Part shown: positions 1 to 45,926 of the stretch, piece after piece
How positions within the stretch are numbered: the stretch's first letter is position 1
Layout: the number at the start of each line of letters is the position of its first letter
The notes under the pieces: generated by a model
The model's input: the letters and a program-made list of their open reading frames with translations, nothing else
Told to the model about the DNA's origin: nothing
Database searches by the model: none
Program-made: the position numbers and the translations under genes
Assembly: GCF_001913705.1 (NCBI RefSeq)
Contig: NZ_MKQD01000028.1
Span: 1-45,926 of the forward strand
Source: Thalassotalea sp. PP2-459
Lineage (GTDB): Bacteria > Pseudomonadota > Gammaproteobacteria > Enterobacterales > Alteromonadaceae
Length of the DNA stretch: 45,926 bases
Direction: 5' to 3'

Positions 1-14
1 AGCCACACAAAGAA

Positions 15-41
15 AAGCTGCAATTTATTGCGGCTTTTTTT
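15..41 (+). terminator. Intrinsic terminator of a gene left of the window
   Basis: A hairpin with arms 15-23 and 28-36 (one T-G pair, ATTT-type tetraloop) is followed by a T run to about 41. It would end plus-strand transcription entering from the left edge. No coding sequence for that gene is visible. Confidence 0.7.
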
Positions 42-71
42 ATGTCTATTTTTAGAGTTTAAGGTTATCAA

Positions 72-89
72 CTACCGCTAGAGCGGTGG
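72..89. repeat. Short GC-rich inverted repeat
   Basis: The arms CTACCGCT (72-79) and AGCGGTGG (82-89) form an eight-pair stem including one T-G pair, with a two-base loop. It stands out in AT-rich DNA and has no T tract, so it is not a typical terminator. It resembles a REP-type palindrome, but only one copy is visible here. Confidence 0.4.
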
Positions 90-110
90 ACTGTGCTACT
101 TTAAAACCTG

Positions 111-1427
111 TTACCAACCTAACTGATACAAAGGTAACGTTTCTAATCGTGCATCTATTTCTTTTAACATTTGTTGGTAATCTTGATTATTGATATCACG
201 ATACGTTTGTTCAAATTCAGTTTGCGAAATTCCTTCATTAAGGCCTTGAATACTTGGCAATAACGCTTCATCAGTTATCGTTAATAGTAATGATTGCGCG
301 CGCTTAGCTTTATTCTCACTTGCAACTACTATCTGGGCAAAACGAGTACCTGCCCTATCCGCCATTAAATCGGCAAAACTAAAGCCTGAACCACCTCGAT
401 TACTGTCTAAAAATTCTTTGTATTCACCAATAGCATCACTAGCCCCCAAAGTACTGAACATTTGAATAGCCATAGAATAGACGAAATGTTTTTGTAAATC
501 ATTTCGTCCCCGCAATGTTGCGTTACTTCTCAATTTATTACGAACAACAAGCTGATCAAAATCATCATCGATAATATCTCCCACGAGTAATTCAAAACGA
601 TCAGCACCAAAATAAATAATAAGTGCCATCGCTGCAGACTGGTTTTGTACAGTAGTATTGGTATTAGCTATTGAGTTAGATCGCTGACTGGCAAGCGAAA
701 AGACTTCTCTAACATACCCAGCCAATGAAGCATTTGATTGTTGTTTTGCTGCATATTGAGCAATCGATTGATAATAAATAGCAATTTCCTTGGCGTTACC
801 AAATAGCGATAAGTCATCTCTTAAGCGCATTAACAATGATTTATCATTATTTCGTGCCAGTAAACGCGTATCAAAGTACATATCAAACTCAACAAATGAT
901 TCACTGATAGACACACGTTTAATAATCGCCAACATATCATCAACTAGATTCGGCTGAATGAAAAAATCAGACATCAAACGCACCAAGGTAATAAAATGAT
1001 GCCCGGCTAATGAAAGATGACCTATATTAACTTGTTCAATCATTAGCCCACGTTCAGAAGGCAACACCTTTATAGATACATTAAGGTATTTAATTAATTC
1101 AGGTAATGGCAAGGTCACTGACAATGAAGCATTTAATGCTTTGGGGGTTAGCGTTACATTGGCTGCAGATTGTGGCACAGCACGATGTAACAGTGCTGCT
1201 AAACCGTCTAGTTCATCTTTAGTTATTCGAACTTGTTGTTGGCCCTGCTGTTTAGCGCTAGTAATTAATTTTTTAACTAATTGTTGACTTTGCTTAGCTT
1301 TTTGCGCGGAAATTTGATGAAGCTGAACAGTTTTAGGCTGGGTTTGCAAAGACAACAATACAAGTGCACAAAAGGCAAAAATAAAAATAAACGTAAAAAT
1401 AACAAAACAACGAAAGAGAGTTTTCAA
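111..1427 (-). CDS. Uncharacterised membrane-anchored protein
   Basis: The 438-residue product is not one I recognise by name. Residues about 5-28 form one long hydrophobic segment after a short basic start (MKTLFRC), which suggests a signal anchor or an uncleaved signal with the rest in the periplasm. The remainder has alternating hydrophobic strands (about 95-190) followed by a helical half with an Arg/Asn-rich stretch. I see no catalytic motif, lipobox or cysteine pair. The ATG lies 63 bases upstream of the stop of the next minus-strand gene, so the two could share transcription from the right. It is probably a conserved hypothetical of marine Alteromonadales; no function is proposed. Confidence 0.75.
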   Translation of the reverse strand: MKTLFRCFVIFTFIFIFAFCALVLLSLQTQPKTVQLHQISAQKAKQSQQLVKKLITSAKQQGQQQVRITKDELDGLAALLHRAVPQSAANVTLTPKALNASLSVTLPLPELIKYLNVSIKVLPSERGLMIEQVNIGHLSLAGHHFITLVRLMSDFFIQPNLVDDMLAIIKRVSISESFVEFDMYFDTRLLARNNDKSLLMRLRDDLSLFGNAKEIAIYYQSIAQYAAKQQSNASLAGYVREVFSLASQRSNSIANTNTTVQNQSAAMALIIYFGADRFELLVGDIIDDDFDQLVVRNKLRSNATLRGRNDLQKHFVYSMAIQMFSTLGASDAIGEYKEFLDSNRGGSGFSFADLMADRAGTRFAQIVVASENKAKRAQSLLLTITDEALLPSIQGLNEGISQTEFEQTYRDINNQDYQQMLKEIDARLETLPLYQLGW

Positions 1428-1490
1428 AATACGATAACAGCTTGTTAAAAGTTAAGTGCTAGTGTACTAAAAACACAGCAACATTAAAGG

Positions 1491-2081
1491 TTAAACATCC
1501 AGTAAATCCCAATAAATAACGCGATCAAATTTAAAGGCAAGTTGCCGGTTTAATGATTTAAACGTTGAAACTTTACCTGCGTTTGGTGCGAAACATTGCC
1601 AAATAAATTGATGACAATTATTTTCAATCAAATGATAATTTCGATACTGATAGATTTGCTCAATTGCTCTTAGCGCGGCTTGTTCACTTGCTATAGGTTT
1701 AGCAGTAGAGTCGCATGCTATAAATACATTTTTTCCCGAACGCTCTTTAGTAAATCGAGCCAATGAAACAGGCTTTATCAGCCCTTCTCCGCCAAGTTCA
1801 ATAATGGTATCGTCGTCTACCCAAATACCGGTATGATCAAGTACCCCACCAATTCCACAACATATTAGCGCACCAACAACGGGTTTCACTCGCTGCTCTG
1901 TTGCCATCAACTCAGATGGATATATAGCCACAGGCGATTCATGCCGATTTAAATCCCTAATACGTTGTGGCAATAAATATCTTAGCCGGCGCTGTTGTTG
2001 CTTTTTTCGATCAGTTGACAGCTCATTTAATGTTAACGCAGAAATTGCTGCCGCACCTAACCAAACTAAGGGTAATGGCAT
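1491..2081 (-). CDS. LRAT/NlpC-P60-like permuted papain-fold protein
   Basis: The frame could extend to a TTG at 2114, but the ATG at 2081 is preceded by a strong ribosome site (GGAGGGAG, 2082-2089), giving 196 residues. Residues about 4-20 are hydrophobic, a likely membrane anchor. The core has a His in an LDHTGIWVDD strand and, much later, a Cys in the segment ENNCHQF. A His followed by a Cys within an NCxxF-type motif is the circularly permuted order of the LRAT/NlpC-P60 superfamily (lecithin:retinol acyltransferases, some amidases and phospholipases). From this I infer a thiol acyltransferase or hydrolase acting on lipids or peptides; the substrate is unknown. The flanking genes give no pathway hint. 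Confidence 0.6.
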   Translation of the reverse strand: MPLPLVWLGAAAISALTLNELSTDRKKQQQRRLRYLLPQRIRDLNRHESPVAIYPSELMATEQRVKPVVGALICCGIGGVLDHTGIWVDDDTIIELGGEGLIKPVSLARFTKERSGKNVFIACDSTAKPIASEQAALRAIEQIYQYRNYHLIENNCHQFIWQCFAPNAGKVSTFKSLNRQLAFKFDRVIYWDLLDV

Positions 2082-2234
2082 ACTCCCTCCAAAATACGCA
2101 GTGTTTAATAACAAGATGACGACCTTTTAATGAAAAGGCTATAAAAAAAATGCAAGTAACTGTTTCATTGCTGGAAATAGTTGGCACAATAGAGTGTAAA
2201 TTCACACTAAATCATTTAATAAAAGTAGTAAATA

Positions 2235-3452
2235 ATGCAGAGCGTCAAAAAATCTTCCAAACTTAATAATGTCTGTTATGAAATTAGAGGGCAAATAGCG
2301 GCTGAAGCTCGTCGTTTGGAAGATGAAGGCCATAAAATTTTAAAACTCAATATTGGTAACCCTGCACCGTTTGGTTTTGAAGCGCCTGATGATATTTTAA
2401 AAGACGTTATACATAACTTACCTACCGCACAAGGCTACTGCGACTCAAAAGGCATATACTCTGCGCGTGTGGCTGTCATGCAGTATTTTCAACAAAATGG
2501 CATATTAGGCCTTAATGTCGATGATATCTTTATTGGCAACGGCGTTAGCGAATTAATCGTCATGTCAATGCAAGGTTTACTGAATGATGGTGATGAAGTC
2601 TTAATTCCTGCACCTGACTATCCATTATGGACAGCGGCAGTATCATTATCAGGCGGCACACCTGTACATTACCAATGTGACGAAGAAAACAACTGGTTTC
2701 CAAACTTGGATGACATTGAAAGTAAGATAACTGAAAACACAAAAGCTTTGGTGTTAATTAACCCAAATAACCCTACAGGTTCAGTGTATTCAGAAGAAGT
2801 TTTACAAGGCCTTTTAGCGCTCGCAAGGAAACATCAATTAATTGTTTTTAGTGATGAAATCTACGATAAAATTTTATATAACGGTGCTAAGCATATTCCA
2901 ACAGCCAGTTTAGCCAATGACGTATTAATTATTACTATGGGTGGCTTATCAAAAAACTATCGAATCGCAGGGTTTAGAGCTGGATGGATGGTGATAACTG
3001 GTCCTAAATTACATGCAGAAGACTTTTTAGAAGGGTTGAACATACTTGCCTCTATGCGACTATGTGCAAATGTTCCTTGTCAGCACGCTATTCAAACGGC
3101 ATTAGGTGGTTATCAAAGCATCAATGAATTAATCAGCGATAATGGCCGCTTAATTAAGCAGCGTAATATTGCCCATAAGATGATAAACGATATTGATGGA
3201 CTTTCATGCAATAGCGCCATGGGCGCACTGTACTTGTTTGTTAAAGTTGATGCTGAAAAGTTCAACATTACCAATGATGAGAAAATGGTACTTGATCTAC
3301 TAAAACAAGAAAAAATATTGGTGGTCCATGGCAGTGCTTTCAATATCCCGCAAAAAAATTATTTTCGTTTAGTTTTCTTACCGCATAAAGATGAATTAAT
3401 TCCGGCTTTAGAGCGAATAAAAGACTTTTTTTCTACCTATAAACAAGCATAA
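2235..3452 (+). CDS. alaA: Alanine transaminase AlaA
   Basis: A PLP-dependent class I/II aminotransferase that makes alanine from pyruvate with glutamate as the main amino donor. The 405 residues equal the length of E. coli AlaA (formerly YfbQ), and the N-terminus is nearly collinear with it (NVCYEIRG, LKLNIGNPAPFGF, NLPTAQGYCDSKG). The PLP lysine is K240 in GGLSKNYR, with the PLP-contacting NPNNPTG at about 176-182, D207 in FSDEIYD and a substrate-binding Arg in YFRLVFL near the C-terminus. It is followed after 12 bases by yfbR, the same gene pair as in E. coli, so the two are probably cotranscribed. Confidence 0.95.
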   Translation: MQSVKKSSKLNNVCYEIRGQIAAEARRLEDEGHKILKLNIGNPAPFGFEAPDDILKDVIHNLPTAQGYCDSKGIYSARVAVMQYFQQNGILGLNVDDIFIGNGVSELIVMSMQGLLNDGDEVLIPAPDYPLWTAAVSLSGGTPVHYQCDEENNWFPNLDDIESKITENTKALVLINPNNPTGSVYSEEVLQGLLALARKHQLIVFSDEIYDKILYNGAKHIPTASLANDVLIITMGGLSKNYRIAGFRAGWMVITGPKLHAEDFLEGLNILASMRLCANVPCQHAIQTALGGYQSINELISDNGRLIKQRNIAHKMINDIDGLSCNSAMGALYLFVKVDAEKFNITNDEKMVLDLLKQEKILVVHGSAFNIPQKNYFRLVFLPHKDELIPALERIKDFFSTYKQA

Positions 3453-3464
3453 ATTGGAGTCAAT

Positions 3465-4082
3465 ATGGCGACGCTAAAACCGAAAAAACAAAGTACGTTT
3501 TTAGCATGGATGTTCCGCATGCCGTTGATCAAACGATGGGCATTAATGTTTTGTGTGAAACCTGAAAACGTTGCTGAACATTCACACCAAGTAGCCATAG
3601 TGGCACACTTGCTAGCGGTGATAAAAAATAAAAAATTCGGTGGTAATATCAATCCTGACAGAGCCGCAACGATTGCGCTTTATCACGAGGCAAGTGAAAC
3701 CCGTTATGGGGATATAGTGTCCCCTACTAAGTATGCAAACCCTGAAATTGCCCGAGAGTTTAAAAAGATTGAATCGCATGCTGAACGAGAATGTTTGCAA
3801 TCATTGCCCGAAGAATTTCAATCGGTATTTTACGACATTATTGTTCAAGATCATGTTGAACCTGCTTACAAGGCACTTGTAAAAGCTGCTGACATACTTG
3901 TCGCTTACATTAAAGCGGTTGATGAGCTTAATCATAACAACCATGAATTTGATCATGTAGAAGAACGTCTTGGTCGTAAGCTAGATGATTTGAAAAAAGA
4001 CTTGCCCGAGGTTGAGTATTTCTTGGCAACCTTTTTACCCGCATGTTCTGCTACGGTTGATAAGCTGGCAAAAGACGGCTAA
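3465..4082 (+). CDS. yfbR: 5'-deoxynucleotidase YfbR (HD superfamily)
   Basis: A cytoplasmic HD-domain phosphohydrolase that dephosphorylates deoxyribonucleoside 5'-monophosphates, part of dNMP turnover and the thymidylate salvage route. Its 205 residues compare with 199 in E. coli. The conserved features are R24-W25, H39 in AEHSHQ, E78, D83 in GD and D143 in KAADIL. The HD motif itself reads H74-E75 (YHEASE) where E. coli YfbR has HDASE, so a metal-ligand Asp is replaced by Glu. The start has a good ribosome site (TGGAG) and sits 12 bases after alaA. It ends 35 bases before the convergent stop of the VC2046-type gene. Confidence 0.9.
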   Translation: MATLKPKKQSTFLAWMFRMPLIKRWALMFCVKPENVAEHSHQVAIVAHLLAVIKNKKFGGNINPDRAATIALYHEASETRYGDIVSPTKYANPEIAREFKKIESHAERECLQSLPEEFQSVFYDIIVQDHVEPAYKALVKAADILVAYIKAVDELNHNNHEFDHVEERLGRKLDDLKKDLPEVEYFLATFLPACSATVDKLAKDG

Positions 4083-4117
4083 TGATTAATACAGTTGTAC
4101 TTGAAAGTTTGGCTAAT

Positions 4118-4690
4118 TTAAATGACTTGAGGCTGCAAAGGTGAATTAACGACAGTATTTTGCAAAGTCTGTAGCCATGATTTAGCGTCAAATTCTTTAC
4201 GTTTTGTCGGTAATACGTCTGATTTTTGATGCTTTAGCTGACAATATAAGCTTGTGTTTTCTAATACATTACTAGGAATATGACATTTATCATTTCTAAA
4301 AGCGATTGGTTTTTCCTTCAACATATTAGTCAAATGTATACTAGAAAATAAGCCTTTCTCAGCTAATTCTGCTTGGCCATATTGGCCAATTTGCGTAATC
4401 TGCGATAGCGCAAGAGGTGCTTTATCGGGCAATGAAAAATAACGCCTTAAGCTATCATCACTTACTTCTGGCTCGGTAATTTCATCATGAGGTAGATGAA
4501 ATTGACTATGCATTCGAACATCATCAACCAGCATCGCCAACATTAATGAGAAGTCACTGTGCATAGGTTTGCGTACTGATTCATTCAGTCGTTGACCTAA
4601 TTGTGCTTCTTCTAATAACGGTTTAGTTGTGGTTTCAGTGATAGCCAAAGTAAGTTCACTACAATAATGCTGACAACTTACTATCGGCAA
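4118..4690 (-). CDS. VC2046/SO_2500 family protein
   Basis: This is a conserved hypothetical of about 190 residues. The core (LGQRLNESV, then SDFSLMLAMLVDDVRMHSQF) matches what I remember of the VC2046/SO_2500 family of Vibrio and Shewanella, whose function is unknown. No signal peptide, membrane segment or catalytic motif is visible. The start is uncertain: the frame opens after a TAA at 4700-4702, the first usable codon is TTG at 4690, another TTG follows at residue 15, and the first ATG comes only at about residue 43, inside the conserved core. None has a clear ribosome site. It lies downstream of the cdd-deoA terminator. Confidence 0.55.
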   Translation of the reverse strand: MPIVSCQHYCSELTLAITETTTKPLLEEAQLGQRLNESVRKPMHSDFSLMLAMLVDDVRMHSQFHLPHDEITEPEVSDDSLRRYFSLPDKAPLALSQITQIGQYGQAELAEKGLFSSIHLTNMLKEKPIAFRNDKCHIPSNVLENTSLYCQLKHQKSDVLPTKRKEFDAKSWLQTLQNTVVNSPLQPQVI

Positions 4691-4730
4691 AAAGATGAGT
4701 TACTTTAGCGATATTTCAGATATTTAATAA

Positions 4731-4761
4731 TAAAAAAGCATGCGCTAAAAAACACATGCTT
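4731..4761 (-). terminator. Terminator of cdd-deoA
   Basis: On the minus strand, arms AAGCATG (4755-4761) and CATGCTT (4736-4742) pair, with two possible further pairs, and are followed by a T run and a T-rich stretch (to about 4728). It lies just downstream of the deoA stop at 4777 and should end the cdd-deoA transcript. Confidence 0.7.
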
Positions 4762-4776
4762 GCATTAAAAGCAGCA

Positions 4777-6084
4777 CTAAACGATATGCTGATAGATTAG
4801 CGTTTGTTCTGGTGTGCTTTCTGAAATAGATACAGCATCAAGGTAACCTTGACTAGCTATCGCAAGCTCTTGTTTGTTATTAGCATGACAACGAGCAATC
4901 ACATCGCCTGCGCAAACTTTAGCACCTAAAGGTTTAATAGCATTAAAACCTACACTATGATCAATTTTCTGACCATTTGCAGTGCGCCCACCTTTCATTC
5001 CTACCACTTGCATACCTATTTCACGGGTATTCATTTCACTAATGTAGCCACTTTTATCTGCCACAATATCACCGACCTGTTCGGCCTTTTGCATTGTTTT
5101 CCATGGGTTTTCGATAAAGTCAGTGGGACCACCCAACTGTGAAATCATACGATCAAATCGTTCTGCAGCTTGTCCTGAAGACAGCGCTTTATTGACTAAG
5201 ACTTCAGCTGTACCTTTATCCTGTGTAACACCAGCGCTTATCAACATTGAACACGCAAGTTCGACAGTTACGCCATGTAATCTGGGACAACGACTTTTAC
5301 CGGTTAAATAATCCACAGTCTCAATCATCTCTAACGCATTACCTGCCGAAAAACCTAACACTTGGTTCATGTCAGTGATAATAGCTTGTGTGCGCACACC
5401 TGCACCATTGGCAACACTAACAATAGACTTGGCGAGCGCTTGTGCTCCAGCTAAATCTGTCATCATGGCACCATTACCCACTTTAATATCCATCACTAAT
5501 GAATCTAAACCGGCAGCCAATTTTTTGGATAAAATAGAAGCAGTGATCAATGGAATGGACTCGACAGTAGAGGTAACATCACGAATAGCATAGAGTCTTT
5601 TATCAGCTGGCGCTAAACGATCTGTTTGAGTAATAATCGCCATATTATTCTGTTTTACGAACTGCTTAAAATGTTCAACACTAGGCTGTACATCAACACC
5701 TGAAATACTTTCAAGCTTATCAGAAGTACCGCCGGTATGGCCCAAGCCTCTCCCTGCAATCATAGGTACATAAACACCACATGAAGCTACAATGGCTGCC
5801 AACATAAAGCTCACTTTATCTCCGACGCCACCTGTTGAGTGTTTATCAACTATTGGACCATCTAGTTCTGGCCATGACAAAACATCACCTGAACGCATCA
5901 TATTATCTGTTAATGCAATCACCTCTTCTGTGACCATACCTTGTTGAAAGATCGCCATCGCCATCGCACCAACCTGGGCATCATTAAAAGTATTGTCGAC
6001 TAAACCTGTCGCAAAAGCGTTTATTTGAGCATTATTAAGCGATTTTCCATCGCGTTTAAGACGTATTATTTCCTGTGGTAGCAT
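4777..6084 (-). CDS. deoA: Thymidine phosphorylase DeoA
   Basis: Catalyses phosphorolysis of thymidine (and deoxyuridine) to the base and 2-deoxyribose-1-phosphate in the cytoplasm, feeding deoxynucleosides into carbon metabolism. Its 435 residues compare with 440 in E. coli. The glycine-rich phosphate-binding segment KHSTGGVGDKVS lies at about 81-92 and GHTGGTSDKLES at about 115-126, with the TSDKLE signature intact. The ATG has AAGGA about eight bases upstream and follows the cdd stop by 11 bases, so cdd and deoA form an operon: cytidine to uridine, deoxycytidine to deoxyuridine, then phosphorolysis. A RutR-like operator lies before cdd and probably controls both. Confidence 0.95.
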   Translation of the reverse strand: MLPQEIIRLKRDGKSLNNAQINAFATGLVDNTFNDAQVGAMAMAIFQQGMVTEEVIALTDNMMRSGDVLSWPELDGPIVDKHSTGGVGDKVSFMLAAIVASCGVYVPMIAGRGLGHTGGTSDKLESISGVDVQPSVEHFKQFVKQNNMAIITQTDRLAPADKRLYAIRDVTSTVESIPLITASILSKKLAAGLDSLVMDIKVGNGAMMTDLAGAQALAKSIVSVANGAGVRTQAIITDMNQVLGFSAGNALEMIETVDYLTGKSRCPRLHGVTVELACSMLISAGVTQDKGTAEVLVNKALSSGQAAERFDRMISQLGGPTDFIENPWKTMQKAEQVGDIVADKSGYISEMNTREIGMQVVGMKGGRTANGQKIDHSVGFNAIKPLGAKVCAGDVIARCHANNKQELAIASQGYLDAVSISESTPEQTLIYQHIV

Positions 6085-6095
6085 GTTTAAAGTCC

Positions 6096-6512
6096 TTAGA
6101 TTAAGTCTTTCGATAAAAAGGCATCGGGTAACAGATCCGCCACCGACCAGTGTTTTTGTTGATTCAAGTGGTTCACTGAGGTAACTTTTCCATCCTCAGG
6201 CATGAACTCTGCTATCACTTGTCTACACGCACCACAAGGAGGCGTGAGCTTCTCTTGCTCGGTATAAACAACAAGATGCTCAAACGTTTGATTACCCATT
6301 ACTACCGCATTCGCGATGCAATTGCGTTCAGCACACACACCTAAACCATATGAAGCGTTCTCAACATTACAGCCATTGAATATTTGCTGATCTTTGGTCA
6401 TTAAGCTTGCTCCTACCTGAAATTGACTATAGGGCGCGTATGCATTCTTGTAGGCAACTTTTGCCGCACTCACTAACGCATCAATGTTTTCAATTTTGTT
6501 GTTCTCTTGCAT
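6096..6512 (-). CDS. cdd: Cytidine deaminase (short, tetrameric type)
   Basis: Deaminates cytidine and deoxycytidine to uridine and deoxyuridine with a catalytic zinc. At 138 residues it is the short tetrameric form, not the 294-residue E. coli dimeric form. Zinc ligands and the proton shuttle are visible: C60 and E62 in GVCAERN, and C93 and C96 in PPCGACRQ; the substrate-binding NVENASYG precedes them. The frame could run up to 6581, but that extension runs into the neighbouring terminator. The ATG at 6512 has AAGG seven bases upstream and gives the family length. It is the first gene of a cdd-deoA operon, with a RutR-like palindrome 20-35 bases before its start. Confidence 0.93.
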   Translation of the reverse strand: MQENNKIENIDALVSAAKVAYKNAYAPYSQFQVGASLMTKDQQIFNGCNVENASYGLGVCAERNCIANAVVMGNQTFEHLVVYTEQEKLTPPCGACRQVIAEFMPEDGKVTSVNHLNQQKHWSVADLLPDAFLSKDLI

Positions 6513-6531
6513 GTGCAACCTTAAAAATAAA

Positions 6532-6547
6532 TTAACCATTTGGTCAG
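6532..6547. promoter_or_regulatory. RutR-like operator before cdd-deoA
   Basis: Read on the minus strand the site is CTGACCAAATGGTTAA. It matches 12 of the 14 fixed positions of the E. coli RutR consensus TTGACCAnnTGGTCAA, which is established knowledge. It sits 20 bases upstream of the cdd ATG and downstream of the TonB receptor terminator, in the only space where a cdd promoter can lie. A RutR-like regulator is encoded 4 kb away. Confidence 0.6.
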
Positions 6548-6570
6548 GTTTTATCTTAACGAATTCCATA

Positions 6571-6602
6571 AAAAAAGCCAACAGATTATCTGTTGGCTTT
6601 TT
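6571..6602 (-). terminator. Terminator of the TonB receptor gene (possibly bidirectional)
   Basis: A perfect nine-pair stem, arms 6577-6585 and 6589-6597, has a three-base loop and is flanked by A6 on the left and T5 on the right. On the minus strand it lies 23 bases after the TonB receptor stop and separates that gene from cdd, which therefore needs its own promoter. Confidence 0.85.
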
Positions 6603-6619
6603 AGAGAGGTTAACTCAAC

Positions 6620-9600
6620 TTAGAAAACGTACTTAATACCAATCTTCATTGACCAAGTAGACTCACGGTCTTTCCATTCAACTGGTGACTCACCTTGGCT
6701 TACGTTAGCACTTTCGTATACATATTGACCGGCATCATTAATGCTGTAATCAAGTATTTCTGTTGCTGACTGACCAAAAGGCAATTGATAAATTCTACCA
6801 GCATCCTCATCGAAAATTGCTAGCGCATTTTTAATATCAAAGTAGATTAATCCTTTATGACCTTCCATAAACCCTGGAATTTCTTGCTCTAAACGTAAGT
6901 CCATCGATGTTGTCCACGGAGCACGATATTCATTCTTAGGCAAGTAACCACCCGTTGAAGAAATACCTACTGTGTTTAACTCTGCCATAATTTCGTCATA
7001 GCTTAAGCCATTAACAAAATCTACTGCGGCATCATCTGCCCCTGTAGGAATATAAGGCAAGTTTGAGCTGGTTAAGTCAAGTTCACCTGAAATACCGTTT
7101 CTGTTGTTCCAACCCAATAAGTAACTGTATGGCCTACCTGATTTACGTTCCCAGAACATATGAAACGCAGTGTTGTAACCATCAAAAATTTCAGTATTAT
7201 ACGAAAGGTTTAACGTTAATCTGTGTTTAACTTCGTATGCAGAAGTTCCCACTTCAGGGTTTTCTGGATCAATCACTGGGTTATAATTATACGCAGTATT
7301 GGTAGAAGTACCTGTTGCATCAATTTTATTACGAATTGATGAATGCGTATAAGAGAAGTTAGCTTTAAAGCCAGTATCCCAGCTTTTCGCTAAGCTTAAT
7401 GTTTCAATTAATGAATGACCACCAGAAGTGTTTGTTAGCAATACATCACGGTTATCACGATTAGGATCAGCTAATGTATATATTGGACGACCTTCTACAG
7501 TATAACCATTATTACCTTTAGACGTATCTAAGGTGCGTGATAAATCAGACCACGTCATGTCTTTTTCATTGTCTTTATAAAGTATTTCCGCACTGATACG
7601 CCAATCATCACCAAGACCATAATCTGAAAGATCCGCAATGTAATCTGCCGCTAAGCTATATTGCCAAGTTGTTGGTATTTCAAAATTCGGGTCTATGGCA
7701 TCAATATTTGTATTAGGACCACCAAGCACAGTATTAGCAACTTGATCTTGCGCATGCTGAGGAACACTATTTAAATCAGCATTTTGCAAAAAGGTATTTT
7801 CTGCAATTACATCATTAAAACTTTTATATGACGCGATTCGTGAACCGTCATTCGTGAATGCATTTGAAATAAATACATTTGGACGACCACCACTAAAACG
7901 ACCAACACCACCACGAATTGTTAATTCATCCGTTGCATCCCATGTAAAACCTACACGTGGCATAAACACATCTAAACCATCAAGGTTTTCATTGTTGCTA
8001 TAACCGTAACGATCAATAAACCCTTGGTTTGCATTTGGCTTATCATCATTAATAGTTAGCTCATATCGTAAGCCATAAGTAACGTTTAATGTATCTGTTA
8101 CATCCCAGCTATCTTCAATATATAATGCATGATTGCCTAAACTAAATGCCGCTGCTGCATCATCACGATTTAAGCTTGGGTTATTTTGATATTCGAACCA
8201 GTTTGCATTACCGTTTTCAAAGTCATCAATGCTGTCAAAATACCAAGAACCGAGATAATGCTGCATAAAGATGTTATACACATCTACTTTTTCATATTCC
8301 CAGCCAAATGAAATAGCGTGATCTTCATGAAGGTATTCACCGCTAATTCTAAACTGGAAAGTTTCATTGGTTAATTCATTAGCATGACGGCTATCATCAG
8401 GACCGATCATAATTTGACCGCCATTTACCGTATCAATTTTCGCTTCACCAAATGCTAATCCGCCTAATGGAATTTGGCCATTGACTGATTCTTTATGAGA
8501 AATTTTTACTTCGGTAGAAAAGTTTTCATTCCAGTTAGAGAACACCTGCCCAACATACGTATCAAACTCATTTGAGCGATTATACCAGTGTGAAGATAAA
8601 TACAGCTGATCTGAGTAACCAGAACCTTGGTTACCAGCACTGTTACTGAAGCCGTGTGAATAAGTTAATGAAGCACGATGATCATCATTGATGTTCCAGT
8701 CTAATTTTAAAGAATATTTTTCATCTTCTAATGGAATTGAATCATTCCAGCTACCTGCATCATAACCATATTTAGATTGAGCAATGTTTACAACACGATC
8801 AACCTCTGCTTGAGAAATTTGGCTAACCTTATTCGCCACACTTGCATCAGATGGGCCTTTATCAACGGCACTTGGCGATTCAAACGTTTCATATGATGCG
8901 AAAAAGAACAATGTATCCTTGATGATTGGACCACCTAATGTAGCGCCCCAAGTTTCTTCGTCAAAACTTAAATCGATATCCTCACCCGTTTCAGGATGCT
9001 CAGGTGTTCCAGCCCATGAATCTTTTGCTTGCTCAATGAACATTGAACCATGAAATTCATTCGTACCTGACTTAGTTACAACACTAATTTTACCACCAGA
9101 GAAACCACCTTCTTTAGCAGTAAAAGGCGCTACTGCCACACTAATTTGGTCGATTGAATCAAAAGAGATAGGTGAACGTTCAGTTGGATACCCATTGCCT
9201 GCTAAACCAAAATCATCATTAAGGTTAACACCGTCAACTGCTAAGCTATTATATCTAGGGTTAGAACCGGCAAGAGATAATGACACGCCGTCATTTCCTA
9301 CTACAGCCATAGGGTTTTGACGTACAATATCTTTTAGATCACGATTAAACGCAGGTGACTTTGTTAAATCATCACCACTAAAAATACTTGAAGAACCTTT
9401 AGAAGGGTCAAAAAACTCACCAGCCCCTGTTACAGCAATTCGTTCGATGTCTTCACTAGATAATGTTTCACTGATTCGGAAAACATCACCTAACGTAATA
9501 TAAATACCTTCAAGTTTTTTATCTTTATGCGTATCTGAATCAATAGTAACCGTGTAAGGACCACCTACACGCAAACCTCGAGCAGAGAATGCTCCAGAGT

Positions 9601-9796
9601 CGTTTACTGTTAATACTTTTTTTGTACCTGATGGTTCATGGACTATAGTAATAGTTGCGTCTTTAACCGCCGCACCTTGCGAAGTTAAAATATTACCACG
9701 CATAGAAGAAGACGTATCATCAGCAAAAACAGGTGTAGATAATCCAAGTGCGAGGATCACTGCACCCGAAATGAGTGAGAGGCGTTGGGTTTTCAT
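6620..9796 (-). CDS. Oar-like TonB-dependent outer-membrane receptor
   Basis: A 1058-residue outer-membrane receptor that should import a ligand using TonB and the proton motive force. The signal peptide is MKTQ...STPVFA, cleaved before DD at about residue 25. Next comes a carboxypeptidase-regulatory-like beta domain (about 30-115), a plug domain with NPMAVVGND, YNSLAVDGVNLND and SVVTKSGTNEFHG, and a long beta-barrel ending in an aromatic residue (IKYVF). Upstream in-frame codons to 9889 would add 31 residues before the signal peptide; the ATG at 9796 is preferred. The ligand is unknown, but a RutR-like operator in its promoter and the nearby cdd, deoA, nuclease-like and phosphatase genes suggest nucleosides, nucleotides or DNA fragments (inference). 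Confidence 0.85.
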   Translation of the reverse strand: MKTQRLSLISGAVILALGLSTPVFADDTSSSMRGNILTSQGAAVKDATITIVHEPSGTKKVLTVNDSGAFSARGLRVGGPYTVTIDSDTHKDKKLEGIYITLGDVFRISETLSSEDIERIAVTGAGEFFDPSKGSSSIFSGDDLTKSPAFNRDLKDIVRQNPMAVVGNDGVSLSLAGSNPRYNSLAVDGVNLNDDFGLAGNGYPTERSPISFDSIDQISVAVAPFTAKEGGFSGGKISVVTKSGTNEFHGSMFIEQAKDSWAGTPEHPETGEDIDLSFDEETWGATLGGPIIKDTLFFFASYETFESPSAVDKGPSDASVANKVSQISQAEVDRVVNIAQSKYGYDAGSWNDSIPLEDEKYSLKLDWNINDDHRASLTYSHGFSNSAGNQGSGYSDQLYLSSHWYNRSNEFDTYVGQVFSNWNENFSTEVKISHKESVNGQIPLGGLAFGEAKIDTVNGGQIMIGPDDSRHANELTNETFQFRISGEYLHEDHAISFGWEYEKVDVYNIFMQHYLGSWYFDSIDDFENGNANWFEYQNNPSLNRDDAAAAFSLGNHALYIEDSWDVTDTLNVTYGLRYELTINDDKPNANQGFIDRYGYSNNENLDGLDVFMPRVGFTWDATDELTIRGGVGRFSGGRPNVFISNAFTNDGSRIASYKSFNDVIAENTFLQNADLNSVPQHAQDQVANTVLGGPNTNIDAIDPNFEIPTTWQYSLAADYIADLSDYGLGDDWRISAEILYKDNEKDMTWSDLSRTLDTSKGNNGYTVEGRPIYTLADPNRDNRDVLLTNTSGGHSLIETLSLAKSWDTGFKANFSYTHSSIRNKIDATGTSTNTAYNYNPVIDPENPEVGTSAYEVKHRLTLNLSYNTEIFDGYNTAFHMFWERKSGRPYSYLLGWNNRNGISGELDLTSSNLPYIPTGADDAAVDFVNGLSYDEIMAELNTVGISSTGGYLPKNEYRAPWTTSMDLRLEQEIPGFMEGHKGLIYFDIKNALAIFDEDAGRIYQLPFGQSATEILDYSINDAGQYVYESANVSQGESPVEWKDRESTWSMKIGIKYVF

Positions 9797-9833
9797 GTTG
9801 TTAATTTCCCTTGGTGTATGTTTTATTTTATTA

Positions 9834-9862
9834 GTCATACATTTTGTTGACCAGTTGTTCAA
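9834..9862 (-). promoter_or_regulatory. Predicted promoter of the TonB receptor gene
   Basis: On the minus strand a -35-like TTGAAC (9857-9862) and a -10-like TATGAC (9834-9839) are separated by exactly 17 bases, predicting a start near 9827 and a leader of about 30 bases. The RutR-like operator occupies the -35 and most of the spacer, which fits repression. Confidence 0.5.
9847..9862. promoter_or_regulatory. RutR-like operator before the TonB receptor
   Basis: The plus-strand sequence TTGACCAGTTGTTCAA matches 13 of the 14 fixed positions of the E. coli RutR consensus TTGACCAnnTGGTCAA. It lies 50 bases upstream of the receptor ATG, inside its predicted promoter, and in the same intergenic region as the divergent RutR-like gene. 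Confidence 0.7.
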
Positions 9863-10268
9863 AAAGCACAACAAAGATGTACGGTTCAAAGTCTTTATTT
9901 ATTATAAATTAGAGCAGACTTTTTTTACACTTTTATTACACTATTTCACAAACATGATAAATACAAGTTAAAAAACAATTAAACATCAGCGTTAAAAAAC
10001 CGACCAAAAAAATAAAAATAGATATAAAACAAATGGTTAAACATTAATTACTCTAATGGCATTTATTTTGATTTTTTCTCTATTTTAATATGATTTTTTT
10101 CTAAAGAATCGACACCTTATAATATAACCATTTAGTCAAGATATTAATAAGTATCCATATAAACAAATAAAAACAATGAGTTACATATTAAAACTTAAAT
10201 AACCAAATAATCATATAATATTTCATTCACAATACTAATTATTCATTTCATATCGAATAACTTAGCTT

Positions 10269-10298
10269 TTGTAAAAGTGTCTTTATAAGCGTTATAAT
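10269..10298 (+). promoter_or_regulatory. Predicted promoter of the RutR-like operon
   Basis: A TTGTAA hexamer (10269-10274) and a perfect TATAAT (10293-10298) are 18 bases apart. This predicts a start near 10305 and a leader of about 130 bases before the regulator ATG at 10435. Confidence 0.55.
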
Positions 10299-10398
10299 CA
10301 TCACTTTATTAACGCTATTTATTGCGATAAAGGCGAACTACCGCATTGTGATTGCATGCAGAATACAATCTCTGCTAGTGTAAGCAGCATTAAAATAG

Positions 10399-10414
10399 TC
10401 GACCGATTAGACAA
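10399..10414. promoter_or_regulatory. Weak RutR-like site before the regulator
   Basis: TCGACCGATTAGACAA matches 10 of the 14 fixed positions of the RutR consensus and ends 20 bases before the regulator start. The position suits autoregulation, but the match is poor and the two halves are not symmetric. Confidence 0.25.
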
Positions 10415-10434
10415 CCATAATAATAAGTAAACAT

Positions 10435-11064
10435 ATGACTGATACTTCAAACAAAAAGCAAGGAAAGATCCGCATCAAAAGCGAGCAAAAAATATTAATT
10501 GCTGCGCAAGATGAATTCATAACCCATGGCTATAAAGGTGCTACCGTTCAATCAATAGCAGACCAAGCCGGATTGCCAAAAGCAAATGTATTGTACTATT
10601 TTAAAAATAAAGAAAATATTTACCATGCGGTATTAGAACAAACATTAGACATGTGGGATGAAGGAATTGGTGATATTATTTATGAAGATGGCCCGAAAGT
10701 CGCCATCGAAAAGTTTGTTGCTGCTAAAGTTAACATGTCATTTAAAGCACCTAAAGCGTCTAAAATATATGCCATGGAGATTATTCAAGGCGCACAACAT
10801 TTAAAAGAATTTGCTCGAACATATCTAAGAAAGTGGGTTAGAGAAAAATCAAAAGTGTTTCAACAGTGGATTAACGAAGGAAGGATGACAGAAGTAGATC
10901 CTGTCAACTTAATTTTCTTAATTTGGTCAACAACGCAACACTATGCTGATTTTGAAACACAAATTCTGACGATAATGAACCGTGCAGATTATGAGGAAGA
11001 GGATATAGAGCATGTTACGCAGTTTCTAACAGGCTTTATTTTAAAAGGACTAGGAATAAAATAA
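10435..11064 (+). CDS. RutR-like TetR-family regulator
   Basis: A 209-residue TetR repressor-type protein. The helix-turn-helix lies at about residues 38-57 (ATVQSIADQAGLPKANVLYYF). The ligand domain resembles E. coli RutR (YcdC-type C-terminal domain): compare ASKIYAMEIIQGAQHL and, near 155-172, NLIFLIWSTTQHYADFETQ with RutR's HLIFMIWASTQHYADFATQ. RutR binds uracil and thymine and releases DNA; a pyrimidine effector is inferred here. It is first in a tight unit with the EEP and phosphatase genes (two bases to the next ATG). Operators like the RutR consensus lie before the TonB receptor and cdd-deoA, both related to pyrimidine use. I leave the symbol empty because orthology with rutR is unproven. 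Confidence 0.8.
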   Translation: MTDTSNKKQGKIRIKSEQKILIAAQDEFITHGYKGATVQSIADQAGLPKANVLYYFKNKENIYHAVLEQTLDMWDEGIGDIIYEDGPKVAIEKFVAAKVNMSFKAPKASKIYAMEIIQGAQHLKEFARTYLRKWVREKSKVFQQWINEGRMTEVDPVNLIFLIWSTTQHYADFETQILTIMNRADYEEEDIEHVTQFLTGFILKGLGIK

Positions 11065-11066
11065 AC

Positions 11067-12245
11067 ATGAAACTACTTATTACAATTACAGGCTTTTTAC
11101 TGCTAATGTCTACTCACGTTCAAGCGAAAAAACCGATACGCGTTGCAACCTTTAATGTCAGTATGGAAGCGTTAAATTATATTCAACAAAACGATAACAG
11201 CAAGGTCACAGGTACAGAACTTCTTGATGCAATGAAAAATGAGCATCAACAAATCAAAAATATTGCCGAAATTATTCAACGTGTGAACCCTGATATATTA
11301 TTAATCAATGAGATTGATAACCATAGAAATGTTGGCCGAGAAGCCATGCTAACATTCATGGATAACTTTTTATCGGTTGGTCAAAATGGACAACAGCCGA
11401 TCCATTATTCTTTTTCGTACCAATCGCCAGTAAACACAGGTGTTTTATTACCAGCAGATGCTAATGGTGATGGAAAAATAACACACCCTAGCGACACTCA
11501 CGGTTTTGGATATTTTCCAGGACAATATTCAATGGCGATAATGTCGCGCTACCCCATTGATGCTCAATATATTAGAACCTTTCAGAAATTTAAATGGAGT
11601 GATATGCCTGGCGCATTAAAGCCAGTAGACCCTAAAACTGGAGAAGATTACTACTCTAAAGAAGTATGGCAAGCATTAAGGTTATCTTCTAAAACCCATT
11701 GGGATATACCTATTCGAATATACGATACCACATTACACGTACTCGCCAGTCACCCTACTCCACCAGTATTTGATGGACCAGAAGATAGAAATGGTAAACG
11801 TAATCACGATGAAATACGATTTTGGCATGATTATATAACACCAGGTAAAAGTGATTATATCTATGATGACAACAAAAAATCTGGTGGCTTAAATAAAGGC
11901 GATTTGTTCGTGATTGCTGGAGATTTAAATGCATCCCCAGTTGAAGGCGATGCTATCAATAGCAGTATAAGTGCACTCATTGATCATCCTAATGTTCAAG
12001 ATCCTAAACCAAGTAGTAATGCAGCGTCACAACACTCACCAGACAACAAACATGCCGCTAATCATACGGCCTATTGGCGTATGAGAGCAGACTATTTATT
12101 ACCTTCTAAGCATGGCTTTAAAGTGGTTGATTCAGGTGTTTTTTGGCCAGAAATAAATGATGATAATTACCGGTTAATAGAGTCTAGAAAGGCGTCTTCA
12201 GATCATCGTTTAGTCTGGGTTGATATTTTATTAACCGATTATTAA
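11067..12245 (+). CDS. Secreted endonuclease/exonuclease/phosphatase-family protein
   Basis: A 392-residue metal-dependent phosphoesterase of the DNase I-like (EEP) fold, exported by a signal peptide (residues 1-20, cut after HVQA). Active-site landmarks are N30 in ATFNV, E82 in NEID, the GDLNASP segment in the C-terminal third, MRADYLLPS and the terminal SDH motif (ASSDHRLVW). Residues about 131-138 (DANGDGKI) form an EF-hand/dockerin-like calcium loop. The family includes nucleases, lipid phosphodiesterases and inositol phosphatases, so the substrate is not fixed. The operon with a RutR-like regulator and an alkaline phosphatase suggests breakdown of nucleic acids or nucleotides outside the cytoplasm. 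The start is two bases after the regulator stop. Confidence 0.8.
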   Translation: MKLLITITGFLLLMSTHVQAKKPIRVATFNVSMEALNYIQQNDNSKVTGTELLDAMKNEHQQIKNIAEIIQRVNPDILLINEIDNHRNVGREAMLTFMDNFLSVGQNGQQPIHYSFSYQSPVNTGVLLPADANGDGKITHPSDTHGFGYFPGQYSMAIMSRYPIDAQYIRTFQKFKWSDMPGALKPVDPKTGEDYYSKEVWQALRLSSKTHWDIPIRIYDTTLHVLASHPTPPVFDGPEDRNGKRNHDEIRFWHDYITPGKSDYIYDDNKKSGGLNKGDLFVIAGDLNASPVEGDAINSSISALIDHPNVQDPKPSSNAASQHSPDNKHAANHTAYWRMRADYLLPSKHGFKVVDSGVFWPEINDDNYRLIESRKASSDHRLVWVDILLTDY

Positions 12246-12261
12246 TTTTATGGAAAAGCAA

Positions 12262-13644
12262 ATGAAAAAACTGTTAATCTCTCTTGCTGTTGCTTCAATC
12301 ACTTTAGGTTGTAATGCGACAAGTGAAGTCACCAAACAACCTGTAACAAAAACCCCCATTACTAATGTGATTATGATTGTTGCGGATGGCATGGGCCCAG
12401 CTTTCCCTACAGCATACCGTTATTATGCCGACAACCCATCAACACCCAATATAGAGCAAACTGTTTTTGACAAACATCTTGTTGGCATGAGCAGCACCTA
12501 TCCAGCCCAGGAATCTGGCCGAGTTACTGACTCTGCTGCTGGTGCAACTGCCCTAGCAGCGGGTGTTAAAACATATAATTCAGCCATTAGTGTTGATGTC
12601 AACAAACAGCCCGTTGAAACGGTATTACAACGCGCCAAAGCACTAGGTAAAAAAACGGGTGTGGTCGTAACTTCACAAGTTAATCATGCTACACCAGCGG
12701 CATACATCACTCACAATGAAAGTCGAAAAAACTATAATGCCATTGCTGATAGCTATATTGATAATGGGATAAATGTCGATGTGTTATTCGGTGGTGGTTG
12801 GCAGTATTTCATTCGAGATGATAGAAATTTAGTGAATGAGTTCAAACAAGCAGGTTTTGATTATATCGACAACTTCGAACTACTTTCGCAAACAAATACA
12901 AACAATAAACTACTTGGTTTATTCGCAGATGTTGGTTTACCTCCAGCCTTAGATAATGGCGGAGGTAAATTATTAGAAATGACGAAAACCGCGTTGTCTC
13001 ATTTAGAAAACCCTAATGGCTTTTTTATGCTAGTTGAAGCAAGCCAAGTTGATTGGGCTGGGCACAGCAACGATATAAATAGTGCAATGGCTGAAATGCA
13101 CGATTTAGCACAAACATTAGCGTATTTAGAAAGTTATGTTGATTCTAATCCAAATACACAAGTAATTTTAACTGCAGATCATAGCACTGGTGGCTTAACA
13201 TTAGCGGCTAAAGGTGAATACCGATGGTCACCTGAAATGCTACGAGAGATGAAAACATCAACGTCTGCTGCCGCTCAAGTTCTGGCTGATAGTGAAATTT
13301 CAAAAACAAGCCTAAGTGCTGCACTAGCAAATATAACACTAGAAGACGAAGATGTTACAAACGTTATTGAAGCGAAAGAAAAAGCGTTATCTAAGCTACA
13401 AGCATATTTACAGTTAACCCCTGAGCAACAAAAGAAGCAACGTAAACCAAGTGTTAAGTATGCGCTGTATCGCGCATTAAATAGCATTATTGATCGCAAA
13501 ACGAATACAGGCTGGACAACCTCCGGTCATACAGCGGTAGATGTACCTGTTTACGCCATTGGTGCCCAAAGTGCTATTTTTGAAGGATTAATAGATAACA
13601 CTGATATTGCGAAGGGTGTGTTTACCTTGATTGAAAATAACTAG
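12262..13644 (+). CDS. Alkaline phosphatase (PhoA family), probable lipoprotein
   Basis: Hydrolyses phosphomonoesters in the periplasm or at the outer surface. The 460 residues begin with a short signal ending in ITLGC, a plausible lipobox with C17. The nucleophile is S91 in VTDSAAGATA. Metal ligands are seen in IVADGMG (D42), EASQVDWAGH (about 259-268), TADHST (about 305-310) and SGHTAVD near the end; R155 in SRK corresponds to the phosphate-binding Arg. At the E. coli D153 and K328 positions it has His (H142) and Trp (W265), as in the Vibrio cold-active enzyme. The frame has an ATG at 12250, but the ATG at 12262 has GGA seven bases upstream and starts the signal directly. It is last in the regulator-EEP-phosphatase unit. 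Confidence 0.88.
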   Translation: MKKLLISLAVASITLGCNATSEVTKQPVTKTPITNVIMIVADGMGPAFPTAYRYYADNPSTPNIEQTVFDKHLVGMSSTYPAQESGRVTDSAAGATALAAGVKTYNSAISVDVNKQPVETVLQRAKALGKKTGVVVTSQVNHATPAAYITHNESRKNYNAIADSYIDNGINVDVLFGGGWQYFIRDDRNLVNEFKQAGFDYIDNFELLSQTNTNNKLLGLFADVGLPPALDNGGGKLLEMTKTALSHLENPNGFFMLVEASQVDWAGHSNDINSAMAEMHDLAQTLAYLESYVDSNPNTQVILTADHSTGGLTLAAKGEYRWSPEMLREMKTSTSAAAQVLADSEISKTSLSAALANITLEDEDVTNVIEAKEKALSKLQAYLQLTPEQQKKQRKPSVKYALYRALNSIIDRKTNTGWTTSGHTAVDVPVYAIGAQSAIFEGLIDNTDIAKGVFTLIENN

Positions 13645-13704
13645 GGTTAATGAATTACTGTTAAACTAATCGCATTAAACACAAACGCGAAGTTCTTCAC
13701 GAAT

Positions 13705-13736
13705 AAAAGCCAGCAAATTCAATTGCTGGCTTTTTT
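13705..13736 (+). terminator. Terminator after the alkaline phosphatase
   Basis: Twelve-pair arms 13705-13716 and 13723-13734 with a six-base loop are followed by T residues to 13736. It ends the RutR-like operon and could also act in reverse because of the A-rich left arm. Confidence 0.85.
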
Positions 13737-13804
13737 ACGCAAGTTTTATCAAGCACACTTGAGTTCATCGGTTTAAAGTAGCTAAAAATCATTCAGGATT
13801 GTCA

Positions 13805-14662
13805 ATGTCGCAATATTCTATAAAGATACAAACGCTGATTAACTATATTGAAGAAAACCTCGCGGAGTCTCTTACCCTTTCAGAGTTAAGTAAGCAATCG
13901 GCTATTTCAAGTTTTCATCTTCATCGATTATTTAGCGCCCAAGTAAAAAAACCACTTCGTCAGTACGTGCAAACAAGACGATTGATTCGTGCTGCTCATC
14001 AAGTGTATTTACGCGATCAAGATATTACCGACATTGCTTTTGATGCCGGCTATCAATCTTTAGAGGCGTTTAGTAGAGCATTTAAAAAGAAGTTTAAACA
14101 ATCTCCTCGTGATTTTCGATTAACACCAAACAATAAACCATGGCTTATTACGCCAGCATTAGCTAAAGAGGAAGCTAACATGATCCATTATAATAATAAT
14201 GACGTATCAATTATTGATTTTCCACGTACCTGTGTTGCCACCTACCGACATCAAGGCGATCCCGCAAACATAATGGCCAGTGTGCAACATTTTATTCAAT
14301 GGCGAAGAGCACATCACACACCTCCTGATCAGTCTAAAACCTTTAATTTACTTTACAGTGATCCAGAACAAGCTGAACCAAGTGCATTCATTTTTGACAT
14401 TTGCGCAGAAACTAAACATGAACTTTCAAATGAACAATATCAAATTTTCAGTCAAATAATTCCTAAAATGAAATGTGCAAAATTACCTTATCAAGGGCCC
14501 GACCAAGGGCTAGCAACCGCACTTAACTTTCTCTACAGTGATTGGTTAAACCATAATGATGAAACTCTTGCTGACTTTCCCTGTATCATTGAACGATTAA
14601 CCATGTACCCTGATGTCGCGCCACATCAAGCAACATTAAATATCTATTTGCCGCTACAATAA
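13805..14662 (+). CDS. AraC-family regulator with GyrI-like ligand domain
   Basis: A 285-residue transcription factor. The N-terminal third (about 5-105) is an AraC/XylS DNA-binding domain with two helix-turn-helix motifs (LTLSELSKQSAISSFHLHRLF, and ITDIAFDAGYQSLEAFSRAF with the KQSPRDFR end). The remainder (about 125-285) looks like a GyrI/SbmC-type effector-binding domain, the Rob/BmrR small-molecule pocket. The first in-frame codon is TTG at 13799, but the ATG at 13805 has AGGA six bases upstream. It is flanked by terminators on both sides and stands alone, so its target is unknown; multidrug or envelope stress genes are common targets of such proteins. Confidence 0.85.
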   Translation: MSQYSIKIQTLINYIEENLAESLTLSELSKQSAISSFHLHRLFSAQVKKPLRQYVQTRRLIRAAHQVYLRDQDITDIAFDAGYQSLEAFSRAFKKKFKQSPRDFRLTPNNKPWLITPALAKEEANMIHYNNNDVSIIDFPRTCVATYRHQGDPANIMASVQHFIQWRRAHHTPPDQSKTFNLLYSDPEQAEPSAFIFDICAETKHELSNEQYQIFSQIIPKMKCAKLPYQGPDQGLATALNFLYSDWLNHNDETLADFPCIIERLTMYPDVAPHQATLNIYLPLQ

Positions 14663-14687
14663 CGAAATAACACCGTCAATATTGCAA

Positions 14688-14720
14688 AAAAAACCGATAA
14701 ACAAGGTTTATCGGTTTTTT
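14688..14720. terminator. Bidirectional terminator between the AraC-type gene and greA
   Basis: Fifteen-pair arms 14688-14702 and 14706-14720 contain A-rich and T-rich flanks with a three-base loop. It lies between convergent genes and can serve both the AraC-type gene and greA. Confidence 0.88.
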
Positions 14721-14741
14721 AACAGCTGAACCTAGCAAATA

Positions 14742-15218
14742 TTACTTATGTTCTACCGCGATAATTTCATATTCAACCAAACCAGATGGCGTGGTAATTT
14801 CAACCTCAGAATCAACCGTTTTACCAATTAGCCCGCGAGCAATCGGTGAATTTACTGAAATGCGATTATTTTTAATATCGGCTTCATCATCACCTACAAT
14901 TTGGTAAGTCATTTCTTCTTCTGTATCTATGTTTAAAAGCGTTACTGTAACACCAAAAATCACTTTACCATTATTAGGAATTTTAGTTACGTCAATAACT
15001 TGTGCGTTACCAAGTTTACCTTCGATATCTTGAATGCGCCCTTCACAAAAGCCCTGCTGTTCACGGGCTGCATGATATTCTGCATTTTCCTTTAAATCAC
15101 CATGTTCACGAGCTTCAGCAATTGCCTCAATGATTTCAGGGCGCTTTTCTGATTTCAAATAGTTCAATTCATCACGCAAGGCTTCAGCACCTTTAAGCGT
15201 CATAGGGTATTGATTCAT
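14742..15218 (-). CDS. greA: Transcription elongation factor GreA
   Basis: Binds RNA polymerase in its secondary channel and stimulates cleavage of backtracked transcripts. The 158 residues equal E. coli GreA in length. The N-terminal coiled coil carries the tip acidic pair ([20 protein letters not shown] and E near residues 41-44) and the C-terminal FKBP-like domain has GDDEAD and [11 protein letters not shown]. The ATG has AAGGA close upstream. It follows carB by 113 bases, in the dapB-carA-carB-greA order also found in Pseudomonas. A hairpin with only a weak T tract lies between carB and greA, so partial readthrough is possible. Confidence 0.97.
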
Positions 15219-15239
15219 TATTTCCTTTTCCTAAAAGAT

Positions 15240-15261
15240 AAAGGTGGTCAAAACCACCTTT
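15240..15261 (-). terminator. Hairpin between carB and greA, weak terminator
   Basis: Perfect nine-base arms (15240-15248 and 15253-15261) have a four-base loop. On the minus strand the stem is followed by ATCTTTTAGG, a broken T tract, so termination after carB is probably partial and greA may be reached. Confidence 0.5.
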
Positions 15262-15331
15262 ATATCAAACTTTATTACCAATAATGACTAGCTTAACAGA
15301 ACTGTCATCATTCGACAAAGAATACTCTACG

Positions 15332-18300
15332 TTAGCCTTTAGCGCATAACGCATGTAATTCCTGAATAGAGTTAACCGTTTTAAGTGCATCTGCTGCATG
15401 TGCTTGGCATGATGCATAAGCGGCATTCAATGTCGTAGTATAAGGTACTTTATAACGTAATGCCCCACCTCGCAATACTTTAGAGTCTTCAATGGCTTTA
15501 CGCCCTTCTGTCGTATTAATGATGTAGTTATATTCGCTATTTTTAATTCTATCAAGAATATGTGGGCGACCTTCATGTACTTTATTGACAAGACGACACG
15601 GTACATTGGCTTCACCTAACACAACAGCAGTGCCGTGCGTAGCATCTATTTCATAGCCAAGTTCCACCATTTTTCTACCCAGTTCAACAACACGTTCTTT
15701 GTCGCTGTTTCTGACAGAAATAAGCGCTCTACCTGATTTAGGCACCGATACACCAGCACCAAGGTTAGCTTTAGCGTATGCATCTTCAAACGTTTTACCT
15801 ACGCCCATTACTTCACCTGTAGAACGCATTTCAGGACCTACAAGAGGGTCACTACCATGGAACTTATTAAACGGGATAACCACTTCTTTTACAGAGAAAT
15901 AAGGTGGAATGACTTCTTCGGTAATACCAAGCTCAGCCAGTTTTTTACCTGCCATTACTCGTGCACCAATTTTTGCTAAAGGAACTGACGTTGCTTTAGA
16001 AACAAACGGCACAGTACGTGCTGCACGCGGGTTAACTTCAATGAGGTAAACCTGACCATCCTTCACTGCCATCTGAGTATTCATTAAGCCAACAACACCT
16101 AATTCAAAGGCAAGATCTGATACTTGCTTACGCATAACATCTTGTACTTCTTGGTTCAAGCTATACGCAGGTAATGAACATGCGGAATCACCAGAGTGAA
16201 CACCTGCTTGTTCGATGTGTTGCATAATACCGCCAACAACAACACTTTCGCCATCACATAACACATCAATATCAACTTCAATCGCATCATCTAAAAAGTG
16301 ATCAAGCAATACTGGCGCTTCATTGGACACACTTACCGCTTCGTTCATATAACGGCGTAAGTCTTCTAGGTCGTATACAATTTCCATTGCACGGCCACCT
16401 AAAACATATGATGGACGAACCACTAAAGGAAACCCGATCGCTTCTGCTTTTACAAGCGCTTCTTCTACAGAAGTAACCGTTGCATTCTCAGGTTGTAATA
16501 ACTCTAAACGCTCAACCGCTTGTTGAAAACGTTCTCTATCCTCTGCACGGTCAATAGCATCAGGGGAAGTACCAATAATCGGAACACCTGCTGCTTCTAA
16601 CGCTCGTGCTAATTTCAACGGTGTTTGACCGCCATATTGCACAATAACGCCGACAGGCTTTTCAACACGTACAATTTCTAATACGTCTTCAAAAGTAATC
16701 GGTTCAAAGTACAAACGATCTGACGTATCATAATCGGTAGACACTGTTTCAGGGTTACAGTTAACCATTATTGTTTCATAACCGTCTTCACGCAATGCTA
16801 ATGCAGCATGTACACAACAGTAGTCAAACTCTATACCTTGACCAATGCGGTTAGGACCACCACCTAAAATAATAATTTTCTTATTATCAGTAGGCGCAGA
16901 TTCACACTCTTCATCATAGCTTGAATACATATAGGCAGTGTCTGATTTAAACTCTGCTGCACAGGTATCAACACGCTTGTAAACAGGGAATATTTCAGCA
17001 CTATGACGTTTTTTACGTATCTCAGTTTCACTAACACCAATTAATGATGCTAAGCGTAAGTCCGCAAAACCTTTACGTTTCAATTGACGTAAGTACTCAG
17101 GTGTTAGCCCCGCCATACCATTTTCTGCAACATTTTGTTCTTCAAGTACAATATCTTCAATTTGCACAAGGAACCAGCGATCAATTTTGGTCAACCGGAA
17201 GACATCATCAACCGAAAGACCTAAACGGAATGCATCAGCAACGTACCAAATTCGATCAGCACCGGCTTCTTGAAGCTCATGCATAATCTTTGTTTTTGCA
17301 CCCGGTTGAGTGACATCAACTTGTGGGTCAAAACCAGAAGCACCAACTTCTAAACCACGCAATGCTTTTTGCATCGATTCTTGTTGGTTACGGCCAATTG
17401 CCATGACTTCACCCACAGACTTCATTTGCGTGGTCAAGCGATCTTCAGAACCAGCAAATTTTTCAAAGTTAAAACGTGGGATTTTAGTCACAACGTAATC
17501 AATGGTAGGTTCGAATGATGCTGGCGTTGCACCACCGGTAATATCATTTGAAAGTTCATCAAGGGTATAACCAACAGCCAGTTTGGCAGCAATTTTAGCA
17601 ATTGGGAAACCTGTCGCTTTAGATGCTAGTGCCGACGAACGTGAAACACGCGGGTTCATTTCAATAATAACCATTCGGCCAGTATCTGGGCAAACGCCAA
17701 ACTGTACGTTTGAACCACCCGTTTCAACACCAATTTCACGCAATACCGCCAAAGAAGCGTTACGCATTATTTGGTATTCTTTATCCGTTAGCGTTTGAGC
17801 AGGTGCAACCGTGATTGAGTCACCCGTATGAATACCCATCGGGTCAAAGTTTTCAATAGAACAGATGATAATACAGTTATCATTTTTGTCCCTAACCACT
17901 TCCATTTCATATTCTTTCCAACCAATTAATGATTCATCAATTAATAATTCGTTGGTAGGTGAAAGATCTAAGCCTCGTGTACAAATGGTTTCAAATTCTT
18001 CTTGGTTATAAGCAATACCACCGCCTGTACCACCCATAGTGAACGAAGGACGAATGATACAAGGAAAACCGATGCGTTTAGCGGTTGCTTTAGCTTCTTC
18101 CATTGAGTGAACAATTTCAGCACGTGGCGTTTCAAGCCCAATGCTTTTCATTGCTTTATCGAAACGACTGCGATCTTCGGCTTTGTCTATCGCATCAGCT
18201 GTTGCACCAATCATTTCAACATCAAATTCTTTTAAAACACCATTCGCTTCTAATTCTAGCGCGCAGTTTAATGCCGTTTGGCCCCCCATTGTTGGTAGCA

Positions 18301-18556
18301 CAGCATCAGGGCGTTCTTTTTCAATGATATTACGTACAACTTCCCAATGAATAGGCTCAATATACGTTGCATCGGCCATGTCAGGATCTGTCATGATCGT
18401 TGCAGGGTTAGAGTTCACTAAAATAACTCGAAAACCTTCTTCACGCAAAGCTTTACATGCTTGAGCGCCTGAATAGTCAAACTCACAGGCTTGACCGATT
18501 ACAATAGGACCAGCACCTAAGATTAGGATACTTTTTATGTCATTACGTTTTGGCAT
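15332..18556 (-). CDS. carB: Carbamoyl-phosphate synthase large subunit
   Basis: Makes carbamoyl phosphate from bicarbonate, ammonia (from CarA) and two ATP, for arginine and pyrimidine synthesis. The 1074 residues match E. coli (1073). Two homologous ATP-grasp halves are visible: the carboxyphosphate half starts at [20 protein letters not shown] and the carbamoyl-phosphate half at about 555 ([17 protein letters not shown]). Each has its RPSF/RPSY and [13 protein letters not shown] motifs. The last 140 residues are the MGS-like allosteric domain where UMP and ornithine act ([12 protein letters not shown]). The ATG has GGAG about ten bases upstream and lies 21 bases after the carA stop, so the two are one operon. 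Confidence 0.98.
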
Positions 18557-18577
18557 AGTGTTTAAATCTCCACAATC

Positions 18578-19708
18578 TTATGAGTTACGAGCGTTGATAA
18601 GTTCAATAAAGTGATCAAATAACGGTGCTGCATCGTGGGGGCCTGGGCTTGCTTCAGGGTGCCCTTGAAAACTAAATGCAGGCTTGTCAGTACGGTGTAT
18701 ACCTTGTAGAGAACCATCAAATAATGACTTGTGCGTTATTTTTAAATTTTCAGGTAAATTCTCTTCGTCGACAGCGAAACCATGATTTTGCGAAGTGATC
18801 ATCACAACATTACGATCAAAATCTTTTACTGGATGGTTTGCACCATGATGACCAAATTTCATTTTGGTTGTTTTTGCACCACTAGCTAAACCAAGTAGCT
18901 GATGACCTAAACAAATACCAAAAATTGGAATATCGGTTGTAAGAAAAGCGTTAATAGCCTTAATCGCATAATCACAGGGTTCAGGGTCGCCAGGGCCATT
19001 TGATAGAAATATTCCATCAGGTTTAAGGGCTAGTACTTCTTCGGCAGTTGTTTGCGCAGGCACTACTGTAAGTTTACAACCTCTGTCCACTAACATACGT
19101 AAAATGTTACGTTTCGCACCAAAATCATAGGCAACTACGTGAAAGTCAAACTTTTCAGGTGTTACATGACCTGTGCCTAATTGCCAACTTCCTTCTGTCC
19201 ATTGGTAAAATTCTTTAACAGAAACCACTTTCGCTAAATCCATTCCTTTTAAGCCAGGAAATGCTTTTGCTTTTGCTAAAGCAGTTGCTTCATCAATGTT
19301 TTCACCAGCAACGATGCAACCATTTTGAGCACCTTTTTCTCGTAATATACGTGTTAATTTACGTGTATCGATATCGGCAATACCAACGATATTATTACGA
19401 ATAAGGTATTCAGTAAGCGTTTCTTCGTTTCTGAAGTTACTAGCAAGTAATGGTAAATCCCGAATAACAAGGCCTTTAGCCCAAATAGTCTCAGACTCTT
19501 CGTCTTCTTTATTTGTGCCTGTGTTGCCAATATGGGGATAAGTGAGGGTAATAATTTGTTCTGCGTACGAGGGATCAGTTAATATTTCTTGGTAACCAGT
19601 CATTGAAGTATTAAATACTACTTCACCAACGGCGGCCCCTTCTGCACCAATAGCGGTGCCCTTAAATGTTGTGCCATCTTCTAGCACTAAAATTGCAGAT
19701 TTAGTCAA
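18578..19708 (-). CDS. carA: Carbamoyl-phosphate synthase small subunit (glutaminase)
   Basis: The amidotransferase subunit, releasing ammonia from glutamine and channelling it to CarB. It has 376 residues (E. coli about 382). The N-terminal domain runs to about 190 and the class I glutaminase domain follows, with the nucleophile Cys in [10 protein letters not shown] (about 268) and the His-Glu pair in [11 protein letters not shown]. The start is TTG at 19708 with an excellent GGAGG five bases upstream; E. coli carA is also known to start at UUG. No ATG lies nearby in frame. A promoter and a leader hairpin are predicted upstream. Confidence 0.96.
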
Positions 19709-19735
19709 TTTAACCTCCGAAAAGAAGAAATAAAT

Positions 19736-19773
19736 CTTAATATTTTACACCATCAAAACATGGTGATATTAAG
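19736..19773 (-). promoter_or_regulatory. Hairpin in the carA leader
   Basis: Outer arms 19736-19743 and 19766-19773 and inner arms 19748-19753 and 19760-19765 form a bulged stem-loop. On the minus strand it is followed by a pyrimidine-rich stretch (about 19718-19735) before the carA ribosome site. It may be an attenuator or mRNA-stability element; its role is inferred from position only. Confidence 0.4.
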
Positions 19774-19839
19774 CGCGAAAGTTGCTTTATTAATCTGCCA
19801 ATCAATTCACAAAAAACAAATTTTTGACAAATTCCGCGC

Positions 19840-19868
19840 ATTCTACGCTGATTTAATAATAACGTCCA
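19840..19868 (-). promoter_or_regulatory. Predicted carA promoter
   Basis: On the minus strand a TGGACG (19863-19868) and TAGAAT (19840-19845) are 17 bases apart, placing the start near 19833 and giving a leader of about 125 bases before the carA TTG. No RutR-like box was found here, in contrast to E. coli carAB. Confidence 0.5.
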
Positions 19869-19888
19869 GTTAAAAATGTAAAAAGTAG

Positions 19889-19916
19889 CCTTTAGCCGCG
19901 AAATTGTATCTAAAGG
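19889..19916 (-). terminator. Possible weak dapB terminator
   Basis: The arms CCTTTAG and CTAAAGG (19889-19895 and 19910-19916) form a seven-pair stem with a 14-base loop, followed on the minus strand by a short CTACTTTTTAC tract. It lies about 50 bases downstream of the dapB stop. A smaller five-pair hairpin at 19923-19937 is an alternative. Confidence 0.3.
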
Positions 19917-19963
19917 GTTAAAAAGTACATTTTACTTAGTTAATACTTAACAATAAACTAGGC

Positions 19964-20785
19964 CTAAACGTCTTTTAACCCTAGTACATCCTGCATGTCA
20001 TAAAAACCGGGTTTTGCTGTGTTAAGCCATGTAGCTGCACGCATTGCACCTAAAGCAAAAGTCATGCGTGTGGTTGCTTTATGCGTAATTTCTAATCGTT
20101 CACCCAAATCAGCAAAAAAAGCAGTATGCTCACCAACAATGTCACCCGCTCTGACGGTAGCAAAGCCAATAGTATCTTGTTTCCGTTCGTCGCTTATACC
20201 TTCTCGGCCATAAACAGCAACTTTATTAAGATCACGCCCCAAGGTATCTGCAATGACTTGGCCCATTTTCATTGCCGTTCCTGACGGAGCATCTTTTTTA
20301 AACCGGTGGTGTGCCTCAAAAATCTCAATATCGGTAAAATCACCAACCGCTTTGGCCGCCATTTCTAATAGTTTGAATAGAACATTCACCCCTACACTGG
20401 TATTTGGCGCTAAAATTACCGGAATATCTCGGGCATATTCTTTTACTTTCTCTACTTGCTCATCACTAAATCCTGTAGTACCAATGACTATCGCTTTATT
20501 ATGTTGTTGGCACCAAGCTAAATGCTCAAAGGTTGACTCAATAGAAGTAAAGTCGATAAACACATCAGCAGCAAGTAATGATGAAAGTTCAGTCGTTGCC
20601 TTTACGTCTATCTTACCTATGCCAGCTAATTCGCCTAAATCAACTTGAGAAAAAGAAGAGCTTGCTCTAACCGTGCCACCAACCAACAAGGTTTGTTGAT
20701 GTTCTACTGCAGCCTGTATTAAGTTTCTACCCATTCGACCGCTGCTTCCCAAAACAGCTACGTTAACGTTCATAGTATTGTTCAT
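19964..20785 (-). CDS. dapB: 4-hydroxy-tetrahydrodipicolinate reductase
   Basis: NAD(P)H-dependent reduction in the diaminopimelate/lysine pathway. The N-terminal Rossmann motif GSSGRMG and the catalytic and substrate-binding segment [15 protein letters not shown] (His-His near 160) are both intact. The frame opens at a TTG at 20791; the ATG at 20785 gives 273 residues, the same as E. coli, and the ATG at 20773 is also possible. The start lies nine bases after the stop of the NTF2-like gene, so the two are coupled or cotranscribed. carA follows after 255 bases with its own predicted promoter. Confidence 0.96.
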
Positions 20786-20794
20786 TTCCAAAGT

Positions 20795-21226
20795 CTAAAT
20801 ATTATCAAAATTAATAGTTGTGCTAAGATGCTTTAACTCACTAAGATCATGTGATATCACATGACGAATTTTTGCCTTCCCCTGAGCAGTCAATTCTATA
20901 TGATAAAAAGCACAAAATTCTGCAAACGTTTGTTGGTTCTGGTCAATAAATTGCCAATGCAAACAAACTAATGCAAGTTCAGTGTTTATGGTATCAAAAC
21001 TGCCATACGGCACCTTTATTTCTGCCACATTAGCAACAGATAACTGAGAAAATATTTCAAGCAGAGTACATTCTAATTGTGCATCATCAACGATATATTG
21101 CATTTCTTCGGGTGTAGTTAACGTGCAAGGCGTTTGATAGCAACTTGCTACCTCAGCAAGGTTTTGCTGAATAAAGCCGGCAAGATAACGTTTAAACAAT
21201 GCGTTTATGTCTGCTGCAACTAACAT
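20795..21226 (-). CDS. NTF2-like (SnoaL-type) small protein
   Basis: A 143-residue protein of uncertain function. The pattern of an N-terminal helix pair (INALFKRYLAGFIQQN, then EVASCYQTPCTLTTP) followed by long amphipathic strands resembles the NTF2/SnoaL cone fold, used for ligand binding or catalysis. It has no signal peptide, so it is likely cytoplasmic. Its stop lies nine bases before the dapB start and its ATG is 52 bases after fklB, with the fklB terminator between them. No catalytic residue set can be named. The fold assignment is a guess from pattern only. Confidence 0.5.
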   Translation of the reverse strand: MLVAADINALFKRYLAGFIQQNLAEVASCYQTPCTLTTPEEMQYIVDDAQLECTLLEIFSQLSVANVAEIKVPYGSFDTINTELALVCLHWQFIDQNQQTFAEFCAFYHIELTAQGKAKIRHVISHDLSELKHLSTTINFDNI

Positions 21227-21240
21227 TATATTGATCCCAT

Positions 21241-21264
21241 AAAAAAGCCGGGAACACCCGGCTT
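21241..21264 (-). terminator. Terminator of fklB
   Basis: On the minus strand a GC-rich eight-pair stem (21245-21252 with 21257-21264, four-base loop) is followed by six T residues. It lies 14 bases after the fklB stop and just before the NTF2-like gene, so that gene and dapB need a promoter here or readthrough. Confidence 0.88.
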
Positions 21265-21278
21265 ATCGTTTTGTTTAA

Positions 21279-21902
21279 TTAGCTGATGATGTCTAATAAC
21301 TCAACATCAAACACTAAAGCAGCGTATGGAGGTATTGCTCCTTGAGAGCCTCTTTCGCCATAAGCTAGGTTATAAGGTACATGTAAACGCCATTTAGAAC
21401 CTACTGGCATTAATTGTAGTGCTTCAGTCCAACCTTGAATGACGCCACCAACAGGAAACTCCGCAGGTTGACCTCTATCATAAGAGCTATCAAAAACATC
21501 ACCGTTAATGAATGTACCGTGGTAATGCGTACGTACTGTACTTTGAGCTGTTGGTTTTTCCCCTTCACCTTCAGTGATCACTTCATATTGAAGACCAGAC
21601 TCTAAAACAACAACGTCATCACGCTTAGCGTTTTCTACTAAATAAGCTTCGCCTTCAGCAGCTTTTACTTTTGCTTCTTCTTGTTCTTGTTCTTGTAGTT
21701 TTTTTGAAACAACGGAAAAGGCTTCATTTAAATCAGCTTCAGATACTTGGCTATCTGCAGCTGCCATTGCGTCAGCTAAACCCGCTTGAACGGCAGTAAC
21801 ATCAAAATCTTTAAAAGGGTTGTTGCGAAGTTGATCACCCAGTTGACGGCCTACACCGTAGCTTACGCGTTGTTCAATAGTTTCAAATAATTTATCAGAC
21901 AT
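21279..21902 (-). CDS. fklB: FKBP-type peptidyl-prolyl isomerase FklB (FKBP22)
   Basis: Catalyses cis-trans isomerisation of proline peptide bonds, in the cytoplasm because there is no signal peptide. The 207 residues match E. coli FklB (206). The N-terminal dimerisation helices (IEQRVSYGVGRQLGDQL, then QVSEADLNEAFSVV) are followed by a Glu/Ala-rich linker helix. The C-terminal FKBP domain has GTFINGDVFDSSYDRGQPAEFPVG, GWTEALQLMPVGSKW and YGERGSQGAIPPYAALVFDVELL. The frame can open at a GTG at 21911, but the ATG at 21902 matches the family start. Its own terminator follows. Confidence 0.93.
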   Translation of the reverse strand: MSDKLFETIEQRVSYGVGRQLGDQLRNNPFKDFDVTAVQAGLADAMAAADSQVSEADLNEAFSVVSKKLQEQEQEEAKVKAAEGEAYLVENAKRDDVVVLESGLQYEVITEGEGEKPTAQSTVRTHYHGTFINGDVFDSSYDRGQPAEFPVGGVIQGWTEALQLMPVGSKWRLHVPYNLAYGERGSQGAIPPYAALVFDVELLDIIS

Positions 21903-22176
21903 AATATTCACTTTTTTAGCTACCTACCTTTTACAGTAGATATGGATAGAAAATTCGCGCTAGGATAGCACAAACCATTGTATGTCTGTAGTCACAATCG
22001 GGCTCATTTTGTTATTTATTATAATTAAACCAAGCACCACGCTTTATAGCTGGATTGACGCCATATTCGATTAATTATTTGCTCGGCCTAAAATATTTGC
22101 ACAGAAAAGTCATAGACATTTAGAAAAAAAACTTTATTGTTGGCAATAATAAAAATTATTCTTTTGAAATATTCCA

Positions 22177-23499
22177 ATGACAGATCAATCCGCAACAACT
22201 GCGCCTACTAAGAACTTATTTAGCCTGTTTCCATTTGCTGTTTTTCTCAGTATATTTTTAGGTACTGGTATCGTGTTAACCATGCAAGGAGTTGAATTTG
22301 CGTTTTATCAACTTCCTGCGAGCATCGCTATTATTCCAGCCATCATTATTGCAATTTTTATGGGTAGGCAACCTATCAGTGAACAGATAGGACAGTTTAT
22401 TAATGGTGCTGGCCACCCGAACATTATTACCATGTGTTTCATTTATTTGTTAGCAGGGGCATTCGCCGTTGTTGCCAAAGCGACTGGAAGTGTTGACGCG
22501 AGTGTTCAACTTGGCCTTTCCTTATTCCCAGATTTTTTACTTTTACCGGGTTTATTTTTAGTTGCCGCTTTTATCTCTACTGCTATGGGTACATCAATGG
22601 GCACTATCGCTGCAATTGCCCCTATAGCACTAGGCTTGGTTGAAGCTTCTGATGTCGATAGTAGTGTCATTGCAGGGGTGATTATATCGGGCGCTATCTT
22701 TGGTGATAACTTGTCTATTATCTCTGATACAACAATTGCATCGACCCGATCTCAGGGGGCGAAAATGAAAGACAAGTTTAAAGTGAACTTCACCTTTGCT
22801 GTACCCGCTGCCATATTATGTATTATTTTATTTGCCAGTATGGGCGTTACTATGCCTACTATTGCCGCAAGTGAAACAAATATCATTGGTCTTCTTCCTT
22901 ATATCGCCATCCTTATACTGGCGCTACTTGGCGTCAATGTATTTATCGTTTTAGTCATAGGTATTGTTTTAGCTGCCGGTGTTGGTATGTGGCAAACAGG
23001 TTACGCTTTATCAACCTGGATCAGTGACATCAATCAAGGGTTCGCCAATATGCAAGATTTATTCATATTAGCGCTATTCATTGGTGGTTTAAGTGAATTA
23101 ATCAAGAGACAAGGTGGCTTAGCGGCATTAACAGACCTTGTAGAACGTATTACAAGACGTATTTATCGTAATAATAACAAACGGGCAGCTGGCTTTGGCA
23201 TTGCTTGTTTAGCTTTCATTTGTAACTTTTTTACCGCAAACAATACCGTATCTATAATTGTTACAGGCGAGACCGCTAAAGAGCTCGCAGAAGATGGCGC
23301 GTTGTCACCTGCACATTCTGCTAGTATTTTAGATATATTTGCTTGCATTAACCAAGGCTTATTACCATATGGCGCTCAAGCATTACTGCTTGGAACAACA
23401 TTGCAATTATCACCATTAGCAGTGGTGTCACATGCCTACTACCCAATGATTTTACTATTTGTAGCAAGCTTTGCATTTTGGCGAGTGACAAAGAAGTAA
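22177..23499 (+). CDS. NhaC-family Na+/H+ antiporter
   Basis: An inner-membrane transporter of 440 residues with about 11-12 hydrophobic segments. The signature GAIFGDNLSIISDTTIAST (about 170-188) followed by RSQGAKMKDK is typical of the NhaC group, and a second functional repeat has FFTANNTVSIIVTG. Family members exchange sodium for protons, or for organic acids such as malate/lactate, so the counter-ion is not certain. A marine sodium-based lifestyle fits. It stands alone, with a 265-base gap upstream and a strong terminator downstream. No clear ribosome site is visible at the ATG. Confidence 0.82.
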   Translation: MTDQSATTAPTKNLFSLFPFAVFLSIFLGTGIVLTMQGVEFAFYQLPASIAIIPAIIIAIFMGRQPISEQIGQFINGAGHPNIITMCFIYLLAGAFAVVAKATGSVDASVQLGLSLFPDFLLLPGLFLVAAFISTAMGTSMGTIAAIAPIALGLVEASDVDSSVIAGVIISGAIFGDNLSIISDTTIASTRSQGAKMKDKFKVNFTFAVPAAILCIILFASMGVTMPTIAASETNIIGLLPYIAILILALLGVNVFIVLVIGIVLAAGVGMWQTGYALSTWISDINQGFANMQDLFILALFIGGLSELIKRQGGLAALTDLVERITRRIYRNNNKRAAGFGIACLAFICNFFTANNTVSIIVTGETAKELAEDGALSPAHSASILDIFACINQGLLPYGAQALLLGTTLQLSPLAVVSHAYYPMILLFVASFAFWRVTKK

Positions 23500-23549
23500 C
23501 AGCGTAGCTTACAAAAAACAGTTATTTCTTTAATAAAGTTTTGACATAA

Positions 23550-23574
23550 AAAAGGCCAGTTTTACTGGCCTTTT
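23550..23574. terminator. Bidirectional terminator between the antiporter gene and bamC
   Basis: Eleven-pair arms 23550-23560 and 23564-23574 with a three-base loop carry AAAA and TTTT flanks. They lie between convergent genes. Confidence 0.88.
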
Positions 23575-23594
23575 AACGTTAAGTTATCGTTCAA

Positions 23595-24686
23595 TTAATA
23601 AATGTCACGAAATGATAATGCCGCTTCCATCACGGGGAAAATACGCGTTAAGGTTTCTTGGTCTAACACGTTGCCTTGATCATCTATAATCGTCACTGTT
23701 GTTTTACTATCATCTTCTATCGATTCAAGTACAAACTGATATTGTTGGTCAGACAACTCAAGCACAGGCACGTCATCACCCCATAGTTTGTCCCATAAAC
23801 CAACATCTGGCTTAACAAAGTCAACATAATATATTTTTTTAGACTCATTAAGATCAGTAACGGTAAAGCCATAATCTTCAAAGAAAATAGGCATATTCGG
23901 CCATAACGAGTCTAATGCCATCTCAACAATATATGCTGGCTGTCCCTGTGAATTCTCACCCGTAGAGACCAACTTTTGATTAGCGCGCATCAAACGATTT
24001 TCTTGTTGTTGTTTACGATATTGAAAATCAACTTGCGCAACAATCTCATTTAACATTGCCATTTCAGCACGTTCTTGATCCAGTAATGCCATTTTTTTCG
24101 AGGTACCTGATTGATCGGTACGCATATAATCAACTAACTTAACAGATAAAGCGACACTTCTACCATGAGGCTTCGTTTCAAATTGATAGCGAAACCTAAA
24201 ACTCTCTGTTAACTCGACTTCCTCAAATAACCAAACTCCTGATTCTTTCTCACGGTTATACCACTGAGATTCGTAAATCAGGTTTTCTGCATCGATAACA
24301 TCTAGGCCAACACCATCATCTTCAAGCTGAGTTTTTAACGCCTGATAGATAAAATCGAGCAAATCACGCTCTTCAAGCACTTGATCAAACCAAATTTTCG
24401 CATTATGCGTGGTTGATTCAACACGAGAAGAAGTGGCAACAGGCAATACCAAAGAAGGCGCTCTTACGTCAACTTCACGACCAATAGAACCCTGATGATT
24501 AATGTTATCTGGCACCTCAAAATCTTGCTTTTTTTTCGGTGCAGATAAATCTTTGGGAATTGATAATGTTCTTGCTTCCTTTATTTCGGCGTATTCAAAA
24601 TCGCCGCTGGCTTGTTTTTTACTAACGTTACTACATCCTGCTACAGCTAATGCTACTAGCGAGAAACCAAAAAGCTTACGATTCAT
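23595..24686 (-). CDS. bamC: Outer-membrane assembly lipoprotein BamC
   Basis: An accessory lipoprotein of the BAM machine that folds outer-membrane proteins. It has 363 residues (E. coli 344). The signal ends at a lipobox VAGC with C18 as the lipidated residue. The long unstructured N-terminal segment follows, then two helix-grip domains (about 90-215 and 240-363), each with the ALxxLW/AKIWFDQV-type helices. The ATG at 24686 has GGGAG five bases upstream. In E. coli and relatives dapA lies directly upstream and is cotranscribed; here a 351-base gene-free stretch separates bamC from the divergent gcvR. Confidence 0.9.
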   Translation of the reverse strand: MNRKLFGFSLVALAVAGCSNVSKKQASGDFEYAEIKEARTLSIPKDLSAPKKKQDFEVPDNINHQGSIGREVDVRAPSLVLPVATSSRVESTTHNAKIWFDQVLEERDLLDFIYQALKTQLEDDGVGLDVIDAENLIYESQWYNREKESGVWLFEEVELTESFRFRYQFETKPHGRSVALSVKLVDYMRTDQSGTSKKMALLDQERAEMAMLNEIVAQVDFQYRKQQQENRLMRANQKLVSTGENSQGQPAYIVEMALDSLWPNMPIFFEDYGFTVTDLNESKKIYYVDFVKPDVGLWDKLWGDDVPVLELSDQQYQFVLESIEDDSKTTVTIIDDQGNVLDQETLTRIFPVMEAALSFRDIY

Positions 24687-24824
24687 TCATACTCCCAACG
24701 TATTCACTATACATGTTTATCAATCTTATTAATGTAAGTGACAAGATAGACGCTTTGTTTAAGACAAAGTTCATTTATTATATGGATTAATTAAGGCTAC
24801 ATGGTACTTGTAGAGCTATGCAAA

Positions 24825-24843
24825 CTCAAGAATTATTCTTGAG
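24825..24843. promoter_or_regulatory. Perfect 19-base palindrome, possible operator
   Basis: CTCAAGAATTATTCTTGAG is perfectly symmetric around one central base. No T tract follows on either strand, so it is more likely a protein-binding site than a terminator. It lies 139 bases upstream of the bamC start and 195 before gcvR. The binding protein is unknown. Confidence 0.45.
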
Positions 24844-24999
24844 CATAACACTAAATAACTTGGAACTGTTCAACTTTAACTCATTGCAAAACAGGTTATT
24901 AAACGCGTTGACTTGTAGACCTAGTAGCGGCATCCACGCAATTATAAGTCATCGCAGAAATCAGAAATATTGACGGGTGCACTATTGTTCAATTTTCGG

Positions 25000-25005
25000 T
25001 ACAAT
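25000..25005 (+). promoter_or_regulatory. Predicted -10 of the gcvR-bcp promoter
   Basis: TACAAT at 25000-25005 lies about 30 bases before the gcvR ATG. No convincing -35 hexamer was found at 16-18 bases, so the call is tentative. Confidence 0.35.
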
Positions 25006-25037
25006 ACTGCCCCCTTTTCAACTGATATAGGTAAAAA

Positions 25038-25568
25038 ATGTCATCACAGTATTTGGTACTAACTGTTATGGGGCCTGATCGAACAGGTAGTGTTAGTAAT
25101 TTAACAAAACTTGCGAGTGAATGTAGCTGTAATATTGTTGACAGTAAAATGGCAATTTTTGGCCTTGAATTTACCATGATCATGTTACTAAAAGGTAGTG
25201 CAAAAGCCATTAACCAACTTGAAAGCAAGTTGCCTGCTGTTGCCATCAAGCGTGATTTGATCACCATGATGAAACGCACCTCTGACTATAAACGGCAAGA
25301 CTATACAGAACATTATCAAGTTGACTATGCTGGTATTGATCAGCCAGGTCTTTTAAAAGCTGTTACCGCCTTTTTTGCGACCCGAAGTATCGATATTTCT
25401 TCATTAAAATCAGAGATCGACCCTGAAACAAATCATATGAGTGCCATGGTGCACATCGCGCTTAATGAAAAAATGCCGATTGAAGAATTAGAGAAAGACT
25501 TTTTTGCATTATGTGAACAAATTGACGTTCAAGGCCGTATTAGAAAAGTCACACAACACTCTTTATAA
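25038..25568 (+). CDS. gcvR: Glycine cleavage regulator GcvR (ACT-domain protein)
   Basis: GcvR in E. coli binds GcvA and blocks activation of the glycine cleavage operon when glycine is low. This 176-residue protein has two ACT domains and no DNA-binding domain: the first at about 5-85 (LVLTVMGPDRTGSVSNLTKLASE) and the second at about 92-170 (QVDYAGIDQPGLLKAVTAFFATRSIDI). It is followed by bcp after 14 bases, the same gcvR-bcp pair as in E. coli. The first 'GPDRTGxV' loop and the second 'GIDQPGL' loop are the usual ligand-binding turns. No gcvA or gcv operon lies in the window. Confidence 0.88.
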   Translation: MSSQYLVLTVMGPDRTGSVSNLTKLASECSCNIVDSKMAIFGLEFTMIMLLKGSAKAINQLESKLPAVAIKRDLITMMKRTSDYKRQDYTEHYQVDYAGIDQPGLLKAVTAFFATRSIDISSLKSEIDPETNHMSAMVHIALNEKMPIEELEKDFFALCEQIDVQGRIRKVTQHSL

Positions 25569-25582
25569 ATAGGAACATAATT

Positions 25583-26050
25583 ATGAAAACATTAACCGTT
25601 GGTGAAACTGCTCCGCTGTTTTCTTTATTGAATGAAAATGAAGAAAGCATCAACTTAGCCGATTATATTGGTAAAAAGCAGGTGTTAGTATATTTTTATC
25701 CTAAAGCCATGACACCTGGTTGTACTGTACAAGCACAAAACTTAAGAGACAGTAAAGCAGCTCTTGAAGAACACAACACGGTTGTTTTTGGTATTAGCCC
25801 TGATGCCCCTAAAAAACTAAACAAGTTCTGCCAACGTGATGAATTAAATTTCACCTTACTTTCAGATGAAGATCATCAAGTTGCTGAAGAATTTGGTGTA
25901 TGGGGATTAAAAAAATTCATGGGCCGTGAATATGATGGTATTCATCGTATTAGTTTTCTTATCGGACTAGATGGCAAAATTAAACATGTTTTTGATAAAT
26001 TCAAAACCAAAAACCACCATGAAGTCGTTTTAGACGTTCTTGCAAGCTAA
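25583..26050 (+). CDS. bcp: Thioredoxin-dependent peroxiredoxin Bcp/PrxQ
   Basis: Reduces hydrogen peroxide and organic hydroperoxides with electrons from thioredoxin, in the cytoplasm. The 155 residues match E. coli Bcp (156). The peroxidatic Cys is C47 in PKAMTPGCTVQ. The E. coli resolving Cys, five residues later (CTVQAC), is replaced by Gln (CTVQAQN). A cysteine at C83 (NKFCQRDEL) lies where PrxQ enzymes of the alpha-3 subtype carry the resolving Cys. It is cotranscribed with gcvR (14-base gap, AGGA ribosome site) and ends at a terminator. Confidence 0.93.
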   Translation: MKTLTVGETAPLFSLLNENEESINLADYIGKKQVLVYFYPKAMTPGCTVQAQNLRDSKAALEEHNTVVFGISPDAPKKLNKFCQRDELNFTLLSDEDHQVAEEFGVWGLKKFMGREYDGIHRISFLIGLDGKIKHVFDKFKTKNHHEVVLDVLAS

Positions 26051-26079
26051 CTTGACAGCTTACTAAAGTCTTTCAAATG

Positions 26080-26104
26080 AGGGCAGATATCTACTGCCCT
26101 TTTT
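26080..26104 (+). terminator. Terminator of gcvR-bcp
   Basis: Seven-pair arms 26080-26086 and 26094-26100 with a seven-base loop are followed by T residues. It lies 30 bases after the bcp stop and before the convergent perM stop. Confidence 0.8.
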
Positions 26105-26119
26105 AATGTGCTTCACACC

Positions 26120-27184
26120 TTATTGAGGCGTAGCAAACTCAGCACTTGGCCATGCATTTAGCACTGCTTTTACCAATGTTGCTAACGGAATAGCGAAAAA
26201 CACTCCCCAAAATCCCCACATACCACCAAAAATGATCACGGCAATAATAATGGTAACAGGGTGCAAATTTACCGCTTCTGAAAACAATAACGGTACTAAT
26301 AAATTACCATCTAATGCCTGTATGATGGCATAAGCAATCATGACATAGCCAAAGTCCGTCGTAACACCCCATTGAAAAAGTGCAACGACCATCACCGGAA
26401 AAGTCACTAACGTTGCGCCAACGTATGGCACTAATACTGACAGCCCCACTAACACACCCAACAATAATGAATAATTTAACCCTAAAATGGTGAATGTGAT
26501 CGTTGATACTGCGCCAATAATGATTATTTCAATCACTTTACCGCGAATATAATTCATAATTTGTAGGTTCATTTCATCACCCACCTGAGATGCCATACGA
26601 CGTTCCTTGGGGAAAAACGACATAAAACTAGCAAATAATTCTTGTTTATCTTTAAGAAAGAAAAACACCATAATGGGTACAAGTATTAGGTAAATCATTA
26701 AGGCAACAACATCTGAAATAGAGTTCAATGATGCTTGTAAAATCAACTGTCCCCAATCTATAAACTTTTCTTTCGTAAGCGTTAATACTGATTCAATTTG
26801 ATCCGCTTTAATAAACTCAGGATACCTTTCAGGTAAAGTTAATAAATATTCTTGACCATGCGCCAACATCGCTGGTACTTCTTGTAATAAATTACTACTT
26901 TGTCGCCAAATAATCGGCATTAAGCCCAGCATGGTGACAAGCGTTATCCCGACAAACAAGCAAACAACAATCACGGAAGACCATTTGCGCGAAAGTCCTA
27001 AATGCGATAAGCGATTAACCGGTAAGTCCAAGAGAAAGGCAATCGCTATTGCAACTAAAATCGGCATTAATAAACCTGATAGAAAGTAAACAGCGATAAA
27101 CGCAATCAATAAAATAACCACAAGTGTGACTGCTTGAGGATCAGAGAATTTTTTTTTGTACCATTGAGAGAAGAAAGAAAACAT
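26120..27184 (-). CDS. perM: AI-2E-family membrane protein PerM
   Basis: A 354-residue inner-membrane protein of the AI-2 exporter superfamily, E. coli PerM/YfgO type. About eight hydrophobic segments are visible: two near the start (18-60), one at about 67-90, one at about 155-175, and a cluster from 210 to 345. Conserved signatures are VPYVGA in the middle (about 250) and the ending segment GGMWGFWGVFFAIPLATLVKAVLNAW. The transported substrate is not established for PerM. It lies four bases after the TusA-like gene and is probably cotranscribed with it; in E. coli perM is also next to bepA. Confidence 0.85.
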   Translation of the reverse strand: MFSFFSQWYKKKFSDPQAVTLVVILLIAFIAVYFLSGLLMPILVAIAIAFLLDLPVNRLSHLGLSRKWSSVIVVCLFVGITLVTMLGLMPIIWRQSSNLLQEVPAMLAHGQEYLLTLPERYPEFIKADQIESVLTLTKEKFIDWGQLILQASLNSISDVVALMIYLILVPIMVFFFLKDKQELFASFMSFFPKERRMASQVGDEMNLQIMNYIRGKVIEIIIIGAVSTITFTILGLNYSLLLGVLVGLSVLVPYVGATLVTFPVMVVALFQWGVTTDFGYVMIAYAIIQALDGNLLVPLLFSEAVNLHPVTIIIAVIIFGGMWGFWGVFFAIPLATLVKAVLNAWPSAEFATPQ

Positions 27185-27188
27185 ATAC

Positions 27189-27416
27189 TCACTTACCTGT
27201 TGTTATACGAAGCTCCGTCACCTTAATGTTAAGCTGTGACTGCTGAAAATGATAACCTTTTTGTTGAAGAAACTTTGGAATATCCGATAAAGAACTAGGA
27301 TCAGATATTTGAATAACACAAACATCGTGTTTTGTTAATTTTTTTAACAAAACACGCATCTTCACTAAAGGCAATGGACACTTGTCATTTGTGCCATCGT
27401 ATTGATAAATCGTCAA
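27189..27416 (-). CDS. TusA-family sulfurtransferase-like protein
   Basis: A 75-residue protein with the TusA fold. The family motif CPxP is present as DKCPLPLVKMR, with the active-site Cys at C13. TusA-type proteins pass persulfide sulfur, for example to tRNA thiolation or molybdenum cofactor synthesis. This is not necessarily canonical tusA, since the family has several paralogues and this one is adjacent to perM (four-base gap). The ATG is near a divergent gene, with 103 AT-rich bases between them. Confidence 0.8.
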   Translation of the reverse strand: MTIYQYDGTNDKCPLPLVKMRVLLKKLTKHDVCVIQISDPSSLSDIPKFLQQKGYHFQQSQLNIKVTELRITTGK

Positions 27417-27519
27417 CGTTTAAACACCAAATCACACTTTCGTTTGATTATCTTATTTGCGACAATTGATTACAATAACATATATAATATATATTTAATT
27501 AACGATATGGTTTTGATGA

Positions 27520-28116
27520 ATGAATAATGCGCCCTTTCCCTTCGACTTGAAAACAATCAATGCGAAGAAAAAGCAACTTGCTTGGGGAGATGTGCCGCCA
27601 ATTTATCAGCTAACCAGTAATGCCTTAAGCGAATTAGAAAGTATACTAACACACGGGTTTGAAAGTGCTTACCGTCAAATATTGGATAGAAACAGCTGGA
27701 ATTTGTCATTATTAAAAGCTTCTCAAAATGAAAAAGGCGACATTGTTGTCAAACATAAGCCTAAAATTGCATTGCAACATGTTTACACAAAACACGATTA
27801 CGAATTGCATTGTTTTCCAGTGATGAATGGTGAAAAATTAGCGGTTAGTTTGCATAAACATCCTAGGTGCCCTTTTATTCATTGGGTACCTGAAACTATG
27901 CAAATGCTATTTCGTATTAATGCTATTGTGTCTTTTATCATTTTTTCATATAAAAAAGGTGATGAAGCTGACTTAGCGTTAATTCGTTTTGCTCATAACA
28001 AAACAATGGAGTTAATTGATATTTTAACGGAATCATTTGAGGTCGTTGACGTCATAGGTTATAACATTGCTCAATTTTGCCAAGAAATTGGGCACCGAAG
28101 CCAAGTAGAAAAATGA
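27520..28116 (+). CDS. Uncharacterised protein, translationally coupled to bepA
   Basis: I do not recognise this 198-residue product. It has no signal peptide, a helical appearance, and one hydrophobic stretch at about 127-146 (MLFRINAIVSFIIFSYK), which could be membrane-associated but is short. There are Cys residues in LHCFPVM, PRCPF and QFCQEIG, and no catalytic motif. Its TGA stop overlaps the preferred bepA start (ATGA, 28113-28116), which suggests translational coupling and perhaps related function. The start ATG at 27520 has no strong ribosome site, and an out-of-frame ATG (27516) opens a three-codon frame just ahead of it. Confidence 0.65.
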   Translation: MNNAPFPFDLKTINAKKKQLAWGDVPPIYQLTSNALSELESILTHGFESAYRQILDRNSWNLSLLKASQNEKGDIVVKHKPKIALQHVYTKHDYELHCFPVMNGEKLAVSLHKHPRCPFIHWVPETMQMLFRINAIVSFIIFSYKKGDEADLALIRFAHNKTMELIDILTESFEVVDVIGYNIAQFCQEIGHRSQVEK

Positions 28117-29630
28117 GCGCTAATTTGAATAAAATCATCTCTTCAATGAAATCATCTCGCAGTATTCATCGTTTCTGTATAAAACCGATTTTACATTCTG
28201 CCTTAATTTCTTATGCACTTTTTAGCGCGCATTTACACGCACAAGAAAATAATCGAAATGCGTTACCAGATATAGGCGCAGCAGGGATCAGTGTTCTATC
28301 TATCGAAAAAGAACGGCAGGTTGGCGATGCAATGATGCGTCAGTTGCGAGCTACGCAACCTATTGTTCATGATCCTATTCTGAATGAATACATCAACGAC
28401 CTTGGTAATCGTATGGTGCGAAATGCCAACGACGTAAATTATAGCTTCAAGTTCTTTTTTCTAAACAATCATGAATTAAACGCCTTCGCCTTTTTTGGTG
28501 GTCATATCGGTATTCATACCGGTTTATTAGCCGCCGCAGATACAGAAAGTGAACTTGCATCTGTTGTGGCGCATGAAATATCTCACGTAACCCAGCGCCA
28601 TTTAGCACGTAGAATTGAAACACAGCAACAAAACCGAACATTATCAACAGCAGGATTAATTTCAGGAGTGTTATTAACGCTCATTAATCCAACCGTAGGT
28701 ATGGCTGCATTAAGTACCAGTATGGCGGCTTCACAACAAGCAGCAATTAACTATACTCGAGGTAACGAAAAAGAAGCGGATCGCGTAGGTATTAGATTGC
28801 TAGTAGATAGTGGCTTTGATCCAATGGGTGCACCTAATTTTTTTGGTAAAATGGCTGAAACATATCGTTATACGAGCAAGCCGCCTGCAATGTTACTCAC
28901 TCATCCTTTACCTGAATCTCGTATTTCTGATGCACGCGTGAGAGCACAAAACTATAATACCCGTAACGTCAGACCTAGTTTAGCTTTCCACCTAGCAAAA
29001 GCACGAATAGAAGCGCGCTATCAAGGTGAAGCGAAGAATAATATTTTGACATTCAAAAAACGAATAAATAAAAAACAATATGCCTTCAAAGCCGCAGCTG
29101 AATATGCTCTCGCTGTCGCTTATTTTGAAAATAAAGAGTATGAGCAATCACAACAAATATTGTTAGATTTACTCGCTGCTGATGAACATAATTTGTTTTA
29201 TATTGATGTATTAACGGATATTTATATCAACACCAAAAATTTTGACGCTGCACTTGAAATGTTAAGCAAATTAAACAAGCTCATGCCAAATAACCAAGTT
29301 GTTGCACTTAATTATAGTAATGCGCTTATTGAAGCTGAAAAATACGCAGAAGCTGAAACACTTTTAGAAGACTATTTAATTTTACAACCTGACAGTTACA
29401 TTGCCTACGATTTGTTAGTCACGGTTTACCGAAAACAAAAGAAAATGGCAATGATGCATGCAGCAAAAGCTGAAATCATTGCTTTATTAGGCGGCTTTTC
29501 ACGTGCAGTTGATGAACTGCAAACAGGCTATAATTTCGCTGATGAGTCACCATTGATTAGAAAGCGCATTAAAGCCAGAATTTTACAATTTCAATCTCAA
29601 GAAGAAAAACTTAAACGCTTAAGCAAATAG
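28113..29630 (+). CDS. bepA: Periplasmic M48 metalloprotease/chaperone BepA
   Basis: A quality-control protease for outer-membrane proteins, especially LptD. It has 505 residues from the ATG at 28113 (E. coli 487); the frame opens at a TTG at 28077. A signal peptide ends near HLHAQ (about residue 43). The zinc motif HEISH is at about 154-158, the third ligand Glu in NEKEADR near 219, and the His-switch loop THPLPESR near 264. The C-terminal half (about 310-505) holds TPR-like repeats (ALAVAYFENKEYEQSQQIL, ALIEAEKYAEAETLLEDYL). A second ATG at 28146 is possible. yfgD-type arsC follows after seven bases, as in E. coli. Confidence 0.93.
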   Translation: MSANLNKIISSMKSSRSIHRFCIKPILHSALISYALFSAHLHAQENNRNALPDIGAAGISVLSIEKERQVGDAMMRQLRATQPIVHDPILNEYINDLGNRMVRNANDVNYSFKFFFLNNHELNAFAFFGGHIGIHTGLLAAADTESELASVVAHEISHVTQRHLARRIETQQQNRTLSTAGLISGVLLTLINPTVGMAALSTSMAASQQAAINYTRGNEKEADRVGIRLLVDSGFDPMGAPNFFGKMAETYRYTSKPPAMLLTHPLPESRISDARVRAQNYNTRNVRPSLAFHLAKARIEARYQGEAKNNILTFKKRINKKQYAFKAAAEYALAVAYFENKEYEQSQQILLDLLAADEHNLFYIDVLTDIYINTKNFDAALEMLSKLNKLMPNNQVVALNYSNALIEAEKYAEAETLLEDYLILQPDSYIAYDLLVTVYRKQKKMAMMHAAKAEIIALLGGFSRAVDELQTGYNFADESPLIRKRIKARILQFQSQEEKLKRLSK

Positions 29631-29637
29631 GACAAAT

Positions 29638-29976
29638 ATGTTAACCATTTATCACAACCCAAGATGCTCAAAAAGCCGTCAAACATTGCAATTATTGGAA
29701 GAAAACAATGCTGAAATCAACGTTATTGAGTATTTAAAAACACCACTTAATGAGTCAGAGATTCAAGGTTTAATGACAAAATTAGGTGTTTCAGCCATTG
29801 GAATGATGCGAACAAAAGAAACTGAATTTAAAGAACAACATTTGAAAGATGCCGATGAACAAACATTAATAGCTGCCATGGCAAATACCCCTAAATTAAT
29901 AGAACGCCCTATTGTCGTTAATCAAAACAAAGCAGTGATTGGTCGTCCTCCTGAAAATGTTTTAGCCATTTTATAA
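29638..29976 (+). CDS. ArsC-family reductase (YfgD type)
   Basis: A 112-residue glutaredoxin-dependent arsenate reductase-like protein. The Cys-containing loop NPRCSKSR places the active Cys at C10, and the conserved R in ERPIVV and GRPPE near the C-terminus completes the ArsC fold. It is the E. coli YfgD form, which sits beside bepA as here. There is no ars operon, so a role in arsenic resistance is unproven. The gene starts seven bases after bepA and is followed after ten bases by a DUF2069 membrane protein. Confidence 0.88.
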   Translation: MLTIYHNPRCSKSRQTLQLLEENNAEINVIEYLKTPLNESEIQGLMTKLGVSAIGMMRTKETEFKEQHLKDADEQTLIAAMANTPKLIERPIVVNQNKAVIGRPPENVLAIL

Positions 29977-29986
29977 GTCACCATAG

Positions 29987-30388
29987 ATGAAGCAGTACTT
30001 TTCAACCCAACAACATAAAAAAATAGCCCTAACAGGCTATTTTTCGTTATTAATTTATATACCACTCTGGTTATTATGGTTAAATCCTTCAGATGAACTT
30101 TCACCAACACTTAGCTTATTATTTTTTTGGCTCCCATTATTGTTTCCGCTTCGAGGATTACTGAAAGGAAACCCCTACACCTTTGCTTGGTCAAACTTTA
30201 TTGTCATGTGGTACTTTCTACATGGCCTGACGACTCTTTGGGTATCAACCAGCGACTTTTGGTGGGCTATTATTGAACTAACCTTTGCCACTATGATGTT
30301 TATCTCTGGCACCTACTTTGCGAAATATCGCGGGCAAGAACTCGGTCTTAGTATTCGTAAGAAAAAAGATACAGATCAGGCTGATTAA
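29987..30388 (+). CDS. DUF2069 inner-membrane protein
   Basis: A 133-residue membrane protein with four hydrophobic segments: about 13-32, 42-57, 65-86 and 88-110. It ends in a charged, Lys/Asp-rich tail (RKKKDTDQAD). The family is a conserved gammaproteobacterial protein of unknown function, often encoded next to arsC/wrbA genes. It follows the ArsC-type gene after ten bases and is probably cotranscribed with it. No motif points to a substrate. Confidence 0.8.
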   Translation: MKQYFSTQQHKKIALTGYFSLLIYIPLWLLWLNPSDELSPTLSLLFFWLPLLFPLRGLLKGNPYTFAWSNFIVMWYFLHGLTTLWVSTSDFWWAIIELTFATMMFISGTYFAKYRGQELGLSIRKKKDTDQAD

Positions 30389-30472
30389 ATGAAACATTAG
30401 CAATTAACAGTATATTAACAAGTGTGTTAGTATTTTCCGGCTAAATTTAACAAACATATGAAGTATTAAACG

Positions 30473-32440
30473 ATGAAAAAAACTCTTATTACAATATCGT
30501 TAGGGCTCGCCCTTTCCGCATGTGGCGGCGGTGGTTCCTCATCAACAAAAGCACCAACAACACCTATCACACCACCGGTAAATAGTACATCGGCAGAGGT
30601 TGTACAAGCAGAACAAACAGTAGCACTAGGTCAATCCACTGAATTAGTACTGTTAGCACCTGGTAGCACGATCAGTGATATTCAATGGCAGCAAACGGCA
30701 GGTGATACCCTTGAAGTTTATGCTACCACCAGTAAGGTTATTGGCTTTACACCAACGGTTGCGGGTGATTATAGCTTTGAAATCACCTTTAACGAAAATG
30801 GTCAACAACAGTCATTAACTAAAGAGTTTACCGTAACAAGTGATGTAGCTGCATTAACTGCTCGACTTGGTCATGCGGTAGTTGAAGGTAATAGCGTTTC
30901 ATTAATCTCATACGCACCTCAATTAATTGATTTAACTGAGCAAGAGCAAGCAAGTTTATCGTGGACCAAAACTCAGGGTCCAGATGTAGAATTTACTGCT
31001 GAAAGCACTGATGGCAAAGTTGCCGTTTTTTTTGATGCTCCTAACGTAAGCGAAGACACCCTGTTAACTTTCACCGTATCGGGTACGCTTAACGGTGAAT
31101 CAGTTTCTGATGATATATCAATATTAGTTGAAAGCAGTACTACTGTCCTTGGGGAAAGAAATTACGTTCCATTTGATGAACGTATCGCTGATGTATTCTT
31201 ATACAACGAAAATTCACCTGCGGGTCAAAAGCTCATTGATTGTGTGTATTCAAACAAAGCGACTTACAGCAACTCATGTAACTTTAACCAAACGCCATTA
31301 ATAGCGCATATTTCTGAAACACCAACTGTTGACGAAATTATGGATCGTGTGGTGGTTTCACACCAATGGATGGGCGATCAATTTAAAAAGTTCCTTGAAC
31401 AGTATGATGAACACGATGACTTTAAAAACTTGTTAAGAGCCACCACCGCAGTTGTGCTTTCTTATGATATTCGCCCGTCATTTTACCATCCATATACTGG
31501 CGCCATTTATCTTGACCCAAGTGATTTATGGGAAACACCCACACAACGTGACACGATAAACCAAGCCCCTGATTTTCGCGCGGGCTTTGGTAGCGAATTG
31601 CAGTTTGAAATTCCATGGCGCTATGTAAAAGATAACGAATATGCTAGTTATTACTACCCTCTTCGCTTTAGAAGTACTCGCTCAATGAAAAATGCTGAGT
31701 ACGATTTTGCTTCATTGCTCTACCATGAACTTGCTCATGCCAATGATTACTTCCCATCTACGAGTTGGGATGAATTAAACGAAAGCAATACTACTTTCTT
31801 AACGTTAGTAAACCGACTTTTTACTGATCAAGAAATTCAATCTGACGATTTACAACGAGCATTACCGTTAGACCAGGGTTGGGCGACAGGTGGGCAAAAT
31901 GAAATGACGAAACTTGGTCAAGTCCGCTTCCAAGATCCAACATTAATTACTGAGCAACAAAAAGCCTACACCATGGAAGATGTTGCCAACCTGTTTAAAA
32001 CAGAAGGTGCACCGCAATTTTACAGCTATAGTTCAACACGTGAAGATTATGCCATTTTATTCGATGGTTTTATGATGAAAGTACGCTACGGTGTAGATCG
32101 TGATGTTGCTGTAAGCGACCAAGACTATGATGATATTGTATGGGGCCAACGTGGCCGTGAAGGCGAAACACAAATAAAGCCGCGCGTGCAATTTGTTACT
32201 GAGCGTATTATTCCTGAATTTGCAACAGAAGCAGCAGATTTTCTTGCAAATATGCCAGCAGCAACACCGTTAGATCCATCTAAAAGCTGGTCAGAAAATA
32301 TCAATATTTCAGAAGGTGCTACCATTAACGCACACTCTTTAGCGGGGCAATTAGCCACTAAAGCTAAACAAATTGATACTAGGTTGATCCCAAAAGATGG
32401 AGAAAAGCGCCACGGTAAAGGCCGTAAATTCGTTTACTAA
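30473..32440 (+). CDS. Putative zinc-protease lipoprotein with two Ig/PKD-like domains
   Basis: A 655-residue lipoprotein (lipobox LSACGGGG, C17), likely at the outer membrane, with a Ser/Thr/Pro-rich linker. Residues about 40-123 and 127-220 look like two PKD/Ig-like beta domains. From about 230 comes a C-terminal domain with HELAH (H418, E419, H422) in LLYHELAHANDYFP, and E524 in STREDYAILFDGFMM, which could be the third zinc ligand of a gluzincin-like enzyme. Cysteines C257 and C269 may pair. I do not recognise the family by name. It is separated from hda by only two bases, convergent, with no terminator. The promoter region upstream is 84 bases. Confidence 0.6.
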   Translation: MKKTLITISLGLALSACGGGGSSSTKAPTTPITPPVNSTSAEVVQAEQTVALGQSTELVLLAPGSTISDIQWQQTAGDTLEVYATTSKVIGFTPTVAGDYSFEITFNENGQQQSLTKEFTVTSDVAALTARLGHAVVEGNSVSLISYAPQLIDLTEQEQASLSWTKTQGPDVEFTAESTDGKVAVFFDAPNVSEDTLLTFTVSGTLNGESVSDDISILVESSTTVLGERNYVPFDERIADVFLYNENSPAGQKLIDCVYSNKATYSNSCNFNQTPLIAHISETPTVDEIMDRVVVSHQWMGDQFKKFLEQYDEHDDFKNLLRATTAVVLSYDIRPSFYHPYTGAIYLDPSDLWETPTQRDTINQAPDFRAGFGSELQFEIPWRYVKDNEYASYYYPLRFRSTRSMKNAEYDFASLLYHELAHANDYFPSTSWDELNESNTTFLTLVNRLFTDQEIQSDDLQRALPLDQGWATGGQNEMTKLGQVRFQDPTLITEQQKAYTMEDVANLFKTEGAPQFYSYSSTREDYAILFDGFMMKVRYGVDRDVAVSDQDYDDIVWGQRGREGETQIKPRVQFVTERIIPEFATEAADFLANMPAATPLDPSKSWSENINISEGATINAHSLAGQLATKAKQIDTRLIPKDGEKRHGKGRKFVY

Positions 32441-32442
32441 GC

Positions 32443-33159
32443 TTAACGGTTAAGTAACACTTCTTTAATAAAGGGAATAGTGATACGTCGCTGTTCCCTT
32501 ATTGACGCTTTATCAAGGGTATCTAATGCGGCCAATAAGCTGGTCATATCACGGTTTATTCTTGCCAATAAGAATCGCCCTACTTCTTCACTAATATATA
32601 AACCACGTTGCTGCCCTCGACATTGTAAGGCTTCAAGCTTTTCATCGTCATTCAAAGGTTTTATTTGTAACACATGGCCCCAACTCAACCGAGAAATTAA
32701 ATCAGGTAAAGTCAAGCCTAATTCATTTACCCCTTTATCACCTGAAATTATAATACGTTTATCGTATTCTATAACCCGGTTATACAAATCAAAAACCGCT
32801 TGCTGCCATTGTATATCTTGATTAATGCATTGAATATCATCCAAGCAAATCACATCAATGTTTTCTAAACCCTGTAGCATTTCAGGTGATAACTGTTCTT
32901 TCTCAGTAAAAGAAAGACAAACCGACGATAAGTTCACACTTTGCGCAAAAGCACAGCAAGCATGCAATAAATGCGATTTTCCAACATCATTAAGGCCAAA
33001 CAAATAAGTACTATGGATACTTGAATCAATTAACTGTTCTTGTGCAATAAAGCTTGAAAGTAATCTCGTTGCAGGCTCATTAATCGATGATCGATAACTC
33101 TCAAACGTTTCGTCGTCAGGTAATTGTACCGATAACGAAAGTTGTGGCGTTGGGCTCAA
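32443..33159 (-). CDS. hda: DnaA regulatory inactivator Hda
   Basis: An AAA+ protein related to DnaA that, with the DNA-loaded sliding clamp, triggers hydrolysis of DnaA-bound ATP to limit replication initiation. The N-terminal clamp-binding motif is QLSLSVQLPDDETF. Walker A is GLNDVGKSHLL, Walker B VICLDDIQC, and the arginine finger/sensor region follows (DLISRLSWGHVL). The start is read as TTG at 33159, giving 238 residues; the frame extends to another TTG at 33171. GGGAG lies five bases upstream and the E. coli N-terminus aligns. The TTG overlaps the DUF2066 stop (TTGA), implying translational coupling. Confidence 0.92.
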   Translation of the reverse strand: MSPTPQLSLSVQLPDDETFESYRSSINEPATRLLSSFIAQEQLIDSSIHSTYLFGLNDVGKSHLLHACCAFAQSVNLSSVCLSFTEKEQLSPEMLQGLENIDVICLDDIQCINQDIQWQQAVFDLYNRVIEYDKRIIISGDKGVNELGLTLPDLISRLSWGHVLQIKPLNDDEKLEALQCRGQQRGLYISEEVGRFLLARINRDMTSLLAALDTLDKASIREQRRITIPFIKEVLLNR

Positions 33160-34301
33160 AGCGACTCCCAATAAAACAAAGGGGTACCTTGCAATGAAGT
33201 AGGATCTAACGGATCAGCATATCGTTTCAGCGACTTATTTAACTTAAGTGCGGCCAAAAAGGCTTGCTCTGACCCTAATAATGATAAACTGAAGCGTCGC
33301 TCATTACCCTGTGCTTTAACTAGCTTCACCGCTTTAACAGCAGAAAGTTGCGATAAAAACTGAGTAACCTCAACATACTTAGCCAAGCTATCAACATTAG
33401 CGACATCTATCACATAATCTAAATTCATATCTGTAGTGACGGCGTAACGTTTTGCCACCATATCACTAATCTGACTTAACGTTTCAGCTAAAAGTGTTTG
33501 TTTGTTTTGACCATAAACACGCTCACCAAAATGCGGAAGTTGATCAGTATTCAACATTGATAAAAAGCTCCAATCTAGCGCCACAGTTGGTTGACAATCA
33601 TCGCTACAATTGTTGCCAAGTGATAGTTGTTCTTCTGACAACAAACTGTTATCAGATAAACGAACCACCACAATTGCCTCGGGTTGATAACGCATTGAAG
33701 CGCGCACAATTGGTCGAGTAAATCGCCCCCAAAGTTCATATGTTGTAATTTGGTTACTATCAAGTAAGTCCATTATGGGCAAGGTAAAAGGCAAACCTCT
33801 ATTATCTTCAACCGCCTTTACAACATCATTAATCGGGTTATCAATGTCGGCACTAATGATATTTCGGGTTAACTGTTGTTCTTCAATTACCCATAACACA
33901 ATTTGCGGTCGTAAACTCCCCCATATAGGCAAGTTAGCCCCAACAAATAATTGATTAATTTTACTTTCATCGAAGGTAACAACCAACAAACTTTTATCGT
34001 TTTTACGCTCATAACGAAAATTATTCACAAAAGATTGATAACGAGCTCGTTGCTGTTTAATTGTTGGGTTTTGTAAGATATCCGTTTGACCACTAATTTT
34101 AACCAATACGATATCTAATGCCTTTTTAAATGCAGCATTCCTTGCTTGTACGCTTTGATTCGATACTTCAACACGGGCTAAATACAGATCTTTTACTTCT
34201 ACAGCATTAACGTGCTTAACGATTATTGCATTGAACAACATCACTAAAAAAAACGGTACACAGCGCATAGTAAAGCCAACAAAAATTTGTTTCATAACCA
34301 T
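33156..34301 (-). CDS. DUF2066 exported protein
   Basis: A 381-residue exported protein of a family found next to hda in many gammaproteobacteria. The signal sequence is MVMKQIF...VNA (about residues 1-33), followed by a conserved start EVKDLYLARVEVSNQS and a central repeat region. No catalytic motif is visible and the family has no established function. The frame extends up to 34442; the ATG at 34301, with GTGG upstream, starts the signal directly. Its TGA overlaps the hda start. The gene is divergent from purM. Confidence 0.75.
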   Translation of the reverse strand: MVMKQIFVGFTMRCVPFFLVMLFNAIIVKHVNAVEVKDLYLARVEVSNQSVQARNAAFKKALDIVLVKISGQTDILQNPTIKQQRARYQSFVNNFRYERKNDKSLLVVTFDESKINQLFVGANLPIWGSLRPQIVLWVIEEQQLTRNIISADIDNPINDVVKAVEDNRGLPFTLPIMDLLDSNQITTYELWGRFTRPIVRASMRYQPEAIVVVRLSDNSLLSEEQLSLGNNCSDDCQPTVALDWSFLSMLNTDQLPHFGERVYGQNKQTLLAETLSQISDMVAKRYAVTTDMNLDYVIDVANVDSLAKYVEVTQFLSQLSAVKAVKLVKAQGNERRFSLSLLGSEQAFLAALKLNKSLKRYADPLDPTSLQGTPLFYWESL

Positions 34302-34395
34302 TATGTTACCACAAGAAATTGTCGCTAAAAATCGATAAATATCGCAAAGAAAAAAATAATTCATTGAAAAGATTCTCAGGGCGCTTTTGCACTGG

Positions 34396-34401
34396 TAGAA
34401 T
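34396..34401 (+). promoter_or_regulatory. Predicted extended -10 of purM
   Basis: TAGAAT at 34396-34401 is preceded by TGG, an extended -10-like context, and no good -35 is visible at the usual spacing. The leader would be about 60 bases. Confidence 0.35.
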
Positions 34402-34466
34402 ATGCGCTCTTTATCTCTGCTCGATGCAGCAGGCAATATCAAACGGTTATAAATGAGGTTTCTCCC

Positions 34467-35513
34467 GTGAGTGAAGAAAAACAGTCACTAAGTTATAAAG
34501 ATGCTGGTGTGGATATCGATGCAGGTAATGCGCTAGTTGAAAATATTAAAGGTGCGGTAAAACGTACCACTCGTCCAGAAGTGATGGGTGGCTTAGGTGG
34601 CTTTGGCTCTGTTTGCCAACTTCCTAGCGGTTACAAAGAGCCTGTGCTTGTAGCAGGTACAGACGGCGTAGGCACTAAACTTCGTTTAGCGATAGACCTA
34701 AACAAGCATGACACCGTGGGTATTGATTTAGTGGCAATGTGTGTAAACGATTTAATCGTACAAGGCGCGGAGCCATTATTCTTCTTAGATTACTATGCAA
34801 CAGCCAAACTAGATGTTGACGTTGCATCATCTGTGGTTAGTGGTATTGCAGAAGGATGTGTTCAATCCAACTGTGCACTAGTTGGCGGTGAAACAGCCGA
34901 GATGCCAGGAATGTACCATAAGGGCGATTACGACATTGCCGGTTTCTGTGTTGGTGTTGCTGAAAAATCACGCTTACTTGATGGCAGTAAAGTTGCTGCT
35001 GGTGATCAACTCATTGCTTTAGGCTCCACTGGCGCGCACTCCAATGGTTACTCACTCATTCGTAAAGTATTAGAAGTGAATAACACCGATACCAATGAAC
35101 TATTAGATGGTAAATCAATCGCTGAACGTTTATTAGCACCAACCAAAATTTATGTGAAATCAGTACTAGAACTTCTAAAAACAGTTGACGTACATGCCTT
35201 ATCACACATTACTGGCGGTGGCTTTTGGGAGAATATCCCTCGGGTATTACCAGATAACGCACAAGCAATAATTAATGGTAATAGCTGGGAATGGCCAGTC
35301 ATCTTTAACTGGTTACAAGAAAACGGTAATATCACACAACATGAAATGTATCGCACGTTTAACTGTGGTGTAGGCATGATCATCGTAGTGCCAGCAGATC
35401 AAGTTGATAACAGTTTAGCGATATTACAAGAACAAGGCGAAAATGCTTGGCATATTGGTGAAATAGCGACACTAAGCCAAGGTGATGAGCAAGTTGTGAT
35501 CAATCAGGACTAA
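34467..35513 (+). CDS. purM: Phosphoribosylformylglycinamidine cyclo-ligase (AIR synthetase)
   Basis: Closes the imidazole ring with ATP to give aminoimidazole ribotide, in purine synthesis. It has 348 residues (E. coli 345). The signatures are [57 protein letters not shown] and THGVHxGGG-like [13 protein letters not shown]. The start is GTG at 34467, with GAGG eight bases upstream; a short out-of-frame reading frame (34453-34470, ATG to TGA) overlaps it. purN follows after seven bases and a DUF3108 gene after that, so all three are probably one operon. Confidence 0.96.
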
Positions 35514-35520
35514 TGCATCA

Positions 35521-36162
35521 ATGACCTCTCGAATTCTTGTACTCATTTCGGGTAGTGGTTCTAACTTGCAGGCAATTATTGATGCCTGCAAGTCACCAGA
35601 ATATCCAGGACAAGTTGTTGGTGTTATCTCTAATGTTGCCGATGCGTACGGCATTACCAGAGCCGCCAATGAAAATATCGATCATAGTATATTATCTCAC
35701 CGTGATTTTTCTTCGCGAGAAGAATATGACAGTGCATTAATTAAGCTTATTGACAGTTACCAAGCAGATGTGATTGTATTAGCTGGTTTTATGCGAATTC
35801 TTACAGAAACATTTGTTAATACTTTCGCAGGAAAATTATTGAACATCCACCCTTCTTTATTGCCTAAGTATCAAGGATTAAATACGCACCAAAAAGCAAT
35901 AGAGGCTGGTGACACAACGCACGGCGTTAGTGTACATTTTGTCACAGAAGAATTAGACGGTGGCCCCGTAATTTTACAGGCAAAAGTGCCTGTATTTGAA
36001 ACAGATACTGTGCAAGTGTTAGCAAGCAGAGTGCACGAGCAAGAGCATCGTATATACCCTTTAGTAATAAAGTGGTTCTGCTCAGGAAGGTTAAAAATGC
36101 AAGGAGATGCAGTAATATTAGACGGTGAAGTATTACCTGCTAGTGGATACGCTAGCGAATAA
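35521..36162 (+). CDS. purN: Phosphoribosylglycinamide formyltransferase (GART)
   Basis: Transfers the formyl group of 10-formyl-tetrahydrofolate to glycinamide ribotide in purine synthesis. It has 213 residues (E. coli 212). The catalytic residues are seen as N108 and H110 in KLLNIHPSLLP and D146 in ELDGGPVI, with the N-terminal substrate loop ISGSGSNL. The segment after the active site reads PKYQGLNTH where E. coli has PKYPGLHTH. It follows purM by seven bases, the usual purMN operon. Confidence 0.96.
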   Translation: MTSRILVLISGSGSNLQAIIDACKSPEYPGQVVGVISNVADAYGITRAANENIDHSILSHRDFSSREEYDSALIKLIDSYQADVIVLAGFMRILTETFVNTFAGKLLNIHPSLLPKYQGLNTHQKAIEAGDTTHGVSVHFVTEELDGGPVILQAKVPVFETDTVQVLASRVHEQEHRIYPLVIKWFCSGRLKMQGDAVILDGEVLPASGYASE

Positions 36163-36184
36163 TAATTAAAATATAGAGGTAAGT

Positions 36185-36925
36185 ATGATTAAAACGCTAT
36201 GCTTAGCAACAACCATGTTATTTTCTTTATCAACATTCGGTGAGCAAGTTGTTAACGAGACTAAAAACAATGAAAGTATAGCTATATCCCCCTTTACTGC
36301 AGAATACAGTATTCTTCACAAATCATCTCCAGTGGGAAAAGGCAGTCGTTCATTAAAAGCGCTCGACAATGGTTTATTTGAATATAGTTATCAAACAAAG
36401 ATTGAATGGTTAATCTTTTCTGATGAACGTGAAGAACGCTCGATATTAACAGTAAATAAACATCATGTTACTCCGCTTGAATATCATTATGAGCGTTCAG
36501 GTACTGGCAGAGATAAGTCATATTTCTGGACGTTCGATATTGCCGAGAATAAAGCAACCGATGAAAAAAATAATCAACTACATAACATTACGTTCCCTGA
36601 AAATATTCAAGATAAGCTGAGTTATCATTTACAGACGCGTTTACAGCTAAAAGAAAGTCCCGATCAGAAAGTATTTGTATACCCCGTTATTTCCACTTCT
36701 GGAAGTATTAAAAATTATGTTTATCAATACGATGGTACTGAAGAGTTAATGCTTCCTTATGGCAATTTACAAACAATAAGGTTAAAGCGTGAGGTCGTTG
36801 AGAAAAAGCGCATTACTTATGCTTGGTTCGCGCCTGAACTTGATTACGCATTAGTGAAATTATACCAATCAAAATCAGGAGCTGAGCAATTTGAAGCTCA
36901 GCTGACAAACTTCACTAAACAGTAA
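36185..36925 (+). CDS. DUF3108 exported protein
   Basis: A 246-residue protein with a signal peptide (MIKTLCLATTMLFSLSTFGEQ, cut near residue 18-20). The rest is mostly beta strand, with the pattern FTAEYSILHKSSPVGKGSRSL near the start of the mature part and a central EWLIFSDEREERS, resembling the DUF3108 family of periplasmic proteins. No function is established. It follows purN by 22 bases with an RBS-like AGAGGTAAGT, so it is likely cotranscribed with purMN, and ends nine bases before the convergent yafJ. Confidence 0.7.
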   Translation: MIKTLCLATTMLFSLSTFGEQVVNETKNNESIAISPFTAEYSILHKSSPVGKGSRSLKALDNGLFEYSYQTKIEWLIFSDEREERSILTVNKHHVTPLEYHYERSGTGRDKSYFWTFDIAENKATDEKNNQLHNITFPENIQDKLSYHLQTRLQLKESPDQKVFVYPVISTSGSIKNYVYQYDGTEELMLPYGNLQTIRLKREVVEKKRITYAWFAPELDYALVKLYQSKSGAEQFEAQLTNFTKQ

Positions 36926-36934
36926 GACCATTCC

Positions 36935-37741
36935 TTAGTCAGTATTTTTTATCAAGGTTGGAGTCTGTCCCTTTAAAATAGGCTCCCCTAATTTAAATAA
37001 CAACCATTCACCTGCTTGCATTTTATGCCAACGTTCATCACCCGTTAATGGTTGTGTTGCGATCACAGTGACAACATCATTTGCTGTGGTAACCTGTTGA
37101 AAGTCAACCGTCATTTCTGCATCAATCAAATTTGCTTCGCCAAAGGGTGCTCGACGAGTAATCCAATGTAAGTTATTGGAACAGTATGAAAATAAGCAAT
37201 CACCGTTAGATAACAATAAATTGAATACGCCCAATCGGTTTATTTTCTCACTCAGTGTTGCAATATAAGCAAATAGCGCTTCATCATCTGGCTCTTCAAT
37301 ACCAAAGTGCAAATGAATTTGATCCAGTATCCAACAAAAGGCATGTTCACTGTCTGTAGTACCCACCGGCAGGTGATATTTTACAGGTAATGTTTCTTGA
37401 AAGTCTTTCAATTGCCCGTTATGCGCATATGTCCAATGTTTTCCCCACATGTGCCGCGTAAATGGGTGGGTATTTTCTAAACATACAGCGCCAGAATTTG
37501 CTTGCCTTATATGACAAATAACCGCTTCACTTTTAATCGGGTATTCTGTCACCAACGTAGCAATTGGAGATTGAGCACTTGGTAACGGATCTTTAAAGCT
37601 TCGGCAGCCTTTACCTTCATAAAAGGTAATACCCCAACCATCCTTATGAGGACCTGTATTACCTCCTCGTTGCATTAAACCACTAAAGCTAAAGCAAATA
37701 TCGGTTGGGACATTCGCACTCATCGCTAGTAACTCACACAT
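36935..37741 (-). CDS. yafJ: Class II glutamine amidotransferase-like protein YafJ
   Basis: A 268-residue protein with an N-terminal nucleophile glutaminase fold (E. coli YafJ, 255 residues). The catalytic Cys is C2 after removal of Met1 (MCELLAMSAN), and the class II landmarks are NTGPHKDGWG, ICHIRQANSG and AHNGQL. No synthase domain is fused, so the acceptor of ammonia, or whether it acts as a hydrolase, is unknown. It is divergent from fadE, as both are close in E. coli. Confidence 0.85.
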   Translation of the reverse strand: MCELLAMSANVPTDICFSFSGLMQRGGNTGPHKDGWGITFYEGKGCRSFKDPLPSAQSPIATLVTEYPIKSEAVICHIRQANSGAVCLENTHPFTRHMWGKHWTYAHNGQLKDFQETLPVKYHLPVGTTDSEHAFCWILDQIHLHFGIEEPDDEALFAYIATLSEKINRLGVFNLLLSNGDCLFSYCSNNLHWITRRAPFGEANLIDAEMTVDFQQVTTANDVVTVIATQPLTGDERWHKMQAGEWLLFKLGEPILKGQTPTLIKNTD

Positions 37742-37857
37742 AATATTAATAAATCAATAAGATAACTTAATAAAGATTATAACACTGCAAAGCAAAAATT
37801 TACCGCTATATTATAAAAGAAAGCATTGAAAATAGTTAAGAAGCGATCTATGCTTAC

Positions 37858-37876
37858 TTAGTGGTCAGACCTCTAA
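37858..37876. promoter_or_regulatory. FadR-like operator before fadE
   Basis: TTAGTGGTCAGACCTCTAA is a 19-base palindrome with one mismatched pair, and its core TGGTCAGACC fits the FadR operator core TGGTCnGACC. It ends 18 bases before the fadE start, so binding there would block transcription or translation start. Confidence 0.65.
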
Positions 37877-37894
37877 ATTATATAAAGGTGTAAT

Positions 37895-40333
37895 GTGGAA
37901 TTATTAACTTGGTTTATTTGCGCAATCGCCCTAACAGGCTTCATGGCGTACAATCGTGCCTCACTCTCAACCTATACACTGTCGTTTGCAATTTTGATGG
38001 CATTAGGGACAGTTTTTCAAGTAGTGTCATTTTTCGGTTGGCTTTTATTTGTCATCATCGCACTACCTTTCAATATTCGTGATTTTCGGAAAACATATAT
38101 CAGTCAACCACTGCTAACAATGTTTCAGAAAATCATGCCTGAAATGTCGCGAACAGAAAAAGAAGCGATAGATGCAGGTACAACGTGGTTTGAAGCGGAT
38201 TTATTTCGCGGAAATCCAGATTGGCAAAAGTTGCACAATTACCCTGCCCCTCGCTTAACAGCCGAAGAACAAGCGTTTTTAGACGGCCCTGTTGAAGAGG
38301 TATGTAAAATGGTTGACGACTGGGAGACAACTCACGACCGCGCTGATATGTCTCCTGAAGTTTGGCAATATTTAAAAGACAATAAGTTTTTTGCCATGAT
38401 CATTAAAAAAGAATATGGCGGCCTGGCTTTCAGTGCTTTTGCGCAATCTCGCGTGTTACAAAAACTTTCTGGGGCAAGTACTGTACTTGCCAGCACAGTA
38501 GGTGTACCAAATTCTTTAGGTCCCGGCGAATTACTACAGCACTATGGAACAAAAGAACAACAAGATCATTACTTACCAAGATTGGTTAAAGGCGATGAAA
38601 TTCCGTGTTTTGCTTTAACCAGCCCAGAAGCTGGTTCAGATGCTGGTGCAATCCCTGATTATGGTATCGTTTGTAAGGGTGAATTTAACGGTGAAGAAGT
38701 GTTAGGTATGAAACTAACATGGAATAAACGTTATATTACGTTAGCGCCTGTTGCCACCGTGCTAGGCCTGGCATTCAAACTTCAAGATCCTGATGGGCTT
38801 CTTGGAGAGACAAAAGATTTAGGCATTACCTGTGCATTAATCCCTACAGATATAGATGGTGTGGATGTTGGCAGACGCCATTTCCCACTAAATGTTCCTT
38901 TCCAAAACGGTCCAACTAAAGGTAAAGATGTTTTTGTACCACTTGATTTTATCATTGGTGGTCCCAAAATGGCTGGCCAAGGTTGGAGAATGTTAGTGGA
39001 GTGTTTATCTGTTGGTCGTGCAATAACATTGCCGTCGAACAGTGCTGGTGGCATCAAATCTATCGCACTTGCCACAGGAGCGTATAGTCGTATTCGTCGA
39101 CAATTTAAATTGCCAATCGGCAAAATGGAAGGTGTAGAAGAAGCGCTAGCAAGAATTGGCGGTAATGCTTATTTAATGGATGCCGTAACAACCATGAGTA
39201 CAGGTGCTATTGATCTTGGTGAAAAACCATCCGTTATTTCGGCAATAGCTAAATATCATTTAACAGAAAAAATGCGCAGTTGTGTGACTGACGCCATGGA
39301 CATTCATGGCGGGAAAGGCATTTGCATGGGGCCAAATAACTATTTAGCACGTGGCTATCAAGGTGCTCCTGTTGCTATTACTGTAGAAGGCGCCAATATT
39401 TTAACGCGCAGCATGATTATTTATGGCCAAGGTGCAATTCGTTGTCACCCTTATGTACTTGCTGAATTAGGCGCTGCGAATAACCCTGATCCAAAAGAAG
39501 CACTTGAGCAATTCGATCACGCTTTATTTGGTCATATTGGTTTTGCTATGAGCAACATTGTTCGCACTAAATGGTTAGCATTTACTGGCGCACGTTTTAC
39601 CAACGCACCTTTTAATGATCATACTCGTCGCTACTATCAATTAATGCAACGCTTCAGCGCCAATTTAGCCATGTTATCTGATATTGCAATGTTAACGCTT
39701 GGCGGTGACTTAAAACGTAAAGAACGCATCTCTGCACGATTAGGCGACATTTTAAGTTATCTTTATCTTGCTAGTGCAAGCTTAAAACGCTTCAATGATC
39801 AAGGCCGTCAACAGGGTGATATTCCTTTAGTTAATTGGGCAGTAGAAGATAGCTTATATCGTGCACAGCAAGCAATTGATGAACTAATCAGTAACTTTCC
39901 AAACAAAGTGGTTGCCGTTGCTTTACGCTTAATGATTTTCCCGTTTGGTACGTGGTTAACTAAACCTTCTGATCTTACTGATCATCAGGTTGCTAGACTT
40001 TTACAGACGCCAAGTGAAGCAAGAGATCGATTAGGTGCTGGCCAATACCTTACCGATGATGGCGCCAATAACTTCGGTGCACTAGAAAGTGCCCTAAGCT
40101 TATTAATTGCGTGTGAACCTATTTATGACAAAGTTTGTAAAGCACTCAATGAAAAACTACCTTTCTATTACTTAGATAAGGTGGCAGAAAAAGGCTTAGC
40201 AGAAAAAGCGATTTCTCAAGAAGAAGCAGACATGTTGGTCAATGCTGAAAAAAGAAGGCTACAAGTGATCAACGTCGACGATTTTGATCATAATGAACTC
40301 GTTTCAGGTACCTTTGCTAAAAGTGAATCATGA
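37895..40333 (+). CDS. fadE: Long-chain acyl-CoA dehydrogenase FadE
   Basis: Performs the first beta-oxidation step, acyl-CoA to trans-2-enoyl-CoA, with FAD, at the inner membrane. It has 812 residues (E. coli 814). Two N-terminal hydrophobic segments (about 2-18 and 27-58) anchor it. Then come the acyl-CoA dehydrogenase domains: helical N-domain, the beta-domain signature [13 protein letters not shown], and the helical C-domain with [10 protein letters not shown] and the FadE-specific [25 protein letters not shown]. The start is GTG at 37895, with AAGG six bases upstream; an ATG at 37893 is out of frame. A FadR-like palindrome lies immediately upstream. Confidence 0.96.
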
Positions 40334-40385
40334 AATCACTCAACACTTAAATAAGATTGTTGTATAGCATTAGAGCAACAATGGT

Positions 40386-40426
40386 AAAAAGCCTAATTTA
40401 GCAATGCGCTATTTTAGGCTTTTTTT
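40386..40426 (+). terminator. Terminator of fadE
   Basis: Arms 40386-40396 and 40414-40424 form a long stem with a possible inner TTAGC/GCTAT stem, followed by T residues to 40426. It lies 53 bases after the fadE stop. Confidence 0.85.
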
Positions 40427-40523
40427 GTCTCTGTAATCTCTGTGTGATCCTAAAAATCAATACCCAAGTCGATAAAAAGCCAGTAGAATAAAGCGAAGTA
40501 GTGGTTACTATAAATTTTGTAAG

Positions 40524-41417
40524 ATGTTGTCATTTCTACCTTCTTTTTTCTTAATGCCGATAAGTTTTTCACTTTTTTGTTTAAATTTGGCGTTATGTGG
40601 CTCATTTGTTTTTCTTGGTGGGGTCTGTAAATTATTACTGCCTTTTTCCGCTTTTCACCGTGCTTTAGTGCACCCAATGAATTTTTTCTATCGTTTATGG
40701 GCACTTAACAATTACCTGCTCATCATTATCTTTAATCGCGTTTCTTGGACAATAAAGGGCGACGCAGCACTGAATAAAAAGGCTTGGTATTTGCTAATTG
40801 CCAATCATCAAAGTTGGTTAGACATCTTTATTCTTTCACACTTTGCCCGAACACGGATTCCGGCCCCAAAATATTTTCTAAAAAATTCATTAAAGAAAGT
40901 GCCATTCGTTGGCATGGCCTGCTGGGCACTTGATATGCCATTTATGAAAAGGTATAGCAAAAGCTATATTAAAAAACATCCACATCTTATCGGTAAAGAC
41001 ATAGCGACAACTAAACAATCTTGTGAAAAGTTCAAACACCAACCTACGACAATTATAAACTTTGTTGAAGGTACACGCTTTACCAAAGAAAAACATCTAA
41101 GACAAAAAAACAACTTTAAGCATTTACTTACCCCTAAACCCAGCGGCATTGCATTTACTGTTCAAGCCATGGGTGAGCAATTTGATAAAGTATTATTGGT
41201 CTCATTGATTTACCCTCAAAATCCAGGACATATTATGAAAGATACACTTCAAGGAAAGTTAAAAGAGGTGATTATCGATATTGAACAAATTAATCGCAAC
41301 GAATTATTACAAGGCGACTATAATAACGATGTAAACTACAAACGTAACTTTCATCGATGGCTAACACAACTTTGGCATCTAAGCGACATAAAAATTAACA
41401 AATATTTGACAAGGTAA
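40524..41417 (+). CDS. yihG: Inner-membrane lysophospholipid acyltransferase (YihG type)
   Basis: A 297-residue PlsC-family acyltransferase of the E. coli YihG group, which acts on lysophosphatidic acid or related lipids. One or two N-terminal membrane segments (about 2-40) precede the enzyme domain. The motif NHQSWLDI (HX4D) near residue 93 and FVEGTRFT (EGTR) near 181 define the active site, and CWALDMPFMKRYSKSYIKKHP is almost identical to YihG. It stands between the fadE terminator and the TetR gene. The ATG at 40524 has only a weak ribosome site. Confidence 0.88.
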   Translation: MLSFLPSFFLMPISFSLFCLNLALCGSFVFLGGVCKLLLPFSAFHRALVHPMNFFYRLWALNNYLLIIIFNRVSWTIKGDAALNKKAWYLLIANHQSWLDIFILSHFARTRIPAPKYFLKNSLKKVPFVGMACWALDMPFMKRYSKSYIKKHPHLIGKDIATTKQSCEKFKHQPTTIINFVEGTRFTKEKHLRQKNNFKHLLTPKPSGIAFTVQAMGEQFDKVLLVSLIYPQNPGHIMKDTLQGKLKEVIIDIEQINRNELLQGDYNNDVNYKRNFHRWLTQLWHLSDIKINKYLTR

Positions 41418-41499
41418 GCGCTTCCAAGGCTACGGTTTCATTGAACTAAGACACAAAAAACGTTAATTTATTGTTACATGAATTACACTGGATGGTCTA

Positions 41500-42168
41500 A
41501 TGTCGCAAACACAGGAACACATCGTTGTTAAACGCCGCTCAAAGGGTGAATTAACACGTCTAAAAATACTTAATTCAGCTATTGAAGTATTGGCAGAAAA
41601 CGGTATAAAGGGAACGACTCATCGCGCGATTGCAAACCAAGCACAACTTCAACTTTCCCTGACAACGTATTATTTTAAAGACATACAGCAATTAGTGCAT
41701 GAAGCCTTTTTACTTAGCTCAAACCGCACTATTGAGATAGCAACAAATGCTTGGCAAACAGTCTTTGAGCTATTAGATAGCTACACGAAAACACGATTGA
41801 AAAACATGTCTGTTCGACGCGAACTTGCCACAACACTGTCAACCATAGCCTGCAATTATCTCGTTAATAAAATTAAAGAAAACCCGATAGATTTAGCGGT
41901 TGAGCAGTTTATGTTTACCGAGGTTCAGGTGTCGCCTGAATTACAACAGTTAGCCGCCACGCATAGAACTGCACTAATGGCCCCTTTTGAGAAGTTATGT
42001 ACTTACTTCTCGCCAGAAACATCAACAATTGATGCCGATATAATGCTCACGGTTTTCACACAACTAGAATATCGTAACCTTGTTGATCCTTCAGCGGTAA
42101 ACACTGCGTATATCTATAGTGTTGTAGAGCGATTAATTATGGCAGTTCTACGTGTTAAAAGAAAATAA
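41500..42168 (+). CDS. TetR-family regulator
   Basis: A 222-residue regulator. The helix-turn-helix is at about residues 36-60 (IKGTTHRAIANQAQLQLSLTTYYF), and the rest is the ligand-binding helical domain with no close named relative that I recognise. It lies 83 bases upstream of an aldehyde dehydrogenase gene on the same strand. It most likely controls that gene, its own expression, or both, perhaps in response to a fatty aldehyde or acyl compound (inference). No clear palindromic operator was found by eye in either gap. Confidence 0.8.
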   Translation: MSQTQEHIVVKRRSKGELTRLKILNSAIEVLAENGIKGTTHRAIANQAQLQLSLTTYYFKDIQQLVHEAFLLSSNRTIEIATNAWQTVFELLDSYTKTRLKNMSVRRELATTLSTIACNYLVNKIKENPIDLAVEQFMFTEVQVSPELQQLAATHRTALMAPFEKLCTYFSPETSTIDADIMLTVFTQLEYRNLVDPSAVNTAYIYSVVERLIMAVLRVKRK

Positions 42169-42251
42169 ATCAACACGATTATCTTTGTACAATCGTTCAA
42201 AAAAGAAGTAAAGTGTTCTTCTACTATTTTTAGTTTTCGACAGAGGATTTC

Positions 42252-43625
42252 GTGACTTTTAAACAACTTGTAGCAGATCAAAAGACATATTTTAATACGC
42301 TTGTCACTCGTGATATTCAATGGCGTAAAACTCAATTACGTCAAATCAATAAAATGGTTCAAGAAAATGAGCAACGTTTTTTAGATGTCTTATCTGAAGA
42401 TCTTGGTAAGCCGTCCTTAGAAAGCTGGATGACAGAAGTTTCTTACGTTGCTGGTGACGTTGATCATGTCATTAAACGGTTGAACAAATGGTCAAAGAAG
42501 CGAAGAGTATCAACGCCGATTGTTGCACAACCAGGCCGTTCATACATTCAGCCAGAGCCTTTAGGTAGCGTTTTAATTATTGGTGCATGGAACTACCCTG
42601 TACAGCTTGTACTAGCTCCACTTGTTGCAGCAATTTCTGCGGGTAATTGTGCGATAATCAAACCTTCAGAGCTTGCACCGGCAACCTCTGCATTACTCGC
42701 TTCACTTGTTCCACAATATTTAGACAGTAATGCTATTTCAGTTGTTGAAGGCGCTGTTGACGAAACTACCGCATTACTCGCACTTCCATTTGATCATATT
42801 ATGTACACAGGTAATGGACAAGTTGCTCGAATAATCATGACTGCCGCAGCCAAAAACCTGACACCCGTTACCTTAGAATTAGGTGGTAAAAGCCCTGTTT
42901 TCGTTGATCGAAGTGCTGATATCAACATCAGTGCACAGCGTATTGCATGGGGTAAGTGGCTGAATGCAGGACAAACTTGTATTGCTCCAGATTATGTCAT
43001 GGTTGAGCATTCTTTATTGCCAGCATTCATTACAGCGCTAAAAAAACAACTTCAAACTATGTTTGGCACAAATCCTAAAGTGAGTAAGTCTTACGGACGC
43101 ATTGTTAATCAACGACACTGTGAAAGAATTGCGAGTTATCTCACCAGTGGTGACATTGTTCATGGTGGCGATATTGACATTGATGAACGATACATTTCAC
43201 CAACGATTGTCGTTGATCCCGACTTAGATAGCCCTTTAATGACGGAAGAAATCTTTGGTGCGATATTACCTATTATTACTGTGCAAAATTTCGAGGCAGC
43301 AAAAGCAACGGTAGTGACAAGAGACAAACCATTAGCCGCGTATTTATTTACCCGCGATAAAACTCAGGAACAACAATGGTTAAACGAGATCAGTAGCGGC
43401 AGTTTATGCGTAAATGATGTGATAATGTTTAACGCCGTGCCAGATCTGCCATTTGGTGGTGTAGGTCCTAGCGGAATGGGACAATACAGTGGTAAGGCGG
43501 GGTTTGATAACTTCAGCCACTTAAAGTCGGTATTAAAACGTCCGTTCTTAAAAGATTTACCTGTTCGTTTCGCGCCATTTACTGCTTTAAAGTTTAAGCT
43601 GTTAAAGCTTATTAGGCACTTGTAG
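42252..43625 (+). CDS. Class 3-type aldehyde dehydrogenase
   Basis: NAD(P)-dependent oxidation of an aldehyde to the acid. The 457 residues lack the N-terminal extension of ALDH1/2 types and resemble ALDH3 and coniferyl-aldehyde dehydrogenases. The cofactor-binding GNGQVARIIMTAAAK segment, the LELGGKSP general base Glu (about 208) and the nucleophile Cys in NAGQTCIAPDY (about 240) are visible, and the hydrophobic C-terminus (FTALKFKLLKLIRHL) could bind a membrane. The start is GTG at 42252 with GAGGA four bases upstream. The neighbourhood of fadE and acyl-CoA dehydrogenase suggests a fatty aldehyde. Confidence 0.88.
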   Translation: MTFKQLVADQKTYFNTLVTRDIQWRKTQLRQINKMVQENEQRFLDVLSEDLGKPSLESWMTEVSYVAGDVDHVIKRLNKWSKKRRVSTPIVAQPGRSYIQPEPLGSVLIIGAWNYPVQLVLAPLVAAISAGNCAIIKPSELAPATSALLASLVPQYLDSNAISVVEGAVDETTALLALPFDHIMYTGNGQVARIIMTAAAKNLTPVTLELGGKSPVFVDRSADINISAQRIAWGKWLNAGQTCIAPDYVMVEHSLLPAFITALKKQLQTMFGTNPKVSKSYGRIVNQRHCERIASYLTSGDIVHGGDIDIDERYISPTIVVDPDLDSPLMTEEIFGAILPIITVQNFEAAKATVVTRDKPLAAYLFTRDKTQEQQWLNEISSGSLCVNDVIMFNAVPDLPFGGVGPSGMGQYSGKAGFDNFSHLKSVLKRPFLKDLPVRFAPFTALKFKLLKLIRHL

Positions 43626-43683
43626 ACTTTCATTCTACCGCTTCATTATTTAATCGGAATAGTTAACCATAACCAGACAGTAA

Positions 43684-43709
43684 AAAAGCGCCTAAGGCGC
43701 TTTTATTTT
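43684..43709. terminator. Bidirectional terminator between ALDH and acyl-CoA dehydrogenase
   Basis: Nine-pair arms 43684-43692 and 43696-43704 with a three-base loop have A-rich and T-rich flanks. They lie between convergent genes. Confidence 0.85.
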
Positions 43710-43735
43710 AATGGTAATATATCAACTCACCATCT

Positions 43736-45547
43736 TTACAATAACTCTTGATCTAACTGCATTAACGATTTTGGATCTGACATCATCGTTGCCGCAAGTG
43801 ACTTAGTTCTTGGTAAAATACGCTCAAAGTAGAACTCTGCTGTTTTGATTTTTGCACGGTAAAAGTCTCTGTTATCTACCTCTCCTGCAAGTTTTTCATA
43901 AGCAGACTGTGCCATTTGTGCCCAGAAGTATGCCATGACGATGTACCCAGAATACATTAAATAATCTACTGATGCTGAACCAACAAAATCACGATCTTTC
44001 TTTGCTTTCAACGAAAGCCTAAGCGTATATTGTTGCCAATTAGCTACCGCTTTAGTTAACGGCCAGATAAATTTATTCATTTGACGTTTATGAGGATTAC
44101 TTGAAAGCATACTTTTATCTTTACACCAACCCAACACTTCCATTGAAAAACTTTTCAATGATTTACCTCGGCTCAATAAAATTTTACGTCCGAGTAAGTC
44201 AAGCGCTTGTATTCCTGTGGTCCCTTCATATAGAGTGGCTATTCTAACATCTCGAACAATTTGCTCCATACCCCACTCTTTTATATAGCCGTGACCACCA
44301 AATACTTGTACGCCTAAATTCGCACTTTCTACACCAACTTCTGTTAAGAACGCTTTCAAAATTGGTGTGATAAAACCAAGTCTGTAGTCTGCACGTTTGC
44401 GTGCTTTCTCGTCTTTAGCATGCTCTATTTCATCAGCAAGTTTCGCTGCATAATAGATCATCGCACGACCACCTTCAGCAAACGCTTTTTGGGTCATCAG
44501 CATTTTCCGTACATCAGGATGTACAATAATGGGGTCTGCTACTTTGTCTGGCGCTTTTTTACCAGAAAGCGAGCGCATTGATAAACGCTCTTTTGCATAC
44601 ATTAAGGCATTTTGATATGAAAGCTCTGTGGCACACACGCCCTGTAATGCGGTACCTATTCGTGCAGTATTCATAAAGGTAAACATACATTCCAAACCTT
44701 TATTAGCAGGACCGATCAGCTCTCCTTTAGCACCATCAAAATTAAGTACAGCCGTCGCGCTACCTTTAATACCCATTTTGTCTTCTATAGAGCCACATTC
44801 AACAGCATTTCTATCGGTGATTTCACCTGAGTCACTGATGTTCATTTTAGGCACGATGAATAATGAAATACCTTTGGTACCAGCAGGAGCATCAGGTAAA
44901 CGCGCTAAAACAATATGCACGATGTTTTCAGTCAGATCATGTTCACCTGCAGAAATGAAAATCTTTGTTCCTGTGATTGCATAAGTGCCATCGTCATTAG
45001 GGATAGCTTTCGTTTTCACTTGACCTAAGTCAGTACCACATTGCGGCTCGGTTAAGCACATAGTGCCGGTCCAAACTCCTTCTGTTAGCCGTGTAAGGTA
45101 CGTTTCTTTTTGTTTATCACTACCATGAATATCAATCGTATTCATAGCGCCATGACTAAGACCGGGATACATAGCCCACGACCAATTCGCAGTGCCCATC
45201 ATTTCTGATTTAATCATACCCATTGAAGGAGGCAAACCTTGCCCGCCGTACTCAGTGCCATGAGATAACGACTGCCAACCACCTGCAACATATTGATCGT
45301 ATGCTTCTTTAAATCCTTTCGGCGTTTTTACTGCTCCGTTATCAAATCGACAACCTTCTTTATCGCCAGATTGATTTATCGGTAATAGCTCTTGTTCACA
45401 AAATTTCGCGCACTCTTCAAAAATCGCATCAACAAGATCCGGAGTCGCTTCTTCAAACTCTGGAAATTTTTCATAATGAGGATAAAAGCTTAAAACGTCT
45501 TCAAATAAAAATTTTATGTCTGTAATTGGTGCTTTATATGTCAGCAT
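43736..45547 (-). CDS. Acyl-CoA dehydrogenase of the long (C-terminal extension) type
   Basis: A 603-residue soluble flavoprotein, longer than ordinary acyl-CoA dehydrogenases (about 380-400), with the additional C-terminal domain of the FadE5/DmdC-like group. Signatures are TEPQCGTDLG in the beta domain, FVFGGHGY-like QVFGGHGYIKEWG, and the catalytic Glu region LYEGTTGIQALDL. It acts on acyl-CoA of unknown chain length or a methylthio-propionyl-CoA. The ATG has GGAGAG upstream. A FadR-like site lies 13-29 bases upstream, implying regulation with fadE. Confidence 0.92.
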   Translation of the reverse strand: MLTYKAPITDIKFLFEDVLSFYPHYEKFPEFEEATPDLVDAIFEECAKFCEQELLPINQSGDKEGCRFDNGAVKTPKGFKEAYDQYVAGGWQSLSHGTEYGGQGLPPSMGMIKSEMMGTANWSWAMYPGLSHGAMNTIDIHGSDKQKETYLTRLTEGVWTGTMCLTEPQCGTDLGQVKTKAIPNDDGTYAITGTKIFISAGEHDLTENIVHIVLARLPDAPAGTKGISLFIVPKMNISDSGEITDRNAVECGSIEDKMGIKGSATAVLNFDGAKGELIGPANKGLECMFTFMNTARIGTALQGVCATELSYQNALMYAKERLSMRSLSGKKAPDKVADPIIVHPDVRKMLMTQKAFAEGGRAMIYYAAKLADEIEHAKDEKARKRADYRLGFITPILKAFLTEVGVESANLGVQVFGGHGYIKEWGMEQIVRDVRIATLYEGTTGIQALDLLGRKILLSRGKSLKSFSMEVLGWCKDKSMLSSNPHKRQMNKFIWPLTKAVANWQQYTLRLSLKAKKDRDFVGSASVDYLMYSGYIVMAYFWAQMAQSAYEKLAGEVDNRDFYRAKIKTAEFYFERILPRTKSLAATMMSDPKSLMQLDQELL

Positions 45548-45730
45548 AAAAGCTCTCCATTCTGGTATGACCTGTTATAATTATCTCAATACTAGATAAC
45601 TCTACGACATAAATCAACTGGTCTTACCTCTATATTTGCTAACCAGCAACTTTAACCAATTAAAGCATAGCAGTAATTGGGCTAAAATTAACACCAATTC
45701 GCATAAAGATTAAGCCAGTTCAGAGCGATG
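45548..45730. other. Upstream region of the acyl-CoA dehydrogenase
   Basis: The stretch holds the FadR-like site (45560-45576) and AT-rich DNA beyond it where the promoter should lie; I could not fix a promoter. The whole 45548-45926 region has no fully contained gene. Confidence 0.5.
45560..45576. promoter_or_regulatory. FadR-like operator before the acyl-CoA dehydrogenase
   Basis: TTCTGGTATGACCTGTT fits the FadR operator pattern CTGGTnnGACCnGTT known from the E. coli fad genes. It lies 13 bases upstream of the gene's ATG, next to the ribosome site GGAGAG. With the fadE site it is the second such box in the window. Confidence 0.65.
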
Positions 45731-45926
45731 TCAGAGGTGGGAGAATAAGCGAAACGCGTGCAGGTATAGTTGTTCTACATCAAACACGTTTTGCGCAATT
45801 ATCGCGCCTCTAACACGCTCCCAAAGGGCGATTTTAAACGCTTCATAGCCTGTGTTGTTGATTTTAACAAGGACGCTACAAGGATGTAGCTTATTAGAGA
45901 ACGCAGGAGCACGTTCTCCTGAATAA
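45731..45926 (-). CDS. Partial open frame off the right edge, coding status doubtful
   Basis: A minus-strand frame is open from the window edge to a TGA at 45731-45733, about 65 codons. It reads SGERAPAFSNKLHPCS, then TGYEAFKIALWERVRG, and ends QLYLHAFRLFSHL. Its composition looks protein-like. However, it overlaps two near-perfect hairpins (45875-45890 and 45897-45918), and I recall similar short frames over intergenic repeats in related genomes. It may be the 3' end of a neighbouring gene, a gene remnant or a chance open frame. Confidence 0.25.
   Translation of the reverse strand, partial: YSGERAPAFSNKLHPCSVLVKINNTGYEAFKIALWERVRGAIIAQNVFDVEQLYLHAFRLFSHL
45875..45918 (+). other. Paired hairpins with GGA loops
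   Basis: Hairpin 1 has GCTACA (45875-45880) and TGTAGC (45885-45890) around AGGA. Hairpin 2 has GAGAACG (45897-45903) and CGTTCTC (45912-45918) around CAGGAGCA; an alternative pairing is CAGGAG with CTCCTG (45904-45921). CTACAAGGATGT matches the CsrA SELEX consensus RUACARGGAUGU at 11 of 12 positions. It could be part of a CsrA-binding RNA, or an intergenic repeat. Confidence 0.4.

Follow-up and report, generated by a model that had tools for sequence, protein, structure and literature searches.

The genes surrounding a RutR-family regulator in Thalassotalea sp. PP2-459 probably represent the hub of a regulon for scavenging nucleic acids and nucleotides, with this regulator acting as its repressor. 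The analysed window (the whole stretch of 45,926 nucleotides) carries three genes on the plus strand, coding for the regulator (10435..11064, 209 aa), an EEP-fold phosphoesterase (11067..12245, 392 aa; PF03372) and an alkaline phosphatase (12250..13644; PF00245, 308.6 bits), which are separated by only 2 and 4 bases, respectively. The divergent minus-strand genes code for an Oar-like TonB-dependent receptor (6620..9796), a cytidine deaminase (cdd, 6096..6512; above the TIGR01354 cut-off) and a thymidine phosphorylase (deoA, 4777..6084; above the TIGR02643 cut-off). The gene set and order of the original prediction were confirmed. The probable start codons of the receptor and cdd genes are the ATGs at 9796 and 6512, while the respective frames of the ORF list open at 9889 and reach 6581. 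The residues E82, H229, D286, N288, D379 and H380 of the EEP protein, which we take to be the usual catalytic set of these enzymes, were unchanged in 29 sequences. By eye, both the EEP protein and the phosphatase carry Sec-type signals of their own, and an LGC lipobox marks the latter as a probable lipoprotein. The closest solved structure to the phosphatase is that of a cold-active alkaline phosphatase (3a52), whereas the EEP protein and the receptor had no sequence match among solved structures at E<=0.001.

Potential operators were scored against TTGACCANNTGGTCAA, which we take to be the RutR box consensus. The best predicted operator, TTGACCAGTTGTTCAA, precedes the receptor gene (9847..9862, no strand assigned, as for all boxes) and deviates at one position, while a second one with two mismatches, TTAACCATTTGGTCAG, precedes cdd-deoA (6532..6547). 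Among 4000 Markov-simulated versions of each region, generated with the region's own dinucleotide make-up, the observed match was reached twice for the receptor/regulator gap and once for the cdd region; the claimed operators near the E. coli RutR consensus held up at both positions. For the regulator's own promoter, only weak boxes are predicted in Thalassotalea sp. PP2-459, namely ATAACCATTTAGTCAA (10124..10139, three mismatches, 277 bp from the first box) and a very weak one at 10399..10414 (four mismatches, 275 bp from ATAACCATTTAGTCAA). Three relatives (G011, G034 and G016) have stronger boxes no more than about 115 bp from the start of the regulator gene. The best match found in the E. 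coli rutA/rutR gap shows three mismatches as well. Throughout the genome of Thalassotalea sp. PP2-459, the pattern with up to two mismatches is not enriched (26 sites vs. 26 for the reversed control); according to the ORF calls, six of these sites are located outside genes, and four of the six precede nucleoside-linked genes. A one-mismatch box at 42480 falls within an aldehyde-dehydrogenase-like gene and was taken as a chance match. Neither Pho boxes nor CRP sites stood out from the background when the promoter regions were scanned.

The arrangement and the boxes recur in related genomes. Among 13 relatives that have a close orthologue of the regulator, 12 retain the receptor gene divergent from the regulator-EEP-phosphatase genes and 10 the complete order including deoA-cdd. 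The complete order is also found in 13 of 19 named loci (one of these loci, L145, appears to be from the same assembly as G027). Searching for the boxes in relatives had been proposed as a check on the original prediction, and the outcome was positive: boxes with up to two mismatches were present upstream of deoA or cdd in 10/14 orthologue genomes vs. 0/5 controls containing deoA without the orthologue, with no good site in G034, G015 and G031. For cdd itself, such a box was found in 9 of the 11 loci of the first set (including our own), and all 15 named loci that hold cdd show one with up to three mismatches. DeoA was detected in 14/14 orthologue genomes vs. 5/16 genomes lacking the orthologue; because the orthologue genomes are mutually related, the counts are not independent.

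The regulator contains the TetR_C_3/YcdC C-terminal domain (PF08362, 149.7 bits vs. a cut-off of 25), and its orthologues in 13 relatives are 66–100% identical to it. It misses both NCBIfam cut-offs for RutR (TIGR03613, 166.1 vs. 368 bits; NF011584, 146.7 vs. 230 bits), and the profile search detected RutA above the cut-off in none of the 14 orthologue genomes (weak matches in three) vs. 7 of 14 control genomes, among them E. coli. Because of these two results, the protein is best described from its sequence as a member of the RutR family that is not demonstrably an E. coli-type RutR. In a phylogenetic tree, 30 orthologue rows formed a clade with 100/99 support (31 rows with G031), while E. 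coli RutR was on a very long branch with unsure placement. According to the accessible part of the source, E. coli RutR contacts uracil via W77, W167, Q171, Q179 and Y97, the last of which holds a bridging water (PMC10891134). The equivalents of the two tryptophans and two glutamines are retained in 31/31 orthologues, whereas Y97 is replaced by F in 27 and by I in four of them. Of the predicted "RutR-like" regulator, the family membership is retained, based on PF08362, but not the equation with the E. coli type. Uracil or thymine as the signal is plausible and fits the pocket residues, although the same four residues are also retained in purine-linked relatives and are therefore not decisive on the ligand. 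A RutR-family relative of the Halomonadaceae (L168, by Pfam) adjoins a xanthine-dehydrogenase-type gene pair, with similar-sized genes in others, and a Colwellia paralogue (L203) adjoins deoD, so the family is not tied to pyrimidines. A rut operon initially assumed beside Marinomonas regulators from gene sizes was dropped after NCBIfam showed rsuA-like and hutZ-like genes at this position.

For targets beyond the locus, we trained a motif on the cdd and receptor/regulator sites, which had been selected by how closely they fit TTGACCANNTGGTCAA, and tested it on other regions. Sites were found upstream of deoB in 9/12 orthologue genomes vs. 0/6 without the orthologue, and upstream of an hpt-like gene in 8/13 vs. 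1/13; among 255 upstream regions used as background, 2 or 3 reached these scores. The single control with an hpt-like site (G018) and the next-best one (G006) both contain a RutR homologue of about 40% identity. In Thalassotalea sp. PP2-459, deoB is divergent from udk-nupC-deoC-tdk-upp. The boxed hpt-like gene, which was compared with solved structures, is of the purine-phosphoribosyltransferase-like kind and precedes a gene for a nucleotide pyrophosphatase; in G034 it is divergent from deoD. No good site was found upstream of deoB in G015, G004 and G016, the latter two of which have boxes closer to udk, or upstream of the hpt-like gene in G015, G004, G010, G011 and G016. Because the boxes also mark the deoB/udk-nupC-deoC-tdk-upp and hpt-like/pyrophosphatase operons, the predicted regulon is one for nucleic-acid scavenging rather than for pyrimidines. 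The originally proposed pyrimidine regulon thus stands as to its RutR-family regulator, its conserved boxes and its functional unity with the phosphoesterases, but its limitation to pyrimidines does not, in view of deoB, nupC, the hpt-like and pyrophosphatase genes, deoD in G034 and nucleases in single relatives. The proposed rewiring relative to E. coli RutR appears reasonable, since the boxes mark nucleoside-type targets which are controlled by CytR and DeoR in E. coli. Extracellular nuclease genes are boxed in single relatives; the S1/P1 nuclease was dropped as a core member because it was boxed in only 1 of 12 orthologue genomes tested. In relatives, some intergenic boxes with zero or one mismatch are located before genes that have no evident connection, such as those for alginate lyase, glucose-6-phosphate isomerase, pckA-like and polA-like proteins, and others.

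The receptor is a candidate gate for nucleosides or nucleotides, as suggested by its linkage to nucleoside genes. It contains PF13620 as well as plug and beta-barrel domains (PF25183 over its cut-off; PF00593, 36 vs. 27 bits; PF07715, 25.4 vs. 23.9 bits), a domain make-up from which we presume its likeness to the Oar family. All 19 receptor-family genes (E<=1e-60) in the 14 orthologue genomes occupy this slot, adjoin udk or follow a box. Among 17 such genes in controls without the orthologue, 13 lie within about 4.2 kb of nupC or udk and three more beside or up to 3.3 kb from an S1/P1 nuclease gene; this linkage (16/17 genes) speaks independently for a receptor of nucleosides or nucleotides. 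A box with up to two mismatches accompanies the receptor gene in two controls containing the RutR homologue of about 40% identity (G012 and G018), vs. none of the nine receptor-udk intervals scanned in control genomes without a RutR homologue; in G007, which contains a homologue, the receptor-udk interval has no box. Receptor identities between species do not track those of the neighbouring genes, and the receptor gene appears to have been swapped between species while its neighbours stayed put. We tentatively propose, with slightly less than even confidence, that the Oar-like receptors may form a family of TonB-dependent gates for nucleosides, nucleotides or short oligonucleotides across marine Alteromonadales as an energy-driven counterpart of Tsx, that a RutR-family switch of the Colwellia group may run the scavenging programme left to CytR and DeoR in E. 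coli, and that the receptor gene may move as a cassette among loci that have otherwise diverged. Such an exchange is expected if the gate is used by phages or bacteriocins.

The same regulon may respond to another signal, such as a nucleoside, a purine base or a deoxyribose derivative, which we regard as somewhat unlikely. The loss of Y97, the boxes at deoB and the purine-phosphoribosyltransferase-like gene, and the purine-linked neighbours of L168 and L203 fit this explanation, but the invariance of the remaining uracil site and the consistent presence of DeoA, which releases thymine and uracil, argue against it. A role of CytR was tentatively rejected because the best matches in the 20 genomes searched did not exceed 40% identity, with LacI-type relatives at 26–40% in 18 of them; the best match in Thalassotalea sp. 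PP2-459 (38%) has no nucleoside gene recognisable by eye within 1.5 kb. The boxes might also serve mainly the paralogue of about 40% identity or another TetR protein, leaving a narrower role for the local regulator. In line with this, G012 and G018 are boxed with the paralogue only, and in G011 a perfect box precedes cdd within the add-cdd-deoA genes that come after the paralogue. We nevertheless consider this very improbable, since the boxes are present in Thalassotalea sp. PP2-459 despite a single PF08362 protein in its genome, and G006 has the paralogue, deoA and deoB, yet no good box before either gene.

It is equally improbable that the locus serves phosphorus acquisition under PhoB with merely incidental boxes. 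Alkaline phosphatases and phosphodiesterases are classical Pho members, but in the promoter regions even the closest match to a Pho box had 5/18 mismatches, no better than in the rest of the window, and RutR-type boxes recur at nucleoside genes outside the training set. Finally, an exporting Oar-type receptor that secretes the EEP enzyme or the phosphatase instead of importing a nutrient is unlikely. Secretion of PopC in Myxococcus needs Oar, as stated in the accessible parts of two sources (PMC6434023; PMC11658791), and the receptor and EEP genes adjoin here and in 4/15 control loci. However, the search of the other 11 control loci detected no EEP homologue close to the receptor gene, both enzymes have their own signals, and the EEP gene remains in place while the receptor type changes.

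The genes, boxes, their conservation and the gene linkage are documented by sequence comparison. In the preferred scavenging regulon, the EEP protein, the pyrophosphatase/phosphodiesterase encoded behind the hpt-like gene and the extracellular nucleases of some relatives would act as phosphodiesterases outside the inner membrane and, together with the alkaline phosphatase, convert nucleic acid and nucleotides to nucleosides. Nucleosides, nucleotides or short oligonucleotides would cross the outer membrane via the Oar-like receptor and nucleosides the inner membrane via NupC, and Cdd, DeoA, DeoB, DeoC, Udk, Tdk, Upp and the hpt-like enzyme would lead them into salvage and sugar-phosphate catabolism. 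In the absence of the signal, we infer that the regulator occupies palindromes of about 16 bp at the promoters of the receptor gene, cdd-deoA, deoB/udk-nupC-deoC-tdk-upp and hpt-npp, and in many relatives also at that of its own operon. A free nucleobase, either uracil or thymine released by DeoA, would then enter the Trp-Trp-Gln-Gln pocket and cause the regulator to leave the DNA.

The E. coli RutR regulon (rutAG, carAB) shares the TetR_C_3 family, the palindromic box and four uracil contacts with this system, but the targets here are a receptor, phosphoesterases, and nucleoside transport and salvage genes, with no RutA above the cut-off in the 14 genomes and a regulator below the NCBIfam RutR cut-off. 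In their targets, which include cdd, the deo genes, nupC and outer-membrane nucleoside entry, the CytR and DeoR regulons of E. coli match the locus; they differ in that the regulator here belongs to the RutR/TetR family and the gate is TonB-dependent instead of a Tsx porin. The Myxococcus Oar/PopC system shares the large TonB-dependent barrel (a likeness based on domain make-up), but the receptor here is linked to nupC/udk and nucleases, not to a protease. The receptor would share with Tsx the role of a nucleoside gate, although Tsx is another type of protein, a porin without energy coupling. Phage T6 and colicin K use Tsx as their receptor, and the accessible text of a 2024 review on TonB receptors mentions nucleosides only with Tsx (PMC11658791). 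A RegPrecise-type reconstruction comprises 68 RutR regulons in 13 groups, with about 11 genes each, and includes Colwellia psychrerythraea; its accessible part lists neither a receptor nor nucleoside genes among the RutR targets, and an overlap with the regulon presented here is possible (PMC5343134). Literature searches, several of them by broad keywords with many irrelevant matches, were judged by titles and abstract starts, with RegPrecise and most subscription papers outside their scope; none of the papers listed describes the regulon or the receptor.

Dissolved nucleic acids supply much carbon, nitrogen and phosphorus in the sea, and to our knowledge Tsx is the main example of how their breakdown products enter Gram-negative bacteria through the outer membrane. 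The locus points to a testable receptor family, to a regulator with its predicted operators and to about a dozen target genes, and opens the substrate of a group of unassigned TonB receptors to direct experiments. One regulator family would span different nucleobase pathways, and in one marine bacterial group, a protein related to the uracil-sensing RutR appears to control an outside-to-inside kit for eating nucleic acids.

The six genes of the locus are arranged head to head, with deoA (4777-6084), cdd (6096-6512) and the gene for an Oar-like TonB receptor of 1058 aa (6620-9796) on the minus strand and those for a RutR-family TetR regulator of 209 aa (10435-11064), an EEP-fold (EEP) phosphoesterase (11067-12245) and an alkaline phosphatase (12250-13644) on the plus strand, the last three being separated by gaps of 2 and 4 bases, respectively. 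Signal peptides and the lipobox were assigned by eye. Candidate operators (boxes) are palindromes of about 16 bp, scored by mismatches against what is presumably the RutR consensus. Between the receptor gene and cdd, an inverted repeat with a T-run was seen by eye at about 6577-6603, which is absent from the list of the terminator scan. A gene for a 5'-deoxynucleotidase (3465-4082; NF003009 over cut-off) adjoins an aminotransferase gene near deoA, and no box with up to 2 mismatches was found in its region. Downstream of deoA lies a minus-strand ORF of 190 aa (4118-4690), which recurs at 48-89% in the three same-genus relatives and gave no NCBIfam match.

Using the regulator as a query against 59 genomes (its own included), we found proteins with at least 66% identity in 14 of them, again including its own, and the next strong matches at 33-44%. 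The orthologue genomes are mutually related, four representing one genus. Among the 13 relatives, the complete gene order is kept in 10, the receptor diverging from regulator-EEP-phosphatase in 12 and from the regulator in all 13. For 19 named loci from Colwellia, Thalassotalea, Psychrosphaera and Pseudocolwellia, the order is complete in 13 and lacks the phosphatase alone in two, contig ends truncate two more, L162 has its genes in pieces and L156 represents a different setting; locus L145 is apparently from the same assembly as genome G027, as their contigs are equally long and their proteins identical. The neighbours of the orthologous regulator (66%) at L156 are genes for an acetyl-CoA-synthetase-like protein and an aldehyde dehydrogenase, and a second RutR homologue lies nearby.

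The regulator is the sole PF08362 protein found in its own genome and falls within a clade of 30 orthologues (100/99; 31 with that of G031), apart from the paralogues of about 40% identity in the same genomes and from the Halomonas and Marinomonas groups. According to PMC10891134, uracil in E. coli RutR is contacted by W77 and W167 through stacking, by Q171, by Y97 through water and by Q179 of the other subunit, and K52 and K62 are named as lysines of the DNA-binding part. The W, W, Q and Q pocket residues are present in all 31 orthologues, as are both lysines, and the position of Y97 is occupied by F in 27 and I in four. Across the 78 tallied of 90 tree rows the four pocket residues are kept, the exception being an E for Q179 in one paralogue. 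Because they are also kept in Halomonadaceae regulators, one of which adjoins a xanthine-dehydrogenase-type pair (L168), they point to a nucleobase-like ligand without singling out uracil. RutA was found over cut-off in none of 14 orthologue genomes.

RutR-family genes were also seen in other settings. In Aliikangiella marina (L219), nupC and a cytidine-deaminase-type gene are followed by the gene for a 44% RutR homologue, and two boxes (0 and 1 mismatch) lie between deoA and nupC, suggesting that the link of the family to nucleosides extends further. A 41% paralogue in genome G011 (L045, 9687-13184) precedes adenosine deaminase, cdd and deoA genes, with a perfect box before cdd. In an uncultured Oleispira sp. 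(L161), a near-outgroup regulator lies downstream of an ABC transporter whose binding protein is of the Bmp/PnrA type (Pfam), and L163 contains genes of similar size.

At the locus, boxes stand upstream of the receptor gene at 9847 (1 mismatch) and of cdd at 6532 (2 mismatches), with weaker sites at 10124 and 10399 in the divergent receptor/regulator gap; for comparison, no match with fewer than three mismatches was found in the E. coli rutA/rutR gap. Of the 11 first-set loci (own included), 9 have a box with up to 2 mismatches ahead of cdd, and all 15 named loci holding cdd have one with up to 3. In the receptor/regulator gap, 13 of the 14 first-set loci and 13 of the 15 named ones contain matches with up to 3 mismatches, which is weaker evidence because these stretches measure 480-970 bp. 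The sites at 9847, 10124 and 10399 are spaced 277 and 275 bp apart, and a spacing of 273-275 bp recurs in G002, G003, G016 and L141 and is absent from several others. This arrangement could allow DNA looping; alternatively, its recurrence may reflect common descent.

The own genome contains 26 sites with up to 2 mismatches, all of which were examined; 20 lie within genes and 6 outside, as judged genome-wide by our own ORF calls. Four of these six precede the receptor gene, cdd, the divergent deoB/udk pair and a purine-phosphoribosyltransferase-like (hpt-like) gene, and two were judged unrelated by eye. In Markov simulations, the observed match was equalled in none of 4000 versions of the deoB/udk gap and in 2 of 4000 of the hpt gap. 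The former is flanked by deoB and by udk-nupC-deoC-tdk-upp (NCBIfam-confirmed; the fetched stretch ends within upp). The hpt-like gene (PF00156; no NCBIfam match) has purine phosphoribosyltransferases as best solved relatives and precedes a gene for a type I phosphodiesterase/nucleotide pyrophosphatase (PF01663).

A survey of the other orthologue genomes except G029 (12 of 13) at up to 1 mismatch yielded 48 sites, all examined, versus 21 for the reversed control. By our own tally, 30 lie outside genes, and 21 of these precede genes of the locus or cdd-deoA (13), deoB, deoB/udk or hpt-like/deoD (4), or genes for Endonuclease I and an EEP protein (G010), an EEP nuclease-like protein (G031), an S1/P1 nuclease (G011) and another receptor of the same Oar-like family (G031). 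The other nine stand before genes for alginate lyase, ribose-phosphate diphosphokinase, glucose-6-phosphate isomerase, another TonB receptor and a histidine phosphatase, and before pckA, polA, gshA and a chemotaxis receptor gene, the last four named by eye only. A motif built from 50 cdd and gap sites was tested on untrained regions with a threshold of 13 bits. It was exceeded ahead of deoB in 9 of 12 genomes with an orthologue versus none of 6 controls lacking one (G031 and G034 being unscored due to contig ends, with a 1-mismatch box there in G034), and upstream of the hpt-like gene in 8 of 13 (G031 without match) versus 1 of 13 controls (Fisher p ~0.01 for either contrast, ignoring relatedness). 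In G004 and G016, boxes lie closer to udk than to deoB. The regulon as proposed here rests on sequence comparison among related genomes. The part of PMC5343134 used here reports 68 RutR regulators in 13 groups with about 11 genes each, refers to RegPrecise for their content and includes C. psychrerythraea among its genomes; it names no receptor or nucleoside targets of RutR, and RegPrecise may hold part of the regulon.

At E≤1e-60, 19 receptor-family genes were found in the 14 orthologue genomes (20 rows, two of which cover parts of a single gene). Of these, 14 occupy the locus slot and one forms a tandem next to it; three adjoin udk, one lying between udk and deoB, and the last stands behind a box with 1 mismatch. 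As an independent test, we analyzed 16 same-family genomes without a regulator orthologue, 14 of which contain the receptor family (17 genes). Thirteen of these genes are no more than about 4.2 kb away from nupC or udk, and many of them diverge from the latter; three further ones lie beside or up to 3.3 kb from an S1/P1 nuclease gene, and one (G013) near neither; an EEP homologue adjoins the receptor in 4 of 15 control loci. Because receptors sit near nucleoside genes or nucleases even there, their linkage to nucleoside uptake is independent of the regulator. Box presence by the receptor mostly tracks that of a RutR-family protein, since the controls G012 and G018 have both a box with up to 2 mismatches and a RutR homologue of about 40%, and nine others without a homologue have no such box; the exception is G007, with a homologue and no such box. 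At the control loci L328-L340, where the Oar-like receptor gene adjoins nupC-udk, nupC is followed by a 2OG-Fe(II) oxygenase gene (279 aa) at L335, the single locus scanned, and genes for 269-301 aa occupy this position in many others.

Within the conserved slot (own, L032-L044, L141-L157), several receptor subfamilies less than 50% identical are found. Over 276 non-independent pairs of loci with the full set of six genes, the identities of regulator, EEP, phosphatase, DeoA and Cdd inter-correlate (Spearman 0.37-0.65), and those of the receptor are uncorrelated with any neighbour (-0.07 to 0.03). The own locus and that of Colwellia sp. 1_MG-2023 share 91% in the receptor and 61, 54, 60 and 66% in EEP, phosphatase, Cdd and DeoA, and the Psychrosphaera loci L146 and L148 share 80-95% in the neighbours and 38% in the receptor. 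From these comparisons, the receptor gene seems to undergo exchange independent of the flanking genes. Along the protein, receptor identity correlates with that of the neighbours at -0.10 to 0.08, and at 0.17 for the first ~100 residues; because similar DNA of L146 and L148 also extends into the 5' part of the gene, an endpoint of exchange may lie there. Differential loss of tandem copies would provide an alternative, and such copies can exist, as in G016; because 11 of the 14 orthologue genomes carry a single receptor of the family, replacement is the likelier course. According to PMC11658791, phage T6 and colicin K use the E. coli nucleoside porin Tsx as their receptor, and by analogy a phage- or bacteriocin-like pressure would fit the exchange of the receptor.
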